Below the pieces are notes generated by a model, which was given only the letters and a program-made list of their open reading frames with translations, made no database searches and was not told the origin of the DNA. This document shows positions 1 through 64,000 of a stretch of DNA of 64,000 nt, piece after piece (positions within the stretch are counted from its first letter, which is position 1; every line of letters begins with the position of its first letter). The translations under genes and the position numbers were made by a program. The stretch is taken from contig CATJVQ010000042.1 in assembly GCA_949743955.1 (NCBI GenBank), forward strand, positions 1 to 64,000, in the 5' to 3' direction. Source of the stretch: an uncultured Oscillospiraceae bacterium (GTDB lineage: Bacteria; Bacillota; Clostridia; Oscillospirales; Ruminococcaceae).

Positions 1-873
<873 letters not shown>

Positions 874-900
874 TCAATTTCACTCCTGTCCTGTTACTAA

Positions 901-932
901 TCTCCGATAAACTGTTCCATTTTTATCCGAGA
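901..932. repeat. Imperfect inverted repeat between hpt and ftsH
   Basis: Arms TCTCCGATAAA and TTTATCCGAGA pair over 11 bases with one mismatch around a 10-base loop. It sits in the 126-base gap just upstream of the ftsH ribosome site, so it would lie in the ftsH leader RNA. It could be an operator or an RNA stem; the function is unknown. Confidence 0.45.
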
Positions 933-954
933 TTAAATGATGATAACAAACGAG

Positions 955-982
955 CATGGCCCATGCGGGAGCCTGGGCCATG
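955..982 (-). terminator. Hairpin after hpt, possible partial terminator
   Basis: CATGGCCCA pairs with TGGGCCATG around a 10-base loop, 18 bases past the hpt stop. On the minus strand it is followed by CTCGTTTGTT, a weak U-run, so termination would be partial and some readthrough into ftsH is likely. Confidence 0.4.
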
Positions 983-999
983 CCGGGACTTACTCTGCA

Positions 1000-1554
1000 T
1001 TACTCTGCGACAGTATAAATTTCAGGCTTGAGCACGCCGACAAACGGCAGATTTCGATATTTTTCGGCATAATCAAGGCCGTACCCCACGACAAATTCGT
1101 CCGGTACGACAAAACCGCTGTAATCCGGGCGGATGTTCACCTCACGCCGGTCCGGCTTGTCTAAGAGCGTAGCGATGCGCACGCTGCTCGGCCCGCGCTG
1201 GCCGAGCGTATCAATGAGATAGCCCAGTGTCTTGCCGCTGTCCAGGATATCCTCCACAATCAAGAGATCTTTCCCCTCAAGGGGCTGGTCCAGATCCTTG
1301 ATTATTTTAACCACACCGCTGGTTTTTACGCCTTTGCCATAACTGGAGACAGCCATAAAATCAATGCTGACCGGGATGGTGATCGCCCTCATCAGATCCG
1401 CCATAAACGCCACCGATCCCTTCAGGACACTGATCATGAGCAATTCCCTTCCGGCATAATCTGCTGAAATCCGCGCGCCCAGCTGAGCGACCCGCTCCTT
1501 AATCTCTTCTTCCGAAAGCAGAACTTTGAGTAAATCATCCTTCATTTCCTTCAT
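1000..1554 (-). CDS. hpt: Hypoxanthine phosphoribosyltransferase
   Basis: Purine salvage enzyme that joins hypoxanthine or guanine to PRPP in the cytoplasm. At 184 residues it has the family's usual length. The PRPP-binding loop is visible as VEDILDSGKT (residues 100-109), with the purine-side segment FVVPDEFVVGYGLDY near the C-terminus. The start MKEMKDD was chosen over a longer in-frame option because GGAGG lies ten bases upstream and because its ATG overlaps the tilS stop (ATGA), the classic tilS-hpt coupling. Co-transcribed with tilS upstream and ftsH downstream. Confidence 0.96.
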   Translation of the reverse strand: MKEMKDDLLKVLLSEEEIKERVAQLGARISADYAGRELLMISVLKGSVAFMADLMRAITIPVSIDFMAVSSYGKGVKTSGVVKIIKDLDQPLEGKDLLIVEDILDSGKTLGYLIDTLGQRGPSSVRIATLLDKPDRREVNIRPDYSGFVVPDEFVVGYGLDYAEKYRNLPFVGVLKPEIYTVAE

Positions 1555-2933
1555 GATACAGCACCCTCCACTTTTGATATGCGGATGAGCAAAACACGCT
1601 TTGTCTCGCCGCTCACTGCGGCCCGGCTGTCTGCGCCGAACCCTTCGACCCAAAATACACCCCGGTTGTCCGCGCAGACCAGCCGCTTTCCGCGCTCCTC
1701 CAAAGGTATCCGGGCCTCATTCATCCATTTTTTTAGCGTCTTGGTCCAGTTCCTGCCCGGCAGAGAAAACCTGTCTCCTGCCCTTCGTGTGCGAACAACC
1801 GCATGATGTTCTATTTTATCATAGTCCACCACATTTTTTAAGGGGATTTCCTCAATATTTTCACTTTTTTTATAATGTTCATAATCATCATAGAAAAAAG
1901 CGGCGATTGTCTTACCAATCTGTACACTTATTCCATCTGCAATTCCAAATTCACCACTTAAAACAGAGGATTCCTCTGTTACAGGCTGTATCCATACCTT
2001 CCCGCCGCTGATCGTAAAGCGGCAGTTCCGGTCGAGATCCCATGTCGCGTCTGCGCCGCTTTCTACCGACAAAGCCAGCCTCTGCACCCTATCACCGCTT
2101 ACTGCGGCCCCCTGCTCCCTGAGCAGATGCCGCACCGCACGCCGCAGCAGTACCGGATGTGCCTCCTTCAGTGTCCGAAGCCGCCAGCCATCCCCCGTCC
2201 ACGCCTGCGCCAGAAGCGCCTGCGCGCACTTGTCCAGATACGCCTCCTCCGGGCGAAGGATATCCATGAACCGCAGGAATGCGGCGTCCGCGGCGGGATT
2301 GATCTCGTAAATCCGCGGAATGATCGTGTGTCGGATGAGGTTGCGCGTATAATCGTCTGTCAAATTCGTGGAGTCGGTGACATAGAAAAGTCCCTTTTCC
2401 CGGCAGGACGCCTCCGCCTCGCGGCGCGTTACCGTGATCAGCGGACGCACCACCCTGCCGCGTACAGGCGGGATACCGCACAGACCGGCCGGGCCCGTCC
2501 CGCGCGCCAGATGGAACAGCATTGTCTCCATACTGTCGGACAGGGTATGCGCTGTGGCAATCTTCGTCCCCGGCCCGAGGGCGTCCGCCGCCTCTTCCAG
2601 CCGCCGGTACCGGATTTCCCTCGCCATTTCTTCAATGGATTTCCTCATTTCCTGTGCCCGACTGGCCACTTTTTCTGTAAAGCAAAATAACTTCACACCA
2701 TATTTTGCACAGATCTGCCGGACAAACGCCTCGTCCCGATCCGATTCCTCTCCGCGCAGACTGTGATTTACGTGACAGACCGCAACTGAAAGTTCCCACT
2801 CCTCACGTGCCTCACACAGAAGATGGAGCAGTGCCGCGGAATCCGCTCCGCCAGAGACACCGGCGACTACACGATCTCCCTTTTCAAAAAGGCGGTACCG
2901 GCGCACCGCCTCCCACACCTTATACTCCACCAC
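1551..2933 (-). CDS. tilS: tRNA(Ile)-lysidine synthetase
   Basis: Converts the wobble cytidine of the CAU-anticodon isoleucine tRNA to lysidine, using ATP and lysine, so that the tRNA reads AUA. The N-terminal PP-loop motif SGGADS is at residues 27-32, followed by the HVNHSLRGEES segment typical of TilS. The C-terminal lysidine-tRNA domain includes RAGDRFSLPGRNWTKTLKKW. Length is 460 residues. The start is GTG at 2933, with GGAG seven bases upstream inside the end of dnaB. The frame is open further upstream, but that part is dnaB in another frame. It overlaps dnaB by 14 bases and hpt by 4, so translation is probably coupled. Confidence 0.94.
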   Translation of the reverse strand: MVEYKVWEAVRRYRLFEKGDRVVAGVSGGADSAALLHLLCEAREEWELSVAVCHVNHSLRGEESDRDEAFVRQICAKYGVKLFCFTEKVASRAQEMRKSIEEMAREIRYRRLEEAADALGPGTKIATAHTLSDSMETMLFHLARGTGPAGLCGIPPVRGRVVRPLITVTRREAEASCREKGLFYVTDSTNLTDDYTRNLIRHTIIPRIYEINPAADAAFLRFMDILRPEEAYLDKCAQALLAQAWTGDGWRLRTLKEAHPVLLRRAVRHLLREQGAAVSGDRVQRLALSVESGADATWDLDRNCRFTISGGKVWIQPVTEESSVLSGEFGIADGISVQIGKTIAAFFYDDYEHYKKSENIEEIPLKNVVDYDKIEHHAVVRTRRAGDRFSLPGRNWTKTLKKWMNEARIPLEERGKRLVCADNRGVFWVEGFGADSRAAVSGETKRVLLIRISKVEGAVS

Positions 2934-4281
2934 GGAACCGCTCCAGAGTGGTAAAACGCGTGTAGCTGCTCTCCCAGCCGAGCTGGACTGTCTCCGTCTC
3001 GCCGTGGCGGTTTTTCGCCACGATGCACTCCGCCACATTCTGATCCGCACTGTCACGGTTGTAATAAGCGTCCCGGTAAAGGAAAAGGACGATGTCGGCG
3101 TCCTGCTCGATGGATCCCGATTCGCGCAGGTCGCTGAGCAGCGGACGGTGATCGCTGCGGGAATCCGGTCCACGCGAGAGCTGCGAAAGTGTGAGAATAG
3201 GGACGTTTAATTCCTTGGCCATAATTTTTAACGAGCGTGTCAGTTCACTGACCTCCTGTACACGGTTTTCAATCCGCCGCCCAGCTGACATGAGCTGGAG
3301 ATAGTCAATGATGACCAGCCCCAGATCCCGTATGCGCCGCAGCTTCGCCTTCATTTCTGCCACCGTGATGCCCGGCGTATCATCAATGAAGATGGGCGAG
3401 GAGGCGAGCATCTGCGCCGAAAGCGCGAGACGCTCCCAGTCCTGTGCCGAGAGCTCCCCTGTACGCAGAAGCTGCGACTGAATGGAGGCCTCACTCGAGA
3501 GCACGCGCTGTACAAGCTGTTCCCGGCTCATCTCCAGTGAAAAGATGGCCACCGGCTTTTTCCCGCGCGCCGCCACATTGGTGGCGATATTGAGCGCAAA
3601 GGCTGATTTCCCCATCGCCGGGCGGGCCGCGAGAAGGATGAGGTCCGATCGGTTGAGTCCGGCCGTCACCGCGTCGAGCGCCGAATAGCCGCTGGGGATG
3701 CCCATGTATTCCGCACGGTCCTCCCCGGCCAGATGCTGAAGCTGATCATAAGTCGAAAGAATGACCTCTTCGATCGGGACAAGTCCTGTCGCTTCGCGCC
3801 CCTGCCGGATGCTGAAAATTTTATGCTCCGCCGTATCGAGCAGAGTTTTCGCATCGATCTGCGGGTCGTGCGCCATGTCGATGACATCCCTGGCCGCGAA
3901 CATCAGGCTACGGATGTAGTGCTTCTCCTGCACGATCTGCGCATAGGACTCCACATTCGCTATCGACGGCACGATCTGGACAAGCTGTGTCAGGTAGACC
4001 CGCGCGTCCTCATCGGAAGCGAAAACCTGCTGTCCCTTGACCGCCTCAAGCACGGTGATCAGATCGATGCTCTCCCCCATGGTGAACATCTGGAGCAGAA
4101 TGGAAAAAATCTGCTTATGCTGCGGGCGGTAAAAACAGTCGGGCGTGGAGATGTACTCGAGCACAGTCGAGATACACGACGGCTCGAGCAGCATGGCTCC
4201 CAGCACCGACTGCTCTGCTTCAGCTGAAAACGGAAGCTGCTCCGCTTCCTCCATGACGACGCGCCCGGATAAATCCGCCAC
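2920..4281 (-). CDS. dnaB: Replicative DNA helicase DnaB (Gram-positive DnaC)
   Basis: Hexameric 5'-3' replicative helicase, called DnaC in Bacillus subtilis. The N-terminal DnaB domain covers about residues 15-120. The RecA-like C-terminal domain begins near 185 with Walker A ARPAMGKSA at 219-227, later IIDYLQLM (Walker B) and SQLSR, then the conserved DLRESGSIEQDAD segment. Its 453 residues match the family. The start is GTG, eight bases after GAGG, three bases past rplI. No intein or fusion is seen. It sits in the conserved gdpP-rplI-dnaB order. Confidence 0.97.
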   Translation of the reverse strand: MADLSGRVVMEEAEQLPFSAEAEQSVLGAMLLEPSCISTVLEYISTPDCFYRPQHKQIFSILLQMFTMGESIDLITVLEAVKGQQVFASDEDARVYLTQLVQIVPSIANVESYAQIVQEKHYIRSLMFAARDVIDMAHDPQIDAKTLLDTAEHKIFSIRQGREATGLVPIEEVILSTYDQLQHLAGEDRAEYMGIPSGYSALDAVTAGLNRSDLILLAARPAMGKSAFALNIATNVAARGKKPVAIFSLEMSREQLVQRVLSSEASIQSQLLRTGELSAQDWERLALSAQMLASSPIFIDDTPGITVAEMKAKLRRIRDLGLVIIDYLQLMSAGRRIENRVQEVSELTRSLKIMAKELNVPILTLSQLSRGPDSRSDHRPLLSDLRESGSIEQDADIVLFLYRDAYYNRDSADQNVAECIVAKNRHGETETVQLGWESSYTRFTTLERFRGGV

Positions 4282-4284
4282 GCG

Positions 4285-4731
4285 CTATTCCTCGCTGACG
4301 GTGATATACACCTTGGCTGTGACACCGGGGTGCAGCTTGACTTCCGCCGTAAAGGTGCCGAAGCTCTTGATTTCGCTCTCCAGCATGATCTTTTTCTTAT
4401 CCACGGTCTCACCGAATTTACTTTCAATCTCCGCCGCAATCTCTTTGGAAGTCACAGAGCCGAAGAGCTTGCCGCCCTGCCCCGCCCTGGCCGTGAGGCG
4501 AATGGTCTTTCCCTCCAGTTTCGCAGCAGCCGCTTTCGCTGCGTCAAGCTGTTCCTGGGCATGATGCTCCTGCGCCAGACGAACATTTTTAATGTCGTTG
4601 AGCGCTTTCGCGTTCGCTTCCACCGCCAAGCCGCGCGCGAGCAGATAGTTGCGGCCGTAACCGTCAGCCACATTGACGATGTCGCCCTTTTTGCCCGTTC
4701 CTTTAATGTCCGCTTTAAGTACAACCTTCAA
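4285..4731 (-). CDS. rplI: 50S ribosomal protein L9
   Basis: Large-subunit protein that binds 23S rRNA near the L1 stalk base. Its 148 residues show the N-terminal rRNA-binding domain ([19 protein letters not shown] then [13 protein letters not shown]), a long connecting helix rich in Ala, Glu and Lys, and the C-terminal globular domain from about residue 80 ([11 protein letters not shown]). It lies between gdpP and dnaB with a three-base gap to dnaB, which implies one transcript. Confidence 0.97.
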
Positions 4732-4791
4732 ATTGATTCCGTCCTTTCCTCATTCTGATCCTTTCCATCATAAGCGAAAATCCCGGCTTCG

Positions 4792-6768
4792 TCAAGTGGG
4801 AGCCAGTGTATCGAAATAATCGTCAATAGCGGCGAGCAGCGTGCGGTGTGCGTCTTCGATGTCCACATCCTTGATCTGGGCCGCCGCCATGTTCAGATGT
4901 CCGCCGCCGCCCAAGCGCTCCATAATGAGCTGTACATTGACCGCACCCATGGAGCGGGAGGAAATTTCCACCTGCCCCGGTGTCTCAAACACGACGAAGG
5001 ACGCATCCACTCCGGTGATGGAGAGCAGCTCGTCGGCAGCCTGCGGAGCGACGAGCTTAATGTCCTCCACCATTCCCGGGGAGAGCGCAATGGCACAGCG
5101 GCGGTATACTGTCGCAGACGAGACGATACGCGCCCGCTTCTGATAATCCTCCATCGGAGAGGCGAACAGACGGCGCACCTCCACCGTGTCCGCGCCCAAG
5201 CGCTTGAGGTAGGCGGCCGCTTCGAAGGTGCGGACACCCGCCTTCATCACGAAATTCTTCGTATCCAGCATGATGCCCGCGAGCAGCGCCTCCGCCTCGG
5301 CCTGACCAATGTTCTTGGGCAAGTCAAAATACTGGATGAGCTCCGACACCATCTCGGAGGCGGAAGAAGCGTAGGGCTCATGATAAAAGATCACCGCATT
5401 ATCGATATAGTCCACCATCTTGCGGTGATGATCGATGACCACCACGGACCGGCAGCGTTCATAGAGCTCCTTCGACTCGACGAAATGTTTGGCATGTACG
5501 TCAACCACAATTAAAAGCGTATCACGGCTGATGCTCTCCAGAAGCTCCTGCGGCTCCCGGAACACTTCGCCGTACCCCTCTGAGAGAAGCCGGTCGATCA
5601 GCGGCCCGGCCAGCGTGCGGTTCCTTTGAATGGCGATGACAGCATCCTTGCCGAGGATGCGCGCCGCCTTGCAGAGTCCCACTGCCGAACCGACGCAGTC
5701 CAGATCGGAAAACCGGTGTCCCATCACAATCACATTGCTGCTGCTGCCGATAAGCTCCGCAAGCGCCGCCGCGACTGTACGTGTTTTCACCTTCGTGCGC
5801 TTTTCAACGCCCTTGGATACCCCGCCGTAAAACTCATATCCGGCCTGTGTCTTGATAGCGGCCTGATCGCCGCCGCGGCCGAGCGACATATCCAGCGCCT
5901 GGCGCGCCATCTTCTCCGCCTCGGCCAGCGAGGGGGCGTGCTGCCCCACGCCGATGGAAAGTGTCGCGCTCAGGCGGGGCGATATCTCGATTTTACGCAC
6001 CGTGTCCAGCAGCGGGAAGCGCGCGGCGATGATCTGCTGCATCGCGCTCTCCTCCACAAGCGCGAAGAACTTGTCGCGTTCGATTCGGCAGAGCAGCCCC
6101 CCCAGTCCCTTGAGATACGTTTCAATCGCATACTCGATCTCCGGCATCTTCTGGCTTCTGCCATTCTCTCTGGCGCTCTGTAGAAGCTCCTCATAGTTAT
6201 CCACTGCAATCAGCATCACGGTGACGCGTGTCTTGAGATAACGATCCCGGTAATTCTTGAGCTCCGTATCGTCCGTAAGATAGAGTAAACACACACGTGT
6301 ATCGTCTTTAAAAGTGCGCAGGATATAGCCTGTATATCTATTTTTTTTATAGGAGAGCTGCACCACCGGGTCGGTCTTATGCCCCTGCTCCATCTTCAGC
6401 ATGGGGAACAGTTCGGAGATGCTGCGTCCGTACATTTCGTCGCTCTGGAACACATTAGCGCGGCACAGGCGGTTATACCATAAAATCTCTCCGTTGTCGC
6501 GCAGGAGAACGACAGGCATCGGAAAATCCATGAGCGCATCAGTATGGACAGTCGAAAGCAAAGCGCCAAGATCCACTGAATAGGAACGGATACGGCGGTT
6601 GACGCGCAGCACCCCGAGCAGCAGCAAAAGAAGTGCAGCCGCACTTAAAACTGCGCCGGCGTAAAGAAAAACGTGTTCGACCAAAAAAATCCCCATCAGA
6701 TACATGCCGGCAACGGCAATCCAAAGCAGGATAAGCACAGGCCAGAACAGCCTGGAGAATGTTTTCAT
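4792..6768 (-). CDS. gdpP: Cyclic-di-AMP phosphodiesterase GdpP (YybT)
   Basis: Membrane-bound enzyme that hydrolyses c-di-AMP to pApA, controlling a second messenger tied to osmolyte balance and beta-lactam tolerance. The 658 residues have the full family layout: two membrane helices (about 8-30 and 33-53), a PAS-like domain (about 65-165), a degenerate GGDEF domain (about 180-305) with no GGDEF motif, then DHH (GHRFSDLDCVG at 350-360, VVDVH near 421, DHH at 446-448) and a DHHA1 domain ending with the GGGGHLNMAAAQ loop. All visible metal-binding Asp and His residues are kept. Sixty bases separate it from rplI. Confidence 0.95.
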   Translation of the reverse strand: MKTFSRLFWPVLILLWIAVAGMYLMGIFLVEHVFLYAGAVLSAAALLLLLLGVLRVNRRIRSYSVDLGALLSTVHTDALMDFPMPVVLLRDNGEILWYNRLCRANVFQSDEMYGRSISELFPMLKMEQGHKTDPVVQLSYKKNRYTGYILRTFKDDTRVCLLYLTDDTELKNYRDRYLKTRVTVMLIAVDNYEELLQSARENGRSQKMPEIEYAIETYLKGLGGLLCRIERDKFFALVEESAMQQIIAARFPLLDTVRKIEISPRLSATLSIGVGQHAPSLAEAEKMARQALDMSLGRGGDQAAIKTQAGYEFYGGVSKGVEKRTKVKTRTVAAALAELIGSSSNVIVMGHRFSDLDCVGSAVGLCKAARILGKDAVIAIQRNRTLAGPLIDRLLSEGYGEVFREPQELLESISRDTLLIVVDVHAKHFVESKELYERCRSVVVIDHHRKMVDYIDNAVIFYHEPYASSASEMVSELIQYFDLPKNIGQAEAEALLAGIMLDTKNFVMKAGVRTFEAAAYLKRLGADTVEVRRLFASPMEDYQKRARIVSSATVYRRCAIALSPGMVEDIKLVAPQAADELLSITGVDASFVVFETPGQVEISSRSMGAVNVQLIMERLGGGGHLNMAAAQIKDVDIEDAHRTLLAAIDDYFDTLAPT

Positions 6769-7009
6769 TCGCTTCCCTTCTCTCTGCGATTTTTCCTCCC
6801 TGTTTCAAAAGCCGATCCCACTCTCTGATAAGAAACGGCCAAAATCCGGCCGCAGGATCTCCCCTGTACAAGGGCTTGAGGCCCGGCTCCCGCTTCATTC
6901 AGCGAATGAATCCACAGCTTATCAGAACTGGGTATGGCAGCTATTCTTTTTTATTATAGCATATTTTTGCCTTTGGGGCCAGCCCCTTTCCGAAAAAACC
7001 AGCAAAGTT
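6769..7009. other. Leader region upstream of gdpP
   Basis: Non-coding gap in front of gdpP. On the minus strand a TATAAT lies near 6952-6957 without a recognisable -35, followed by a leader of about 180 bases with two short hairpins (TTCATTC-GCT-GAATGAA and GGGC-CTCAA-GCCC). No known riboswitch consensus was recognised. The gdpP ribosome site GAAGGGAAG is directly upstream of its ATG. Confidence 0.4.
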
Positions 7010-7043
7010 CCATAAAAAAGAAAGCGGTGACATGCACCGCTTT
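7010..7043 (-). terminator. Rho-independent terminator of rnj
   Basis: A nine-base perfect stem, AAAGCGGTG with CACCGCTTT (7021-7043), has a five-base loop. Read on the minus strand it is followed by CTTTTTTATGG. It begins about ten bases after the rnj stop codon. Confidence 0.85.
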
Positions 7044-7054
7044 GCCTGTACCTG

Positions 7055-8953
7055 TCAGATCTCCTGAATAATGGGGAGAATCATCGGGCTGCGCTTGGTC
7101 TTATTGTAAAGGAACCGGCTCAAATCGTCCCGAATCATCTGTTTGATGTTGCCCCATTCCCGTACACCGTCATGAGAACAGGTCTCCATCGTGCGCCGGA
7201 CAACGTCGTTCGCCTCGTTCATCAGATTTTCCGCCTCGCGTACGTATACAAACCCGCGCGAGACAATATCCGGCCCGGCCAGGACACGGCCCGTAGCGGA
7301 ATCCATTGTTACCACCACGACTATAAGACCATCCTCCGAGAGGTGCCGCCTGTCGCGCAGGACAATGCTCCCCACGTCTCCGACACCGAGCCCATCCACC
7401 ATCACGGCCCCCGCCGGCACGGACCCGATGACCTTCAAATCCACCCCGTCCGTCTCGACGACTTTGCCGATATCCGAAATCAGCACGTTTTTACGGTCCA
7501 TCCCCATCTCCACAGCTAAATCCGCGTGCTTGGAAAGGTGCTTATATTCACCGTGCACCGGCATGAAAAACCGCGGGCGGGTCAGCGAATGAATGAGACG
7601 AAGTTCGTCCTGGCAGGCGTGCCCCGAGACGTGCACCTCATACATCTTCTCATAAATCACATGAGCTCCCAGCTTCATCAGTTCGTTCACCACGCGCCCG
7701 ACCAGCTTCTCATTGCCCGGAATGGGGTTGGCGGAGATGATAATAAAATCGTTGGGCGTTACGCGGACCTTGCGGTGATCGCTCATGGCCATACGCGTAA
7801 GAGCGGACATAGGCTCCCCCTGCGACCCCGTGGTGACGATGACGATCTCCTCGTCGCTGTAACTGTTCAGGTTGTCGATATCCACGAGGATACCCTGCGG
7901 AATCGTCAGATACCCGAGCTCTATCGCTTTGGTGACGACATTGATCATGCTCCGCCCGGACACGGCGACCTTTTTGCCGTACTTCTGCGCGGCGTCGACA
8001 ATCTGCTGCACACGGTGCACGTTTGAGGAGAACGTCGCAATGATGATGCGCCGCCCCTGCGCCTGCTGGAACAATACGTCGAACGACGCGCCGACATGGC
8101 GTTCACTCTTCGTGGTGCCCGGACGCTCCGCATTCGTCGAATCGGCCATCAGGAGAAGAACTCCCTTGTTCCCAAGCTCCCCCAAACGCGGCAGATCAAT
8201 GACGTCGCTCTCAATGGGTGTAAAATCGACCTTAAAGTCCCCTGTATGGATGATGACGCCCGCCGGTGTGTGGACAGCCAGACCACAGGCGTCCGGAATA
8301 GAGTGGTTGACATGGATAAACTCCACCGACATGCAGCCCATTTTGACTGTCTGCCGGGGCTTTACCACATTGAGCGACACCTTTCCGAGCAGGCCATGCT
8401 CCTTGAGCTTTCCCTCCACAAGCCCCAGTGTCAGGCGTGTACCGTAAATCGGGACCTTGAACTGGCTGAGGAAATACGGCAGCGCACCGATGTGATCCTC
8501 GTGCCCGTGGGTGAGGACTACTCCTCTCAACCGATCCAGATTCCGCTCGATATAGCTGAAATCCGGGATGACAATATCCACGCCGAGCATGTCGTCATCC
8601 GGGAAAGCGAGCCCGCAGTCGATGATGAACATATCGTTGGAGCACTCAATAACCGTCATGTTTTTCCCGATTTCACCGAGCCCGCCAAGAGAGATGATGC
8701 GCACCGGCGTCCGGCGCTGCGGCGCCCGGGAACGGGAAGATTTCTGCACAGTGCGGCGCTGCAGTGTCGATTCCTGCGCAAGCTGCAGATCGGATTTCTT
8801 CTGCTGCGGCCGCGACCGCTTTGGTTGTTCTGATTTGGAAGACGCCGCCTGATTCTGGCGTGTACGCGGTGTCCGACTCCCCTGATCCTCCATTTTTTTC
8901 GCCCGTACAGGCTGCCTGCGCGGCCGGGATGGCTGCTTTTCGTTTTCTGCCAC
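7055..8953 (-). CDS. rnj: Ribonuclease J
   Basis: Metallo-beta-lactamase/beta-CASP ribonuclease with 5'-3' exo- and endonuclease activity, central to RNA decay in Firmicutes. The catalytic zinc motif HGHEDH is at residues 149-154, later DSTNAERPG and the beta-CASP and C-terminal segments (PVHGEYKHL, SGHACQDEL). The start is GTG at 8953, seven bases after GGAGG; an upstream in-frame ATG lacks a ribosome site. The protein is 632 residues against about 555 for Bacillus RNase J1. The extra length is an 80-residue N-terminal tail rich in Arg, Lys, Gln and Ser that looks disordered. Whether it is J1 or J2 cannot be told. Confidence 0.95.
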   Translation of the reverse strand: MAENEKQPSRPRRQPVRAKKMEDQGSRTPRTRQNQAASSKSEQPKRSRPQQKKSDLQLAQESTLQRRTVQKSSRSRAPQRRTPVRIISLGGLGEIGKNMTVIECSNDMFIIDCGLAFPDDDMLGVDIVIPDFSYIERNLDRLRGVVLTHGHEDHIGALPYFLSQFKVPIYGTRLTLGLVEGKLKEHGLLGKVSLNVVKPRQTVKMGCMSVEFIHVNHSIPDACGLAVHTPAGVIIHTGDFKVDFTPIESDVIDLPRLGELGNKGVLLLMADSTNAERPGTTKSERHVGASFDVLFQQAQGRRIIIATFSSNVHRVQQIVDAAQKYGKKVAVSGRSMINVVTKAIELGYLTIPQGILVDIDNLNSYSDEEIVIVTTGSQGEPMSALTRMAMSDHRKVRVTPNDFIIISANPIPGNEKLVGRVVNELMKLGAHVIYEKMYEVHVSGHACQDELRLIHSLTRPRFFMPVHGEYKHLSKHADLAVEMGMDRKNVLISDIGKVVETDGVDLKVIGSVPAGAVMVDGLGVGDVGSIVLRDRRHLSEDGLIVVVVTMDSATGRVLAGPDIVSRGFVYVREAENLMNEANDVVRRTMETCSHDGVREWGNIKQMIRDDLSRFLYNKTKRSPMILPIIQEI

Positions 8954-9194
8954 AGTGTAACCTCCAATAATGATGAATATGTATGCGATCATAGGCGGAT
9001 TGTTCTCTCATCGATGCACAGGAAAAAGACGCCCTGCAACCTGCGCTGCAACGCTGGAATTCTGAGAAATATACTTCATTGTTGCCGTTTCTGTCTGCAA
9101 ATAAACAGCCCGCGGTGCTGTGAAGAAGTGAAAAGTGAAATATCCGCGGACCCATGTATCAACGAACTTCCGAACAATATCATCGCTGTCTTTT

Positions 9195-9223
9195 ATCTTA
9201 TCCTGCTTTTTCCCAGATGTCAA
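9195..9223 (-). promoter_or_regulatory. Sigma-A-type promoter for rnj
   Basis: On the minus strand, TTGACA (9223-9218), a 17-base spacer, then TAAGAT (9200-9195). Transcription would begin near 9188 and give a leader of about 235 bases before the rnj GTG. Confidence 0.7.
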
Positions 9224-9363
9224 GCCCCCTCCCCCTGAAGATATGGAACATAAAATCCCCGAACAAGCCATAGAATAAGGGGGAACAGGGGCTCCCACCA
9301 TTCATTTTTGAGAGGAAAACAGTCGAAAATATTCCATGCGATCTACTCAAACGTCAGAAAATG

Positions 9364-9372
9364 TGATATAAT
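9364..9372 (+). promoter_or_regulatory. Extended -10 element for the Sel1-repeat gene
   Basis: TGATATAAT is a perfect extended -10 (TGnTATAAT). The -35 region 17 bases upstream (TACTCA) is poor, as is common with extended -10 promoters. Confidence 0.55.
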
Positions 9373-9465
9373 AAAGGTTAAGTTATTGTGCTGTGAAAGC
9401 AGCCGTTCCTGCCGCGATAAAGATGCCGGCATCTATAATACTCTGGAAAGGGTGTACATACTGAC

Positions 9466-11790
9466 ATGAATATGCTCGATCTAAGAATGCAGGCGGAAAA
9501 TGATGCGTATACGTTTCTGGTTGGAAATCTGGCCGAAAACACGAAAAAGCGCCGGATGCAGAGCCTCCGTGTCTCTTTGCGTGACGATGGCGGACGTGTC
9601 ATCCTTCTGCCCGAGCAACTTCGTACTCGGGATTTCTGCGATGATCGGGGGGAATTCCGATATCTGCTCTCTATCAAAATGGAACGCAACACGCTCAAGG
9701 AATATTCCTTCCAGATCCCTGCGCGCCTCTTTGAATGGATAGAGCCTGCCACTCGCATGACCCTGCGTGTGGAACGGCTTGAGGACGATGGTAGCGTATC
9801 CGCCTCCGGGCAGCTCGTTCTGCTCGCCGATCTCGGCGGCAAGTGCATTCGCTACAGTGTTGAAAAATTTGTCGATTGTCTGCTCGCCGGGCGGGATACG
9901 TCCTTCCTGCTCACTTTCCTGCGCACGGATCTCTCTGATCTGGGTGAGGAACAGGTTTCGAGGCTGACTGATCATCTGGCCGAGAATGCGGAAAACGATA
10001 TGAGTGGGCATGCGGCATTTGAACTCTATGAGCTGTATCAGGACTCAGTGTTTACCGGCCGGGACGAAAAAAAGGCCGGGGAATGGCTCTATCAGTCCGC
10101 TCAGAAGCACTATCCCGAGGCGATGCGCGCGCTGCGGGAGGCCCCGGTCTCCTACCAGCCGCCGAAGATGGAGGAGTTCTCTTCTCTGGAGATGTGCATC
10201 GCCTCCGCCGAAGGCGGCAACCGGGATGCACAGTACCACCTGTATACGCACTACGCGGACGAGAACAGTGCGGACTGTGACCATGCCCTTGCTCTCGAAT
10301 GGCTCGAACGCGCAGTGGAAAGCGGGCATGACGAGGCGGCTGTCCAGCTCGAAAAGACATACCTGAGCAGCTTCCTTGTGGAGGCGGACACGGATCATTT
10401 CCTCTCCCTGCTCGAAAAAGGCGCTGCCAATGGCTCTGCCGCTGCTCATCTGATGCTGTTCAAGTCCTATTATTCCGGCGAATGCCTGCGCCGCCCGGTC
10501 AAGAAGGAGCGCCGCCACGCGCTGGAATGCCTGCGCAGTGCGGCGTCCGCCGGCAATGTGGATGCGTGCTACCGGATGTGGCAGCATTTTGAAAACGGGA
10601 ACGATCTCCTTGTCGGCGAGCAGGATGCTGTCGCCATGCTCGAGCGTGCTGCCGACAGTGGAAACGCCGATGCGATGAATGACTTGGGTGAACTGTATGT
10701 GACAGGCCGTATCGTAAAGAAGGAGAATGAGAAGGGCGTAAACCTCATTCGGGAGGCGGCCCGGCTCGGCTGTTTCGGTGCGCAGATGCGTGTCTACCGC
10801 ATGTGGGCTGACGGACGGTATTACGATGTTCTCCTCGAGACCGACCAGGCGGAAGCCTACCGCCACCTGCTCTCCTATGCGCAGGAGAGTGAAAATCCCA
10901 TGGCGCAGACCCTGCTGTGGGAGATGTATACGGATAAGAACCCTGTCATGCTCACACGGTTTGAGGCGCTCGATTATCTCCGCCGGGCGGCGAATCACGA
11001 GTATCTGCCCGCCATGTTCCAGATGGCGAATATCGAACTGACCGGCGTCTATAAGGATGTAAATACCGAGGAAGGGTTCCGCCTCCTGACACGGGCCGCT
11101 AAGCTCGGCGATGCGGACTCCCAGCTCGCCCTGTTCGAATTGTATGCCACCGGTTCCTATTTCGCCCTGACAAGTCCCGTCAACCGGGAACGCGCCTTTA
11201 AATGGATTGCCCGTTCGGCTGTTTCCCATCCGCAGGCGCTGTATGAGATGTGGATGCTGTATTGTAACGGCAACGAGATGGAGCTCGAACCCGGAGACGC
11301 TATCGATATGCTCTTCTCCTCCGCCGGCATGCAGTGCCAGGACGCTCTCTACGCTGTCGCTCTTCTGTTTGCCAGAGGCGAACGCGTTCCGCTCGATCTG
11401 GCGCGCGCTGTCAAGTATCTGAAGAGCGCCGCGGATCTGAACCATGCGAAGTCCATGTTCCAGCTCTATCAGGTATACAGTTCCGGTAAGTTCGAGGCAC
11501 AGATTCTGGAAAAGGATCAGGTGCTCGCCACCCGGATGCTTCTGCTCTCCGCCCAGAGCGGCTATGCGCCCGCGTGCGCCGAGGTCTGCCGCCTGTTTGA
11601 GGAGGCAGGTAACCCCATTGGCGTGGATAAGACATTTACCGCCGAGTGCCGTACCTTCCTCACAAACGCCGCCCCGGCTGATGAACGTCCGATTACCCCG
11701 CCTTCCTCTGACGAATCAAAAAGGCCGGAGAAGGCGGAGGCAAAAAAGACTGAATCCCAAGCTGCCCCTTCAAAGGAACAGGATGCGTAA
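9466..11790 (+). CDS. Large Sel1-repeat (TPR-like) protein
   Basis: A 774-residue protein with no signal peptide or membrane segment, so probably cytoplasmic. Residues 1 to about 155 form an unrecognised mixed alpha/beta domain. From about 180 to 740 it is a long array of Sel1-like helical hairpins, shown by recurring units such as AMNDLGELYVTG, AMFQMANIELTGV and SMFQLYQVYSSG about every 36-40 residues. Such arrays bind protein partners. The tail after 740 is Lys, Glu, Pro and Ser rich. The ATG at 9466 has only a weak, distant GGAAAGGG. It is not in an obvious operon. Partner and role are unknown. Confidence 0.88.
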   Translation: MNMLDLRMQAENDAYTFLVGNLAENTKKRRMQSLRVSLRDDGGRVILLPEQLRTRDFCDDRGEFRYLLSIKMERNTLKEYSFQIPARLFEWIEPATRMTLRVERLEDDGSVSASGQLVLLADLGGKCIRYSVEKFVDCLLAGRDTSFLLTFLRTDLSDLGEEQVSRLTDHLAENAENDMSGHAAFELYELYQDSVFTGRDEKKAGEWLYQSAQKHYPEAMRALREAPVSYQPPKMEEFSSLEMCIASAEGGNRDAQYHLYTHYADENSADCDHALALEWLERAVESGHDEAAVQLEKTYLSSFLVEADTDHFLSLLEKGAANGSAAAHLMLFKSYYSGECLRRPVKKERRHALECLRSAASAGNVDACYRMWQHFENGNDLLVGEQDAVAMLERAADSGNADAMNDLGELYVTGRIVKKENEKGVNLIREAARLGCFGAQMRVYRMWADGRYYDVLLETDQAEAYRHLLSYAQESENPMAQTLLWEMYTDKNPVMLTRFEALDYLRRAANHEYLPAMFQMANIELTGVYKDVNTEEGFRLLTRAAKLGDADSQLALFELYATGSYFALTSPVNRERAFKWIARSAVSHPQALYEMWMLYCNGNEMELEPGDAIDMLFSSAGMQCQDALYAVALLFARGERVPLDLARAVKYLKSAADLNHAKSMFQLYQVYSSGKFEAQILEKDQVLATRMLLLSAQSGYAPACAEVCRLFEEAGNPIGVDKTFTAECRTFLTNAAPADERPITPPSSDESKRPEKAEAKKTESQAAPSKEQDA

Positions 11791-11815
11791 GGTCTGAACT
11801 TGGTCGAATGTTCGC

Positions 11816-11848
11816 AGGTGGTGCATAGACAGAATCTATGTACCGCCT
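11816..11848 (+). terminator. Hairpin after the Sel1-repeat gene
   Basis: Fourteen-base arms from AGGTGGTGCATAGA to TCTATGTACCGCCT pair with two mismatches around CAGAA, 25 bases past the stop. There is no strong U-run, so it may be a weak terminator or an RNA-stability stem. Confidence 0.45.
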
Positions 11849-11903
11849 GTCTGCTTAAGGAACCGATTTTCTGGCACTGACAGAACAGGAGGCGTGAACG
11901 CAG

Positions 11904-12230
11904 ATGAAAAAATTAATCCTGTGCCTGTCAATGTTTATCTGTATTCTATGTTGGCCGGGCAGTTCAGAAAAACCGGATAGCAACAGTCTTACAGCCATCA
12001 GAGAAATAAACAGTCTTGCGAAGGAAAAGAGGGACACAGAACAGGATTTTCTGGAAGAGCTGTCCGGGCGACATGAAAAAGAACTCGTTGCCGCTTGGGG
12101 AAAGCCGGATGGTATGTTATCCGGCTTTTGGGGTGATGTGTGGTATTTAGATGATCATAAAGAGATCATTGTCTACTATGATAGGGATGGAGCTGTCGAA
12201 AATATCCGCATAACCGAAAGACTGGTATAG
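11904..12230 (+). CDS. Small secreted or membrane-anchored protein, unknown function
   Basis: A 108-residue protein with a short positively charged start (MKKLILC), a hydrophobic stretch to about residue 19, and then a soluble Glu/Lys-rich domain. The Cys residues at the end of the hydrophobic stretch (CILCWPGSS) do not form a standard lipobox, so it may be a secreted protein or atypical lipoprotein. The segment AWGKPDGMLSGFWGDVWYL followed by IIVYYDRDG resembles the beta-hairpin patterns of small outer-surface proteins of the SmpA/OmlA kind, but that is a guess. AGGAGG lies 11 bases upstream. It is followed closely by another small membrane gene. Confidence 0.7.
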   Translation: MKKLILCLSMFICILCWPGSSEKPDSNSLTAIREINSLAKEKRDTEQDFLEELSGRHEKELVAAWGKPDGMLSGFWGDVWYLDDHKEIIVYYDRDGAVENIRITERLV

Positions 12231-12270
12231 AGAAGCGTCTCCTCAAAAATTGATCCGTGAGGTAAAGGAT

Positions 12271-12615
12271 ATGAAAAAGAATTTTATCTTCTGGTCAGCA
12301 GTTTCCGCTGTCTTGATGCTGGTTCTGCCGTGGCTGGCATCCACCTTTGTGAAGGAAGATGCGGGGATGGTTGTCTGTCTTCTGCTATTTTTTGCTGTCA
12401 ATCCGCTCTATTCCGTCCTTATCGGTGTTTTTGCAGGGGAAAATATAAAGTCACTGTGGAGCCTGCCGGTTCTTTCCGCTCTGTTTTTCCTGTTGGGTAC
12501 GTGGGCATTTTTTGATATGGGCGAACGGGCTTTTCTTTTGTATGCAGGAGCCTATCTCATCCTTGGGATACTTGCCATGCTGATTTCTTCGCTCATCCGC
12601 CAAAGGGCGCGGTGA
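12271..12615 (+). CDS. Small integral membrane protein, unknown function
   Basis: A 114-residue protein made of four hydrophobic segments (about 5-23, 30-50, 58-78 and 84-106) with a basic C-terminal end (RQRAR). The start ATG at 12271 was preferred over an in-frame TTG seven codons upstream because GAGG and AAAGG precede it at proper distance. It lies 40 bases downstream of the small secreted protein gene and probably shares its transcript. No family was recognised. Confidence 0.7.
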   Translation: MKKNFIFWSAVSAVLMLVLPWLASTFVKEDAGMVVCLLLFFAVNPLYSVLIGVFAGENIKSLWSLPVLSALFFLLGTWAFFDMGERAFLLYAGAYLILGILAMLISSLIRQRAR

Positions 12616-12636
12616 CACCTCTCTCCCCTATATGAC

Positions 12637-12675
12637 AAAAGGCTCTATGCAGGAAAATCCTGCATAGAGCCTTTT
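12637..12675. terminator. Bidirectional terminator between the small genes and rplL
   Basis: A perfect 18-base stem (12637-12654 with 12658-12675) with an AAA loop is flanked by A-run and T-run on either side. It can therefore stop both the plus-strand genes and the minus-strand rplJL transcript. Confidence 0.93.
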
Positions 12676-12687
12676 CATCATCGAAAC

Positions 12688-13068
12688 TTACTTCACTTCG
12701 ACGTCAGCGCCGGCGTCCTTAAGCTTCTTAACGATCTCGTCAGCGTCCGCCTTAGAGATGCCAGTCTTAACAGGCTTCGGAAGGTTGTCAACGACTTCCT
12801 TCGCTTCCTTCAGGCCAAGACCGGAGATCTCCTTGACAACTTTGATGACGTTCATCTTGCTCTCACCAGCGCCGGTGAGGATAACGTCAAACTCGGTCTT
12901 CTCCTCGGCGGCCGGAGCAGCGCCAGCAGCCGGGGCAGCGGCAACCGCAACAGGAGCCGCAGCAGAAACGCCGAACTCTTCCTCAAGGGCCTTTACGAGC
13001 TCGGAGAGCTCCAGAACAGTCAGAGACTTAACGTCTTCAATCATCTTCAAAACTTTCTCAGAAGCCAT
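12688..13068 (-). CDS. rplL: 50S ribosomal protein L7/L12
   Basis: Acidic stalk protein that recruits translational GTPases. The 126 residues show the N-terminal dimer domain, an Ala/Pro-rich hinge (about 38-58) and the C-terminal factor-binding domain with KTEFDVIL and [19 protein letters not shown]. The start at MASEKVL follows GGAGG by eight bases; a start five codons upstream has no ribosome site. It ends in a strong bidirectional terminator, so rpoB is not co-transcribed here. Confidence 0.97.
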
Positions 13069-13112
13069 GATATTTACCTCCATTAAATTGTTATGGTTTT
13101 CTTCGTACTGGG

Positions 13113-13646
13113 TTAAGCCGACTGCTTTTCAGCAATCGCATTGAGCGCAACAACCAGGCCGCGAATATTAGCGTTAAGCACATTCGCAAAGCCGGAAATC
13201 GGCGCATTGAAGCCCGCCAGGACCTGAGCAACCAGCTGCTCGCGGCTGGGCAGCTTGGAAAGATCCTCCACCTGTGCGGCACTGAGGATTTCTCCGTCTA
13301 CATAGCCGGCCTTGACGTTAAAGATCTTTTTGAGCTTTGTGGAATAATCACAGATGATCTTTGCGGCGACGACCGGATCCTCCTTGCTGATGGCGACAGC
13401 AGTCGTCCCATCCAGCGCGTTCGCCAGATCGTCCAGCCCGGCCTCCTTGGAGGCGAACCGAATGAGCGAATTCTTATAGACCGCATACTCCACGCCTGCC
13501 TGACGTAGCTCACGACGAAGTGCGGTATCATCCGCCACGGAAATACCCTTGAAGTCCACCAATACACCTGCAGCGGAACCCTTCATCTTTTCCGCTAACT
13601 GTGCGACAGCTTCCTTTTTGCTCTGCAAAATCTTTTCACTTGGCAA
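13113..13646 (-). CDS. rplJ: 50S ribosomal protein L10
   Basis: Base of the ribosomal stalk, binding 23S rRNA and the L7/L12 dimers. The 177 residues begin [16 protein letters not shown], and the C-terminal helix for L12 binding is present. The start is TTG at 13646, eight bases after GGAGG. The longer open frame upstream lies inside the leader RNA and is not coding. Expression is probably controlled by L10 or its complex binding its own leader (see 13671-13802). Confidence 0.96.
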
Positions 13647-13670
13647 TTTATTCACCTCCCGGCAGTAAAA

Positions 13671-13704
13671 TGGACTCCTTCCGCAAAACCGCAGAAAGAG
13701 TCCA
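13671..13704 (-). terminator. Attenuator hairpin in the rplJ leader
   Basis: TGGACTC pairs with GAGTCCA around an inner CGCA/TGCG-type stem. It is followed on the minus strand by ATTTTAC, shortly before the rplJ ribosome site. It is placed to act as a conditional terminator. Confidence 0.75.
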
Positions 13705-13802
13705 TCACAAAACACAGATAATCTGAGCTTGTCTCTCTCTCCTCGGCAGGTTCCCTTTACAGCGCCAAAGCGCCGACCAACTTTCTACGGAAGTATGACA
13801 GC
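13671..13802 (-). ncRNA. Ribosomal protein L10 leader (autoregulatory 5' UTR)
   Basis: The transcript from the promoter at 13809-13837 has a leader of about 155 bases before rplJ. It carries the conserved L10-leader core around TGCCGAGG on the minus strand and ends in the hairpin at 13671-13704. Known L10 leaders of Firmicutes bind L10(L12)4 and repress rplJL. The identification rests on position, the core motif and the attenuator, not on a covariance search. Confidence 0.75.
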
Positions 13803-13808
13803 AAATCT

Positions 13809-13837
13809 AGTATACCGAATTTTTCCCTTTTTGTCAA
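13809..13837 (-). promoter_or_regulatory. Sigma-A-type promoter for rplJ-rplL
   Basis: Minus-strand TTGACA (13837-13832), a 17-base spacer and TATACT (13814-13809), directly after the rplA stop. It gives rplJL its own start separate from rplKA. Confidence 0.88.
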
Positions 13838-13844
13838 GAGATAA

Positions 13845-14537
13845 TCACACAAAACGCGCCGGGTTGATACGCACGCCGGGGCCCATCGTCGTCGCGACGA
13901 CGCAGCTGCGGACATACTGGCCCTTCGCGCTCGCGGGCTTCGCCTTCACAATAGCTCCCATGAGCGTGTCAAAGTTCTCCTGGAGCTTCTGAGCGCCAAA
14001 CGACGCCTTGCCAATGGAGCAATGGATAATATTTGTCCTGTCCAGGCGGTACTCGATCTTACCGGCTTTCGCGTCGGTAACAGCCTTAGCCACATCGGGT
14101 GTGACCGTACCGGCCTTCGGGCTCGGCATCAGGCCGCGGGGACCGAGGATTTTACCAAGGCGCCCCACAAGACCCATCATGTCCGGGCTGGCGATGACGA
14201 CGTCAAAATCCATGAAGCCTTCATCACGGATGCGCGCTACCAGATCCTCAGCGCCGACAATCTCCGCGCCGGCTGCCTGCGCAGCGTCCGCCTTGTCTGC
14301 CTTAGCGAAAACGCAGACCCGGATCTTTTTACCTGTACCATTCGGGAGCACCACAGCGCCGCGAACCTGCTGATCCGCATGACGGGAGTCAACGCCCAGT
14401 CGGATATGAACTTCTACTGTCTCATCAAATTTGGCTTTAGCGGTCTTGGTGCACAGATCGAGCGCCTCGCCCACATCATAAAGCGTGCTGGCGGTCAAGA
14501 GCTTCGCGCTGTCCTGATACTTTTTACCGTGTTTCAT
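13845..14537 (-). CDS. rplA: 50S ribosomal protein L1
   Basis: 23S rRNA stalk-binding protein involved in E-site tRNA release, also a translational repressor of its own operon in many bacteria. The 230 residues have the usual length and include the signature [18 protein letters not shown] and the C-terminal [21 protein letters not shown] lies ten bases upstream of the ATG. It follows rplK by 71 bases. Confidence 0.97.
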
Positions 14538-14608
14538 TGTACCCTTTCCTCCTATAGAGTGGTATATAACGGAATGTTCCTCCCACCCGGGGAGACGGCC
14601 GCCGAGGT

Positions 14609-15034
14609 TCAGTCGACAACCTCGATCCCCATTGAGCGCGCGGTGCCGCAGATCATGCTCGCAGCGCTCTCAACGCTCGCTGCATTAAGGTCGGGCATCT
14701 TCTGTTCCGCGATTTTACGGGCCTGTTCCTTCGTGATTTTGCCGACCTTTGTCTTATTCGGCGTGCCGGAAGCGGTCTCGAGACCGGCGGCTTTCTTGAT
14801 GAGGACAGCCGCGGGCGGCGTTTTGGTGATAAAGCTGAAGGAACGGTCTGCATAAACGGTGATGACCACCGGGATAATCATGCCGGCTTCATTCTTCGTG
14901 CGTTCGTTAAATTCCTTCGTGAACGCCATGATATTGACGCCGTGCTGGCCGAGGGCCGGGCCCACCGGGGGCGCCGGAGTCGCCTTTCCGGCCGGAATCT
15001 GCAATTTGATGTAGCCGGTAACTTTCTGTGCCAT
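14609..15034 (-). CDS. rplK: 50S ribosomal protein L11
   Basis: Binds the GTPase-associated region of 23S rRNA. The 141 residues have the N-terminal domain ([32 protein letters not shown]) and the C-terminal rRNA-binding domain with the KMPDLNA loop. The start at MAQKVTG is supported by GGAGG ten bases upstream; a longer reading frame has no ribosome site. Confidence 0.97.
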
Positions 15035-15114
15035 TTTACTTGCACCTCCAAAAAATTGTGGTAGCTTGCGGGACAAAAGTCCCTCCCACGCAGTCCTGCA
15101 CGGGGCAGGGCCGC

Positions 15115-15669
15115 TTATTTAAGCGGGGATACCTGGCCTAAACTGAATTCAGTAGGCGTCTCGCGGCCGAGCATGAAGATGGTAACGGTAACGACATCCC
15201 TTATCTTGTCAATATCGTCCACCACACCGACAAACCCTTCCAGCGGGCCACTTGTGATGCGCACCGAATCGCCCACGGCGTAACTCACTTCGACCTTGCC
15301 CTGAGAGTCGGCATCGTCGCTGCCTCCCTTGTTTTTGCCAACGCCGAGCGCTTCCACTTCGGCGTCCGTGAGCGGCACAGGCTTCGACCCCGGGCCGACA
15401 AAGCCTGTCACACCGCGGATATTACGGACGACATACCAGCTGTCGTCCGTCATAATCATTTGGACCAACACATAACCGGGAAAAATTTTGCGTTCCACTT
15501 TACGCGTTTTGTTGTCCTTAATCTCCTTGACGGTTTCCGTCGGGACGAGGACCTCGCTGATGAGGTCATGCAGGTTGCGGTTTTCCACAGCCTTTTTGAT
15601 GTTCTCGGCGACCTTATTTTCGTAACCGGAATAGGTATGCACCACATACCACTTTGCAGCCTCAGACAT
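15115..15669 (-). CDS. nusG: Transcription termination/antitermination protein NusG
   Basis: Binds RNA polymerase and tunes elongation, pausing and termination. The 184 residues have the NGN domain ([18 protein letters not shown] through [12 protein letters not shown], about 6-115) and a C-terminal KOW domain ([18 protein letters not shown], about 130-184). Between them lies an acidic linker with GSDDADSQG. Two adjacent ATG codons follow GGAGG; the second (15669) has the better spacing. It lies 15 bases after secE. Confidence 0.96.
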
Positions 15670-15684
15670 CATATCCTCCCGGGG

Positions 15685-15945
15685 TTATGCCGCACGCAGA
15701 AGCAAATCCACCCCCAGCTTGAGCAGGGAATCAAGCAGGCCGATGGCAACGCCGGAAATCGCCACTACGATGATAACAATCCCGGTATTGTTGATAATTT
15801 GCTTTTTCGAGGGCCAGACAACCTTTTTCATTTCCCCTTTCATTTCACGCAGAGAACGGGAAGCGCGCTGAAAAACGCTGACCTTCTTTTCCTTCTCCGG
15901 CTTTTTTTCAGGGGTTTTGTCCTTTTTTTCTTTCTTTTCAGCCAT
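15685..15945 (-). CDS. secE: Preprotein translocase subunit SecE
   Basis: Single-helix subunit of the SecYEG channel. The 86 residues have a long Lys/Glu-rich cytoplasmic head (1-22), the amphipathic segment with MKKVVWPSKKQ, and one membrane helix (about 53-76). The secE-nusG pair and rpmG upstream give the standard order. Confidence 0.95.
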   Translation of the reverse strand: MAEKKEKKDKTPEKKPEKEKKVSVFQRASRSLREMKGEMKKVVWPSKKQIINNTGIVIIVVAISGVAIGLLDSLLKLGVDLLLRAA

Positions 15946-15960
15946 TCAAGCGACCCGCCT

Positions 15961-16110
15961 TTACTTTGTTTCCTTATGGACCGTGTGCTTGCGGCAGAAG
16001 CGGCAGTACTTGTTCATTTCCAGTCTGTCCGGATCATTTTTCTTGTTCTTCTGTGTGTTGTAGTTACGCTGTTTGCACTCTGTGCACGCGAGCGTTACCT
16101 TCACTCTCAT
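15961..16110 (-). CDS. rpmG: 50S ribosomal protein L33
   Basis: A 49-residue large-subunit protein beginning [19 protein letters not shown]. It has two CxxC pairs (CTEC and CRFC), so it is the zinc-binding form. AGGAGG lies nine bases upstream of the ATG. It is first in the rpmG-secE-nusG-rplK-rplA transcript. Confidence 0.96.
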
Positions 16111-16250
16111 TCTTCGGCACCTCCTGATTTCATCATCAGAGCCCCTCTTCCCCGAACAGCCGCTCCGGAGAAAACAGAGCCCACATTTTGCCTCCCTCAG
16201 CGAGAGGGTATCTCGCCGGCCTGTGCAAGTGGACACAGGAATTCGGGCAT

Positions 16251-16273
16251 AAAAAAATAACCCTCTCAGAGGT
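16251..16273 (-). terminator. Short hairpin with T-run overlapping the rpmG transcription start
   Basis: A small stem CCTC-TGA-GAGG is followed on the minus strand by a T-rich run of ten bases. It lies about 35 bases past the stop of the upstream esterase gene and just at the start site predicted for the rpmG promoter, so it probably ends the upstream operon. Confidence 0.55.
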
Positions 16274-16279
16274 AATTTT

Positions 16280-16309
16280 ATCTTACCACGGGGATATAGC
16301 TTTTGTCAA
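16280..16309 (-). promoter_or_regulatory. Sigma-A-type promoter for rpmG-secE-nusG-rplKA
   Basis: Minus-strand TTGACA (16309-16304), an 18-base spacer and TAAGAT (16285-16280). The -35 overlaps the stop codon of the upstream esterase gene. Confidence 0.75.
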
Positions 16310-17013
16310 GACTTTTCCTCTGTAACTGCCGCATTTTTTTGTCCTGCCGCCCAGCACAGCGCCTTACGCCACCGCCCTATGACGCCGGTAAAATGTCCGC
16401 CCCGGTTCCACTGCATGGTGACGCATTCTTCCCCGAAACGCTCCGCGATCAGCGCCTTTGTACGTAGCGTACACTCCCCCACGTCCCGCATGCGCTCTGT
16501 GCCCCGCCCCGGCTCCGAACGGCCGAGCGACAGATACCACCGCGCGTCCCCCGGTGTAAAAGAAGACGCATAGTCCAGCCAGCCATCGTACCACAACGAG
16601 CCGGACAGGCTTCCAAACAGAGAAAATCTCCGCGTCTGCCCCGACGCCCAGAGCGCGAACAGGCCGCCGAGCGAGTATCCCAGAAGCGCTGCGCGGCCGC
16701 AGATCGGGAAATCCTCCCGCAGGCGGGAAAGCTGTGCCGTCAGGAAACGCAGATAGGCCGGCGCTTCCCCGGTGAACGGCTCCCTGCCTAGCAGCGCGGG
16801 TGCCGGCCACGGTGTATAATCCTGCTCCCACGCGGCTGATGCGGAAAAGAGGAGCGTGGGCTCCCCTTCCACCGCAATGGACATAAGTTCTCCGGAGAGA
16901 TCCCCGCCGCACAAGACAGCGAGGGGCCACGGTCCCTCCCCCTGCGGAATATAGAGGGAACAGCGCCGCCCCTCGACTTCATAGTGCCGGAGCGTTCCCG
17001 GAACGTTCAGCAC
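16306..17013 (-). CDS. Alpha/beta hydrolase, esterase-like
   Basis: A 235-residue cytoplasmic enzyme of the alpha/beta-hydrolase superfamily, of the kind annotated as predicted esterase (COG2819/esterase D-like). The nucleophile elbow GYSLGG is at about 127-132, the family's Ser-centred motif. The catalytic His is probably that of GGHFTGV near the C-terminus. The start is GTG at 17013, with GGGAG about eight bases upstream, overlapping the end of the aldolase gene by seven bases. Substrate unknown. Confidence 0.82.
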   Translation of the reverse strand: MLNVPGTLRHYEVEGRRCSLYIPQGEGPWPLAVLCGGDLSGELMSIAVEGEPTLLFSASAAWEQDYTPWPAPALLGREPFTGEAPAYLRFLTAQLSRLREDFPICGRAALLGYSLGGLFALWASGQTRRFSLFGSLSGSLWYDGWLDYASSFTPGDARWYLSLGRSEPGRGTERMRDVGECTLRTKALIAERFGEECVTMQWNRGGHFTGVIGRWRKALCWAAGQKNAAVTEEKS

Positions 17014-18047
17014 TTGCCGTCTCCCAGATCGCGGAGCAGGGCGTCGACATGCTCTGTCTTTGTCGCCCAGCTGGTGCATACGCGCACGATGCTGTGCTCC
17101 TCGTCCGCCCTCCCCCACGGGGAGAGCTGATACGATTTCCCCAGCGCAGCGATCTTTTCGTCCGGAAGAATGAGGAAGAGCTGGTTCGTCTGCGGCGGGT
17201 AGGCAAACTGAATCCCCTTTTCCTCACATACGCACCGGATCCGCTGCGCCTGATCGATAGCGTGACGGCTCATGGTCAGGTAGAGATCGTCCTCCATCAG
17301 CGTCTGGAACTGGATCCCCAGAAGCCTCCCCTTCGCCAGCATGCCTCCCTTCTGCTTGATGAGATAGCGGAAGTCCTTCTGAAGCGCAGGATTCGCGATG
17401 ACAAGCGCCTCTCCAAAGAGCGCGCCCTGTTTGGTTCCGCCGATATAAAACAGATCGCAGAGGTCCGCTAAAAGTGGCAGTGTCACGTCGCTCCCCGGCG
17501 CGCGCAGGCCATACCCCAAGCGCGCGCCATCCAGATACAGCACAAGCCGGTGCGCCGTACACACCGCGCGAAGCGCCTCGAGCTCCGCACGTGTATAGAG
17601 TGTGCCGACCTCTGTCGGGTGCGAGAGATAGAGCATTCCCGGCTGAACCATGTGCTCATGCGTAGCGTCGGTCTCATGCGCTGTACACAGCGCCTCCACC
17701 TCAGCCGCCGTCACCTTTCCGTCCGCCGACGGAATCGCCAGCACCTTATGTCCGCACGCCTCAATCGCGCCCGTCTCGTGGGTGTTGATATGCCCCGTAT
17801 CCGCCGAGACAACCCCCTGATACGGCCGCAGTACCGCGGTAACCGCAGTCAGGTTTGTCTGCGTGCCGCCCACTAGGAAATGGACAGCCGCGTCCGCTCT
17901 CTCGCACTTTTCCCGAATCAGGCGCGCTGCCGCCTCGCAGTAGGCATCCTCGCCATAGCCCGGCGTCTGCTCCCAGTTTGTTGCCCCAAGCCGCTCGAGG
18001 ATTTTGGGATGCGCCCCTTCGTTATAGTCACAGTTAAAGTAAATCAC
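17007..18047 (-). CDS. Low-specificity threonine aldolase / beta-eliminating lyase
   Basis: PLP enzyme, fold-type I, 346 residues, expected to split threonine or allo-threonine into glycine and acetaldehyde. Visible features are the cofactor-binding GGTQTNLTAVTAVL, the aspartate segment LYLDGARLGYGL, and the PLP lysine in FYIGGTKQGALFGEA. The C-terminal small domain follows. It lies 14 bases after lepA and is probably in the yibE-lepA transcript. Preference for L- or L-allo-threonine cannot be read from the sequence. Confidence 0.92.
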   Translation of the reverse strand: MIYFNCDYNEGAHPKILERLGATNWEQTPGYGEDAYCEAAARLIREKCERADAAVHFLVGGTQTNLTAVTAVLRPYQGVVSADTGHINTHETGAIEACGHKVLAIPSADGKVTAAEVEALCTAHETDATHEHMVQPGMLYLSHPTEVGTLYTRAELEALRAVCTAHRLVLYLDGARLGYGLRAPGSDVTLPLLADLCDLFYIGGTKQGALFGEALVIANPALQKDFRYLIKQKGGMLAKGRLLGIQFQTLMEDDLYLTMSRHAIDQAQRIRCVCEEKGIQFAYPPQTNQLFLILPDEKIAALGKSYQLSPWGRADEEHSIVRVCTSWATKTEHVDALLRDLGDGKC

Positions 18048-18061
18048 GTCTTCCCCTCCAG

Positions 18062-19891
18062 TCAGTCATCCAGCTTGAGCACAGCCATGAACGCCTCCGG
18101 CGGGACCTCGACCGTGCCGAAACGACGCATGCGCTTTTTGCCTTCCTTCTGCTTCTCCAGGAGCTTCTTCTTCCGCGTAATGTCGCCGCCGTAGCACTTG
18201 GCCAATACATCCTTGCGTAGCGCCCGTATCGTCTCGCGCGCGATGACCTTCCCCCCGATAGCCGCCTGCACCGGCACCTCGAAGAGCTGGCGCGGGATTG
18301 TATCGCGCAGCTTTTCCACCATCCGCCGCGCACGGGGATAGGCCCTGTCAGCAAAAACGATGAAGGAGAAAGCGTCCACAATTTCTCCGTTGAGGAGGAT
18401 ATCCAGCTTAACGAGCTTGGAATCGCGGTACCCTGTCAGCTCATAGTCAAACGAAGCGTAGCCGCGTGTCCGCGATTTGAGAGCGTCGAAAAAGTCATAG
18501 ATGATCTCGTTGAGCGGCAGTTCATAGTGCAGCTCCACCCGATCCGCATCAAGATATTTCGTGTCATGGTATTCGCCGCGCCGCTCCTGGCACAGCTCCA
18601 TAATGGTTCCGATATACTCCGAAGGTGTAAAGATACTCGCCTTGACATACGGTTCCTGCGCCCCGACGATGGTTCCCGGATCGGGGAAATTGGTCGGGTT
18701 ATCGATCTCAATCTCCCGTCCGTCCGAGAGCGAAAGGTGGTAAACAACACTCGGCGCCGTCGTGATAATATCCAGATTGAATTCGCGCTCGATGCGCTCC
18801 TCAATAATTTCCATATGCAGCAGACCCAGAAAGCCGCAGCGGAAACCAAACCCCAGCGCCACCGACGTCTCGGGCTCAAAGGAGAGGGACGCATCGTTAA
18901 GCTGGAGCTTTTCCAGTGCGTCGCGGAGGTCCGGATAACGCGCGCCGTCCGCGGGATAGATGCCGGCAAACACCATCGGCTGGACCCTGCGGTAGCCGGG
19001 CAGCGCCTCCCCGCAGGGAGAGGCCGCGTTCGTCACCGTGTCGCCCACGCGCGTGTCCGCCACTGTCTTGATGCTCGCCGTGAAATACCCGACCTCCCCC
19101 GCTGAGATGCTCTCCATCGGACGCAGGGAGGTCGCGCCCATCATGCCGGTTTCCACAACGTCGAATTCGGCGCCCGTCGCCATCATGCGTACAGTATCCC
19201 CGCGGCGCAGCGTGCCGTCCATGACGCGCACGTACACGATGACGCCCTTATAGGCATCATACACGCTGTCGAACACCAGCGCCTTAAGCGGGGCATCCGG
19301 CTCCCCCTTCGGCGGCGGGATTTCCTTCACAACGCTTTCCAGCACCGCCTCGATATTGAGCCCCGTCTTCGCCGAAATGCGCGGCGCATCCATCGCCGGG
19401 AGGCCGATGATATCCTCAATCTCCTTCACCACCCGGTCCGCATCCGCACTGATCAGGTCCACCTTATTGATGACGGGTACGATCTCCAGATCGTGTTCAA
19501 TCGCCAGATAGGTATTCCCCAATGTCTGCGCCTCAACCCCCTGCGACGCATCTACAACCAACAGCGCCCCCTCGCACGCCGCCAGACTGCGCGAAACCTC
19601 GTAGTTAAAGTCCACATGTCCGGGGGTGTCAATAAGATTAAACAGGTAGGTTTTTCCATCCTCAGCAGTATAATCTAAGCTGACAGCCCGCGCCTTAATT
19701 GTAATGCCGCGTTCACGCTCCAGATCCATATTGTCCAGAAGCTGATCCTGCGCCTCACGCTCTGTCACGGCGCGTGTCAGTTCCAAAATACGGTCTGCAA
19801 GCGTCGACTTCCCATGGTCGATGTGCGCAATAATGCAAAAATTGCGGATGCGCTCGGTTGCAGCGCATCCGGTGTTCTGTCCCTGTGCCAT
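18062..19891 (-). CDS. lepA: Elongation factor 4 (LepA)
   Basis: Translational GTPase that can back-translocate stalled ribosomes. The 609 residues show the G1 motif AHIDHGKST near 21-29, the switch [14 protein letters not shown], then EF-Tu-like domains and the LepA-specific C-terminal domain ([22 protein letters not shown]). The start at MAQGQNT follows GGAGG by five bases; six upstream codons lack support. It is between yibE/F and the threonine aldolase. Confidence 0.97.
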
Positions 19892-19924
19892 AGGCCCCTC
19901 CGAAATCAAAGTTTATCCTGCAAT

Positions 19925-21448
19925 TTACTGAAAATGAGTATCGGACGACGCACCGTGAACCGCCTTTTTCTCCCGCTTTCTGAGCACGGCCTCCTCCGCC
20001 ATGAACTCTCTGTCCATGCGGTTCTCCTCTTCCTCGATATCGCGTTCCACCCGCTCAGTCTTTCCTTCCGTTGTGCGGATGGCCTCGTCGAGCTTTTCCG
20101 CTGCTTTCCCGAAAAGCGACTCCTCCTTTTTCTCCAACGCCTCCGCCACATGAAATTCGCGGAGCGTTCCGTCCGGGCGGAGACGCCAGTGCAGGAGAAG
20201 CGCACCCAGCCCCGCGCTCAGCGGCACACTGACCGCCAGTCCGGAGAGGCACGCCGTAAATATGGCGATCACTGTGACAACAAGCTCGTCTGAAAGTATC
20301 CGGCCGGCCGGCATCCCCGACGCATACAGCAAAACCAGCAGCATGATAAGTCCAGAGAGGATCGGGAAACCGAGGATCAGCGCCGCCGGTGTCATCGCAG
20401 CCGCGCCGCGGTTCATTCCCTGGCGAAACGCCATCTGCGGCGTCAGCGCACCGTGCTGCGGCTCAACACCGCCCGCCGCGGCATTGCAGACCACGATAAT
20501 CGCCCCCATCCCTGCAAGCATTATGCCCGCGAGAAGCAGTCCCCGCAGATCCGGCCGTACGCCGAGCGTTACACCCAGTGCCAGCGCATCCCTTGCCCCG
20601 GAGAGATGGAACAGAATTGTCAGTCCCCAGCCGGCGCACCCCGTCACCGCTAAGGAGAGAAGCGTGGATATCCCCGCCGCTAATGTCCGGTACTTTATGC
20701 CATATAACAGCACTGTCACCAGCAGGGAAGTCAGCCCTGTCACCAGGCAGGCGATAGGAAGGGATGGAAACGGCACTATCAGAAGCACGACTCCCAGCCC
20801 CCAAAACACCAGTATACCCAGAAGTTTCAGTCCAGCCAGGCGGCGAACGCACACCAGCAGCAGAGCGAATGCTCCAACTGCCACCCAAACTGCCGAAAAA
20901 AAACGGCTGAAATCACTGAACGTACCGCGTATGGTATCTGTTTCATCCCGATAAAGTGTCAGATAAATCTCGTCTCCCCCGCGCAGAGGATGAGAAAACG
21001 CCGCGCCCGCCTCGTCCTGCGGACGCAGTGCGCTCACTGTCATACCGGTATGCGGCCCCTCCAGGACCACCGCTTCAAACACGATGCTCTCCTTCGTCCT
21101 CTCCGGGAAAAGGCCGTCGGCCAGATTCGTTTCGGAAATCAGCGTCTGCACACGCGCCCGAACCGGATTCTTTGCGAATTCTCCCTCCTCCGGCAAAGGT
21201 GTCTGTTCCTCCTCGGGAGTGCTGGATGTGCCTTCCGGCGGTGTCTGCTGCTCAGGGGGCTCCGGCTGCGAGACAACCTCCTCCGGCTCCTTCGGGGGTA
21301 ACGGCTCAGGAACAGACGAAGCAGGCTCCTCACCATAGATGGGAACCTCCGTACTGTTTTCCACCTCAGCGCTGAATACCGTGATAGCCGAGAACATCAT
21401 CACGGCCGCAGCTGCGAAGCAGCCCAATCTTTTTCCCAAAAAACTCAT
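19925..21448 (-). CDS. YibE/F-like multi-pass membrane protein
   Basis: A 507-residue protein of the YibE/F family, whose function is not settled. It has a signal peptide (1-26), a Pro/Glu-rich extracytoplasmic linker (about 30-90), a small folded region (about 95-180), then seven to eight membrane helices from about 188 to 425. The last is followed by a charged cytoplasmic coiled-coil tail (about 435-495). GGGAG lies seven bases before the ATG. First gene of the operon that continues with lepA. Confidence 0.82.
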   Translation of the reverse strand: MSFLGKRLGCFAAAAVMMFSAITVFSAEVENSTEVPIYGEEPASSVPEPLPPKEPEEVVSQPEPPEQQTPPEGTSSTPEEEQTPLPEEGEFAKNPVRARVQTLISETNLADGLFPERTKESIVFEAVVLEGPHTGMTVSALRPQDEAGAAFSHPLRGGDEIYLTLYRDETDTIRGTFSDFSRFFSAVWVAVGAFALLLVCVRRLAGLKLLGILVFWGLGVVLLIVPFPSLPIACLVTGLTSLLVTVLLYGIKYRTLAAGISTLLSLAVTGCAGWGLTILFHLSGARDALALGVTLGVRPDLRGLLLAGIMLAGMGAIIVVCNAAAGGVEPQHGALTPQMAFRQGMNRGAAAMTPAALILGFPILSGLIMLLVLLYASGMPAGRILSDELVVTVIAIFTACLSGLAVSVPLSAGLGALLLHWRLRPDGTLREFHVAEALEKKEESLFGKAAEKLDEAIRTTEGKTERVERDIEEEENRMDREFMAEEAVLRKREKKAVHGASSDTHFQ

Positions 21449-21494
21449 ATCCGCACTCCCATTGTTTAATCAGCGTCGCCAAAACCACGTTTTT

Positions 21495-21523
21495 ATTATA
21501 GTGAGGTTTCTCCTTTTCGTCAA
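21495..21523 (-). promoter_or_regulatory. Sigma-A-type promoter for the YibE/F-lepA operon
   Basis: Minus-strand TTGACG (21523-21518), a 17-base spacer and TATAAT (21500-21495), with a leader of about 40 bases. Confidence 0.85.
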
Positions 21524-21550
21524 CAGCGCTCTTCTACCTTCCTTAAAATC

Positions 21551-22765
21551 TTAGGCGGGGACAAAGTTGGCACTAATGGCGCAGTCATCCCTGAGAACAA
21601 AACGAAAGCTGCTCTTTGTTTCTGTCCGGGCTTCGCCGCCCATATCGATAGTGATCCCTTCTAGGCGGTATCCGGCAGCGGGCTGTGCAAAAACGGACAG
21701 CGCCATTCCGCTGAGCACCTGTTGGCCGTTGTCCACCGCTGTGCCGACACCTGTAAACGTGACATAGCAGTGTCCGCCGCCGAAGGAAGCGTAAATCACA
21801 CTGCAAAACGGCTTCTCCGCCTCTGTCTCAGAGGAACTGGAGCTCCCGGGCGAGGAGGACGAGACCGGGCTTTTTCCCGGGACATAATCCGTCCTGGAGA
21901 GGGATGGATCGATGAAGCCGCTGTCAAACTGTTCGATGAAGCTGCCCTCCGGATGATGATCCGCCGCAGTCGTCTCCTCCCCCTTGAGGAAGTAACTGTC
22001 CGTCGGCTCCCCGCCGATGGGATCGTCAAACGTCAGATCGATAAGATACCACATGTTGCCGAGCATCACATAATTCCACATGTGCTCCCCGCTGTTTGCT
22101 GTGCCGCCCACCAACACGCAGGGAATCCCAGATCGGTCGCACAGGAGCTTGAACGCCTTGGCGTACCCCTCGCAGACAGCCTTTCCGCTCACCAGCGCTC
22201 CGTAGCTTTCGTACGCATCGGGGTATGCGCTCGGGCGGGACTGCGCCGCCTCGTCGTAAGAGCACATCTCAATGATTTTGTCATGGAACAGCTTGATTTT
22301 ATCATAGTCCGTCCCGGAAGCCTGCGAGAGGATGGACGCGACAGCCTTCTCCAATTCGGCGCGCTTGGCGTCGATAGCGCCCGCATCGGAAAAAGCGGTG
22401 GTCACAGTCGTGCCGGTGATGTTAAAGCCGCTTCCGTCCGCTTTGACCTCCGGCTCCAGATTGACACCGCCCTCCTTTGTCACCCAGAAAACCTCCGGAT
22501 GATCCCGGTAAAACGCCTCGTATGCACGCAATACCGCCTCCCGTACGCCGAGCTTGGCGTGCGGTTCGTCGTCATAATGCATCGGGGACGAAAATCCGAT
22601 ACTGAAGGATGGCGTTTTCCCCGTGATATTCTTTTCAATCTCCTGAAAAATCTGAATCTCTGTGCCCTTCAGCTGATCCTTATACTGAAACCCTGCGGCG
22701 AGAGCGGTGCTCGCCGTCAGCAAAAAGAATACCAGCACGGCGGCAAACGAGACTGCCTTTTTCAT
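21551..22765 (-). CDS. Secreted transglutaminase-like cysteine protease
   Basis: A 404-residue exported protein with a signal peptide ending about ALAAG (residue 25). The transglutaminase-core domain contains a full Cys-His-Asp triad: Cys in SGKAVCEGYAKAF (about 198), His in GEHMWNYV (about 228) and Asp in WYLIDLTFDD (about 243). A Ser-rich linker (about 307-325) leads to a C-terminal domain with a beta-strand repeat pattern (GITIDMGG, CAISANFVPA) like the Listeria-Bacteroides-type surface repeats. Proteins of this kind act as cell-wall or peptide hydrolases; the substrate here is unknown. The start at 22765 is preferred because GGATGGAG precedes it. Confidence 0.88.
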   Translation of the reverse strand: MKKAVSFAAVLVFFLLTASTALAAGFQYKDQLKGTEIQIFQEIEKNITGKTPSFSIGFSSPMHYDDEPHAKLGVREAVLRAYEAFYRDHPEVFWVTKEGGVNLEPEVKADGSGFNITGTTVTTAFSDAGAIDAKRAELEKAVASILSQASGTDYDKIKLFHDKIIEMCSYDEAAQSRPSAYPDAYESYGALVSGKAVCEGYAKAFKLLCDRSGIPCVLVGGTANSGEHMWNYVMLGNMWYLIDLTFDDPIGGEPTDSYFLKGEETTAADHHPEGSFIEQFDSGFIDPSLSRTDYVPGKSPVSSSSPGSSSSSETEAEKPFCSVIYASFGGGHCYVTFTGVGTAVDNGQQVLSGMALSVFAQPAAGYRLEGITIDMGGEARTETKSSFRFVLRDDCAISANFVPA

Positions 22766-22783
22766 TCTCCATCCATCCTTTCC

Positions 22784-22851
22784 TATGGCAATTCTCAAAA
22801 ATATTTCCATTGCTGCTTCACAGTTTAATGATATTTTTGAGAATTGCCATA
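22784..22851. repeat. Perfect 21-bp inverted repeat in the transglutaminase leader
   Basis: Arms 22784-22804 (TATGGCAATTCTCAAAAATA then T) and 22831-22851 are exact reverse complements with a 26-base spacer. They fall between the minus-strand -10 at 22863-22868 and the transglutaminase ribosome site, so the mRNA would begin with a long stem-loop. No transposase or target duplication is seen. Confidence 0.85.
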
Positions 22852-22862
22852 ACGATAAACCT

Positions 22863-22868
22863 ATTATA
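22863..22868 (-). promoter_or_regulatory. -10 element for the transglutaminase gene
   Basis: TATAAT on the minus strand in GCGGTATAATAGG. The -35 position is weak (TTCCCT-like). It is divergent from the alkD promoter 40 bases away. Confidence 0.5.
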
Positions 22869-22904
22869 CCGCATGACAGCGAAAAAGGGAACAGGATCCG
22901 TCAC

Positions 22905-22933
22905 TTGCGGTCCTGAGTTTTTCCTGCTATACT
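22905..22933 (+). promoter_or_regulatory. Promoter for the AlkD-like gene
   Basis: TTGCGG, a 17-base spacer and TATACT with an extended TG one base upstream, followed by GGAGGG and ATG. The leader is only about 15 bases. Confidence 0.75.
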
Positions 22934-22952
22934 CTCTGCGGAGGGATTTTTT

Positions 22953-23717
22953 ATGAAAACCATCGGTCTTTCGTCTCCGGATATCCTGCGGGAACGGCTG
23001 GAAGCGCTCGCAGAGCCCGCATTCCGGCAGTTCTCCCTTTCCCTGCTCCCCACGCTTCCTCCCGAACGTCTCCTGGGTGTACGCCTGCCCGCGCTGCGGC
23101 GTCTGGCGCATGAAATCGTCCGGGGTAACTGGCGGGACTACCTGCAGAACGCATCGGACCAGAGCTTCGAGGAGATCCTCCTTCAGGGGATGGTCATCGG
23201 CCTTATCCCGGAGGGACCGCAGACGATGTTTCCACTTGTGGAAGCGTTCCTCCCCAAAATTGACAACTGGTCTGTCTGCGACAGCTTCTGCTCCGGCCTT
23301 AAGCTGGCGCGCCGCTTCCCCAATGAGACACTCGCCTTCCTCCTCCCGCACCTGCAGGACGAACGGGAATATACCGTACGCTTCACCGTGGTCATGCTGC
23401 TTCTCTACTTTTCAGCTCCGGAATACACTGCGTCCACACTGGCCCTGCTCGACAAAGTCCGCCACGAGGGCTACTATGTGCGCATGGCGGTGGCATGGGC
23501 CGTGTCCGTATGCTTTGCCAAATCCCCCACCGTCACCGCCGGTTACCTCAGCCGCTGCCGCTTGGACGACTTCACACATCACAAAGCCATCCAGAAGATC
23601 ACGGAGTCCAAACGAATAAGCGCCGAGGAGAAGGCGCTCGCCCGCTCGCTGGATCGCGGACTGCGGCAAATACAGCGCCCAGCCGTTCCCGGCCGGGCGA
23701 CTGCGTGCAAACCATAG
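22953..23717 (+). CDS. DNA alkylation repair protein, AlkD family (HEAT-like)
   Basis: A 254-residue all-helical protein of the AlkD/AlkC group, which remove bulky or positively charged alkyl purines without base flipping. Family features are ALRRLAHEIVRGNW, LPKIDNWSVCDSFCSGLK (about 100-117), REYTVRFTVVMLL and EGYYVRMAVAWAVSVCF. The helical repeats end near residue 230, and the last 15 residues look unstructured. It is a single gene with its own promoter, and its end lies six bases from the converging gene at 23724. Confidence 0.9.
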   Translation: MKTIGLSSPDILRERLEALAEPAFRQFSLSLLPTLPPERLLGVRLPALRRLAHEIVRGNWRDYLQNASDQSFEEILLQGMVIGLIPEGPQTMFPLVEAFLPKIDNWSVCDSFCSGLKLARRFPNETLAFLLPHLQDEREYTVRFTVVMLLLYFSAPEYTASTLALLDKVRHEGYYVRMAVAWAVSVCFAKSPTVTAGYLSRCRLDDFTHHKAIQKITESKRISAEEKALARSLDRGLRQIQRPAVPGRATACKP

Positions 23718-23723
23718 GTACGG

Positions 23724-24398
23724 CTAATGCGTTTTCGTATCCGCCAGCAGATTTTCTAAGACCGCCATCTCCCGGTCATACTGCCGCAGAGTCTCCCCAT
23801 TTTTGGTCACGAGAGGAGAATCTGCCGAGCGCATAGTGATAAAAAGTTCGTCCGCAAGCGGCGCTAGGAGCGGATCCTTACCCAGCGGCGTGTCTGAGAG
23901 CTTAATCTTGATCCCGTTGTCGTACGCCTTGTCGCTCAGTGCCGAGAGATCCGCAAAGAACGATTCTCCTCCGCCGTTTGAACGCTCGATCTGCTCATAG
24001 ATCGCTTCATCAAAAAGGAGAATCATCGACTTTCCGTCGGAAAGCTCCACCACAAATTTGGTCTGGCCCGCCATCACCAGATTCGGATCCGCCTGTTCTC
24101 CCTGCGGGATATAGTTGACTAGCGCGCCCACATTGACTGTGCCGTCTTCATCAAAATCTTCGGCATAGGCCTCCCACGCTTCCTCAAACGCGTACTGCTG
24201 ATCCATGGTGGTAAAAATCGAGGTATTGACAGAGATCTGCATATCGTATTTTTCCTGTGTTACCATATCCTTAATAAAGACGATAAGGACCAGCACGCCG
24301 AATATCGCCGCAAGAGTCGCCCACTTATAGTGATACCAGAAATAATTGGTAAACCATTCTTTCGTCCCAAATTTCGGACGCTCCCCATATACTTCCAT
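23724..24398 (-). CDS. Membrane-anchored protein of unknown function
   Basis: A 224-residue protein with a cytoplasmic start (WFTNYFWYHYKW), one membrane helix at about 27-45 (ATLAAIFGVLVLIVFIKDM), and an extracytoplasmic acidic domain of about 175 residues. No catalytic motif was recognised. It resembles the many Clostridia proteins that begin YFWYHYKW and carry one helix, whose role is unknown. GAGG lies seven bases before the ATG. Its 3' end converges with the AlkD-like gene. Confidence 0.78.
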   Translation of the reverse strand: MEVYGERPKFGTKEWFTNYFWYHYKWATLAAIFGVLVLIVFIKDMVTQEKYDMQISVNTSIFTTMDQQYAFEEAWEAYAEDFDEDGTVNVGALVNYIPQGEQADPNLVMAGQTKFVVELSDGKSMILLFDEAIYEQIERSNGGGESFFADLSALSDKAYDNGIKIKLSDTPLGKDPLLAPLADELFITMRSADSPLVTKNGETLRQYDREMAVLENLLADTKTH

Positions 24399-24757
24399 GC
24401 CTTCACCTCGACCGTCTTACAGCCGGAAGTCCGCCGTCCGGAATGTATATCCTGCGCATAAGGGAACTACCTGCCCTGATTTTTCTCACTGTCATCCTCA
24501 TATCCTTTCAAAGTGATGGTATCCCCCTCCAAAACTATTGTTTAATCATAGCATAGAAATCCCCTACCGTCAAACCGGAGGGATTATTTTTTACGATTCC
24601 GCAATAAATAAAATTAAACTTAAAGCCATTCTCTCCCCCTATCTTAGGGAAAAGCCCCCTCCGTTTCCGGCAGAAGCGGCTTCCTCTCCCGGCGGCAGGA
24701 TGCTGGAGTTCTGCATCAGCAGGGATATCCCTGACTGTCTTCCTTCAGCCGCTCCTC
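24399..24757. other. Intergenic region with a promoter and short leader
   Basis: About 360 bases. It contains the promoter for the minus-strand gene at 23724 (24545-24573) and a leader of about 145 bases. The leader includes GGAGGGGG followed by a 14-codon TTG-started reading frame of uncertain meaning. The part next to the binding-protein gene holds small GC-rich repeats, but no clear terminator was found. Confidence 0.4.
24545..24573 (-). promoter_or_regulatory. Promoter for the membrane-anchored protein gene
   Basis: Minus-strand TTGACG (24573-24568), a 17-base spacer and TATGAT (24550-24545). Confidence 0.7.
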
Positions 24758-25591
24758 TTAACCGGCTTTGGAAATGTCCGTACCGAAATATTTTTCCGAG
24801 AGGGCCGACAGTTCCCCATTACTTCCCAGATCCGCGAGCGCTTCATTGACAGCTGCGAGCAGAGAAGCGCTGTCCTCGCCCTTGCGCAGCGGGATGGCCA
24901 CCTGTGTCGCCTCCGGATCCAGCGTGGCTATCCGGACATTGGCGTCCGGATGCGCCTTCATATAGTCATAAAACGTGACCTCCGCGTTCAGCGTAGCGTC
25001 GATACGCCCGGTGAGCAGAAGTTCAAAGGTCTGATTCAAATCGTCCACCCCTGTCACCTCGGCGCCGTATTTTTCCGCTACCTCAGCATAGGTGCTCGAG
25101 ATGGTGTTGGCAGTCTTTTTGCCGTTCAGATCCTCCATCGTCTGAATGCTGTCGTTATCCCCGTTTACAATGACCGCTGTGCGGTTGTAGGCATAGGGCA
25201 TGGAGAAATCATATTTCTGTGAGCGCTCCTCCGTGATGTCCACGCCGTTAACCATCATGTCATAGCGGCCGGAATCCAAACCGGCTAGGAGGCCATCCCA
25301 CTCGCCTTCCACAAAGGACGCCTTTACCCCCAGCTTCTCCGCTATTTTCTGCGCCACCTCCACGTCATATCCCACCAAGGTATCGCTCTCGTCGTGGTAT
25401 GTCCAGGGCGCCCACGTCCCCTCCATAGCGACAGTGATTTCCCCCTTCGCCTGAATCCTCGCGAGCAGGTCGCCGCCGGCCGCGGGCGTGGCATCCCCAG
25501 CCGGGGACGCTTCCTTCCCGGAGCACGCGGCAAGGGTCAGGATGGCTGCCGCCATAAAGAGTGCTGCCAGTGCTGTCAAACGTTTACTCAT
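24758..25591 (-). CDS. Amino-acid (cystine-type) ABC transporter substrate-binding lipoprotein
   Basis: Extracellular receptor of a polar amino-acid importer, family 3 (SBP_bac_3), 277 residues. The signal peptide ends in a lipobox LAAC (Cys at about 22). The ligand-binding core begins [17 protein letters not shown] and continues [40 protein letters not shown], typical of the TcyA/FliY cystine group. Cystine is inferred from family resemblance only. Its ATG overlaps the stop of the ATPase gene (ATGA). Third in the order permease, ATPase, receptor. Confidence 0.92.
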
Positions 25592-26352
25592 TGTACCGAT
25601 TCTCCTTTTTCTCCGTATGTTTTATTCGTCAGGCGCAGGAACTCCCGGGTACGCACCTCACGGGGACACTCGAAAATTTCTGCCGCTGTCCCGCTCTCCA
25701 CGACGCGCCCGTCTTCCATGAAGACGACCTTGTTCGACACAGTCCTGGCGAACCCCATCTCGTGGGTGACGACCAGCATAGTCATCCCATCCCCGGCCAG
25801 CCTGCGCATGACCTCGAGCACCTCGCCGGTGAGCTCCGGATCCAGCGCGGAGGTAGGCTCGTCGAAGTAGATGATTTCCGGTTCTGCCGCGAGCGCCCGG
25901 GCAATGGCTACCCGCTGCTGCTGTCCTCCAGAAAGCTGATAGGGGTAATAGTCCTGCCGGTCGGAAAGCCCCACCCTCTCGAGCGCTCTTCTGCCGGTCT
26001 CCTCCGCCTGTGCTTTGGGGATTTTCCGGGCGGCTGTCAGCCCTTCGGTGACATTCTGAAGCGCTGTCTTGTTGAGAAACAGATTATAATTCTGGAACAC
26101 AAAGGCTGTTTTCCGCCGCAGGCGGGCGATATCCTTCTTGTGCAGGCGGTTCATGGAGAAGGTTTCCCCATCGAAGGACATTGTCCCTTCGTCTGCCGTT
26201 TCCAGAAAGTTTAAGCACCGCAGAAAGGTTGTTTTTCCCGATCCGCTCGGCCCCAGTATGGAGACTACCTCCCCCTGCTCCACGCGCAGCTCCACACCGC
26301 AGAGCACCGGTACGTCCCCAAAGGATTTTCTGACATTCTTCACTTCCAGCAT
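25588..26352 (-). CDS. Amino-acid ABC transporter ATP-binding protein
   Basis: ATPase of the polar amino-acid importer, 254 residues. Walker [10 protein letters not shown] at 34-42, Q-loop VFQNYNLF, signature LSGGQ at 140-144, Walker B with DEPTSALD at 164-171 and the H-loop VTHEMGFAR. It is intact and of the GlnQ/TcyC type. It lies three bases after the permease gene and overlaps the binding-protein gene by four bases, so the three are translated from one message. Confidence 0.95.
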
Positions 26353-26355
26353 CGG

Positions 26356-27042
26356 TCAGTCCTCCTGTCTTTGATGGACGCTGAGCTTCTGTTCCCCCAT
26401 CCGCTGGAGGCGGGTGAGCACCGTGGAAAAAATCAGGTAGATGATCCCCACCTCCATATACAGTGCCAGCGGCTCCCAGGTACGGGCGACGATTCGCTGT
26501 GTCACCATAAACATCTCGGTCACGGTGATGTTGGCGGCCAGAGAAGTATCCTTCACCATGGCGATGAGAGAGTTGGAGAGGGGCGGAAAAGCGGTGCGCA
26601 TGGCCTGCGGAAGGATAATCCGCCGCATGGTCTGCAAATACGACATCCCAACACAGTATCCGGCCTCCAACTGGCCGGAGGGCACTGCCTCCAGCGCGGC
26701 CCGGATGGTTTCCGCACAATAGGCCCCCTCATTGAGCGAAAACACCAGCACTGCGGCCGGAAACGGATCGATGAGGATGCCGATATTGGGGAGCCCATAG
26801 AACACGACGAATAACTGAACCAGCAGCGGCGTCCCGCGGAATACCCAGATATAAAAGCGGGCAATCTGCCGGAGCACCTTAATCCGCGCAAACTGCACCA
26901 GCGCCGCCGCGACGGCGATGATCAGCGCGAAGGTAAAGGAGACAGCGGTCAGCGGGATCGTCACCGTCAGGCCCGGCAGCAGGATTTTCCAGAAGGAGTC
27001 TGCCAGAATCTCCAGCAAGCGTTCGTTTATCATGGTTGCCAT
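26356..27042 (-). CDS. Amino-acid ABC transporter permease
   Basis: Membrane subunit of the same importer, HisMQ/GlnP type, 228 residues, with about five helices. The EAA loop that docks the ATPase is seen as AGYCVGMSYLQTMRRIILPQA (about 120-140), and the entry motif FRGTPLLVQLF is near 69. Start at 27042 after GGGAGGG; a second ATG three codons on is also possible. It lies 27 bases downstream of the MATE gene on the same strand. Confidence 0.94.
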   Translation of the reverse strand: MATMINERLLEILADSFWKILLPGLTVTIPLTAVSFTFALIIAVAAALVQFARIKVLRQIARFYIWVFRGTPLLVQLFVVFYGLPNIGILIDPFPAAVLVFSLNEGAYCAETIRAALEAVPSGQLEAGYCVGMSYLQTMRRIILPQAMRTAFPPLSNSLIAMVKDTSLAANITVTEMFMVTQRIVARTWEPLALYMEVGIIYLIFSTVLTRLQRMGEQKLSVHQRQED

Positions 27043-27069
27043 TCCCTCCCCCGTGGGTCTGCCACGGAC

Positions 27070-28488
27070 TTAGACGTTTTGTTCTGCTGCGCCCAGTTTT
27101 TTGGCGCCGCTCTGCAACGGATTCCAGCTTCCGCTGATATAGGAAACCAGATAGAGAACAAAAAGCAGGACATTGTGGGCGATCATGCAGCCCCAGGCGG
27201 AAATCAGCCCCAGACCCAGGATCTGTGTGCAGATGAACGTCCCCACGATGCGGACACACCACATACCGATAATGTTATAGAGAAACGGGATTTTTGTCCT
27301 GCCCACGCCCATCATCATCCCCTCCACGATGATGGACACACCGTACAGCGGTTCAGAGACCGCCACCATCCGCAAAACCACCGTTCCCAGCTCCCTGACC
27401 GCCTCACTGGATGTGAAAATCCCCATGAGCAGCGGCGCACCAACAAAAAGAAGCCCGCCGGAAAGACACATCAGGCCAATTTCAACGGGGAGAAACATCG
27501 CTGTCAAAGACTTCATGCGGCGGCTGTCCCCGGCGCCGTAGGCGTTTCCGGTCAGCGTCGCGGCAGCGGTCTGCATCCCGTAACCGGGAATATAAAACGC
27601 CGATTCCACTGTGTTGGCAATCGTATGTGCGGCGGTGGATACCTCCCCGAGGGAGTTAATCATTGCGGCGAACATGACAAACCCCAGAGACGTACCGAAG
27701 CGCTGGAGCATGTTAGGAAATGCGATGCGCAGGCAGGGAAACAGAATCGCCCTGTCCGGCCTCAGTCCCCGCCCCTTCGGCGAAATCATCGGATGCCGCC
27801 ACAGAGCATATGTAATGTGAAGACCGCCCCACGTATACGCGGCCGCACTGGCGACAGCCGCGCCAACGACACCAAACCCCATGCCGGGGATGGTGACGCT
27901 GCTTCCCCAGAAAGAGACCGTGCGGGTAGGATAGATCAGGAGAAAGTTTAGCGCGATATTGATCCCGTTGACCACAAAGCCCACTTTCATCGGCGTTTTG
28001 GTATCGCCCGCCGCCCTGAGCGCCGTGCCGAAAATAACGCTCGCTGTCCTAGGCAGCATAGGCAGGTACAGAATAAAGAAGTAGCGGGACGCCGTAGGGC
28101 GGATATGTTCCTCCACCTGCATCCACATGGGGACAGCCCCGCTTAAAGAAGTGGTGAGGATTGTGCATACACTGCCGATAACCAGCACTGAGAGCACCGC
28201 CTGTGCGACCGCCTGCTGGGCAGTCTCCCGATCCCCGGCGCCACAGGCCTTGGAGATGATTGCTAGAAAACCCACGCCAAAGGCGGAGATGGAAGAACCA
28301 ACCAGCCATCCGACAGTCGTCGTGGCACCCACCGCCGCTGTGGCCTGTGTCCCCAGAGAGCCGACCATCGCCGTGTCAATGTACTGAACGGCGGACTGCA
28401 TCATCTGTTCGAGCATAGTGGGCCATGCTAGCGCCAGAATTACGGAAACAATCGCGCGGGATTCCCCGTGTTTTGAGGAAAGGTTCAT
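27070..28488 (-). CDS. MATE family efflux transporter
   Basis: Cation-coupled multidrug exporter with 12 membrane helices, 472 residues. Typical sequences are ALAWPTMLEQMMQSAVQYID near the start and MVGSLGTQATAAVGA, then GFLAIISKACGAGD and, in the second half, ANTVESAFYIPGYGMQTAAATLTGNAYGAGD. The start at 28488 is set by GAGG eight bases upstream; the longer frame lies in the promoter. The ABC importer genes follow within 27 bases, suggesting co-transcription. Substrate unknown. Confidence 0.93.
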   Translation of the reverse strand: MNLSSKHGESRAIVSVILALAWPTMLEQMMQSAVQYIDTAMVGSLGTQATAAVGATTTVGWLVGSSISAFGVGFLAIISKACGAGDRETAQQAVAQAVLSVLVIGSVCTILTTSLSGAVPMWMQVEEHIRPTASRYFFILYLPMLPRTASVIFGTALRAAGDTKTPMKVGFVVNGINIALNFLLIYPTRTVSFWGSSVTIPGMGFGVVGAAVASAAAYTWGGLHITYALWRHPMISPKGRGLRPDRAILFPCLRIAFPNMLQRFGTSLGFVMFAAMINSLGEVSTAAHTIANTVESAFYIPGYGMQTAAATLTGNAYGAGDSRRMKSLTAMFLPVEIGLMCLSGGLLFVGAPLLMGIFTSSEAVRELGTVVLRMVAVSEPLYGVSIIVEGMMMGVGRTKIPFLYNIIGMWCVRIVGTFICTQILGLGLISAWGCMIAHNVLLFVLYLVSYISGSWNPLQSGAKKLGAAEQNV

Positions 28489-28542
28489 TGTCTTCACCTC
28501 GGCTGCTGTAACAGGGACAGCGTAAAATAAACGATTATCCCT

Positions 28543-28571
28543 ATCATATACCTGTTTGGGGGAAATTGCAA
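28543..28571 (-). promoter_or_regulatory. Promoter for the MATE-ABC transporter genes
   Basis: Minus-strand TTGCAA (28571-28566), a 17-base spacer and TATGAT (28548-28543). The leader is about 45 bases. Confidence 0.7.
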
Positions 28572-28603
28572 GACCCTCCTTTTCTTCCCATGAGCAGCCG
28601 GAT

Positions 28604-29782
28604 TTATTCCGCCTCCCCGCTCTCCTTGCAGGCGGGCAGGACATAATCGGTGAAATAGGCGCGGGAGGCGTAGCTGCTCTGCGGACCCGGACTGGCGATG
28701 ACTGTCACCAGCTCCAGCTCCGGAACAACGAGGATATACTGCCCCCAGGCGCCGAAAGCATAATAAGTATCATAGCCGTTAAAGGATCGGATCCACCACT
28801 GGTAGCCGTACTGGCCCGTACTGCCGCCCGGGCCGCTGTCCTGAACGGATGTGGACTCGGCAGCCCACTCCGCCGGGACAATCTGCTCCCCATGCCAGAC
28901 ACCGCCCTCCAGGTAGAGCTGTCCAAAGCGCGCGGCGTCCCGGGCGGACATGACAATGCCGTTGCCGCCGTCGGCTATCCCCTGCGGATCTGTCCCCCAG
29001 GTGACGCTTTCCATCCCCAGAGGGCCGAAAAGTTTTTCCTTCGCGTAATCCATCAGACCCCGCCCCACAGCCTTTTCTACTGCGGCCGCCAGCAAATGCG
29101 TATTCCCGGTGCTGTAGTTAAAAACGCTTCCCGGTTCTGCCACGAGTGCCCGGCCCAGGATATAATCCACCCAGTTTTCTGCTGAGCGAAACTCAGTCCA
29201 GTTGCTGTAACCGCCGCCCCACTCATACCACTCCAGCCCGGAGGTGTGCGTCAGCAGGTGGCGCAGGGTCAGCGTATGCTTCCTTTCATCCTCCTGCTCC
29301 ATCACTGCAGGGAGATAATCGGCGAGAAGATCCTCCACACCGCCGACAGCCCCCTCCTCCATGGCGATGCCGAAAAGGGCGCTGGTTATGGATTTGGAGG
29401 CGGAATGGAACGGGAATGTACTGGTTTCATCATAACCTTCCTGATAGTATTCATCAATGATGACACCGTCCTTAGCGGTCAGCACGGCATAAACCGGAGC
29501 CCCCTCCAGGGCGGCATGCATCTGTTCCAGGACAGCGCTGTCCACGCCGTGATTCTCAGGTGTATCCGTCTGCCAGCTGTTATCCGGTTCAGGCTCGGGT
29601 TCGGGAACCGGTTCCTGCTCCGGAAGGGATTCTTCCGGCAGGCTGGATTCGATTACGCCCGCCTCCTGCATAGAGGATGCCGGAAAGGAAGGAGTCGGGA
29701 TATCCGGAGATTTTTCCTCCGCCCCGGAACAGGCGGACAGCAGGAACGCCACCGCCAGAAAAACTGTCACTGTTTTTTTCAC
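28604..29782 (-). CDS. Serine hydrolase lipoprotein (class C beta-lactamase / PBP4-like family)
   Basis: An exported esterase- or DD-peptidase-like serine hydrolase of 392 residues. A signal peptide with lipobox LSAC is followed by a Pro/Glu-rich spacer (PEPEPEPD). The core has the SxxK nucleophile motif SASK in FHSASKSITS, the HTSGLEW loop and a YST motif in FNYSTGNTHLL where the family usually has YSN. GTG at 29782 begins the signal peptide, with GAAGAG seven bases upstream. The same frame is open to 29914 and includes a fragment of an aldo/keto reductase, so a longer fused form is possible. Substrate unknown; true beta-lactamase activity is not implied. Confidence 0.87.
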   Translation of the reverse strand: MKKTVTVFLAVAFLLSACSGAEEKSPDIPTPSFPASSMQEAGVIESSLPEESLPEQEPVPEPEPEPDNSWQTDTPENHGVDSAVLEQMHAALEGAPVYAVLTAKDGVIIDEYYQEGYDETSTFPFHSASKSITSALFGIAMEEGAVGGVEDLLADYLPAVMEQEDERKHTLTLRHLLTHTSGLEWYEWGGGYSNWTEFRSAENWVDYILGRALVAEPGSVFNYSTGNTHLLAAAVEKAVGRGLMDYAKEKLFGPLGMESVTWGTDPQGIADGGNGIVMSARDAARFGQLYLEGGVWHGEQIVPAEWAAESTSVQDSGPGGSTGQYGYQWWIRSFNGYDTYYAFGAWGQYILVVPELELVTVIASPGPQSSYASRAYFTDYVLPACKESGEAE

Positions 29783-29800
29783 CTGAAAACTCTTCCTCTT

Positions 29801-29872
29801 ATCCTGCACCTGAAAGACGCCGACTCTTTCCATCGGCATTTTAAGTCCATTGTTTAAAACTGTATACTTCAT
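29801..29872 (-). pseudogene. N-terminal fragment of an aldo/keto reductase fused in frame upstream of the serine hydrolase
   Basis: Twenty-four residues from MKYTVLNNGLKMPMERVG to FQVQD match the usual first strand and loop of the AKR family (LNNGxKMPxxGxGVFQ). The frame then runs without a stop into the signal peptide of the lipoprotein. GAGG lies nine bases before this ATG, so the old start signals remain. The rest of the reductase is absent. It looks like a deletion that joined an AKR promoter and start to another gene; the identification is by motif only. Confidence 0.65.
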
Positions 29873-30186
29873 ACTCTGTTTCCTCTTTTCCATTACTGCT
29901 GTATATTCAGTCATTCTTCCGGAAATCAGAATAAAGTTATGCAGGATTTCTTGACATCCCCCATTTTTCTGACTACCACCAACGATTATATAATCCGATT
30001 GTTACAACCGGTCAAGAGTTTTTGGAGGAGTATTTCTAAATATTTTGTAAATAGGCACTGTAAGAAAATGATTTTCGACATAAAAAGCCGCAGAATATCT
30101 ATTGCATTCCGCAGATGATTATATAAAAAAACAACTTTTTTATAATTAGGAACCCTCCGGAAAAACCAGGAAATTCCTATCTACAA
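29873..30186. other. AT-rich intergenic region upstream of the serine hydrolase
   Basis: About 310 bases, more AT-rich than the surroundings, holding the MerR-type promoter at 29987-30015 and, further towards the tRNA, no recognisable gene. It ends at the tRNA terminator T-run. Confidence 0.45.
29987..30015 (-). promoter_or_regulatory. Promoter with MerR-like dyad between -35 and -10
   Basis: Minus-strand TTGACC (30015-30010) is followed after 19 bases by TATAAT (29990-29985), or after 17 by TATATA. The spacer holds the near-perfect dyad CCGGTTGT-A-ACAATCGG (29995-30011). A long spacer containing a dyad is the hallmark of MerR-family operators, and AKR genes of Firmicutes are often under such regulators. 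No MerR gene is in this window. Confidence 0.6.
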
Positions 30187-30224
30187 CAAAAAATCAGATG
30201 TTATACATTCCTGTATAACATCTG
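30187..30224 (-). terminator. Terminator of the tRNA-Leu gene
   Basis: A perfect 12-base stem CAGATGTTATAC / GTATAACATCTG with a six-base loop (30195-30224) begins a few bases after the tRNA 3' end. On the minus strand it is followed by ATTTTTTG. Confidence 0.92.
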
Positions 30225-30230
30225 ACATTT

Positions 30231-30317
30231 TGGTGCGGATAACAGGACTTGAACCTGCACGAAGTCGCCCCCACTAGAACCTGAATCTAGCGCGTCTGCC
30301 AATTCCGCCATATCCGC
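30231..30317 (-). tRNA. tRNA-Leu (anticodon CAG)
   Basis: An 87-base class II tRNA with encoded CCA. Acceptor stem GCGGATA pairs with TATCCGC. The anticodon stem CTAGA/TCTAG encloses the loop TTCAGGT, giving anticodon CAG for CUG codons. A long variable arm typical of leucine tRNAs and the TTCAAGTCC T-loop are present. Confidence 0.96.
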
Positions 30318-30425
30318 TTATTGCCGCTGTCTTTCGTCAACGTAATTTATTTTACCACAATAGCGGAAAAAGTCAATAGCTTTGCCGATAAAATTTTTTA
30401 TCTCTCCGGGCAGAAAAATCGGGAC

Positions 30426-30454
30426 TTGTCCATTCCTGACGGTTGCTGTATAAT
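30426..30454 (+). promoter_or_regulatory. Promoter for the DUF368 gene
   Basis: TTGTCC, a 17-base spacer and TATAAT, about 55 bases before the start codon. Confidence 0.8.
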
Positions 30455-30508
30455 GGATCACAATATCGCTTTAAAAACGCAAAAATCAGGAAGGAGAGAC
30501 CTGCTCTC

Positions 30509-31342
30509 ATGAAATTTTTCCAACAAGCGCTTTACGGTCTGCTGATCGGCGTGGCGAACATCATCCCCGGTGTCAGTGGAGGGACCATCGCGGTGATGCT
30601 GGGGATCTATGATCAGCTGATTGACGCTGTCAGCTCCCTGCGCCGCCGCTTCTGGGACAGTGTACGTTACCTTTTCCCCATCGGCGTTGGCGCGGTCGCC
30701 GGTATTCTCCTGTTCAGCCATCTTTTAAAGTTCCTTCTGGGTACTTATCCCGGCCCGACCAACTTCTTCTTTCTGGGGCTGATCCTTGGCGGAATCCCCG
30801 TCATCATCCGGCGCATCCGCAGCAGCGGGCGTTTGCGTCCTGTCAGTATTGTTCCTCTGATCGCCGCGTTTCTCTGCATGATCCTTCTTTTCGTTTTCTC
30901 CCGTTCAGACGGCGGACCAACCGCTCTGATCACTTCCCTCACTTTTGGGCGCACCCTCCAGTTCTTCTTCTGCGGCGCTCTCGCGGCCGCCTGCATGATC
31001 CTTCCCGGTGTCAGCGGCTCCATGGTCATGATGCTTCTGGGTGTATACTATTCCATCCTGACGGCAATTGCCGAACTGAACATCATCCTGCTTCTGCCCG
31101 TCGCGTTCGGCATTCTGCTGGGCTTTTTCGGAGGTGCAAAGCTCATCGGCCTGTGCCTACACCGCTGGGAACAGGGGGCCTATTCCGCCATTCTGGGGCT
31201 GATTGCCGGATCCCTTTTTCCAGTCCTGAACAACGCTCAGATTGGTGCAAATTTACAGGGCGTTTTTTCCATTGTCACCCTCATATTGGGTGTCCTGTTC
31301 TCGCTGTGGATGCTCCGCCTTCAGAAACATTTCGGCGGCTGA
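30509..31342 (+). CDS. DUF368 membrane protein, putative undecaprenyl-phosphate translocase
   Basis: A 277-residue protein with about eight membrane helices. Two inverted half-repeats each carry a Gly-Ser loop: IIPGVSGGTIAVMLGIY (about 19-35) and LPGVSGSMVMMLLGVY (about 166-181). DUF368 proteins (PopT) have been shown in other bacteria to return undecaprenyl phosphate to the cytoplasmic face for reuse in wall synthesis; that role is inferred here by family. The start at 30509 follows AAGGAGAG. It stands alone with its own promoter and a shared terminator with ftsZ. Confidence 0.88.
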   Translation: MKFFQQALYGLLIGVANIIPGVSGGTIAVMLGIYDQLIDAVSSLRRRFWDSVRYLFPIGVGAVAGILLFSHLLKFLLGTYPGPTNFFFLGLILGGIPVIIRRIRSSGRLRPVSIVPLIAAFLCMILLFVFSRSDGGPTALITSLTFGRTLQFFFCGALAAACMILPGVSGSMVMMLLGVYYSILTAIAELNIILLLPVAFGILLGFFGGAKLIGLCLHRWEQGAYSAILGLIAGSLFPVLNNAQIGANLQGVFSIVTLILGVLFSLWMLRLQKHFGG

Positions 31343-31373
31343 CTCGTTTCATCCACATTTAAATCGAACTATA

Positions 31374-31410
31374 AAAAGGGTGGGCACAGGATATCTGTGC
31401 CCACCCTTTT
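31374..31410. terminator. Bidirectional terminator between DUF368 and ftsZ
   Basis: A perfect 16-base stem AAAAGGGTGGGCACAG / CTGTGCCCACCCTTTT with a GATAT loop. It serves both converging genes. Confidence 0.95.
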
Positions 31411-31420
31411 ACGCTTCAGA

Positions 31421-32518
31421 TTATTTTTTATTGAACAGTTCCATAATATCGAAAAAGTCATCGTCATCAATGCCATGCTGTTCCTCGGCGGGTACCTCAG
31501 GCGCGGGAACAGACGCCTCCGCATCCGGGCGCTTCATATTGGGCATGGGGAAATTATTTCCCGTCTCCTCAAACCCGGTGGCAATAACGGTGACGGACAT
31601 CTGATCCTTAAGATTATCGTCAAAGGCCGCGCCCCAGATGATGGTCGCATCCGGATGCGCCGCATTGTGGATCATGGTGGACGCTACATCAATCTCATCG
31701 AGCCCGATGTCGCTTGATGCAGTAATATTGACGATGACACCGCGCGCACCATTGATGGAGGTCTCCAGAAGCGGCGACGAAATCGCCATGGCCGCTGCCT
31801 TTTCGGCCTTGTCCTTTCCCTCCGCTGTCCCCACACCCATATGTGCGTAGCCAGCGTCCTTCATAATAGTGGTGACATCGGCAAAATCCAGATTGACGAT
31901 TCCGGGAATATTGATCAGATCTGAAATACTCTGTACACCCTGCTTGAGGACATTGTCCGCCGCCTGGAACGCGTTGAGCAGGGTAATTTTGGTCTCGGAA
32001 ATCAGCTTGAGACGTTCATTGGGCACAACGACCAGCGCATCCACGTGCTCGCGCAGATTGGCGATACCCGTCTCCGCCTGATCCATGCGGCGCTTGCCCT
32101 CAAACAGGAAGGGCTTGGTCACGATACCGACTGTCAGAATCCCCATATCCTTGGCAATCTCCGCCACAACGGGGGCCGCGCCCGTACCGGTGCCGCCGCC
32201 CATACCGGCGGTGATGAAGACCATTTGTGTCCCTTTAAGCGCCGCGGCAATCTCCTCCCGCGACTCCTCCGCCGCCTTCTGACCCTTTTCAGGGGAACCG
32301 CCCGCACCGCGCCCTTTTGTCAGCTTAGCGCCGATCTGAATTTTCTGTGTCGCCTTTGAAGCCTGCAGCACCGGCAGGTCTGTATTTACTGATATGTATT
32401 CCACACTCTGCATTCCGGAAGTAATCATGCGATTAACGGCATTGCCGCCGCCTCCCCCTACGCCAATTACCCGGATGGAAACAACCTTTTCGTACTCAGT
32501 ATCCATATCAAAGTTCAT
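31421..32518 (-). CDS. ftsZ: Cell division protein FtsZ
   Basis: Tubulin-like GTPase that forms the division ring. The 365 residues have the nucleotide-binding GGGGGNAV loop near 21-28, the tubulin signature GGGTGTG at 107-113, and the T7 synergy loop NLDFADV at 209-215. The C-terminal tail after about 325 is acidic and ends [15 protein letters not shown], a divergent form of the conserved peptide (usually DIPxFLRxR) that contacts FtsA and SepF. AGGGGG lies 11 bases before the ATG. It is the last gene of the division cluster. Confidence 0.97.
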
Positions 32519-32655
32519 GTGCTTTGCTGCCCCCTACTATATTTTCAACTCCCATAAGGCCGAATATATACATACATATACTTATACCTTAACAGATTTT
32601 TGTCCGGAATTCAACCTATATTTTTCTCAATCTTCAATTTGTAATAAATTGGCAT

Positions 32656-33918
32656 TTATTCCAAAACCGAACCGCTCTCCTCCGATTCACTGCCGGATAT
32701 ATCCGCATCGTCCTTTGAAGCCTCCGAACTGCTGCTGTCCTCCGGCGAGCTGCTCGAGGATGTATCCGCAGACTTGTGCGGCCCAACGACAACGACCCCT
32801 GTCTCCGGATCAACCTGGATCGACATGCCCGGCATCTGCCCGCCCTCTGTAACCGCCTGCTGTGTCTCTTCTAGGATGAGTGTCCGCAGATCCTTCGCGT
32901 CGTAATAATATCCTCTGTTGTCCTCCTCGATGAGCGATACATCGAAGACGCCCGTCATCGTCCGGTCCATATTCTCCTCCAGCGCCTGGCGGACAAACCG
33001 AAGTTTCCACTCCAAATTGTTTTCTGTTCCCAGTTCCACGAGCAGGCGCTCCTCTACGAGCAGCCGCAGATTTAAACGATCCGCGAGGCTGATTACTGTA
33101 ACATTGCGCAGCTCGCTGGACTGGATAGCCATGTTCAGTTCGCGCAGAATCTGCATCTGCTCAGTAAACTGGCTGAACGGATAAGTGCCGACCTCGGAGG
33201 AGGAGGGTGTAAGGCCTACCAAGAGAGGAACGGAAGGGAGATACTCGCTCAGTCCGCTCTCCAGAACCTTTCCCTGATCGCTGATATAGATATATCCTGT
33301 CCCCACCTGAACGGCGCTTACCGGCTGGGCCTCCTTCACAATGAGCTCCACTTCAGTTGGAAAATGCAGCTTGACCTGTATACTCTCCACATACGGCATA
33401 ACGGTGGAGACCTTCGCACTAATCTCCCTCTGGTCGATGCCGAAAAGACTGCGCCCCATCTCAAGCCCGCTGCACTTGGTGATTTCTTCCTTTGAATACC
33501 GTTGTATTTCCCCGCTCACCGTGATCTGATAGACACGGAAAAACACTGTATAGCTCAGCACGGAGAAGACAATGGCCCCCACGATGCCAAACAGAATGTA
33601 ATACAGTGTCATCCTGCCCTTCCGGCGCCTGCGGCGCTTTTTGGGGCGCACACCTTCCGGCGGCTTTTTGGCACGCACGGCTTTTTTCCTGACCGGGCGC
33701 GGCGCTGTCCCCGGCTTTGCCGGACGTTTCCGGGCCTCTCCCTGCCCCGCCGGCGCGGACACTCCGGGTTTTACAGGCCGCACTGCTCCAGGCGCTTTCG
33801 GTCTGGGGCCTGTCCTCTTTGACGGCGGCCGGCCGGCCGCAGGCTTTTTCCGCCGGGGCGGTCTCCGTCCGGCGGAAGACGGCGGATGCCCCGGCATCGG
33901 AATATGCTCATCTGCCAT
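32656..33918 (-). CDS. ftsQ: Cell division protein FtsQ/DivIB
   Basis: Bitopic divisome protein, 420 residues. A cytoplasmic tail of about 100 residues is very rich in Arg, Lys, Pro and Gly (many PKxP and RRKK groups). One membrane helix follows (about 105-127), then the POTRA domain (VYQITVSGEIQRYSKEEI) and the beta domain. The C-terminal end is a Ser/Glu/Asp-rich disordered stretch. POTRA-type FtsQ bridges FtsL/FtsB and the PBP. Placed between murA and ftsZ, where ftsA would often lie. The ribosome site is weak. Confidence 0.93.
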   Translation of the reverse strand: MADEHIPMPGHPPSSAGRRPPRRKKPAAGRPPSKRTGPRPKAPGAVRPVKPGVSAPAGQGEARKRPAKPGTAPRPVRKKAVRAKKPPEGVRPKKRRRRRKGRMTLYYILFGIVGAIVFSVLSYTVFFRVYQITVSGEIQRYSKEEITKCSGLEMGRSLFGIDQREISAKVSTVMPYVESIQVKLHFPTEVELIVKEAQPVSAVQVGTGYIYISDQGKVLESGLSEYLPSVPLLVGLTPSSSEVGTYPFSQFTEQMQILRELNMAIQSSELRNVTVISLADRLNLRLLVEERLLVELGTENNLEWKLRFVRQALEENMDRTMTGVFDVSLIEEDNRGYYYDAKDLRTLILEETQQAVTEGGQMPGMSIQVDPETGVVVVGPHKSADTSSSSSPEDSSSSEASKDDADISGSESEESGSVLE

Positions 33919-33944
33919 GGGGATTCACCGTCCTTTCCAGTTCG

Positions 33945-35228
33945 TCACTGTTTCTTTACTGAGGCCCCCAGCGCGCAGAGACATTCGTCCAGCGCCTCAT
34001 AGCCGCGCTCAATATGCCGGATCTGCCCGATGCGTGTCTCTCCCTGCGCACCGAGCGCTGCGACAACCATCGCTGCCCCGCCCCGCAAATCCGTGCATTC
34101 TACCCTCGCCGGATGCAGCCTGCCGACACCTTCCACCACAGCCACCCGGCCCTCCACCTTGATGTCCGCTCCCATGCGCAGAAGCTCCGCAGCATGCTTA
34201 TAGCGGTTCTCAAAGATGTTCTCCACAAAAATGCTCGTACCCTTCGCCCGGCAGCATACCGCCATTAAAGGCGCCTGCGCATCTGTCGGAAACCCGGGAT
34301 AGGGCATGGTGCGCACCATATGTAAGGAGGAAACTGTCTGCGGCGCGGCAATGGAGAGCGTAGCGTCCCTCCGGTTCTGCTGCACAGCGCAGCCCATCTC
34401 TTCAAACAATGGCAGGCATGCCGCCAGATGATCCGTCTCTACGCCGCGCAGTGTCAGAGAAGATCCTGTCGCTGCCGCCGCACACAGGTATGTGACCGCC
34501 ACAATGCGGTCCGGAATGACCGTGTGCTCACACGCGTGCAGCTCCCGCACACCGCGGATGAAGACGCTGCCGGCAGCATCAATATGTATCCGCGCACCCG
34601 CCGCGTTTAAGAACGCAGCCAGATCAGCTATCTCCGGCTCGCGCGCGGCGTTATGCAGTTCTGTCTCTCCCTCGGCCAGACATGCTGCAATCATGGCGTT
34701 CTCCGTTGCCCCAACAGAGGGGAACGGCAGCGCTATGCGCGCGCCATGCAGGCCACCGGGCACCGTACAGCGCAGGAAACCATCGTCATCCTCAATCCGC
34801 ACACCCAGGCGGCGCAGCGCCGAGAGGTGCATATCAATCGGACGAGGCCCCAATTCACACCCGCCCGGCATGGAGATCCGCGCCGATCCGCATCGGGCAA
34901 TAGCCGCCCCGAGAAACACGATGGAGGAGCGCATCTCCCGCATCAGATGCTCGGGGATTTCACATCCCGTCATCTCGCCGCGGGTAACATGCAGGGTTCC
35001 CCCGTCCCATTCACACCGGCAGCCAAAATGCCGGAGAATGTCCGCCGCCGCGTCAATATCGGAGAGGCGCGGACAGCGGTGGATGACGCTTTCAGGCGTC
35101 AGCAGCGCCGCGGCCAGAATCGGGAGCGCTGCATTCTTGGCCCCCTGCACACGTATCTCACCCTGAAGCCGGCACGGTCCTTCCACCAGATAAATTCCGT
35201 TTTCCTGTTCTGTCCGCCACCTGCCCAC
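33945..35228 (-). CDS. murA: UDP-N-acetylglucosamine 1-carboxyvinyltransferase
   Basis: First committed step of peptidoglycan synthesis: transfers enolpyruvate from PEP to UDP-GlcNAc. The N-terminal signature LQGEIRVQGAKNAALPILAAALL is clear, and the catalytic loop reads MPGGCELGPRPIDMH with the cysteine that fosfomycin attacks. The later PYPGFPTDAQAPLMA is conserved. The start is uncertain. GTG at 35228 gives 427 residues, the normal length; TTG at 35279 is a possible alternative. A second murA copy elsewhere is common in Firmicutes. Confidence 0.93.
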   Translation of the reverse strand: MGRWRTEQENGIYLVEGPCRLQGEIRVQGAKNAALPILAAALLTPESVIHRCPRLSDIDAAADILRHFGCRCEWDGGTLHVTRGEMTGCEIPEHLMREMRSSIVFLGAAIARCGSARISMPGGCELGPRPIDMHLSALRRLGVRIEDDDGFLRCTVPGGLHGARIALPFPSVGATENAMIAACLAEGETELHNAAREPEIADLAAFLNAAGARIHIDAAGSVFIRGVRELHACEHTVIPDRIVAVTYLCAAAATGSSLTLRGVETDHLAACLPLFEEMGCAVQQNRRDATLSIAAPQTVSSLHMVRTMPYPGFPTDAQAPLMAVCCRAKGTSIFVENIFENRYKHAAELLRMGADIKVEGRVAVVEGVGRLHPARVECTDLRGGAAMVVAALGAQGETRIGQIRHIERGYEALDECLCALGASVKKQ

Positions 35229-35328
35229 GATACCCACGCCACCCCTTATCACCGATTTCTTTCGGGTTTTGCCCCGCAAAACATCCTATGCCGCGGGGTG
35301 CGGCGGCGTGAATCCAATCAGACCGGTA

Positions 35329-36471
35329 TTACAGCATACTCACAATTTCCTGATAAATGCGCTCTGTCGCATCGGCAATCGCCAGTTTTGCGGCGTTTGC
35401 GGAGAGCGCGCGCAGCTTTTCCGGATGCTCAAGAAAATCCCCGATAATCCCACACAGCTTCTCTCCGGTGACATCTTTCTCCTCTATCACAATCGCCGCC
35501 CCCTGATTCTGGAGCACCATGGCGTTATGATACTGGTGATTCTCCGCCACATTCGGCGACGGAATCAGAATAGAAGCCCGCCCGGCAGCCTCCAGTTCGC
35601 TGAGCGTCATCGCGCCCGCGCGGCAGATCACCAAATCGCTCGCAGCAAGGCACCGCGGCATATCGTTGATGTATTCGCGGATATCCAGCCAAGGAACATT
35701 CTTCCACTCCACGCCGCGTTCGCGCAGAAGCTCCGGCAATAGATCCGTGCCGTACTGCCCGGTCGCGTGGATGTGGTGAATCTGCCCCCCCTTCACGTGC
35801 CAGCGGATGATGTCGGCCACCGCCTCATTGATCCGCTGTGCGCCCAGACTGCCGCCGAATGTCAGGAGTACCAAGCGGCCCTGCGCGATGTGGAGCTGGC
35901 GCCGGCTTTCCTCCCTGTCCGCGAAGAGGACCTCCTCCCGCACGGGGTTCCCCGTCACGACAAAGCTGCATTTGCCGCCCTCGAGATACTTCTGCGCTTC
36001 GGGCACGGCAAGCAGCACCTTGTCCACATAGCGCGCAAGGAGCTTGGTGGTGACTCCCGGGAACGCATTGGACTCATGTGTCACGGTGGGGAAGCCCATC
36101 TTCGCCGCCGTGCGCAGCACCGGCCCGCTCACGTACCCGCCCGTACCGACGACAGCGTCGGGATCAAAGCCTTTCAAGATGCGCCTGGCTGTCCCCGACG
36201 AGCGCAGCATACAGCTCACCGCCGAAACATTGTGTACGATGGCGCGCGGCGAAAACGAGCGGTAAAACCCTTTGATAACGATCGGGATAAACGGATACCC
36301 CGCCCTCGGTACCAGACGCGCCTCCATACCGTGCGGATTGCCGGCAAAGCGGATATCCGCATCCGGATGCCGCTTTTTGACCGCGTCCGCAACAGCGAGC
36401 GCCGGGTTAATGTGCCCGCCCGTGCCGCCGCAGGCAAAAAGCAGCTTCAGCCGGCCCGACTTCAGCTCCAA
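35329..36471 (-). CDS. murG: UDP-N-acetylglucosamine transferase MurG
   Basis: Adds GlcNAc to lipid I on the inner face of the membrane, giving lipid II. The 380 residues show the N-terminal Gly loop ACGGTGGHINPALAVAD, HESNAFPGVTTKLL, TGNPVR, and the UDP-GlcNAc region FGGSLGAQRIN then GAMTLSELEAAG. The start is TTG at 36471 because AGGAGG lies nine bases upstream; the preceding frame is within ftsW. Gap to ftsW is 14 bases. Confidence 0.96.
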   Translation of the reverse strand: MELKSGRLKLLFACGGTGGHINPALAVADAVKKRHPDADIRFAGNPHGMEARLVPRAGYPFIPIVIKGFYRSFSPRAIVHNVSAVSCMLRSSGTARRILKGFDPDAVVGTGGYVSGPVLRTAAKMGFPTVTHESNAFPGVTTKLLARYVDKVLLAVPEAQKYLEGGKCSFVVTGNPVREEVLFADREESRRQLHIAQGRLVLLTFGGSLGAQRINEAVADIIRWHVKGGQIHHIHATGQYGTDLLPELLRERGVEWKNVPWLDIREYINDMPRCLAASDLVICRAGAMTLSELEAAGRASILIPSPNVAENHQYHNAMVLQNQGAAIVIEEKDVTGEKLCGIIGDFLEHPEKLRALSANAAKLAIADATERIYQEIVSML

Positions 36472-36485
36472 TTCCCTCACCCCTC

Positions 36486-37703
36486 CTATTCCTTGATAAC
36501 CGCGCTCTGGCGCGAAACGGAGAGTACCACGCCCATCTCGCCGAGCAGCATCATCAGCGATGTACCGCCATAGGAGAAGAAGGGCAAAGAGATCCCCGTA
36601 TTCGGAATGGTGTTCGTTACCACGGCGATATTGAGAAACGCCTGGAGCCCCACCTGCGCCGTCAGCCCAACGGCCAGCAGCATGCCGAAGCGATCCTTTG
36701 CCCGCCCGGCGATAACAAATCCCCGCCAAATCAGGAGCGCAAACAAAACGACAATAATCGAGGCCCCGACAAACCCGAGTTCCTCCCCCACAATGGAAAA
36801 TACGAAATCATTTTGCACCTCGGGAAGGTAGAGATATTTCTGCCTCGAATTGCCGATCCCAACCCCCAAAAGTCCGCCTGAGCCGATGGCATAGAGGGAC
36901 TGGAGTGTCTGGAAGCCCTTGTTGAGCGGATCGAGTTCCGGATGCAGCCAGTACGTGATACGGTCGCTCGAATAGCCGATAAGGCCGGAAAACACAATCA
37001 CAACAATTCCCAGTACCCCCGCGACACCTGCCATAACAAACCACTTAAGATCCACCCCGGCCACAATCATCATGATAGCACCGATGGCAAAGACCAGTAC
37101 CGTCGCCGACAGATGCGGCTCCAATACCAGCAGCACGCCGATAATCCCCAGTACCACACCGTAGGGCAGGATGCCGTAGCGGAACGAACCAAGGCGCTGG
37201 TAGTTCTGCGAGAGCATATGCGCAAACAGCACCACCACGGCAAACTTTGCGATCTCCGAGGGCTGGAACGAAATGATCTCCCCGATACGGATCCAGCGGT
37301 GGAAGCCGTCCTCATTAGCGGGCAGAAGGCGTACGAGGACCAGAAGTCCCAGACTGCCTCCCATCAGCAGAAGTGACAGACTCTGAAAGTGGTGGTAATC
37401 GAAAAATGCCGCAATAAACATGGCGATCGTCCCCATGACGGCGAAGGTGAGCTGACGGGAAATATAATACAGCGAATCTCCTCGCTGATAGTAATAGGCG
37501 TTGGCGTAGCTGGCCGAAAAGAGCATCACCAGCCCGATGGTGAGCAGCAGGAGCACCAGAAGCAGAAACACCACGTCGATGCGCCCTGTCTTAATCCGCA
37601 CACGCCGCACAACGCCTGCGTCTGAACGTAACATTCTTTCAGAATGTTGCATTCGTGCCGGGCGTATACGCCCCGCCTTGGAAGCCTTGGCCAAGACGGG
37701 CAC
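36486..37703 (-). CDS. ftsW: Peptidoglycan glycosyltransferase FtsW (SEDS family)
   Basis: Polymerises lipid II at the septum together with its partner PBP. About ten membrane helices over 405 residues. SEDS features are GIGNSRQKYLYLPEVQNDFVFSIVGEELGFVG and the C-terminal TGISLPFFSYGGTSL. A 40-residue charged start is unusual in length. GTG at 37703 follows GGAGG closely, but a start further in cannot be excluded. It lies between mraY and murG, with murD missing from the usual site between mraY and ftsW. Confidence 0.94.
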   Translation of the reverse strand: MPVLAKASKAGRIRPARMQHSERMLRSDAGVVRRVRIKTGRIDVVFLLLVLLLLTIGLVMLFSASYANAYYYQRGDSLYYISRQLTFAVMGTIAMFIAAFFDYHHFQSLSLLLMGGSLGLLVLVRLLPANEDGFHRWIRIGEIISFQPSEIAKFAVVVLFAHMLSQNYQRLGSFRYGILPYGVVLGIIGVLLVLEPHLSATVLVFAIGAIMMIVAGVDLKWFVMAGVAGVLGIVVIVFSGLIGYSSDRITYWLHPELDPLNKGFQTLQSLYAIGSGGLLGVGIGNSRQKYLYLPEVQNDFVFSIVGEELGFVGASIIVVLFALLIWRGFVIAGRAKDRFGMLLAVGLTAQVGLQAFLNIAVVTNTIPNTGISLPFFSYGGTSLMMLLGEMGVVLSVSRQSAVIKE

Positions 37704-37725
37704 CTCCCTCCCTGTTTGTTTTTGT

Positions 37726-38721
37726 TCAGAGCATCGTCACGCTCCACAGGCCGATAACACAGCCGGCCAGTGTCACCAGCGAGAAAACCGCCACTATCTT
37801 TTTCTCGCTCCATCCACCCATCTCGAAGTGGTGATGGATGGGCGCCATCCTGAACACCCGCTTATGTGTAAGCTTATAACAGCCGATCTGGATGATGTCC
37901 GACATTGTTTCCACAACATAGATGATGCCGAAGAAGACGAGCAGCATCGGCTGCCCGAGCCCGAAGGCCAGCGCCACAACCATCCCGCCCAAGAAGAGCG
38001 AGCCCGTGTCCCCCATAAAGACCTTCGCCGGATGTGCATTCCAGAGCAGGAAGCCGAGGCATCCACCGGCGAGAGCCGTCGCCAGCAGGCCCAATTCCGG
38101 CTCCATCAGGAGAGCGCTCACGAGCATAAAGCCGATGGCGACTACAAACGTCACGGAGGCATCCAGCCCGTCGATACCGTCGGTCAGGTTGACGGCGTTA
38201 TCCGTCCCCACGATGACGAACAGCGCGAACGGATAGTACCACAGCCCCATGTCGATCTGCCCCAGAAATGGGATGGGGACAATCGTGGAGGTATTGCCCA
38301 TCAGATACAGCCCTATCAGATACAGCGCCGCGATAACCACCTGCATGATGCTCTTCGTCCGCGCCCGCAGACCCAGATTACGCTTTTTGACAATGCTGAT
38401 ATAATCGTCCAGAAAACCCACAAAGCCGAAGGCCAGCGCCATAAAAAGGCCCAGAAAATAGCGGTTCAGGGCACCGGTCTGCCCCCCCACGCCGATGTGG
38501 AGCATACATCCCCCCGTCACCGCCGCAGCCGTGATGCCGGCAATGAACATGATACCGCCCATAGTGGGCGTCCCGCTTTTATTTTTATGCCATACAGGGC
38601 CTATCTCCTTGATATTCTGCCCAAAGTGGATGCGCCGCAGCATGGGGATCATCCACGCGCCCAGCACCGCCGTGACGCCGAACGAAACGGCCGCCGTGGC
38701 CAGGGTTGCCGCTGTATTCAT
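37726..38721 (-). CDS. mraY: Phospho-N-acetylmuramoyl-pentapeptide transferase
   Basis: Makes lipid I by transferring phospho-MurNAc-pentapeptide to undecaprenyl phosphate. The 331 residues contain ten membrane helices, the cytosolic KNKSGTPTMGGIMF, FLDDYISIVKKRNLGL with the Asp-Asp pair, NLTDGIDGLD, the NAHPAKVFMGDTGSL loop and the His-rich MAPIHHHFE. All are hallmark active-site segments. GAGAGAGGA lies before the ATG. Confidence 0.97.
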   Translation of the reverse strand: MNTAATLATAAVSFGVTAVLGAWMIPMLRRIHFGQNIKEIGPVWHKNKSGTPTMGGIMFIAGITAAAVTGGCMLHIGVGGQTGALNRYFLGLFMALAFGFVGFLDDYISIVKKRNLGLRARTKSIMQVVIAALYLIGLYLMGNTSTIVPIPFLGQIDMGLWYYPFALFVIVGTDNAVNLTDGIDGLDASVTFVVAIGFMLVSALLMEPELGLLATALAGGCLGFLLWNAHPAKVFMGDTGSLFLGGMVVALAFGLGQPMLLVFFGIIYVVETMSDIIQIGCYKLTHKRVFRMAPIHHHFEMGGWSEKKIVAVFSLVTLAGCVIGLWSVTML

Positions 38722-38739
38722 TCCGGTTCCTCTCTCCCT

Positions 38740-40116
38740 TTATGTCGTCTGTTCCAGCGCCCGGTAAAGCGCCCGCACGCTCTCCTCCAGCTTTACTCCG
38801 CGGCTGGCCTTGAACCATACCGCATCGCCGGGGCGCACCAGTCCGGCGAGAAATGCGTCCAATTCCCCTTTCGAAGCGAACGCCGCCGCCTGCGAAAGTC
38901 CCTCCACCCGCGCGGCGGACGCCATCTCCCCGGCGTACTCTCCCACACAGCAGAGGACGTCTATCCCCAGCCGTGCGGCGGCTTCCCCCGCCTGGCGGTG
39001 CGCTTCCCGGGCCGTATCGCCCAGCTCCAGCATATCCCCCAGCACGGCAATGCGCCGCCCCGGCACGGACTGTTCAGAAAATGTCCGCAGTGCGGCGAGC
39101 ATCGAGTCGGGGGACGCGTTGTAGCAGTCCTCTGTCACACTGACGCCTCCGCAGTCGACCCTTTTTTGCCGCATCCCGCTCGGCTCATAGGCGGCCAGCC
39201 CGCGGAGAATCTCCTCCGGGAAAAGGCCCGCCTCCCGCCCCACGGCAAAGGCCGCGAGCGCGTCCAAGACATTGTGCCGCCCGGGCACCGGCAGATACGC
39301 CGGGTACTCCTCCCCGTCCGCCTCGATAACAAACCGGGTTCCGTTCCCCTCACCGAGGAGATCTTTCGCACGTACCTGTACCTGCGGAGCGTCAATGCCA
39401 TAGCGAATTATGCGCGCCTGCCCCGCCTGCCGGACCTCCCCCAGCAGGTCGTTGTCCGCGCAGAGGATGAGCGGCGCCCCCGGACGCAGCGCCGAGGCCA
39501 GCTCCAGCTTGGCGCGCAGGATGTTTTCCCGCGAACCCAAGCGCTCAATATGCGATGTCCCCACCCAGGTGATGACGCCGATATCCGGCAGCGCCGCCTG
39601 CGCGAGCTTCTCCACATCACCGGGAGCGGTCATCCCCATCTCGATGACGAGGGCCTCCGTCTCCTTTGTAATCTCGCACAGCGCCGCCGGGACACCTATC
39701 TCATTATTGCGGTTGCCGGGGGTTTTCAGTGTCCTCCAGCGCTCGGAGAGCACACAGGCGATGAGATCCTTTGTCGTCGTCTTGCCGACACTCCCCGTCA
39801 CGCCCACGCACAGCGGGGAAAACTGCCGCCGGTACGCCCCCGCTAGGCGGATATTGGCGTCCATCGTATTGTCCACGCGGAACACCCGCACCGGATCCAC
39901 GCCCTCGACGGACTTGTGCGCCACGACATAGGCCGCTCCTCCGGCAATGGCCTTCGCCGCGAAATCGTGTCCGTCAAAGCGTTCCCCTTCGATGCACACA
40001 AACAGGCATCCCGGTTCCACCTCACGAGAATCGGTCGAGATTTTTGTCACCGTCCCTGTATCCGCACAGTCTATTCCAATGGACCGCGCCAGCGTCCTCA
40101 CTGCAATCGGCTCCAA
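38740..40116 (-). CDS. murF: UDP-N-acetylmuramoyl-tripeptide--D-alanyl-D-alanine ligase
   Basis: Adds D-Ala-D-Ala to the UDP-MurNAc-tripeptide, cytoplasmic, 458 residues. The P-loop GVTGSVGKTTTKDL is near 108-121. GNRNNEIGVP, then VITWVGTSHIERLGSRENI, and the C-terminal DCYNASPDSMLAAL are family signatures. The start is TTG after GGGGGAAC. A separate promoter lies just upstream (40150-40178). Confidence 0.95.
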   Translation of the reverse strand: MEPIAVRTLARSIGIDCADTGTVTKISTDSREVEPGCLFVCIEGERFDGHDFAAKAIAGGAAYVVAHKSVEGVDPVRVFRVDNTMDANIRLAGAYRRQFSPLCVGVTGSVGKTTTKDLIACVLSERWRTLKTPGNRNNEIGVPAALCEITKETEALVIEMGMTAPGDVEKLAQAALPDIGVITWVGTSHIERLGSRENILRAKLELASALRPGAPLILCADNDLLGEVRQAGQARIIRYGIDAPQVQVRAKDLLGEGNGTRFVIEADGEEYPAYLPVPGRHNVLDALAAFAVGREAGLFPEEILRGLAAYEPSGMRQKRVDCGGVSVTEDCYNASPDSMLAALRTFSEQSVPGRRIAVLGDMLELGDTAREAHRQAGEAAARLGIDVLCCVGEYAGEMASAARVEGLSQAAAFASKGELDAFLAGLVRPGDAVWFKASRGVKLEESVRALYRALEQTT

Positions 40117-40149
40117 GCTGTTCCCCCCTGTGTTTTGTCCGGTTCTTCT

Positions 40150-40178
40150 ATTTTATCCGTTCTTCCCGCCGGATGCAA
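40150..40178 (-). promoter_or_regulatory. Possible internal promoter in front of murF
   Basis: Minus-strand TTGCAT (40178-40173), a 17-base spacer and TAAAAT (40155-40150) in the 88-base gap between murE and murF, the largest AT-rich gap in this half of the cluster. Confidence 0.5.
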
Positions 40179-40204
40179 CCATTCTTTATCAATTCGAAGT
40201 GGAA

Positions 40205-41668
40205 TTATATGGTATCCTGCTCCCGGAGCTTTTCTAAGATCTCCTGCACGATAAAACGCTCGTCAAAAAAGATGGTTCCATAGCGGAGCACCTGATAGTC
40301 CTCGTGCCCCTTGCCCAGAAGGAGCAGCGTATCGTTCTCCTTCCCCTGCTCGATGGCAAAACGGATGGCATCATATCGATCCTCGATCACCTTCACCGGC
40401 GTCCGACTCCCTTCGAAGCCGGGCATAGCATCCTCGATAATCTGCGCCGGAGGCTCCGAACGCGGATTGTCGCTCGTGAGGATCACGAGATCGCTGTGCC
40501 GAGCCGCGGCGCGCGCCATCTCCGGGCGCTTTGTCCGGTCGCGCTCCCCGGGGCAGCCGAACAGCGCCACCACACGTCCGGGAGCGAAGGCCCGCACCGT
40601 GCGCAGGACGTTTTCTATCTCCTCCGGCGCGTGCGCAAAGTCCCGGATGATGGTGAACGGCACATCGGCCGCAATGCGTTCCATACGCCCGCATACGCCC
40701 CGGCTCTCGCACAGTCCGCGCGCCGCATCGGAAAAATCCATCCCCAGCCCGGCGGCGCACGCAAGGGCACACAGAGCGTTGCTGACCGAGTACATCCCCG
40801 GTGTAGGAATATGCACCCGCTCGAGGCGGCTCCCGCTGACGACGACAAACCGGCTTCCCTCGGGGGAGAAGCTCACGGAATGCGCCGTAAAATCCGCCGC
40901 CGCATCGCTGACGGAGACCGTCGTCACCGGGCAGGGGATCTCCGTGCGCAGCCGGCGGCTGTATTCGTCGTCGATCACGATGACCGCACGTTCCGCCATC
41001 GAAAAGAGGGATCGCTTGGCTTCATAATAATTTTCCATCGTTTCATGGTAATCCAGATGCTCGTGGGAAAGATTTGTAAACGCTGCGGCTTCGAAATGAA
41101 GCCCATCTAAACGGCGCTGTTCGAGCGCCTGGGAGCTGGCCTCCATCACCACATACTCCACTCCCGCCGCACGCATCCGCGCAAGCATCGCGTAAAGCTG
41201 GGAGGGGTCGGGCGTGGTGTAGCGGGCGGGGATGACCATATCGCCTATTTCCCCCTGAATCGTGCCGATAAGCCCCACCTTCTTCCCCGCCGCGCGCAGG
41301 ATGTCGCGGATAAGGCAGGTGACAGTCGTTTTTCCGCTCGTCCCCGTCACGGCGACGAGACGCAGCGCCCGCTGCGGATTATCATACAGATTCCGGCACA
41401 GGGCCGCCCAGGCCGCGCGCGTATCCTCAACCAGAATCTGGCCCGGTACGCCGCTGTCCTGCTCGCACACGACGGCTACAGCCCCCGCCTCTGCCGCCTG
41501 CCGGGCGAAGCGGTGTCCGTCGCTGTGGCGGCCGCGGATGCAGACGAACACATCCCCTTCGCCGACAGCGCGGCTGTCCGTCTGCACACCGCGGATTTCC
41601 TTCTCCCAAATGTCCCCGTCCAGGCTGTTCCGGTACGGGATGGACCCCATCAGGCTGCGAAGATTCAT
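40205..41668 (-). CDS. murE: UDP-N-acetylmuramoyl-L-alanyl-D-glutamate--2,6-diaminopimelate ligase
   Basis: Adds the third residue of the peptidoglycan stem peptide. The 487 residues have GTSGKTT at 109-115, the carbamylated-lysine region with HLDYHETMENYYEAK, and DNPR at 400-403. In characterised MurE enzymes DNPR accompanies meso-diaminopimelate specificity, while lysine-adding enzymes differ there, so mDAP is predicted. GAGGAG lies upstream of the ATG. Confidence 0.95.
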   Translation of the reverse strand: MNLRSLMGSIPYRNSLDGDIWEKEIRGVQTDSRAVGEGDVFVCIRGRHSDGHRFARQAAEAGAVAVVCEQDSGVPGQILVEDTRAAWAALCRNLYDNPQRALRLVAVTGTSGKTTVTCLIRDILRAAGKKVGLIGTIQGEIGDMVIPARYTTPDPSQLYAMLARMRAAGVEYVVMEASSQALEQRRLDGLHFEAAAFTNLSHEHLDYHETMENYYEAKRSLFSMAERAVIVIDDEYSRRLRTEIPCPVTTVSVSDAAADFTAHSVSFSPEGSRFVVVSGSRLERVHIPTPGMYSVSNALCALACAAGLGMDFSDAARGLCESRGVCGRMERIAADVPFTIIRDFAHAPEEIENVLRTVRAFAPGRVVALFGCPGERDRTKRPEMARAAARHSDLVILTSDNPRSEPPAQIIEDAMPGFEGSRTPVKVIEDRYDAIRFAIEQGKENDTLLLLGKGHEDYQVLRYGTIFFDERFIVQEILEKLREQDTI

Positions 41669-41743
41669 CTCCTGTTCCTCTCCTCTGCCGGTTTTTTATA
41701 GAGATTTCTGAATAGACCGCTTCGCTTTCATCAAGGATGGGCA

Positions 41744-44116
41744 TCAGTACTGTGTGGTCGCGATCCCGTCCAAATCAGGGACCACGCAGTCAACAGTGAC
41801 CACTGTACCCACCTCGCGCAGCGTGCCTGCCTCGGGTGACTGGCGGATAGCCACACAGCCGCTGCCCGTCGTTCCTGTCAGGCGAAGGTTGAAGCCCGCC
41901 TCGCTGATACGTGCATTGATATTGGATTTCCCCTGGCCGACGACATTGGGCACCTCGACCATATCGGGCTTGGTATCCTCGGTATAGACTAAGAGCGTAA
42001 CGTCCTTCGGCACCGGGGAGGACGGTGTGGGCACCTGCTTGAGCACTGTCTCACCCGAACCGATGACTTTCATGGAGAAGCCCTGCCCCTCAAGGAGTTT
42101 TCCCGCTTCTTCCGTCGTTAAACCGATGACGTTCGGCGCAGGGACATCGCGGTTAATCTGCTCCTCCTCCGTGTACTTTGGCTCCACGCCCATATAGGGT
42201 AGCACATCCTCAAGGATGTACTTGACCACCGGGGCGGCCGCGGTCGAACCCATGATGTCGGGGACCTCCGGCGTATCGAGCACGATGAGGACAGCGATCT
42301 GCGGATCGTCCATCGGGGCCACGCCCACGAAGGAGAGAACATGCTCCTCCATCTCGCCGGGTTCGACACGCTTATCCGTCTTTTCGGCGGTGCCGGTCTT
42401 CCCGCCCAGATGATAACCGGCGATATACGCGCTGCGTCCGGAACCGTCCTCATCCGCGACAACGCTCTCCATGATTTCGCACATGGTCTGGCTGGTCTCC
42501 TGTGAGATCACCTGCCGGCGGATCTCCGGCTCCACCGCGCTGACGACGCTGCCGTCGGAATCAACGACCTGTTTGACCACATGCGGTGTCACAAGATTGC
42601 CGCCGTTGACCACGGCGCAGACAGCGGTCAGCATCTGGATAGCGGTGATTTTAAACGTCTGCCCGAACGACGAAGAGGACAGGCTGATGATGCTGTTGGT
42701 TATATCGTCGTATGTATGATAGATGCTGGCTGATTCGCCGGGCAGGTCGATGCCGGTACCCGCCGTGAGGCCGAAGGCGTCGAAATAATCATAGAACGCT
42801 TCCCCTCCTAAGCGCTGGCCGATACGCACGAAAGCCGGGTTGCAGGAGTGGCGGATGGTGGCGGCGAAGGACTGGTTACCGTGCCCTATTTCCTTCCAGC
42901 AGCCGTAGTCCGTGTCAAGAACGGTGATGGATCCATAGCAGTCAAAGTAATCCCCGAGACCGACAGCGCCCGTATCGAGCGCGGCGGCCGCGGTGACGAG
43001 CTTGAATACCGATCCCGGTTCATACGGGTCCGATATGGCCTTGTTGCGCCACTGCTGGTTCTGTTCCGCGCCGAACGCCTCCAGATAGGCCTCCGTATCT
43101 GTCCCGCCGGATTCGAGTGCTATCTTCTGCAGGCGCTGGACCGCTGTCTCCCGGGCTCTCTGCCCCTTTTCCCCTTCTTCGCTGTCGAGCAGGACAGTCT
43201 CATCGTCGGATTCGGATCCGTCGTAAATCTTTTTAAAGTTGTTCGGATCAAAGTCGGGTTTTGTCGCCATGGCGAGGACTTCACCCGTGTTCACATCCAT
43301 GGCGATCCCAACCGCCCGGTTATGCACCTTGTTCTCCACCACGGCTGTCTCCAGATGCTTCTCCAGATAGTGCTGAATCGTCTCGTCGATGGAGAGCAGA
43401 AGCGTCTTGCCGTTCTCCGCCTCGTGGTGGTAGGTGTTGAAGCGGAAGGGCATCTCGGTGTTGCGGGCTGTCTTGGCCGAAACGTCCAGCCCCGGCGTGC
43501 CGGAGAGGATTTTGTTATACCGGCTCTCCAGTCCCGTGCCGCCGACACCCTCGTCGTTGACAAAGCCGAGCACAGTGGAGGCCAGTGTGCCATAGGGGTA
43601 ATAGCGCTTGGTGTTTTCGCTCATCGTAATCGAGCGGATATTGCGCTTGAGCGGGTTATTTTCCGCACCGAGGAAGGTGTTGATTTTCTCCTGTACCGGC
43701 TTTTCCACCCGCCGGGCCAGGACAACATACTGCGTGTTCTTTTTGAGGCATTTGTCTCGGATGACCGTGCGGTCCTCACCTAAGATTTCACTCAGTCCGT
43801 CGGCAATGACATCCACCTCATAGAGGCCCGTATTCGGATCCGGCTCCGATTTGATGTTCTTCGGATTCACGATAACATCCCACACCGAGGCGGAGACAGC
43901 GAGTGTCTTGCCGCTGGAATCCCGGATTTCCCCTCTGTCGGCATTGATGGTCAGCGACGCCATCTGCTGATCGATTGCCTTGCGCTGATATTCCTCGCCG
44001 CGCACGAGCTGGATATGAAAAAGCTGATAGATCAGCGCCGCGCTGCCGCCGATAGTAAAACACAGCATCATCACCATCATGCGCACACGCATTTTATTAT
44101 TTGGAGCAACTGCCAA
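41744..44116 (-). CDS. Penicillin-binding transpeptidase with PASTA domains (PBP2B/SpoVD-like)
   Basis: Class B transpeptidase that cross-links septal or spore peptidoglycan with an SEDS partner. The 790 residues have a membrane anchor (about 12-32), the dimerisation domain, then the transpeptidase domain with SVFK (Ser369, Lys372), SCN (424-426) and KTGT (573-576). Two PASTA domains follow (about 655-712 and 717-777). Between ATKPDFDPNNF and the SxxK box there is an insertion of about 60 polar residues (GSESDDETVLLDSEEGEKGQ). Whether it is the vegetative ftsI equivalent or SpoVD cannot be decided; its place in the cluster favours the division role. Start TTG after GGGGGAAA. Confidence 0.94.
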   Translation of the reverse strand: MAVAPNNKMRVRMMVMMLCFTIGGSAALIYQLFHIQLVRGEEYQRKAIDQQMASLTINADRGEIRDSSGKTLAVSASVWDVIVNPKNIKSEPDPNTGLYEVDVIADGLSEILGEDRTVIRDKCLKKNTQYVVLARRVEKPVQEKINTFLGAENNPLKRNIRSITMSENTKRYYPYGTLASTVLGFVNDEGVGGTGLESRYNKILSGTPGLDVSAKTARNTEMPFRFNTYHHEAENGKTLLLSIDETIQHYLEKHLETAVVENKVHNRAVGIAMDVNTGEVLAMATKPDFDPNNFKKIYDGSESDDETVLLDSEEGEKGQRARETAVQRLQKIALESGGTDTEAYLEAFGAEQNQQWRNKAISDPYEPGSVFKLVTAAAALDTGAVGLGDYFDCYGSITVLDTDYGCWKEIGHGNQSFAATIRHSCNPAFVRIGQRLGGEAFYDYFDAFGLTAGTGIDLPGESASIYHTYDDITNSIISLSSSSFGQTFKITAIQMLTAVCAVVNGGNLVTPHVVKQVVDSDGSVVSAVEPEIRRQVISQETSQTMCEIMESVVADEDGSGRSAYIAGYHLGGKTGTAEKTDKRVEPGEMEEHVLSFVGVAPMDDPQIAVLIVLDTPEVPDIMGSTAAAPVVKYILEDVLPYMGVEPKYTEEEQINRDVPAPNVIGLTTEEAGKLLEGQGFSMKVIGSGETVLKQVPTPSSPVPKDVTLLVYTEDTKPDMVEVPNVVGQGKSNINARISEAGFNLRLTGTTGSGCVAIRQSPEAGTLREVGTVVTVDCVVPDLDGIATTQY

Positions 44117-44179
44117 TGCCTTTCCCCCTGTTCTATTGTCATTCTACAAAATTCTGCAAAGCCCATATAAACAATGAAA

Positions 44180-44204
44180 GAGCTAAGAAAGGATTTCTTA
44201 ACTC
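44180..44204 (-). terminator. AT-rich hairpin between ftsL and the PBP gene
   Basis: Eleven-base arms GAGTTAAGAAA / TTTCTTAGCTC with one mismatch and a three-base loop, followed by TCTTTCATTG. It could partly reduce readthrough; weak evidence. Confidence 0.35.
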
Positions 44205-44222
44205 CCGCATTCCTATCTATAT

Positions 44223-44705
44223 TTATCGGATTCTGATGTATTCCAGAAACGATCGGATATACAGCTCCAGCTTTTCTGCGGCCGACGGCTCCTGCTCCAC
44301 ACCGGAGAGTGTGATCTCATCGGACTGCTCCATGTTGACGTATTCCACCTGATACGCCTGCATCTTGGCCATGCCCAATTCCTTGGCGCGGTCCTCCACG
44401 CCGCGCAGGGAAACCTTGCTCTCCAATTCCGCCCGCAGGCGCGTATTTTCACTGACCAGCGCTTGATAGTTGGCTTTCTGGTCGCTGATCTGCGCGGTCA
44501 GCTCGGTGAGCTGGGAACGGGAATAAAGCATCACGCAGATAACCGCCACCACAACCAGGACAGAGGAAATCATCCGCACGACCGACATCTGGTCACGCTT
44601 CTTGTACTTTGGGTTGGAAACGACACTCAGTACCGGGCGAGTCTGTACCTTTTTTTCTTCGAACAGTTCAAAGTCGTATGCTACATTTACTGGTCCAGAT
44701 GGCAA
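44223..44705 (-). CDS. ftsL: Cell division protein FtsL
   Basis: A 160-residue bitopic protein with a cytoplasmic head, one membrane helix (about 45-62) and an extracytoplasmic coiled coil (about 65-105, LTELTAQISDQKANYQALVS). It ends in RAKELGMAKMQAYQVEYV, which is typical of the FtsL/DivIC group. It recruits FtsQ and FtsW. Its identity rests on topology and place between rsmH and the PBP gene. Confidence 0.88.
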   Translation of the reverse strand: MPSGPVNVAYDFELFEEKKVQTRPVLSVVSNPKYKKRDQMSVVRMISSVLVVVAVICVMLYSRSQLTELTAQISDQKANYQALVSENTRLRAELESKVSLRGVEDRAKELGMAKMQAYQVEYVNMEQSDEITLSGVEQEPSAAEKLELYIRSFLEYIRIR

Positions 44706-44721
44706 GGTCCCTCACTCTCCT

Positions 44722-45636
44722 TTACTCTTCCGGCAACCTCTCAACAGCGCGCAGCTTCGCGCTGTGGGATCGGGGATTCACCTGAAGTTCCTCTTCCCCT
44801 GGCAGGATGGGTTTTCTGGATACGGCCCGCGCACGCGGGGCATGCCCGCAGATACACACCGGACACTCCGGCGGACAGACACATCCTCTGCAAAGGCTGG
44901 CAAACGCCTGCTTGACGATGCGATCCTCCAGCGAATGAAATGTGATAACCGCAAAACGCCCCCCCGGACGCAGCCTCTCAAACGCAACAGACAGGCACTC
45001 GCTGAGTGCCTCCAGCTCCCCGTTGACCGCAATGCGCAGCGCCTGAAACACACGCTTGGCCGGATGGCCGCCCGTCCGTCTGGCTGGAGCGGGAATGCTC
45101 TCACGGATGATTTCAGAAAGCTGCCCCGTTGTCTCGAGGGGGGCCCTTTCCCGGCGAAGGACAATACTGCGTGCTATAGGCCGCGAAAACCGTTCCTCAC
45201 CGTACTCCCAAAATATCCGGGAAAGCGCTGCCTCGTCCCAAGTGTTCACAATATCCCGGGCACTGAGCCCTTCACCGCTCATGCGCATATCCAGCGGGCC
45301 GTCCATATGATAGGAAAACCCTCTCTCCGCCATGTCGAGCTGATGGGAGGACACCCCCAGATCCAGCAGGATACCGTCAACCGCCGCGATGCCCAGTGTA
45401 TCGAGCAGCCGCGGAATATGCCGGAAATCCTCCCGGAAAACCTCTGCCGACAGGCCGCCAAGGCGCTTTGTGAGCACCGCCACCGCGTCCGGATCCTTGT
45501 CGAGCGCCAGAAGGCGCCCCCCCTCGGTGAGCTGCCGGGCGATGCGGGCGCTGTGTCCGCCGCCACCGGCTGTCCCATCGATATAAATGCCGTCCGGGCG
45601 GACAGCGAGCGCCCCTACCGCTTCATGCAGCAGCAC
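44722..45636 (-). CDS. rsmH: 16S rRNA m4C1402 methyltransferase RsmH
   Basis: Methylates N4 of C1402 in 16S rRNA using AdoMet. The 304 residues from the GTG at 45636 include GIYIDGTAGGGGHSARI, ILLDLGVSSHQLD, HPAKRVFQALRIAVNGELE and the C-terminal HSLEDRIVKQ. The conserved start of the family (FxHxSVLLxE) begins upstream of this GTG as FSHVSVLLHE, in frame, but no start codon lies in that frame before it. A start with a ribosome site exists in the next frame, which stops at 45648 or so. A one-base loss in the TTTT run at 45648-45651 would explain this. Confidence 0.93.
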   Translation of the reverse strand: MLLHEAVGALAVRPDGIYIDGTAGGGGHSARIARQLTEGGRLLALDKDPDAVAVLTKRLGGLSAEVFREDFRHIPRLLDTLGIAAVDGILLDLGVSSHQLDMAERGFSYHMDGPLDMRMSGEGLSARDIVNTWDEAALSRIFWEYGEERFSRPIARSIVLRRERAPLETTGQLSEIIRESIPAPARRTGGHPAKRVFQALRIAVNGELEALSECLSVAFERLRPGGRFAVITFHSLEDRIVKQAFASLCRGCVCPPECPVCICGHAPRARAVSRKPILPGEEELQVNPRSHSAKLRAVERLPEE

Positions 45637-45713
45637 GCTTACATGCGAAAATCTATCCCCGCTTTCTCCCGTATCCGCCGCACTCCTTCCCTTTTCAGGT
45701 ACATCGTGTACAT

Positions 45714-46133
45714 TCAGAAGCCGAGCTCGTCCATCGCATCGGCGATCATGTCAGCGGTCAGTTCGCCGGATGCAGCGTCGTAAGCGGCCTTATCCCAAAT
45801 CTCCGCCCGGTTGGATGCGCCGATGATGGCAACTTCCTTCTGCAGCCCGGCATACTCCCGCAGATTCTGCGGGATCAGAATACGGCCCTGCCTGTCCGGC
45901 TCCACCTCAACGGCGCCTGCGAAAAGGAACCTCTGAAGCGCCCGCGCTTTAGAGAGCGGCATGGCGTTTATTTTTTCCTCAAGCCTGCCCCACTCCTCTG
46001 CCGAATAGACAAACAAGCAGTTATCCAGCCCGCGTGTCACGATAAAACTTTCTCCAAAATGGCGCAGAAGCTTGACGGGAAAATTGACACGCCCTTTTAC
46101 ATCGATGGTGTGCGTGTATTCACCAATTAACAC
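45714..46133 (-). CDS. mraZ: Transcriptional regulator MraZ
   Basis: DNA-binding protein of the SpoVT/AbrB-like fold that controls its own division cluster. The 139 residues contain the two half-repeats with IDVKGRVNFPVKLL and VEPDRQGRILIPQNLREYAG. The start is GTG at 46133 with GGGAGG ten bases upstream; 20 further in-frame codons lie in the operator region. First gene of the cluster, directly behind its own candidate binding repeats. Confidence 0.95.
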   Translation of the reverse strand: MLIGEYTHTIDVKGRVNFPVKLLRHFGESFIVTRGLDNCLFVYSAEEWGRLEEKINAMPLSKARALQRFLFAGAVEVEPDRQGRILIPQNLREYAGLQKEVAIIGASNRAEIWDKAAYDAASGELTADMIADAMDELGF

Positions 46134-46177
46134 GTTCCCACCGCCTCCCGTCTCAAGAAAAAGGCATGGGCTATATA

Positions 46178-46202
46178 ACCCACTTTCCCCCACTTTGCAC
46201 CA
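46178..46202 (-). promoter_or_regulatory. MraZ box (three TGGNG/TGGGN repeats)
   Basis: On the minus strand TGGTG, TGGGG and TGGGT recur exactly every ten bases, joined by CAAAG and GAAAG spacers. MraZ is known to bind such TGGGN repeats upstream of its own gene. They start just after the -10 at 46213-46218, so binding would block transcription. Confidence 0.8.
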
Positions 46203-46212
46203 CTATATATAG

Positions 46213-46240
46213 ATTATACACCTTTGCCATAAAATTGCAA
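46213..46240 (-). promoter_or_regulatory. Promoter of the mraZ division cluster
   Basis: Minus-strand TTGCAA (46240-46235), a 16-base spacer and TATAAT (46218-46213). Confidence 0.75.
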
Positions 46241-46427
46241 GGGGCTTTTTTGATTCTTTCATGGCGGAATTTCGACCGTTTAGAGAAAGTTTCGTTTATT
46301 TTTTTACTTTGTTCACAAAAAACGCCAGAAATTAAAGATGAGGTAAACTCCCCTTCTTCATTCCCGCAAATTTCACGGGAATGTTTCCCATCTAGAATAT
46401 ACTCCCTAAATATATGGGTTCAGCCGC

Positions 46428-46456
46428 TTGCCGTGTGTACCGCAATGTGGTATTAT
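46428..46456 (+). promoter_or_regulatory. Promoter of the CHASE2-cyclase operon
   Basis: TTGCCG, a 17-base spacer and TATTAT, giving a leader of about 70 bases before the ATG at 46534. Confidence 0.6.
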
Positions 46457-46533
46457 ATGAAATGGTAGAAACTGCATAGATAAAGAGAATCGGAAAGTCT
46501 GTGGGCAAAGGGCAGGAAGAAAGAGGGGACAGC

Positions 46534-48357
46534 ATGGATAAAAAAAGAAATCTCCAGCTCCCGCCGGCCGTCTGGGCGTTTGCTGCCGCGATTGTAATGA
46601 CCCTTTTGGCGGGCATAGGTGTGCTGAGAAGGGCAGATTTCTCTGTATCGGATGCCTTATACCAGAGCCGCGAGGCGTCCGACGGGGATATCGCTATCGT
46701 TGAGATTGATCAGCGTGCGCTCGAGGACATCGGGCCCTACAAGGAGTGGGGGCGGGATATCTTCGCGCAGACAATCAATACACTCAATATGTCCGAGGAC
46801 TGCCGCCCGGCGGTGATCTGCCTGGATGTCCTCTTCACCGGCGAGACCAATCCAGAGGCGGACGCCTCTCTTCTCGAGGCGGCGGGGCGCTACGGAAACG
46901 TCGCCTTTGCCTGCGCGGCGGAGTTCGGAACCGCCCTCGTTGAGGGACCCGACGGAACGCAGCGCCTGGATCCCTTCTCCATATTGGATTTCAGCCTGCC
47001 CTATGAGGCGCTGCGGGAGGCATCGATGCAGGGACACATTAACACCATGCAGGATGTGGATGGTGTCCTTCGCCACCATATGCTCACACTCACCCTCCCT
47101 GACGGGACCACATACCCATCTTTGGCGCTGCTGGCGGCGGAGAAATATCAGGAATACCACGGTCTCCCGCCAGTGACGCTTCCTCCCACCGACAGCCGGA
47201 ATTTCTGGTATGTCCCCTTCTGCGGCCTTCCTGGGGATTTTGATGAGTCCATCTCAGTTTCCGACGTGATCTCCGGGGTTGTTCCGCCGGAATATTTCGC
47301 GGGGAAAATCGTTTTCATCGGCCCCTATGCAACCGGCCTTCAGGATAGTTTCATCACTGCCGCCGACCATGCCCAGCTCATGTACGGCGTGGAATATCAG
47401 GCCAACGCCGTACAGGCGCTGCTGTGGGGGGATTATGCCAAAGAGGCACCGGATTCCTTCCAGCTCATTCTTCTCTTTGTTCTGCTGCTTCTGGGCTTTG
47501 CAGGGTTCTGGCGGCGGGCCGTGCGCTTTACAACCGTGCTCTGGGCCCTCATCTGCGGCGGCTGGGTCGCTTTCTGTAAAGGAGCGTATCATTTCGGATG
47601 GATATTCCATGTCCTGTGGGTCCCCGTAGGTATTTCCATCCTGTACATAGGCTGTCTGGCATTTAACTATATTCGCGCCGTGATGGAGCGGCGGCACATC
47701 ACCAGCACATTCCAGCGCTATGTCGCACCGGAGATTGTGCGGGAGATTCTCAAGGATGACGAGGCCCTTGAGCTGGGAGGAAGACTGGTGAACATTGCGG
47801 TTCTCTTCGTGGATGTGCGCGGATTCACCACCATGTCCGAGCTGCTCGATCCGGAGCAGGTCGTGGAGATCCTCAACCGTTATCTGACACTCATCTCCGA
47901 CTGCATTCTGCGCAATAAGGGGACGCTGGACAAATTCGTCGGGGATGCCGCCATGGCCTTCTGGGGCGCGCCCCTGCCGCAGGAGGATTACGTCATGCAC
48001 GCGGCGCAGGCGGCAATGGACATGGTGCACGGCTCGGAGGAACTCTCCAAGGAGCTGATGGAGCGCTACGGGCGCACTGTCTCCTTCGGTGTCGGCATCC
48101 ATCTGGGGCCAGCGGTTGTGGGCAATATCGGTTCGCCTCAGCGCATGGATTATACCGCCATCGGCGACACGGTGAACACCTCTGCCCGCCTGGAAGCGAA
48201 TGCCCCCGGTGGAACTGTCTACATCTCCCGAGCGGTCGCGGACGCGCTCGAAGGGCGTATCCGTGTCCATTCTCTCGGTGATACCATCAAATTAAAAGGG
48301 AAAAAGGAGGGGTTCGAAATCCTAACCCTCGATGAGATTCTGCCATTCCATAACTGA
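46534..48357 (+). CDS. CHASE2-domain transmembrane adenylate cyclase (class III)
   Basis: A 607-residue sensor enzyme. One membrane helix (about 13-31) leads to an extracytoplasmic CHASE2 domain (about 35-300, with IVEIDQRALEDIGPY and the end YGVEYQANAVQALLWGD). Three helices follow (about 308-325, 330-348 and 358-380), then a cyclase catalytic domain (about 417-600). All six class III residues are present: metal Asp427 and Asp471, adenine-reading Lys467 and Asp539, transition-state Asn548 and Arg552. It should therefore make cAMP rather than cGMP and should be active. The start at 46534 follows AGAGGGG. First gene of a four-gene operon with three exported proteins. Confidence 0.93.
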   Translation: MDKKRNLQLPPAVWAFAAAIVMTLLAGIGVLRRADFSVSDALYQSREASDGDIAIVEIDQRALEDIGPYKEWGRDIFAQTINTLNMSEDCRPAVICLDVLFTGETNPEADASLLEAAGRYGNVAFACAAEFGTALVEGPDGTQRLDPFSILDFSLPYEALREASMQGHINTMQDVDGVLRHHMLTLTLPDGTTYPSLALLAAEKYQEYHGLPPVTLPPTDSRNFWYVPFCGLPGDFDESISVSDVISGVVPPEYFAGKIVFIGPYATGLQDSFITAADHAQLMYGVEYQANAVQALLWGDYAKEAPDSFQLILLFVLLLLGFAGFWRRAVRFTTVLWALICGGWVAFCKGAYHFGWIFHVLWVPVGISILYIGCLAFNYIRAVMERRHITSTFQRYVAPEIVREILKDDEALELGGRLVNIAVLFVDVRGFTTMSELLDPEQVVEILNRYLTLISDCILRNKGTLDKFVGDAAMAFWGAPLPQEDYVMHAAQAAMDMVHGSEELSKELMERYGRTVSFGVGIHLGPAVVGNIGSPQRMDYTAIGDTVNTSARLEANAPGGTVYISRAVADALEGRIRVHSLGDTIKLKGKKEGFEILTLDEILPFHN

Positions 48358-48371
48358 TTAGGAGGGAGCTT

Positions 48372-49406
48372 ATGAAAAGAAAACTGGCTGCTCGGCGACT
48401 CTGGGCACTGCTGCTGGTTTGCGCGATGTCCCTGTCGTGCGCTCTCACAGCTTCGGCCCAGTCCGCCAAGGCGGCCTCCATGCAGCTGATGAAAACGGAG
48501 GGGACTGTCCATGTCTCCAATAACACAGGCAAGGATCTGCCGCTCCTCGAAAAAATGCGCCTGTATAACGGCTACACCATCACCACCGGCGCGGCCAGCT
48601 ACGCCTGGATCAATCTCGACGATACCAAGCTCATTAAGATGGATGCCCTCAGCCAAATCAGTGTGCACAAAAGCGGGAAGAAGCTGGAGGTCCGTGTGGA
48701 CTCCGGCATGCTGTTCTTCGATATCTCCGAGCCCCTCGCCGACGACGAAACATTGAATATCCGCACTTCCACCACCATCGTGGGCATCCGGGGCACAAGC
48801 GGCTATTTCGGTTACAACTCCCTCAGGACAAAGTCTAATCTGCACATGGTGAACTCTCCAGGCGAGATTCAGCTCGGTGTTACGGACGGGAAGGTGATCT
48901 GCCGCATACCAAACATGAAGTCCTCTCAAGTCGTAAAGAACGGCCAGGGAATCAAATTGGAGGTCAATAGTCACATCGCACCTACGCCGACAAAAATTAC
49001 GGTGGTAGACATCCCGGGTTTTGCCGCGATGCAGATTGCCAGCAATCCCGATCTGGCTCAGCGGGTGGAGAGTGCTACCGGCCTAAAAATTCCAAAAGAG
49101 GCTGCCAAGACAGAGCTTATAAGCGATCAAAAAACCGTCCAGCAGGCGCTGGACATTATCAAATCGCAGATGCCGAAGAATGTCAACATTTCCACCTCGC
49201 CCGTGTGGGGAGAAAGTTCCTTCCCGCCGGCCGCGGAGACCTCCCCGGCATCCTCTAAGAGCGAGAAACCTTCCTCCAGCGAGGCTTCGGATGCGGATGA
49301 ATCTTCCTCATCCTCCCCGCCGGTCAGCTCCGAATTAACCATGCCCGTTTCCGCTTCCGAAATTCAGGAGGCCCTGGATGTACACGACAGGGTCCGTGTT
49401 GATTAG
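48372..49406 (+). CDS. Secreted FecR-domain protein
   Basis: A 344-residue exported protein. A signal peptide (1 to about 29, ending TASAQ) is followed by a FecR-like beta domain (about 36-190): GTVHVSNNTGKDLPLLEKM, YTITTGAASYAWINLDD, ISVHKSGKKLEVRVDSGMLFF and IRTSTTIVGIRGTSGYFG, the usual last strand. After a linker (about 195-265) the C-terminal part is Ser, Pro and Glu rich and probably disordered. FecR domains relay extracytoplasmic signals to a membrane partner; here the neighbour 14 bases upstream is the CHASE2 cyclase, so it may be that partner. Confidence 0.88.
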   Translation: MKRKLAARRLWALLLVCAMSLSCALTASAQSAKAASMQLMKTEGTVHVSNNTGKDLPLLEKMRLYNGYTITTGAASYAWINLDDTKLIKMDALSQISVHKSGKKLEVRVDSGMLFFDISEPLADDETLNIRTSTTIVGIRGTSGYFGYNSLRTKSNLHMVNSPGEIQLGVTDGKVICRIPNMKSSQVVKNGQGIKLEVNSHIAPTPTKITVVDIPGFAAMQIASNPDLAQRVESATGLKIPKEAAKTELISDQKTVQQALDIIKSQMPKNVNISTSPVWGESSFPPAAETSPASSKSEKPSSSEASDADESSSSSPPVSSELTMPVSASEIQEALDVHDRVRVD

Positions 49407-49423
49407 TAAGGGGGAAATCTTTT

Positions 49424-50290
49424 ATGTGGAAACGAATTTTAGCGGTTTACGCTGTTTTCTGTCTGATCTTCTGCGTCACAATGAGCGTCCTGTCTGAAAC
49501 GGCATCTGCGGAACCGACTGACAGTACGGGATCCTCCTCGGATCCGGGTTCTTCTGACAGCTCGGGCTCTGAAGAGGAGTCCTCCCCCACTCCGGAAGAG
49601 CCTCCGATTGATCCTCCCCCCAGCAGTGAGGATTCCTCCTCGGAGCCAAGTTCTTCTGACAGCACAAGTTCTGAATGGGAATCATCTTCGGAGCCTTCGA
49701 GCGATATAGAGGATCCGCCAATCGATCCCCCTTCCTCCAGCGAGGATTCATCCTCGTCGTCCTCTTCCGTTGTTCCCCCCATTACTCCTCCGGCGCTTCC
49801 GGCTCGGGATGAGCTTGTAGATTTTGATCAGAGCTTAAGCATTGCGTCCGGAAAAACGCTCGAGCTCGGGAGCGGTGTCAGCATCAGTGTGGCGGACGGC
49901 ATGTCCATGACGGTAAACGGCACACTGGAGATGTCGCGGCTCCTTGTCAATAACGGATCCCTGCGTGTGAGCGGCAGCGCCGCCCTTGGGGAAGGACTTC
50001 TCAATGACAGCGGAACACTCAGCCTCACTGGAGGAGAAATCCGTTCCGGTTCTTCCTCGGGAACCGTGTGGAACGAAGGCGGCACGCTCCGCCTGACTGG
50101 CGGAACCATCACCAACACGGGCAGCGGCCCGGCGCTGTATCTGTCGAGCGCGCCTTCCGGTTGGGAACACACGTCCGTTATCCGCAGCCGTTCAGAGTAT
50201 CCGGTCCTAGTCGGCGGAGTGCCCTATGTGCCTGACGGATACGAGATAGCCCAGTCCGGCGACGGTTATTATTATCTGTCCAGAATATAA
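49424..50290 (+). CDS. Secreted Ser/Pro-rich protein with a beta-solenoid-like C-terminal half
   Basis: A 288-residue exported protein of unknown function. Signal peptide to about residue 29 (TASAE), then about 95 residues of low complexity rich in Ser, Glu, Asp and Pro, with repeats of PPIDPP. The C-terminal half (from about 135) has regular short strands (LELGSGVSISVADGMSMTVNGTLEMS, GTLSLTGGEI, GTLRLTGGTI) in steps like right-handed beta-helix or filamentous-adhesin folds. No sorting signal is seen. Third gene of the cyclase operon, 17 bases after the FecR gene. Confidence 0.8.
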   Translation: MWKRILAVYAVFCLIFCVTMSVLSETASAEPTDSTGSSSDPGSSDSSGSEEESSPTPEEPPIDPPPSSEDSSSEPSSSDSTSSEWESSSEPSSDIEDPPIDPPSSSEDSSSSSSSVVPPITPPALPARDELVDFDQSLSIASGKTLELGSGVSISVADGMSMTVNGTLEMSRLLVNNGSLRVSGSAALGEGLLNDSGTLSLTGGEIRSGSSSGTVWNEGGTLRLTGGTITNTGSGPALYLSSAPSGWEHTSVIRSRSEYPVLVGGVPYVPDGYEIAQSGDGYYYLSRI

Positions 50291-50311
50291 TAAAGAAAGG
50301 AGAGATTCTCA

Positions 50312-51244
50312 ATGAAAAAATGGATCGCAGCCCTCTGCTTCTCCCTTTCTGCGGCACTGACACTGTCCGCAGGGGCCGCGAACGCAGATATGCAGAGCTT
50401 AATCGACGTGATGTGCGCCCCCTCCGGGATAGCCGCCGTGAACGACGGCGGGTTCCTCGTTACCGACACCTATAATAAGGTGATCCACCTTGTCCGGGAC
50501 GGTAAAAGCACGGTGTACGCCGGCGCGAAAACACAGGCCGATCTCTATGGGGAACCCATCGGCGGCTATAACGATGCAAGCCTTAAGAGGAGCTACTTCT
50601 CAGAGCCGTGGGATATCGTGCCGTTTATGAACGGATGGGCCGTGTCCGATGCATCCAACAATGCCATACGGCTGATTCGTTCCGGGAAGGTACAGACTGT
50701 CAACGCCAAAATCGCGGGACAGCGCAATGCTGTGAAGTTCAACCACCCCACCGGCCTGGCCAGCGATGAAAACGGCAACCTCTATGTGGCGGATACACAT
50801 AACAACCTTATCCGCCAGATTACACCCGAGGGTGTCGCCAGCACGTTTATTTCAGGGCTGTCGGAACCGACAGCCCTGTTCTGGAAAAACGATGCTCTCT
50901 ATGCTGCGGAGACCGGAAAGCACCGGATCGTGAAAATCAAGGACGGAAAGAGCGTCCTCGTGGCCGGAACCGGGACGGAAGGCTTTGCGGATGGGGCAGC
51001 CGGGCAGGCCTCCTTCTCTTCCCCGCAGGGCATCACTGTGGACGGAAACGGCGTCGTCTACGTTTCTGACACCGGCAACAGCGCCGTGCGCAAAATCGCA
51101 AACGGCTATGTGACGACACTAGCAGCGCAGGATCGCGGGGAGATGAGCTTCGGCCTAGCCGCCCCGACCGGCATCCTGCTGCGGGAAAACGTGCTGTATG
51201 TGTGCGACCCGTTCTCCCGGAAAATTTTCTCGTTCACTCTGTAA
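50312..51244 (+). CDS. Secreted NHL-repeat beta-propeller protein
   Basis: A 310-residue exported protein. Signal peptide to about residue 26 (GAANA), then about six NHL units: PSGIAAVNDGGFLVTDTYNKVIHLV, PTGLASDENGNLYVADTHNNLIRQI, PQGITVDGNGVVYVSDTGNSAVRKI and others, spaced about 45-50 residues. NHL propellers bind proteins, sugars or peptides. It contains no catalytic motif. Last gene of the CHASE2-cyclase operon, 21 bases after the previous gene. A hairpin follows its stop, but it has a U-run only on the opposite strand. Confidence 0.88.
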   Translation: MKKWIAALCFSLSAALTLSAGAANADMQSLIDVMCAPSGIAAVNDGGFLVTDTYNKVIHLVRDGKSTVYAGAKTQADLYGEPIGGYNDASLKRSYFSEPWDIVPFMNGWAVSDASNNAIRLIRSGKVQTVNAKIAGQRNAVKFNHPTGLASDENGNLYVADTHNNLIRQITPEGVASTFISGLSEPTALFWKNDALYAAETGKHRIVKIKDGKSVLVAGTGTEGFADGAAGQASFSSPQGITVDGNGVVYVSDTGNSAVRKIANGYVTTLAAQDRGEMSFGLAAPTGILLRENVLYVCDPFSRKIFSFTL

Positions 51245-51251
51245 GTGAAAA

Positions 51252-51281
51252 GGAGTGAGTCTGTTAAAACAGGCCCACTCC
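51252..51281 (-). terminator. Terminator of the TSUP gene, between converging genes
   Basis: GGAGTG...CTGTT pairs with AACAG...CACTCC over about 13 bases with small imperfections. On the minus strand it is followed by CCTTTTCAC; on the plus strand only by CTAAAACG. The TSUP stop codon lies inside it. Confidence 0.7.
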
Positions 51282-52037
51282 TAAAACGACAACGCCGAGC
51301 AGAATCAATACAATGCCTACCACCCGGTTGAGTGTCTTATTATCCGCCCTGTTGGCAATTTTAGCCGCAATCCTTGCCCACAGAAATGTGAACAGCACGC
51401 ACAGCACTAGGCAGGATATATCGGGAAGCCCGCCGATTGAGAAATGGCTGACAGCTCCGGTCAGAGCGGTAAAGGTCATGATAAAGACACTGGTGCCGAC
51501 CGCCATTTTCAGTTCGTATCCGAGCATGCTGGTCAGCACTAGCAGCATCATCATGCCGCCTCCCGCGCCGATAAAGCCGCAGATAAGGCCGATTCCCGCG
51601 CCGCCAAGTATGGACTTGCGGCGCCGCACCTTGGTGCTGACTGCCGCCATGGTTTCTTGTGTCGTCATGACAGGCTTGATTACAAATTTTATCCCCAGAA
51701 GCATGGTCATGAACACCGAGAAATTCCCCATCGCGGAATTCGGGACAAGGCTCGCCAGAAAACTGCCGGCTACTGTAAAAATCAGGACAAATGTCATCAT
51801 CAGGAGGCTGTTTCTGACATCGAGGTTTTTGTTTTTGTGGTAGGTATATGCGCTGATCGCGCTGGCCAGCACGTCGCTCGCGAGCGCGATGCCCACCGCC
51901 TCATAGGCCGGCAGCCCCATAAACGTGATGAGCACCGGTGAGAGTACCGCCGCCGCACTCATCCCTGCAAAGCCTGTCCCTATCCCCGCTCCGGCGCCGC
52001 CCAGAAGACAGACGAGCGTTTCCTTTAAAAACTCCAT
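51264..52037 (-). CDS. TSUP family membrane permease (TauE/SafE type)
   Basis: A 257-residue protein with eight membrane helices. Family loops are GAGAGIGTGFAGMSAAAVLSP near the start and GLICGFIGAGGGMMMLLVL in the middle, the two inverted repeats. Members carry sulfite, sulfonates, thiosulfate or other small organic anions; substrate here unknown. The start at 52037 follows GGGAGGAAAGGAA. The longer frame covers the promoter. Confidence 0.92.
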   Translation of the reverse strand: MEFLKETLVCLLGGAGAGIGTGFAGMSAAAVLSPVLITFMGLPAYEAVGIALASDVLASAISAYTYHKNKNLDVRNSLLMMTFVLIFTVAGSFLASLVPNSAMGNFSVFMTMLLGIKFVIKPVMTTQETMAAVSTKVRRRKSILGGAGIGLICGFIGAGGGMMMLLVLTSMLGYELKMAVGTSVFIMTFTALTGAVSHFSIGGLPDISCLVLCVLFTFLWARIAAKIANRADNKTLNRVVGIVLILLGVVVLGVGLF

Positions 52038-52069
52038 TTCCTTTCCTCCCGTCAATCGAATATTGGAGT

Positions 52070-52099
52070 ATTGTAGTATAATCATATTCCTCTTGTCAA
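52070..52099 (-). promoter_or_regulatory. Promoter for the TSUP gene
   Basis: Minus-strand TTGACA (52099-52094), an 18-base spacer and TACAAT (52075-52070). Confidence 0.75.
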
Positions 52100-52207
52100 T
52101 TTGTTGTTGTGTCATAACCTTGTCCGTTTCGTTAAATTTTAATGAATGTGTATTGGAAAATCCTAATAACGCAGCATTCGTTATCACCGGGAAAGAAGAC
52201 TGAATTT

Positions 52208-53140
52208 ATGGATTACAGCCGAAAAATATCTGAACGCCTGTGGAATATGCCGGATAAAGGTGAACTTGAGAGCCGCCGTGAGGAAACTTTTATCGATGAC
52301 ATCATCCAGAAAAGCCATATCGAGAAGGAACTTCTCTCCCATTTGGATGGGATAAAAACAGTCTTCGACGGCGGCGCCGGATGCGGGCGATTTTCCATTC
52401 TTCTCGCAAAACACGGCTGTACGGTTACACATTTTGACATATCACAGCCCATGATTGACAAGGCTAAGGAACTGGCGAAAGCAGAAGGCGTTTTGGACAG
52501 AATCACCTTTGTGAAGGGAGCACTGGAACACTTAGAGGCTTTCGGCGACAAATCCTTTGACATGGTGATTTCCTTTGACGCCCCAGTTTCCTATACCTAT
52601 CCGCATCAGGAAAAGATCATCGGCGAGCTCATACGCATGTGCCGCAAACGGATACTGATCAGTGTATCAAGCCGCTTAGGGTATCTTCCTTATATGGCGA
52701 ATCCGATACAGAAAAACCAGTTTATATTGGATGAGAACTGCGATGATCCGTTCGTAAAATGGTGTATCGATAACAGGGAAAACGCGATTAACGATTTCCA
52801 TTTCAGTAAAGAGACTGTTATGAAGCTGTGGAACGATGGACTCATGGGGGGCGAAAGCGAAATTGCCGAGTATGAAAACGGAGGCGCGCCATGGTGTATC
52901 ACATACACGTTTATGCCGGATGAACTGGAAAAGATTCTAAAACGCTATGGCGTGAAAAACATTCAGCTGGCCGGTCCGGGCGCATACGCGAGGACAATTC
53001 CGAATGAACTGCTCGTAAAAATCATGAGGGATCCCAAACAGCGCTCCGGCTTCCTGGATTTCTGCCATCGTTACGATTCCAATCCGTACGTCTGCGGCAT
53101 GGGAAAGGATAACCTGTTCGCTCAGGGAGAATTGTCGTGA
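52208..53140 (+). CDS. Class I SAM-dependent methyltransferase
   Basis: A 310-residue cytoplasmic enzyme. Motif I is FDGGAGCGRFSILLAKHG (about 51-68), motif II the acidic THFDISQPMID, and MVISFDAPVSYTYPHQE fits motif IV. The C-terminal third (from about 170) is extended, with CGMGKDNLF near the end. Substrate not recognised. ATG at 52208 is chosen, with GGGAAAGAAG about 12 bases upstream; an earlier start adds 22 residues. Followed by an overlapping 50-codon ORF and beta-galactosidase. Confidence 0.88.
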   Translation: MDYSRKISERLWNMPDKGELESRREETFIDDIIQKSHIEKELLSHLDGIKTVFDGGAGCGRFSILLAKHGCTVTHFDISQPMIDKAKELAKAEGVLDRITFVKGALEHLEAFGDKSFDMVISFDAPVSYTYPHQEKIIGELIRMCRKRILISVSSRLGYLPYMANPIQKNQFILDENCDDPFVKWCIDNRENAINDFHFSKETVMKLWNDGLMGGESEIAEYENGGAPWCITYTFMPDELEKILKRYGVKNIQLAGPGAYARTIPNELLVKIMRDPKQRSGFLDFCHRYDSNPYVCGMGKDNLFAQGELS

Positions 53141-53289
53141 CACTGATTTGTTCCGGTAAGAAAAATCCGTTCATCGGAAGCGAAATTTGGATAAGGGACA
53201 ATACCATCGAATACGAAGACTATTTCTGGAACGCCTCAGACGGCAGTATCAACACGGCTCTTTTTAACGAACTATTTAACGAACATTAG
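53137..53289 (+). CDS. Small 50-residue ORF overlapping the methyltransferase stop
   Basis: Begins GTG inside GTGA at the methyltransferase stop, with GGGAGA six bases upstream, and ends TAG 14 bases before the beta-galactosidase ATG. The product starts MTLICSGKKNPFIGSEIWI and has no membrane segment or Cys pair; Asn, Ile and acidic residues are common. The stop-start overlap and neat fit between two genes speak for real translation. It could also be the tail of an older, longer methyltransferase reading frame. Function unknown. Confidence 0.5.
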   Translation: MTLICSGKKNPFIGSEIWIRDNTIEYEDYFWNASDGSINTALFNELFNEH

Positions 53290-53302
53290 GGAGGCGAAAG
53301 TA

Positions 53303-55381
53303 ATGGACAAACTTAACCCCATCTGCAAACAGGTCCCGCACATCCTCCATGGCGGAGACTACAACCCTGATCAATGGCTGCATATGCCGGAGATCCTCAA
53401 GGAGGACGTCCGGCTGATGAAGCTGGCCGGCATCAACAGCGCGAGTGTCGCCATATTCGCATGGAAAGCGCTCGAGCCGGAGGAAGGCATCTACAATTTT
53501 GAGTGGCTGGACCACATGATGGACCAGCTCCATGAAAACGGCATTTCCGTCGTACTGGCGACACCCTCCGGCGCGCGTCCTGCCTGGATGGATGCAAAGC
53601 ACCCCGAGGTGCTGCGCGTGAGTGCCGACCGGGTGCGGAACCTCCACGGCGAGAGGCACAATCACTGCTACACATCCCCCTATTACCGGCGCAAGGTGCG
53701 TGAAATGAACACTCTGCTCGCCGAGCGATATGGGAAGCATCCGGCGCTCAGTCTGTGGCACATCTCCAATGAGTACGGCGGCGAATGCCACTGCGAGCGC
53801 TGTCAGGAAGCGTTCCGCGAGTGGCTGCACGAACGGTATGACAGCGACATCGAAAAGCTCAACCGCGCATGGTGGACATCCTTCTGGAGCCACCGTTACA
53901 GTACGTTTGAGGAGATCGAGTCCCCTTCCCCACGTGGGGAAAACAGTGTACACGGGCTGAAGCTCGACTGGATGCGCTTTGTCACGTTCCAGACCCGCAG
54001 CTTCCTTGAAAACGAAATCGCACCTCTCAAGGCTGTCACACCGGATATCCCCGTCGTCACCAACCTGATGGGGACGTATCCTGGGCTGGATCCGTGGAAG
54101 CTGGCCCCCAGTCTGGACGCTGTCTCATGGGACAATTACCCCCGCTGGCACTCCGACGAACGATCCACCTGGGAAATGGCCGCAAACATCGCGTTCGTAC
54201 ACGATCTGAACCGGTCTCTCAAGAAGAAACCGTTCCTCCTAATGGAGAGCACCCCCAGCCAAGTCAACTGGATGCCCATCAATAAGCTCAAGCGCCCGGG
54301 GATGCACATCCTCGCTTCGATGCAGGCCGTCGCGCATGGTTCGGACTCCGTGCAGTATTTCCAGTGGCGCAAGGGGCGCGGAGCCAGCGAAAAGTTCCAT
54401 GGCGCGGTGGTGGATCACTGCGGCCATGAAAATACCCGTGTCTTCCGCGAGGTGGCCGAGCTGGGCCGGATGCTCGGAACGCTGGACGGTGTTGTCGGCA
54501 CAAACGTCCCGGCAGAGGCCGCCGTGATTTACGATTGGGAAAACGAGTGGGCCATCCGGGATTTCCAGGGCTTCCACCAGCACCGCGATTATGAAAACGT
54601 CTGCAAGGAGCATTACCGCGCTCTGTGGAAGCGCGGCGTCTCCGCCGATGTCATTGATATGGAGCAGGATTTTTCCGGTTACCGGCTGCTCGCCGCCCCG
54701 ATGCTCTATATGCTGAAGCCCGGTGTAGCCGCGCGGCTGCGCAGGTTTGTCGAAAACGGCGGCGATCTTGTTCTGACATACCTGACCGGGTACGTGAACG
54801 AAACGGATCTCTGCTGGCTGGGCGGCTTCCCGGGCGATGGGCTGCGCGAGGTCTGCGGCATCTGGAACGAGGAGACGGACGCGCTCTATCCGTCCGACAG
54901 CAACCGCGTATGCTTCGGTGAAAACAGTCTGGGGATGGATGGAGAATACCGAGCGTTCGAGATGTGCGAAATCATCCATGCCGAGGGGTGTGAAACGCTG
55001 GCGGCATACGGTGAGGACTTCTACGCGGGGATGCCGGCTGTAACGATGAACCGCTTCGGGAAAGGGCGCTGCTTTTACATCGCCGCCCGCACGGACGGTT
55101 CTCTCCCCGATGCGCTGTACGGACGGATTCTGGCGTCGTCGCCGGTGAAGCCTGCCCTGGACACGGTGCTGCCGGAAGGGGTTTCCGTCACCCGGCGCTG
55201 CGGCGGGGAGGAGGAGTATCTGTTCCTGATGAACTTCAGCGAGGCCACCAAAACGGTCCGCCTCCCCGATGGTTTTGAGGCCGCGGACGTCATCAGCGGT
55301 GATAATGTTTCCCGGGAAATCACCCTGCCGGTCTATGGTGTACGTGTCCTGCGATCCGGTGCAGTTACCTGTCTCGCATAA
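53303..55381 (+). CDS. Beta-galactosidase, glycoside hydrolase family 42
   Basis: A 692-residue cytoplasmic enzyme that removes terminal beta-linked galactose. The TIM barrel begins HGGDYNPDQWL. The acid/base is Glu157 in HISNEYGG and the nucleophile is Glu315 in LLMESTPS. The four Cys of the GH42 zinc cluster are at about 122, 162, 164 and 167. The middle trimerisation domain (about 400-600) and small C-terminal beta domain are complete. GGGAGG lies eight bases before the ATG. No sugar transporter is intact nearby; the remains of a binding protein lie 0.6 kb downstream. Confidence 0.95.
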   Translation: MDKLNPICKQVPHILHGGDYNPDQWLHMPEILKEDVRLMKLAGINSASVAIFAWKALEPEEGIYNFEWLDHMMDQLHENGISVVLATPSGARPAWMDAKHPEVLRVSADRVRNLHGERHNHCYTSPYYRRKVREMNTLLAERYGKHPALSLWHISNEYGGECHCERCQEAFREWLHERYDSDIEKLNRAWWTSFWSHRYSTFEEIESPSPRGENSVHGLKLDWMRFVTFQTRSFLENEIAPLKAVTPDIPVVTNLMGTYPGLDPWKLAPSLDAVSWDNYPRWHSDERSTWEMAANIAFVHDLNRSLKKKPFLLMESTPSQVNWMPINKLKRPGMHILASMQAVAHGSDSVQYFQWRKGRGASEKFHGAVVDHCGHENTRVFREVAELGRMLGTLDGVVGTNVPAEAAVIYDWENEWAIRDFQGFHQHRDYENVCKEHYRALWKRGVSADVIDMEQDFSGYRLLAAPMLYMLKPGVAARLRRFVENGGDLVLTYLTGYVNETDLCWLGGFPGDGLREVCGIWNEETDALYPSDSNRVCFGENSLGMDGEYRAFEMCEIIHAEGCETLAAYGEDFYAGMPAVTMNRFGKGRCFYIAARTDGSLPDALYGRILASSPVKPALDTVLPEGVSVTRRCGGEEEYLFLMNFSEATKTVRLPDGFEAADVISGDNVSREITLPVYGVRVLRSGAVTCLA

Positions 55382-55451
55382 TGATTCCACGGTTTCGGCA
55401 GCGCCGGCTTCAGTTTTTGGGCATGATTTCTGCTTTTGTCATACTGGATGT

Positions 55452-55480
55452 TTGCTGTGAAGAAGAGAATATGATATAAT
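55452..55480 (+). promoter_or_regulatory. Promoter of the DtxR-family gene
   Basis: TTGCTG, a 17-base spacer and TATAAT, the latter as an extended TGATATAAT element. Confidence 0.7.
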
Positions 55481-55508
55481 AAAAGAAAAGGGTTCGGGAG
55501 GGATAGTC

Positions 55509-55886
55509 GTGCCTTTGCACGAGTCTGGAGAAGATTATCTGGAGACCATTTTGCGTTTGAAAGCAGAAAAAGGCGCTGTACGTTCCATCGACGTAGCCAC
55601 GTCCATGAATTATTCCAAGCCGAGCGTCAGCCGGGCGATGGGACTTTTGCGTGAGAACGGTTATATCATCATGGATAAAGAAGGCTGGATTACGCTCACC
55701 GAGCGGGGGACAGCTGTAGCCGAGCGCATTTATGAACGTCACCGTCTGCTCACGCAGTGGCTGGTCAGTTTGGGTGTGCCGGACGATATTGCCGCCGCTG
55801 ACGCCTGCAAAATTGAACACGATCTGAATCCGATCACTTTCCAGAAAATCAAAGAGCATGTCGCATCCGGACAAAAAATTCATTAA
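55509..55886 (+). CDS. DtxR/MntR-family metal-responsive regulator
   Basis: A 125-residue protein with an N-terminal winged helix (ESGEDYLETILRLKAEKGAVRSIDVA, then NYSKPSVSRAMGLLRENGYI as recognition helix) and a short metal-binding/dimerisation domain (ERHRLLTQWLVSLGV, CKIEHDLNPITFQKIKEH). It has the Glu, Cys and His residues used for metal. It lacks the C-terminal SH3 domain, as in MntR. Start GTG 55509 after GGGAGGG. No target metal transporter is nearby. Confidence 0.9.
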   Translation: MPLHESGEDYLETILRLKAEKGAVRSIDVATSMNYSKPSVSRAMGLLRENGYIIMDKEGWITLTERGTAVAERIYERHRLLTQWLVSLGVPDDIAAADACKIEHDLNPITFQKIKEHVASGQKIH

Positions 55887-55897
55887 AAGTATTTATG

Positions 55898-55930
55898 GGT
55901 CTGCCGCCATTCTGCGGCAGACCTATTTTT
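55898..55930 (+). terminator. Terminator of the DtxR-family gene
   Basis: A perfect 10-base stem GGTCTGCCGC / GCGGCAGACC with a six-base loop and TATTTTT. Confidence 0.93.
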
Positions 55931-56000
55931 CGTTTATCGGAGAGGTTATAAAGCAGAAAACAGATCACGCTGTGGTTTTCGCAGGCGACAACAGTTCGGC

Positions 56001-56410
56001 TTAGAACCCCAAGTCTGCGATGAGATCTTCTGTTTTCTTCTGCATGTTGGCCAGAATCTGAGGCAAGTTCGCTTCACGCCCCGGATACATGGTGCTCACA
56101 ACATAATCCCCTTATGTCTTGAGGATATCCGCCATGTAAGGATTGTTTTGGTCGCCAGGAGCTTGGGATCATTCATCTGGGAGATGCGGGGCGGGATGGA
56201 ACCGGTGCCGTATTCAGTCCACAGATCCAGGTTATTTTCCGAATACCACTTCAAAAATGCTTTGGCCTCTTCCAGATGCTCTGTCTGTTTGTAGGCCATT
56301 GTTGCGTTATAGGCTGTGATCTCTGCGGGAGCACCGGCAGAAGGCCCTTTCATTTGTCCAGTCCGGAGTTCTGCTGTCTTCCTTCCAGACACCGCCGCCA
56401 TTGCTGACAA
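56001..56410 (-). pseudogene. Remnant of a sugar ABC transporter substrate-binding protein
   Basis: The C-terminal third of an extracellular solute-binding protein (family 1) can be read on the minus strand: AYKQTEHLEEAKAFLKWYSE, YGTGSIPPRISQMNDP, then after a frameshift NNPYMADILKT, a TAA stop, and GDYVVSTMYPGREANLPQ to the end. The frame break lies near 56140-56150 and the in-frame TAA near 56112-56114. The N-terminal two thirds are missing. It is back to back with the broken GH3 gene. Confidence 0.8.
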
Positions 56411-56449
56411 ACCTGTTTAAAAAGAGAACGTCTGGGGCTTCCGGGAATC

Positions 56450-58662
56450 ACCTCAACGACAGCTCACGCGGCAATGCGGAAGGAGGGCGGCGTGACTCTG
56501 TTCCGGAAACAGATGCCCAGCGCCAAAACGGATACCACTCCACCGCCATGCCCACGACCGGAGCGCTGGCCGCTTCCTAGTACGAATCTCTCCTGTATGA
56601 GGTGGGAGCGGCGATGGGGCGGGAATCTCGTGCAGGGGATGTTGAAATCCTCATCCGCCCCGGCGCCAATCTTCGCCGGTCTCCCCTATGCGGGCGCAAT
56701 TTTGAGCATTTTTCGGAGGATCCGGTTCTCACCGGCGAACTGGCCGGCGCATTTATCTGCGGTGTACAGAGCGAGCATGTGGCGGCGAGTTTAAAGCACT
56801 ATGCCGCCAACAATCATGAATATGAACGCATGACGGCCAATGCCGTCATCTCCGAACGCGCATTACGCGAGGTTTATTTGCGTTTTTTTGAAATCACCGT
56901 CGAAAAGGGCGGCCCATGGACGATGATGACCGCCTACAATCAGGTCAACGGCGATTGGGTTAACAGCAGCGAACATCTGATGAAGGAAATCCTCCGCGAG
57001 GAATGGGGATGCGAGGGTATCGTGATATCCAATGCCCTTGCTGTCCATAAAAACAAGATGGAGGCGCACCGGTGCGGCATGGACATGGAAACCGCCGATG
57101 TAAAAATCCACAACCACTTCCTTCTCGAGGCTGTGAATGCCGGGGAATTCCCGGTCTCCAGACTGGACGAAATTGTCCGCCGTATTCTGCAGCTTCAACT
57201 TTTCCTCCACGAGGAAGCGCCCGAATCTCCGCCCGATCTGGATGCCGGACATATTCTGGCTCGGCGCGCCGAGGAAAATTCCATGGTACTGCTCAAAAAC
57301 GATGGGGTACTTCCGCTGGATCCTGAGGTCGGAAGCATTGCCGTTATCGGCAGCTTTGCTAAGCTTCCGGACTATATGGGCGGCAGCGGCTAGTATGAAT
57401 GGGCGTCTGGTGGAAAATGCCTAGGACGAGATACAAAAGCTGGCTGGGAAAAATCTTACCCTGCGTTACACTTCCGGATATCCAATCGAATCCGGAAACA
57501 ATTTTCAGCCGGGGAATCCCTGCAAACTGGATCCCTATGGGCCTGAGGCTGAAGCGCTTCTGAATGAGGCCGCATCCGCCGCCCACGGCGCTGGCACCGC
57601 TCTTGTCTTTGTCGGCACGCCATTCCCTGTCGAGTGTGAGGCGTTTGATCGGGAAAACCTGCTTCTGCCCAAATTGCAGCGCCGGCTGATAGAACGGATT
57701 CTGGAGGCAAACCGCCGCACTGTATTGATTGTAAGTACTGGCTCCGCATCCGATCTGTCCGCCTATTCCGGCAAAGCGGCCGCGATTTTAGAGACATGGT
57801 TCGGCTGTGAGTCCATGGGCAGTGCCACTGCCCGAGTCCTTTTCGGTCTGGCCGAACCCGGCGGACGCCTTGCCTAGACCTACCCCCTCCGCCTTGAGGA
57901 TACACCCGGCTACCACAGCTTCCCTATGGGGAACATTACCAGCCGGATATCCTCTACAGCGAAGATAACTATATCGGTCACCGCTGGTATGTAAAGAAGA
58001 AACTTCCTGTCCTCTATCCGTTTGAACACGGACTGTCCTATACGACCTTTGAAATCAGCGGCCTAAATGTTTCCTCCGAAGGAATTCACACCCGGCAAGA
58101 CTGTCCAGGTATCCGTACATATCAAAAACATCGGGAAACGGAGCGGTTCTCAGGTCCTTCAGCTCTATGTCCGCTATCCGGAGGCCTCTGTCGATCGACC
58201 CGAAAAGGAGCTGAAGGCCTTCTGCAAAGTTTTTTGCAGCCCGGGGAAGAAACCGCCGCCGTTATGACCTTAAACCGGCGGGCATTTACTTGGTATCCCA
58301 CCCAGAAAAAGGATTGGATCGCAGAAGACAGTGCTTTTGAACTGCTCCTGGGCATCTTCTCCCAGGAAATCCTGCTGCGGAAAACGATAATTCTCCATTC
58401 TGACGAACAGCCCATCCGCTATGTGGAAATGACCCCTCTGGGATGGTTCTTAAAGGATTCCCGGATTAAGGAAATCATTTCCACCTATCCGCCCGAAGTG
58501 GAAGAATTCTGCTTTAATCCCATCATTGGCACAGCGATGCCCATCTATCGCCTTATCGAACCGCGATCTGTCGGACTTCAATTTTCCCCCAGCCTGCTCT
58601 CTCCAGAAGAGCTCCGGGAAATCCTGCGCAAAATGAATCGGGAAAATCAGATTATCTCTTGA
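56450..58662 (+). pseudogene. Broken GH3 beta-glucosidase gene
   Basis: About 730 codons of a family 3 glycosidase lie across all three frames. Readable pieces include LLYEVGAAMGRESRAGDVE, SPLCGRNFEHFSEDPVLTG, SLKHYAANNHEYERM, EENSMVLLKNDGVLPLD, EIQKLAGKNLTLRY, PLRLEDTPGY, VLYPFEHGLSYTTFE and a C-terminal fibronectin-like part. There are frame shifts near 57385, 57920, 58070 and 58225, and TAG stops at 56578, 57422 and 57875. The usual nucleophile segment (VSDWG) reads ISNALAV, so the catalytic Asp is gone. The N-terminus is missing. Non-functional. Confidence 0.9.
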
Positions 58663-58666
58663 AAAG

Positions 58667-58702
58667 TGTCCGGTTTGTCATCTGACAGTCGCGGACATTT
58701 TT
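58667..58702 (+). terminator. Terminator after the GH3 pseudogene
   Basis: TGTCCG pairs with CGGACA around an inner TGTCA/TGACA stem, followed by TTTTT. Confidence 0.7.
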
Positions 58703-58987
58703 AAATTGATACCGCCGAAAATATATCAGGAAACGGAATTTTCTTCCTGAAGAAAAACGAAACTGCTGTGACAAAATAAAAAATGAAAACGATTTCTATC
58801 CTTCCTTTATTATGTGCTTTTCCCCCTTTAGCGCAATCCTCCAGTATAATAAAAAAACGGAAAATCGGATAAAAACTCCCTGTTATAGTCGAAGAGGTAC
58901 GAACCATACTAGTAAGGCAAACGCAATTCGGTGTTTAAGCCCGATTCATCGGTTATCAAAGCTAAAAAGAATAGGAGTGTAGAAATC
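58703..58987. other. Intergenic region before the spore protein gene
   Basis: About 285 bases, AT-rich, with the forespore-type promoter at 58883-58911. A TATAAT at about 58845-58850 could also be a vegetative -10, but its -35 is poor. No reading frame with a ribosome site was seen. Confidence 0.45.
58883..58911 (+). promoter_or_regulatory. Sigma-G/sigma-F-like forespore promoter
   Basis: TTATA, a 17-base spacer and CATACTA. The -10 matches the forespore consensus CATnnTA exactly and the -35 differs at one base from GHATR. It lies 77 bases before the SASP start codon. Confidence 0.65.
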
Positions 58988-59194
58988 ATGTCCAATAATT
59001 CTAAATCCAGCAATAATCCTGTTGTCCCCGAGGCGCGCGAGGCGCTTGACCGTTTCAAGATGGAGGCTGCCAGCGAAGTTGGCGTCAACCTCAAGCAGGG
59101 CTATAACGGCGATCTGACCTCCCGTGAGGCGGGTTCCGTCGGCGGCCAGATGGTTAAGAAGATGATCGAAGCCTACGAGAACTCCATGAAGTAA
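58988..59194 (+). CDS. Small acid-soluble spore protein, alpha/beta type
   Basis: A 68-residue DNA-binding protein that coats spore DNA against UV and heat damage. The conserved segments EARAALDRFKMEAASEVGV-like (EAREALDRFKMEAASEVGV) and GDLTSREAGSVGGQMVKKM are clear, including the Glu-Val region cut by the GPR protease on germination. ATG at 58988 follows AGGAG by ten bases. It marks the organism as a spore former. Confidence 0.96.
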   Translation: MSNNSKSSNNPVVPEAREALDRFKMEAASEVGVNLKQGYNGDLTSREAGSVGGQMVKKMIEAYENSMK

Positions 59195-59215
59195 CCTTTC
59201 CCCATTTCGTATGAA

Positions 59216-59245
59216 GAGACCGCCGCGGGTATCCGCGGCGGTCTC
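59216..59245. terminator. Terminator between the spore protein and S1-domain genes
   Basis: A perfect 13-base stem GAGACCGCCGCGG / CCGCGGCGGTCTC with a GTAT loop. The plus-strand U-run is short (TTCCTGTTT). It can end both converging genes. Confidence 0.75.
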
Positions 59246-59260
59246 TTCCTGTTTGGCCTC

Positions 59261-60208
59261 TCAAAATTCCTCTTCGGAAAAAATCGTCTCGATCACGCGC
59301 CGGGATCCGGGCGGCGAATAGCGCCACATATCCAGATGCCCTCCATGGAAAAAGTATTCCGGCATGATCTGTGTGCCGCAGCTTCCGGATGCGTCAAACG
59401 CATCGACAATGATGAGCTTCACCTTCATCTTCTCCGGGATGAGGTTTTTGATATAGACACTGGCCTGCTGCCCGGGGAAGACGTTCTCCTTCGGTTCGGC
59501 CAGACCGGCCAGATTCGGTGTGAGCTCGACGAAAATCCCATAATCCTCCACACTGCGCACAATTCCCGCCACCGTGGCCCCGCAGGTAAACCGCATGGCG
59601 TTTTCCTCCCATGTCCCTAGGAGCTCTTTATGCGTAAGGGAAATCCGTCCATCTGCATCGACCGACTTGACGACAGCGCGGATGTCCTGCCCCACCCGGA
59701 AGCGATCGCTCGGATGAGAGATGCGGGAGACGGAGATACAGTCGATGGGAATGAGCGACGATATCCCACAGCCGATGTCCACGAAGCATCCGAACGGTTC
59801 CAGATGTGTCACACGGCAGTCGACCACATCGCCACAACGCAGCCCGTCGAGGCGGCCATGCTGGCACATCTCCTGTACCCGGCGCCGGGAGAGTATCGGA
59901 CAGAGCGCCCCGTCTGCGCCGCGGCGCAGCTCCGTGATGATAAAGCATACAGGCTTATTGACACGGGAAATAATGGCGATGTCCCGTGTCGTACCCTCTT
60001 CAATTCCCACTGCACATTCGACTCTTGGGATAATCCCCCGGCAGCACCCGAGATCCACTATCAGATTATGTTCGCTGTCGCAGACAACAGCACGCCCCTC
60101 CAGTACACGCTGTGTCACAAACGCCTCCTGCAGCGCCGCCGTACTGCGCAGCATAGCACGGTTATACGGCGTATCGATCAGCAGTCCCTCGGGTTTATAG
60201 CACGTCAT
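59261..60208 (-). CDS. S1 RNA-binding domain protein (short S1-like)
   Basis: A 315-residue protein related to ribosomal protein S1 but shorter. After an N-terminal part (about 1-115) that resembles a degenerate S1 fold (GRAVVCDSEHNLIVDLG), two S1 domains are readable: GDVVDCRVTHLEPFGCFVDIG to GRISLTHKELL (about 125-198) and GATVAGIVRSVEDYGIFVELT to MKVKLIIVDAF (about 208-270). It probably binds mRNA or rRNA. GAGGAGG lies eight bases before the ATG. It stands alone between two similar hairpins. Confidence 0.88.
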   Translation of the reverse strand: MTCYKPEGLLIDTPYNRAMLRSTAALQEAFVTQRVLEGRAVVCDSEHNLIVDLGCCRGIIPRVECAVGIEEGTTRDIAIISRVNKPVCFIITELRRGADGALCPILSRRRVQEMCQHGRLDGLRCGDVVDCRVTHLEPFGCFVDIGCGISSLIPIDCISVSRISHPSDRFRVGQDIRAVVKSVDADGRISLTHKELLGTWEENAMRFTCGATVAGIVRSVEDYGIFVELTPNLAGLAEPKENVFPGQQASVYIKNLIPEKMKVKLIIVDAFDASGSCGTQIMPEYFFHGGHLDMWRYSPPGSRRVIETIFSEEEF

Positions 60209-60316
60209 TTACGTTGCCTCCTCAAGATGTTCGCATTTTTGCGTTCAGCCGTTTTGTCGCCGCGGAGTTTTCCGCACGTGCTATTTCTATTCGGGAGCCC
60301 GCCGCTTTATTCCCAC

Positions 60317-60342
60317 GAGACCGCCGCTGACGCGGCGGTCTC
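60317..60342. terminator. Hairpin upstream of the S1-domain gene
   Basis: A perfect 11-base stem GAGACCGCCGC / GCGGCGGTCTC with a TGAC loop. The arms are the same as the core of the hairpin at 59216-59245. No U-run follows on the minus strand. Confidence 0.55.
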
Positions 60343-60402
60343 TCCAAAAATGATTTTTATCGTAAAAGTCGACCTTCTTCCGGCAAGGGAAATATATCAG
60401 CA

Positions 60403-60428
60403 GAGCCGCTGCAAAATCGCAGCGGCTC
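60403..60428 (-). terminator. Probable terminator of the 60457 gene
   Basis: A perfect 10-base stem GAGCCGCTGC / GCAGCGGCTC with a six-base loop, about 30 bases past the stop. U-run weak. Confidence 0.55.
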
Positions 60429-60456
60429 CAAATGGAAATACTTCACCAAAAGATTT

Positions 60457-60843
60457 TTACGAGGGGGGAAGCTCGTCAAACGCGCGGACATGCAGCGCAC
60501 CGAGGTTGATGAGCTGTGCTTCCACCTCACGCCGGCGTGAAGTGGAACAGGTGACACGCATCGTCGCATTATTGGAAACGGTGTCGCTCCCCGGCTGCCC
60601 GGCCGCGCCCGTATCACCCAGATAAACCGGCAGGGCGATGGGTCCGGCCGAACTGCCTCCGGGTGCGCCGAGTGTTGCCATGCCCACCGCCGTAAACGGC
60701 AGCACACCGCCCATGCGTGTTCCCTCCGGCGGCGGAGTGCTGATCTCAATATCTTTAATTCCCGGGATCTTTGCCCGCAGACGTCCGGCCGCCAGCTCCG
60801 CAAAATCCACCGTGTCAAAACTGCATAGAATAGTGGTTTTCAT
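60457..60843 (-). CDS. Conserved hypothetical protein, 128 residues
   Basis: A small cytoplasmic protein not recognised by family. It opens with an alpha/beta ferredoxin-like pattern (TTILCSFDTVDFAELAAGRLRAKIPGIKDIEIS). A Gly/Pro/Ala-rich middle follows (about 42-80), then beta-strand sequence TMRVTCSTSRRREVEAQLINLGAL, which resembles a second half-repeat for sensing or binding. AGGAGGAAAGGAAC precedes the ATG. It is a single gene facing away from potABCD. Confidence 0.7.
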   Translation of the reverse strand: MKTTILCSFDTVDFAELAAGRLRAKIPGIKDIEISTPPPEGTRMGGVLPFTAVGMATLGAPGGSSAGPIALPVYLGDTGAAGQPGSDTVSNNATMRVTCSTSRRREVEAQLINLGALHVRAFDELPPS

Positions 60844-60920
60844 TGTTCCTTTCCTCCTTTAACGGATTCCGTCCCTCCTATTGTGCCCCCGGCCGTCCGG
60901 CCGTATTCTTCCTCTTTCCC

Positions 60921-60949
60921 TTGACAGACGGGTGGGAAGTGCGTATAAT
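60921..60949 (+). promoter_or_regulatory. Consensus promoter of the potABCD operon
   Basis: TTGACA, exactly 17 bases, TATAAT: a full match to the sigma-A consensus, about 45 bases before the potA start. Confidence 0.95.
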
Positions 60950-61001
60950 AGCAAAAGAATACTGGATTAGGAGACATTGAATACCGACAAGGAGTATCCG
61001 C

Positions 61002-62102
61002 GTGGAAAACAATCAGGATGTCATTTTAGAGCTGCGGGATATTGTGAAGGGCTTCGGCGGCACCCCGGTACTGCAGGGAATCAGCCTCTGCATCCGCCGG
61101 GGCGAGTTCATCACGTTTCTGGGATCGTCTGGCTGCGGGAAAACGACGACGCTGCGCATCATCGCCGGACTGGAGACACCCGACAGCGGGCGTGTCCTGC
61201 TCGGCGGAACAGATGTGACCGACACGCCGCCCAACCTGCGCGACGTCAATACAATTTTCCAGAATTACGCGCTGTTCCCGCACATGAATGTGGAACAGAA
61301 CATCGGGTACAGCCTGCGCCTGCGCCGGGTGGCGAAGGATGAAATCCGCCGGCGTGTGGAAGAGATGTTGCGCTTGGTCCAGCTCGAAGGTTTCGGGCGG
61401 CGTATGCCTCACGAGCTCTCGGGCGGACAGCGCCAGCGTGTGGCCATCGCGCGGGCGGTGATCAATAACCCTTCCGTCCTGCTGCTGGACGAACCGCTGG
61501 GCGCTCTCGATCTCCAGCTCCGCCGCCAGATGCAGCAGGAGCTCAAGAGGCTCCAGAAGAAGCTGGGGATCACCTTCCTGTATATTACGCACGATCAGGA
61601 AGAAGCTATCAATATGTCCGACCGCATTGTCGTTATGAACGAGGGGCGGTTTGAGCAGATAGGCGCCCCGGCTGAAATTTACGACCACCCGCGCACAAGC
61701 TTTGTCGCCCGGTTTATCGGCACAGCCAACCTCTTCACCGGCATGGTGGAGGAAATCCGGGACGGCGTCGCTTCGGTGCGTCTGCCGTCGGGCGAGGTGG
61801 CGTATGCGGCCGCTCCCGAGGAAGGGGTGCTTCCCCTCGACCGGGAAGCTACTTTCTGTGTACGCGGAGAAAACATCCTCACCGGCGCAGACAAGCCGCC
61901 CTTCTCCGTATCGGCGCTCGTGGCTGAAAACAGTTATGTGGGCGGGATGCTGCGCATCGTCTTCACTCTGCCGGACGGGCGGGAAGTTATCTCGAGCCGG
62001 CAGGGCGTACACGCGCACATCCGGCAGGGGGAACAGGTGTCCCTCCACTGGCGTGCGCAGGATGCCGTCTTTGTCGATCTGGATCAGGAGGGTGCGAAGT
62101 GA
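61002..62102 (+). CDS. potA: Spermidine/putrescine ABC transporter ATP-binding protein PotA
   Basis: ATPase of a polyamine importer, 366 residues. Walker A GSSGCGKTT at 41-49, Q-loop TIFQNYALFPHMNV, signature LSGGQ at 139-143, Walker B with LLDEPLGALD near 161-170, and H-loop YITHDQEEA. The C-terminal TOBE domain (about 285-360) is present. GTG start follows AGGAG by seven bases. Its stop overlaps the potB start (GTGA). Confidence 0.95.
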   Translation: MENNQDVILELRDIVKGFGGTPVLQGISLCIRRGEFITFLGSSGCGKTTTLRIIAGLETPDSGRVLLGGTDVTDTPPNLRDVNTIFQNYALFPHMNVEQNIGYSLRLRRVAKDEIRRRVEEMLRLVQLEGFGRRMPHELSGGQRQRVAIARAVINNPSVLLLDEPLGALDLQLRRQMQQELKRLQKKLGITFLYITHDQEEAINMSDRIVVMNEGRFEQIGAPAEIYDHPRTSFVARFIGTANLFTGMVEEIRDGVASVRLPSGEVAYAAAPEEGVLPLDREATFCVRGENILTGADKPPFSVSALVAENSYVGGMLRIVFTLPDGREVISSRQGVHAHIRQGEQVSLHWRAQDAVFVDLDQEGAK

Positions 62103-62971
62103 AGCTGTCACAGAAGCGTCCCCGGCGTGACCACACAGCCTTTTTCATGGTGCTGCCGCTGTATGTGTTCACCCTGATTTTCGTCTTTTTCCCTCTGCTG
62201 TATATCCTAGGGATGAGCTTTCTCAAAAAGGATGTCCTGTGGGGTGTCACCAACGAACTGACACTCGATAATTACCGGATGCTGTTCGATCCGGTGTATC
62301 TCAAGACGTTTTTCGATTCCTTAAAGCTGGCCTTTGCCACCACCGCCATCACAACGCTGGTGGGATATCCGTTCGGCTACTTCATGGGCAAGCTCCCGCC
62401 CAAACGGCGCGGCGGACTGATGCTCCTGGTGGTTGTCCCGTTCTGGACCAACGCGCTCGTGCGTATCTACGGGTGGATGATCATCCTGCGGACAAAGGGT
62501 GTCCTCAACGGGCTGCTGCTGGGGCTGGGCGTCATCGACAGGCCGGTGAAAATCCTCTATACCTATGGCGCCGTCCTCATCGGTATGGTCTATTCCCTCC
62601 TGCCGTTTATGATCCTGCCGGTCTATTCAAGCGTGGAAAAAATGGACTGGTCGCTGGTGGAGGCCTCGCGCGATCTGGGCGCGAACGCGGCAGAAGCTTT
62701 CTTCACCGTCACCCTCAAATTGACACTGCCGGGCGTCCTCTCGGGATTTGTGCTGGTGTTTGTGCCATCCATCGGACTCTTCTTTCTTTCGGATCTCCTG
62801 GGCGGGGGGAAAATCATGCTGGTCGGAAACCTCATTAAAAACCAGCTCCTTGAGGCGCGCAACTGGCCGTTCGGCGCGGCGCTCTCGGTGGTCATGATGG
62901 CGATGACACTCCTTATCATCGGCCTCTACCGCAAAGTGACCCATTCCAAGGATTTGGAGGGATTTTTCTGA
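62099..62971 (+). CDS. potB: Spermidine/putrescine ABC transporter permease PotB
   Basis: First membrane subunit of the polyamine importer, 290 residues and six helices. It begins with a basic start and a first helix at about 13-38. The EAA docking loop is VEASRDLGANAAEAFFTVTLKLTLPGV (about 190-216), and FWTNALVRIYGWMIIL is typical for PotB. GTG start overlaps potA by four bases; its stop shares a base with the potC ATG (TGATG). Confidence 0.95.
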   Translation: MKLSQKRPRRDHTAFFMVLPLYVFTLIFVFFPLLYILGMSFLKKDVLWGVTNELTLDNYRMLFDPVYLKTFFDSLKLAFATTAITTLVGYPFGYFMGKLPPKRRGGLMLLVVVPFWTNALVRIYGWMIILRTKGVLNGLLLGLGVIDRPVKILYTYGAVLIGMVYSLLPFMILPVYSSVEKMDWSLVEASRDLGANAAEAFFTVTLKLTLPGVLSGFVLVFVPSIGLFFLSDLLGGGKIMLVGNLIKNQLLEARNWPFGAALSVVMMAMTLLIIGLYRKVTHSKDLEGFF

Positions 62972-63804
62972 TGGCAATGGCGGGAAGCGGAAAACACCGG
63001 CTGCATCTTTCCAGTCTTTTTCTGGCGCTGGTCATCCTGTTTATGTATCTGCCGGTCGTGATGGTCGTCATCTACTCCTTCAACAATTCGAAGAGCGACG
63101 TCGTCTGGGCAGGCTTCACACTCGACTGGTACGCGAAGCTCCTTCATAATACATCCCTCATGGATGCTCTCCTCAACAGCCTGATTCTGGCTGTATGCTC
63201 CTGCGCGGTGTCGGCCGTCATTGGCACTGTCGGGGCGGTAGGGATCGTGCGGTGCGATCTGCGCACAAAGGGGCTTCTGGAAAACGCGTCCATGCTGCCG
63301 ATTATGATCCCGGAAATCATCCTCGGCATGGTGTTTCTGGCCTTCTTTTCGCTGCTCGGCCTCCCCTTCGGCATGGTGACGCTGATTCTGGCGCATACTA
63401 CGTTCTGCATCCCCTATATCTTCATCGTCGTCAAGGGGCGTCTCAGCGGTATCGATCGGTCCATTGGCGAAGCAGCAAGGGATCTCGGCGCGAGTGAAGC
63501 GCGGATGTTCTTCGATATTACGCTCCCCCTCATCATGCCCGCGGTCGCTTCGGGGACACTGCTGGCCTTCGCCATGTCGCTCGACGATGTGGTGATCAGT
63601 TTCTTTGTGACCGGCGCGCAGACAAACACGCTGCCGATCAAGATTTACTCACAGATCAAGCTGGGCGTCAGCCCAGAGATCAACGCCCTGTGCACGCTCA
63701 TGCTCGGGGGCACGTTTCTGCTCATTCTGGTTTCACGCCGTATCGGCGCAGTCAAGCGCACGGGAAAGCGCCGTTCTGCACCGCGAGGCGAAGGAGACCT
63801 GTAA
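62971..63804 (+). CDS. potC: Spermidine/putrescine ABC transporter permease PotC
   Basis: Second membrane subunit, 277 residues and six helices. PotC features are YSFNNSKSDVVWAGFTLDWY near 30-49, MIPEIILGMVFLAFF, and the EAA loop GEAARDLGASEARMFFDITLPLIMPAV. The C-terminal end is basic (KRTGKRRSAPRG). The ATG overlaps the potB stop by one base, so the two are translated together. Confidence 0.95.
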   Translation: MAMAGSGKHRLHLSSLFLALVILFMYLPVVMVVIYSFNNSKSDVVWAGFTLDWYAKLLHNTSLMDALLNSLILAVCSCAVSAVIGTVGAVGIVRCDLRTKGLLENASMLPIMIPEIILGMVFLAFFSLLGLPFGMVTLILAHTTFCIPYIFIVVKGRLSGIDRSIGEAARDLGASEARMFFDITLPLIMPAVASGTLLAFAMSLDDVVISFFVTGAQTNTLPIKIYSQIKLGVSPEINALCTLMLGGTFLLILVSRRIGAVKRTGKRRSAPRGEGDL

Positions 63805-63843
63805 AACCATCCATCCCGACAGAAAAGAAGGAGGATTTCCCCT

Positions 63844-64000
63844 ATGAACGCAACCAAAAAGACCCGAACAGCCGCTGTCCTGCTCTGCGTAGCGCTGGCA
63901 ATGAGCGCCGGCGGCTGCAATAACGCCGCAGCGCCGGACGCTTCCCCCACTCCGGAGACTTCTCCCTCCTCGGACGCTTCTTCCGCTCCGCAGGACACGG
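63844..64000 (+). CDS. potD: Polyamine-binding lipoprotein PotD, N-terminal end (runs off the window)
   Basis: Only 52 codons are inside the window: a signal peptide MNATKKTRTAAVLLCV with a lipobox SAGGC, followed by an Ala, Pro, Ser and Thr-rich linker. The binding domain is outside. The assignment rests on the lipobox and the place after potABC, the standard order. GGAGG lies nine bases before the ATG. Confidence 0.8.
   Translation, partial: MNATKKTRTAAVLLCVALAMSAGGCNNAAAPDASPTPETSPSSDASSAPQDT

Follow-up and report, generated by a model that had tools for sequence, protein, structure and literature searches.

A CHASE2 adenylate cyclase operon with secreted FecR, beta-solenoid and NHL proteins as part of a putative surface-sensing module of Clostridia

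In Campylobacterota, a CHASE2 adenylate cyclase is clustered with FecR, phosphodiesterase and TPR proteins, and the cluster is spread by transfer (PMC9239204). The CHASE2 class III cyclases CyaD1, CyaD2 and CyaK of Sinorhizobium meliloti raise cAMP on an outside signal in a system that includes NsrA and Clr (PMC13001267, PMC5498481). In the BiofilmReg operon of Burkholderia, a secreted LysM-FecR protein is encoded beside a CHASE2 sensor (PMC5192318). Among c-di-GMP enzymes, the GAF-HD-GYP protein Tlr0485 and the GAF-GGDEF protein Lcd1 are activated by cAMP (reviewed in PMC8846402). We found no report of a fixed operon that pairs such GAF enzymes with a CHASE2 cyclase in Clostridia, and a literature search of open-licence papers on CHASE2 cyclases of Clostridia or Lachnospiraceae returned nothing relevant. 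To our knowledge, cAMP signalling in Clostridia is little described, and we know of no account of what CHASE2 domains sense.

The operon described here consists of four same-strand open reading frames at positions 46534-51244 of the forward strand of the window, a 64,000-nucleotide stretch of contig CATJVQ010000042.1 (C42) from an uncultured Oscillospiraceae bacterium. Like the Campylobacterota cluster, it joins a CHASE2 cyclase to a FecR protein. The FecR protein of that cluster is an outer-membrane protein accompanied by a TPR protein, whereas the present host belongs to Clostridia, the FecR gene is followed by solenoid and NHL genes, the associated enzymes are of the GAF-HD-GYP or GAF-GGDEF type, and a Pfam search of the four operon proteins gave no TPR match. 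The cAMP phosphodiesterase is likewise absent from the operon; a candidate MBL-fold hydrolase lies on another contig and is found in 25 of 54 related CHASE2 loci. The S. meliloti system resembles the present one in its CHASE2 class III cyclases and in having a separate surface protein, required there for perception, but its surface partner is an outer-membrane barrel and its output is the CRP-type regulator Clr. In Burkholderia, CHASE2 drives a histidine kinase and not a cyclase. The initial annotation knew of no described system of this exact makeup, which is too strong given the Campylobacterota cluster: the operon is a Gram-positive version of an already described kind of CHASE2-FecR cluster, and it is the Gram-positive form that is new.

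The intergenic gaps of 14, 17 and 21 bases given in that annotation are exact, and every start has a purine-rich ribosome site. For the cyclase gene, ATG at 46534 is the best start, with AGAGGGG as its ribosome site, and the listed GTG at 46501 is less likely. A promoter-like site, TTGCCG-17-TATTAT with an extended -10 (46428..46456, + strand), is present as annotated. The further claim of one promoter for the whole operon is only plausible, because the site is a consensus match at 9 of 12 positions and the same region holds eight promoter-like matches against 3.2 expected. A strong hairpin 3' of gene 4 (51251..51282; -21.5 kcal/mol; z -3.7 on the + strand and -4.3 on the - strand) lies between the operon and a convergent TauE gene and is likely a terminator common to both. 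An Rfam search of the operon region returned no RNA element. A phage origin of the operon is unsupported, since in the PHROGs search the cyclase matched unnamed families only and the FecR and NHL proteins had no match.

The first gene (46534..48357, + strand) encodes a predicted membrane class IIIb adenylate cyclase of 607 aa with Pfam matches to CHASE2 (PF05226, 8.3e-43, residues 19-321) and Guanylate_cyc (2e-24). Hydrophobic segments at residues 13-31, 308-326 and 357-380 flank the CHASE2 sensor domain (46588..47496, + strand; E 1.1e-43), which sits between transmembrane segments in the manner of an extracytoplasmic CHASE2 receptor. The class III catalytic domain (47791..48309, + strand) was aligned to CyaC (1wc0) and CyaB (3r5g). 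The alignment bears out five of the catalytic residues first proposed, Asp427, Lys467, Asp471, Asn548 and Arg552, and corrects the sixth: the substrate position is not Asp539 but Thr541, which aligns with the Thr of Spirulina CyaC and gives the Lys/Thr pair of class IIIb adenylate cyclases. The full class IIIb set of two metal-binding Asp, transition-state Asn and Arg, and the Lys and Thr substrate pair is thus present; D427, K467, D471, T541 and N548 are identical in 52 of 52 sequences, and R552 in 51. Judged by these residues, the substrate should be ATP and the product cAMP.

The products of genes 2 to 4, for which signal peptides were reported, have N-termini that are signal-peptide-like as judged by eye, and the structure models of genes 2 and 3 begin with an N-terminal helix. 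Gene 2 (48372..49406, + strand) encodes a secreted FecR-domain protein of 344 aa (Pfam FecR, PF04773, 1.9e-8; model mean pLDDT 79.8), comprising a signal peptide, a FecR beta domain (residues 37-197), a helical hairpin (216-266) and a Ser/Pro-rich tail. A PDB sequence search with this protein gave no match; the fold search alone did, with Foldseek pairing the model with the anti-sigma structure 4m0n (4.2e-7) and the cell-surface signalling domain of PupR, 6ovk (1.1e-6), so that both sequence family and fold are those of a FecR signalling domain. It shares this fold with FecI-FecR-FecA and PupR signalling. Unlike those proteins it is secreted and has no cytoplasmic anti-sigma part, and the operon holds neither a sigma factor nor a TonB receptor, which sets it apart from ECF sigma systems. 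Gene 3 (49424..50290, + strand) encodes a secreted protein of 288 aa in which no Pfam family was detected. In its structure model, a Ser/Pro-rich linker (residues 28-125, low-confidence coil) precedes an all-beta part (131-288, pLDDT about 75-91). Its matches in the PDB are weak (E > 0.3), and the best ones are mostly beta-helices, which together with the all-beta model supports the beta-solenoid of the initial annotation. The solenoid also matches the C-terminus of a FecR protein in a related locus (L047:1801-3216) at 7e-9. Gene 4 (50312..51244, + strand) encodes a secreted NHL beta-propeller protein of 310 aa (Pfam NHL, 3.7e-26); no other NHL gene was detected in the genome.

In a set of 391 Clostridia genomes, 19 have CHASE2, 22 have FecR and 16 carry the two together, where about one would be expected (Fisher p = 6.6e-21); 20 of the 21 FecR genes in these 16 genomes lie 0.5-8.2 kb from CHASE2. 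The FecR-only genomes (G334, G355, G393, G406, G481, G512) had no CHASE2 in the stretch examined. NHL genes lie within about 5 kb of CHASE2 in six of the eight sampled genomes that have both; the adjacency is strong, the association at genome level weaker (p 0.035). Besides the MBL gene counted above, FecR is found in 37 of the 54 CHASE2 loci, GAF-HD-GYP or GAF-GGDEF in 42 and NHL in 14, and 33 loci with long flanks hold FecR in 23, a GAF enzyme in 29, MBL in 16 and NHL in 11, counts that take in close relatives and thus non-independent loci. FecR is fused to the solenoid in six loci (L019, L030, L034, L045, L047, L056) and to NHL, directly after the cyclase, in another (L039). The secreted genes therefore do co-occur with the cyclase in relatives, as the initial annotation would predict. 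The four-gene order is not conserved: FecR-solenoid-NHL after the cyclase appears in no other locus compared. Its absence elsewhere would suit an ordinary cyclase that happens to lie beside unrelated secreted genes. For FecR, such chance neighbourhood is contradicted by the co-occurrence, the adjacency in 16 genomes and the fusions, and we regard it as very improbable. Distant CHASE2 cyclases only (identity <60%), mostly rhizobial, were found in plasmid records. These comparisons, which span dozens of relatives, place the operon in a putative surface-sensing module of Clostridia that recurs and is mostly undescribed.

Sequence analysis establishes which parts are present, that they are genetically linked, that some are fused in relatives and that the catalytic residues are in place. 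On this basis we think it somewhat probable that a secreted surface complex sets cAMP synthesis by the CHASE2 cyclase and that cAMP in turn tunes c-di-GMP through GAF domains. The FecR protein, its partner solenoid and the NHL propeller would form a complex at the cell surface, which would dock on the extracytoplasmic CHASE2 domain, presumably through a FecR-CHASE2 contact, and would set the cAMP output of the class IIIb catalytic domain, with the signal running inward. The secreted proteins might instead be outputs, that is, adhesin-like surface or matrix proteins whose production or retention is controlled by the cyclic-nucleotide circuit. They are large and repetitive and are swapped among species, a sister species (G129) having a BspA-LRR and solenoid protein and no FecR; the FecR model also matches the surface-anchoring domain 5ix9 over 62 residues. 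The matrix is commonly controlled by c-di-GMP enzymes. In S. meliloti, the FecR protein SMc02177 is a cAMP-Clr target and is dispensable for signal perception, which counts against FecR as a sensor (PMC5498481). We nevertheless consider the output reading rather unlikely, as FecR goes with the sensor part, CHASE2, across Clostridia and, in Burkholderia, also where the output is a histidine kinase (PMC5192318), so that the pairing follows the sensor domain whatever the output. FecR is not obligatory, since eight of the 15 genomes with a CHASE2 locus lacking an adjacent FecR, G129 included, have no detectable FecR at all. That FecR follows CHASE2 across phyla and output types suggests a general rule in which CHASE2 is read through FecR-type partners. 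If the sensing reading is true, what CHASE2 senses becomes testable through the ligands of the FecR, solenoid and NHL proteins, and gut Clostridia gain a defined cAMP pathway whose surface partner, eraser and likely reader can each be named.

The cyclic-nucleotide system of these Clostridia would be modular, with the operon as its sensing half, and its halves lie in separate operons here: CHASE2 and the surface genes are on C42, and an MBL and GAF-HD-GYP pair is on contig C37. The reverse split is seen in G537, with CHASE2 beside MBL and GAF-HD, and FecR-NHL-FecR elsewhere (L032, L183). The initial annotation left the output open, with no cAMP receptor in the window; GAF c-di-GMP enzymes and MBL recur beside the cyclase in relatives and are encoded at other sites of the present genome, which narrows the question. 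By its suggestion to look for cNMP-binding domains elsewhere in the genome, a single such protein was detected, a cNMP-DUF2225 protein on contig C30. Its homolog is part of the G015 CHASE2 operon (L019), and the CHASE2 operon of G234 (L134) holds a cNMP-SpoIIE protein. The output could accordingly be transcriptional or otherwise run through these proteins, while the GAF neighbours sense something else. This we consider unlikely, a cNMP protein being found in just two of the 54 loci against 42 with a GAF enzyme, and on the same count DUF2225 was rejected as a CHASE2-specific receptor. In the favoured c-di-GMP relay, cAMP would be read inside the cell by the GAF domain of the HD-GYP protein (GGDEF in relatives), with c-di-GMP changing as a result; the cNMP-DUF2225 protein may be a second reader, and the MBL-fold hydrolase may remove cAMP.

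The proteins beside the Clostridia cyclases share the domain architecture of Tlr0485 and Lcd1, for which the cAMP response is measured, whereas in Clostridia it is predicted. The C37 protein has the GAF and HD-GYP architecture of Tlr0485 with intact HDLGK and HHELLNGSGYP motifs. Its GAF domain matches known cNMP GAFs weakly (3.8e-5 to 1e-6) and is without the NK of the NKFDE motif; the GAF of the GAF-GGDEF protein matches that of CyaB2 (1ykd, 1.7e-15) and also PDE5 and PDE10 GAFs. The MBL protein keeps its HVHADH motif. It matches the cyclic-nucleotide phosphodiesterase model NF041851 distantly (2.5e-12), short of all NCBIfam cut-offs, and scores higher with RNase Z models. More tentatively, as a possibility short of an even chance, we would see in these loci a complete, transferable circuit of gut Clostridia, in which a receptor of several exported parts (FecR, solenoid and NHL, in some cases fused or anchored to the wall) acts on the CHASE2 cyclase, cAMP passes directly to c-di-GMP enzymes and a dedicated MBL eraser ends the signal, a Gram-positive surface-to-cAMP-to-c-di-GMP relay. 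An MBL-GAF-GGDEF fusion adjoins the cyclase in L139 (Pfam), with similar-sized proteins in L138 and L140-L142, and a fused relative of the MBL protein resembles Apyc1 at 8e-4. The present genome holds three GGDEF genes and one PilZ gene.

The four genes of the operon lie on the plus strand where the initial annotation had placed them, with gaps of 14, 17 and 21 bases: the CHASE2 class III cyclase (46534-48357), the FecR protein (48372-49406), the Ser-rich solenoid protein (49424-50290) and the NHL protein (50312-51244). All four are preceded by a purine-rich ribosome site. A Pfam search of the four proteins confirmed CHASE2 plus cyclase, FecR and NHL, and returned no family for the third. A single promoter had also been claimed; at 46428-46456 there is a promoter-like site, identified by consensus match only. 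On one side of the operon lies the divergent mraZ (45714-46193), on the other the convergent TauE gene (51264-52187), with a strong hairpin between TauE and the operon. The adjoining divergent region (44722-46193) holds mraZ and the apparent start of a cell-division (dcw) cluster.

The window enzyme was aligned with 51 relatives and solved cyclases. Both metal aspartates and the transition-state Asn and Arg are present, and the substrate pair is Lys467/Thr541; the second of these occupies the position of a Thr in both Spirulina CyaC (1wc0) and P. aeruginosa CyaB (3r5g). Asp539, previously listed among the cyclase residues, is off by two residues. The aligned residues place the enzyme in class IIIb, with cAMP as its most likely product. 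No other class III cyclase was found in this genome (2.4 Mb, 98% complete). In Pseudoflavonifractor sp. 524-17 just a 148-residue fragment is left (L055:8000-8446; 88% identity to the cyclase C-terminal part), apparently a decayed copy.

Among 391 evenly drawn Clostridia genomes, CHASE2 occurs in 19 and FecR in 22. The expected co-occurrence of the secreted FecR protein with the cyclase was borne out by 16 genomes with both (Fisher p 6.6e-21), in which 20 of 21 FecR genes are on the CHASE2 contig at a distance of 0.5-8.2 kb. Of the three genomes with CHASE2 and no FecR, two are represented by incomplete assemblies (71-80%), and in the third, G301, CHASE2 itself is a fragment. NHL is more frequent (80/391) and only weakly linked to CHASE2 at the genome level (p 0.035); the NHL gene is within about 5 kb of CHASE2 in six of the eight genomes having both. 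In 54 CHASE2 loci, a set that contains close relatives and whose members are not independent, FecR is found in 37, NHL in 14 (spread across the two main branches of the cyclase tree), GAF-HD or GAF-GGDEF in 42 and MBL in 25. Fifteen genomes without FecR near the CHASE2 locus were checked; seven encode it elsewhere and in eight it was not detectable, therefore FecR is not obligatory for CHASE2 loci. One of the eight, the sister species G129, has a BspA-LRR-solenoid protein instead.

The window FecR protein gave a good structure model (mean pLDDT 79.8), with matches to the cell-surface signalling domains of PupR and of an anti-sigma protein from Parabacteroides, so the assignment rests on both structure and sequence. 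A further match of the model, over 62 residues, is to a cell-surface anchoring domain (5ix9), which hints that the protein may help hold proteins at the surface. The model of the third protein combines a Ser/Pro-rich low-confidence stretch with an all-beta C-terminal half that fits a solenoid. In relatives the FecR protein itself ends in this solenoid (residues 135-185 of the window's third protein match 420-470 of the L047 FecR protein at 7e-9). At L039, a single 1339-residue protein, whose gene begins one base past the cyclase gene, combines an N-terminal FecR with a C-terminal NHL propeller, and the L137 NHL protein bears S-layer homology domains, by which proteins are held on the cell wall. 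Taken together, these arrangements suggest that the window's three secreted products are individual parts of one surface assembly.

For Campylobacterota, a cluster of a CHASE2 cyclase with FecR, a phosphodiesterase and a TPR protein has been reported, along with horizontal transfer (PMC9239204); it shares the cyclase and FecR with the Clostridia module. In Burkholderia a FecR gene adjoins CHASE2 histidine kinases (PMC5192318), and in S. meliloti CHASE2 cyclases act via NsrA, a surface protein (PMC13001267). The Clostridia module thus represents a variant within an already described kind of CHASE2 system. In the open-licence literature we found no description of a Gram-positive form, of solenoid or NHL partners, or of a fixed association with GAF-HD-GYP, GAF-GGDEF and MBL proteins. 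The secreted proteins could be activators or inhibitors of the cyclase, or themselves be under its control.

The intracellular proteins that recur next to CHASE2 are a GAF-HD-GYP protein and an MBL-fold hydrolase, encoded as a pair whose genes overlap by 4 bases; in other lineages the neighbour is GAF-GGDEF or an MBL-GAF-GGDEF fusion. None of these genes is in the window's operon. The pair forms its own operon on contig C37 of the same genome, with 50% and 65% identity to operon-linked homologs and intact metal motifs. G537 has the opposite split, with CHASE2 beside MBL and GAF-HD (L032) and FecR-NHL-FecR elsewhere (L183). The MBL subfamily (E < 1e-20) occurs in 6/391 genomes, of which four are CHASE2-positive; in a fifth, G525, MBL and NHL genes adjoin each other on a contig of 4.5 kb. 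Directly downstream of the C37 pair is a large secreted protein (L145, 4312-9081, minus strand) with a metalloprotease-like motif HEIGHVMD and fibronectin-like repeats. At L139 (181-1887, minus strand) MBL, GAF and GGDEF form a single protein adjoining the cyclase, and GGDEF proteins of like size occupy this position at L138 and L140-L142. Two selenomonad loci (L050, L051) have the cyclase with MBL and GAF-GGDEF, in genomes that lack FecR; the position immediately upstream of the cyclase is instead held by an exported, weakly LPP20-like protein (below cut-off).

Tlr0485 and Lcd1, with GAF-HD-GYP and GAF-GGDEF architectures, are reported to be cAMP-responsive (PMC8846402). In the GAF-GGDEF neighbours, the GAF domain matches those of cyanobacterial CyaB2, PDE5 and PDE10; that of the GAF-HD-GYP protein matches known cyclic-nucleotide GAFs more weakly. 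The MBL protein has some similarity to the model of a phosphodiesterase that degrades cyclic nucleotides, at a score far under the cut-off and lower than for RNase Z models, and one MBL fusion homolog shows a marginal match to the Apyc1 family, founded by a phage cyclic-nucleotide nuclease (PMC9117128). Three GGDEF genes and one PilZ gene indicate that a c-di-GMP network is present in the window's genome. The proposed search for cyclic-nucleotide-binding domains elsewhere in this genome detected one protein, cNMP-DUF2225 on contig C30. As a homolog lies within the G015 CHASE2 operon, it is a second candidate cAMP reader. At L127, the cNMP-DUF2225 gene (8717-9760, minus strand) adjoins what reads as a hemerythrin-like protein gene (7820-8671, minus strand). 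A fusion of a cNMP-binding domain and a SpoIIE-type phosphatase within another CHASE2 cyclase operon (L134:7290-8489) is another possible cAMP output.
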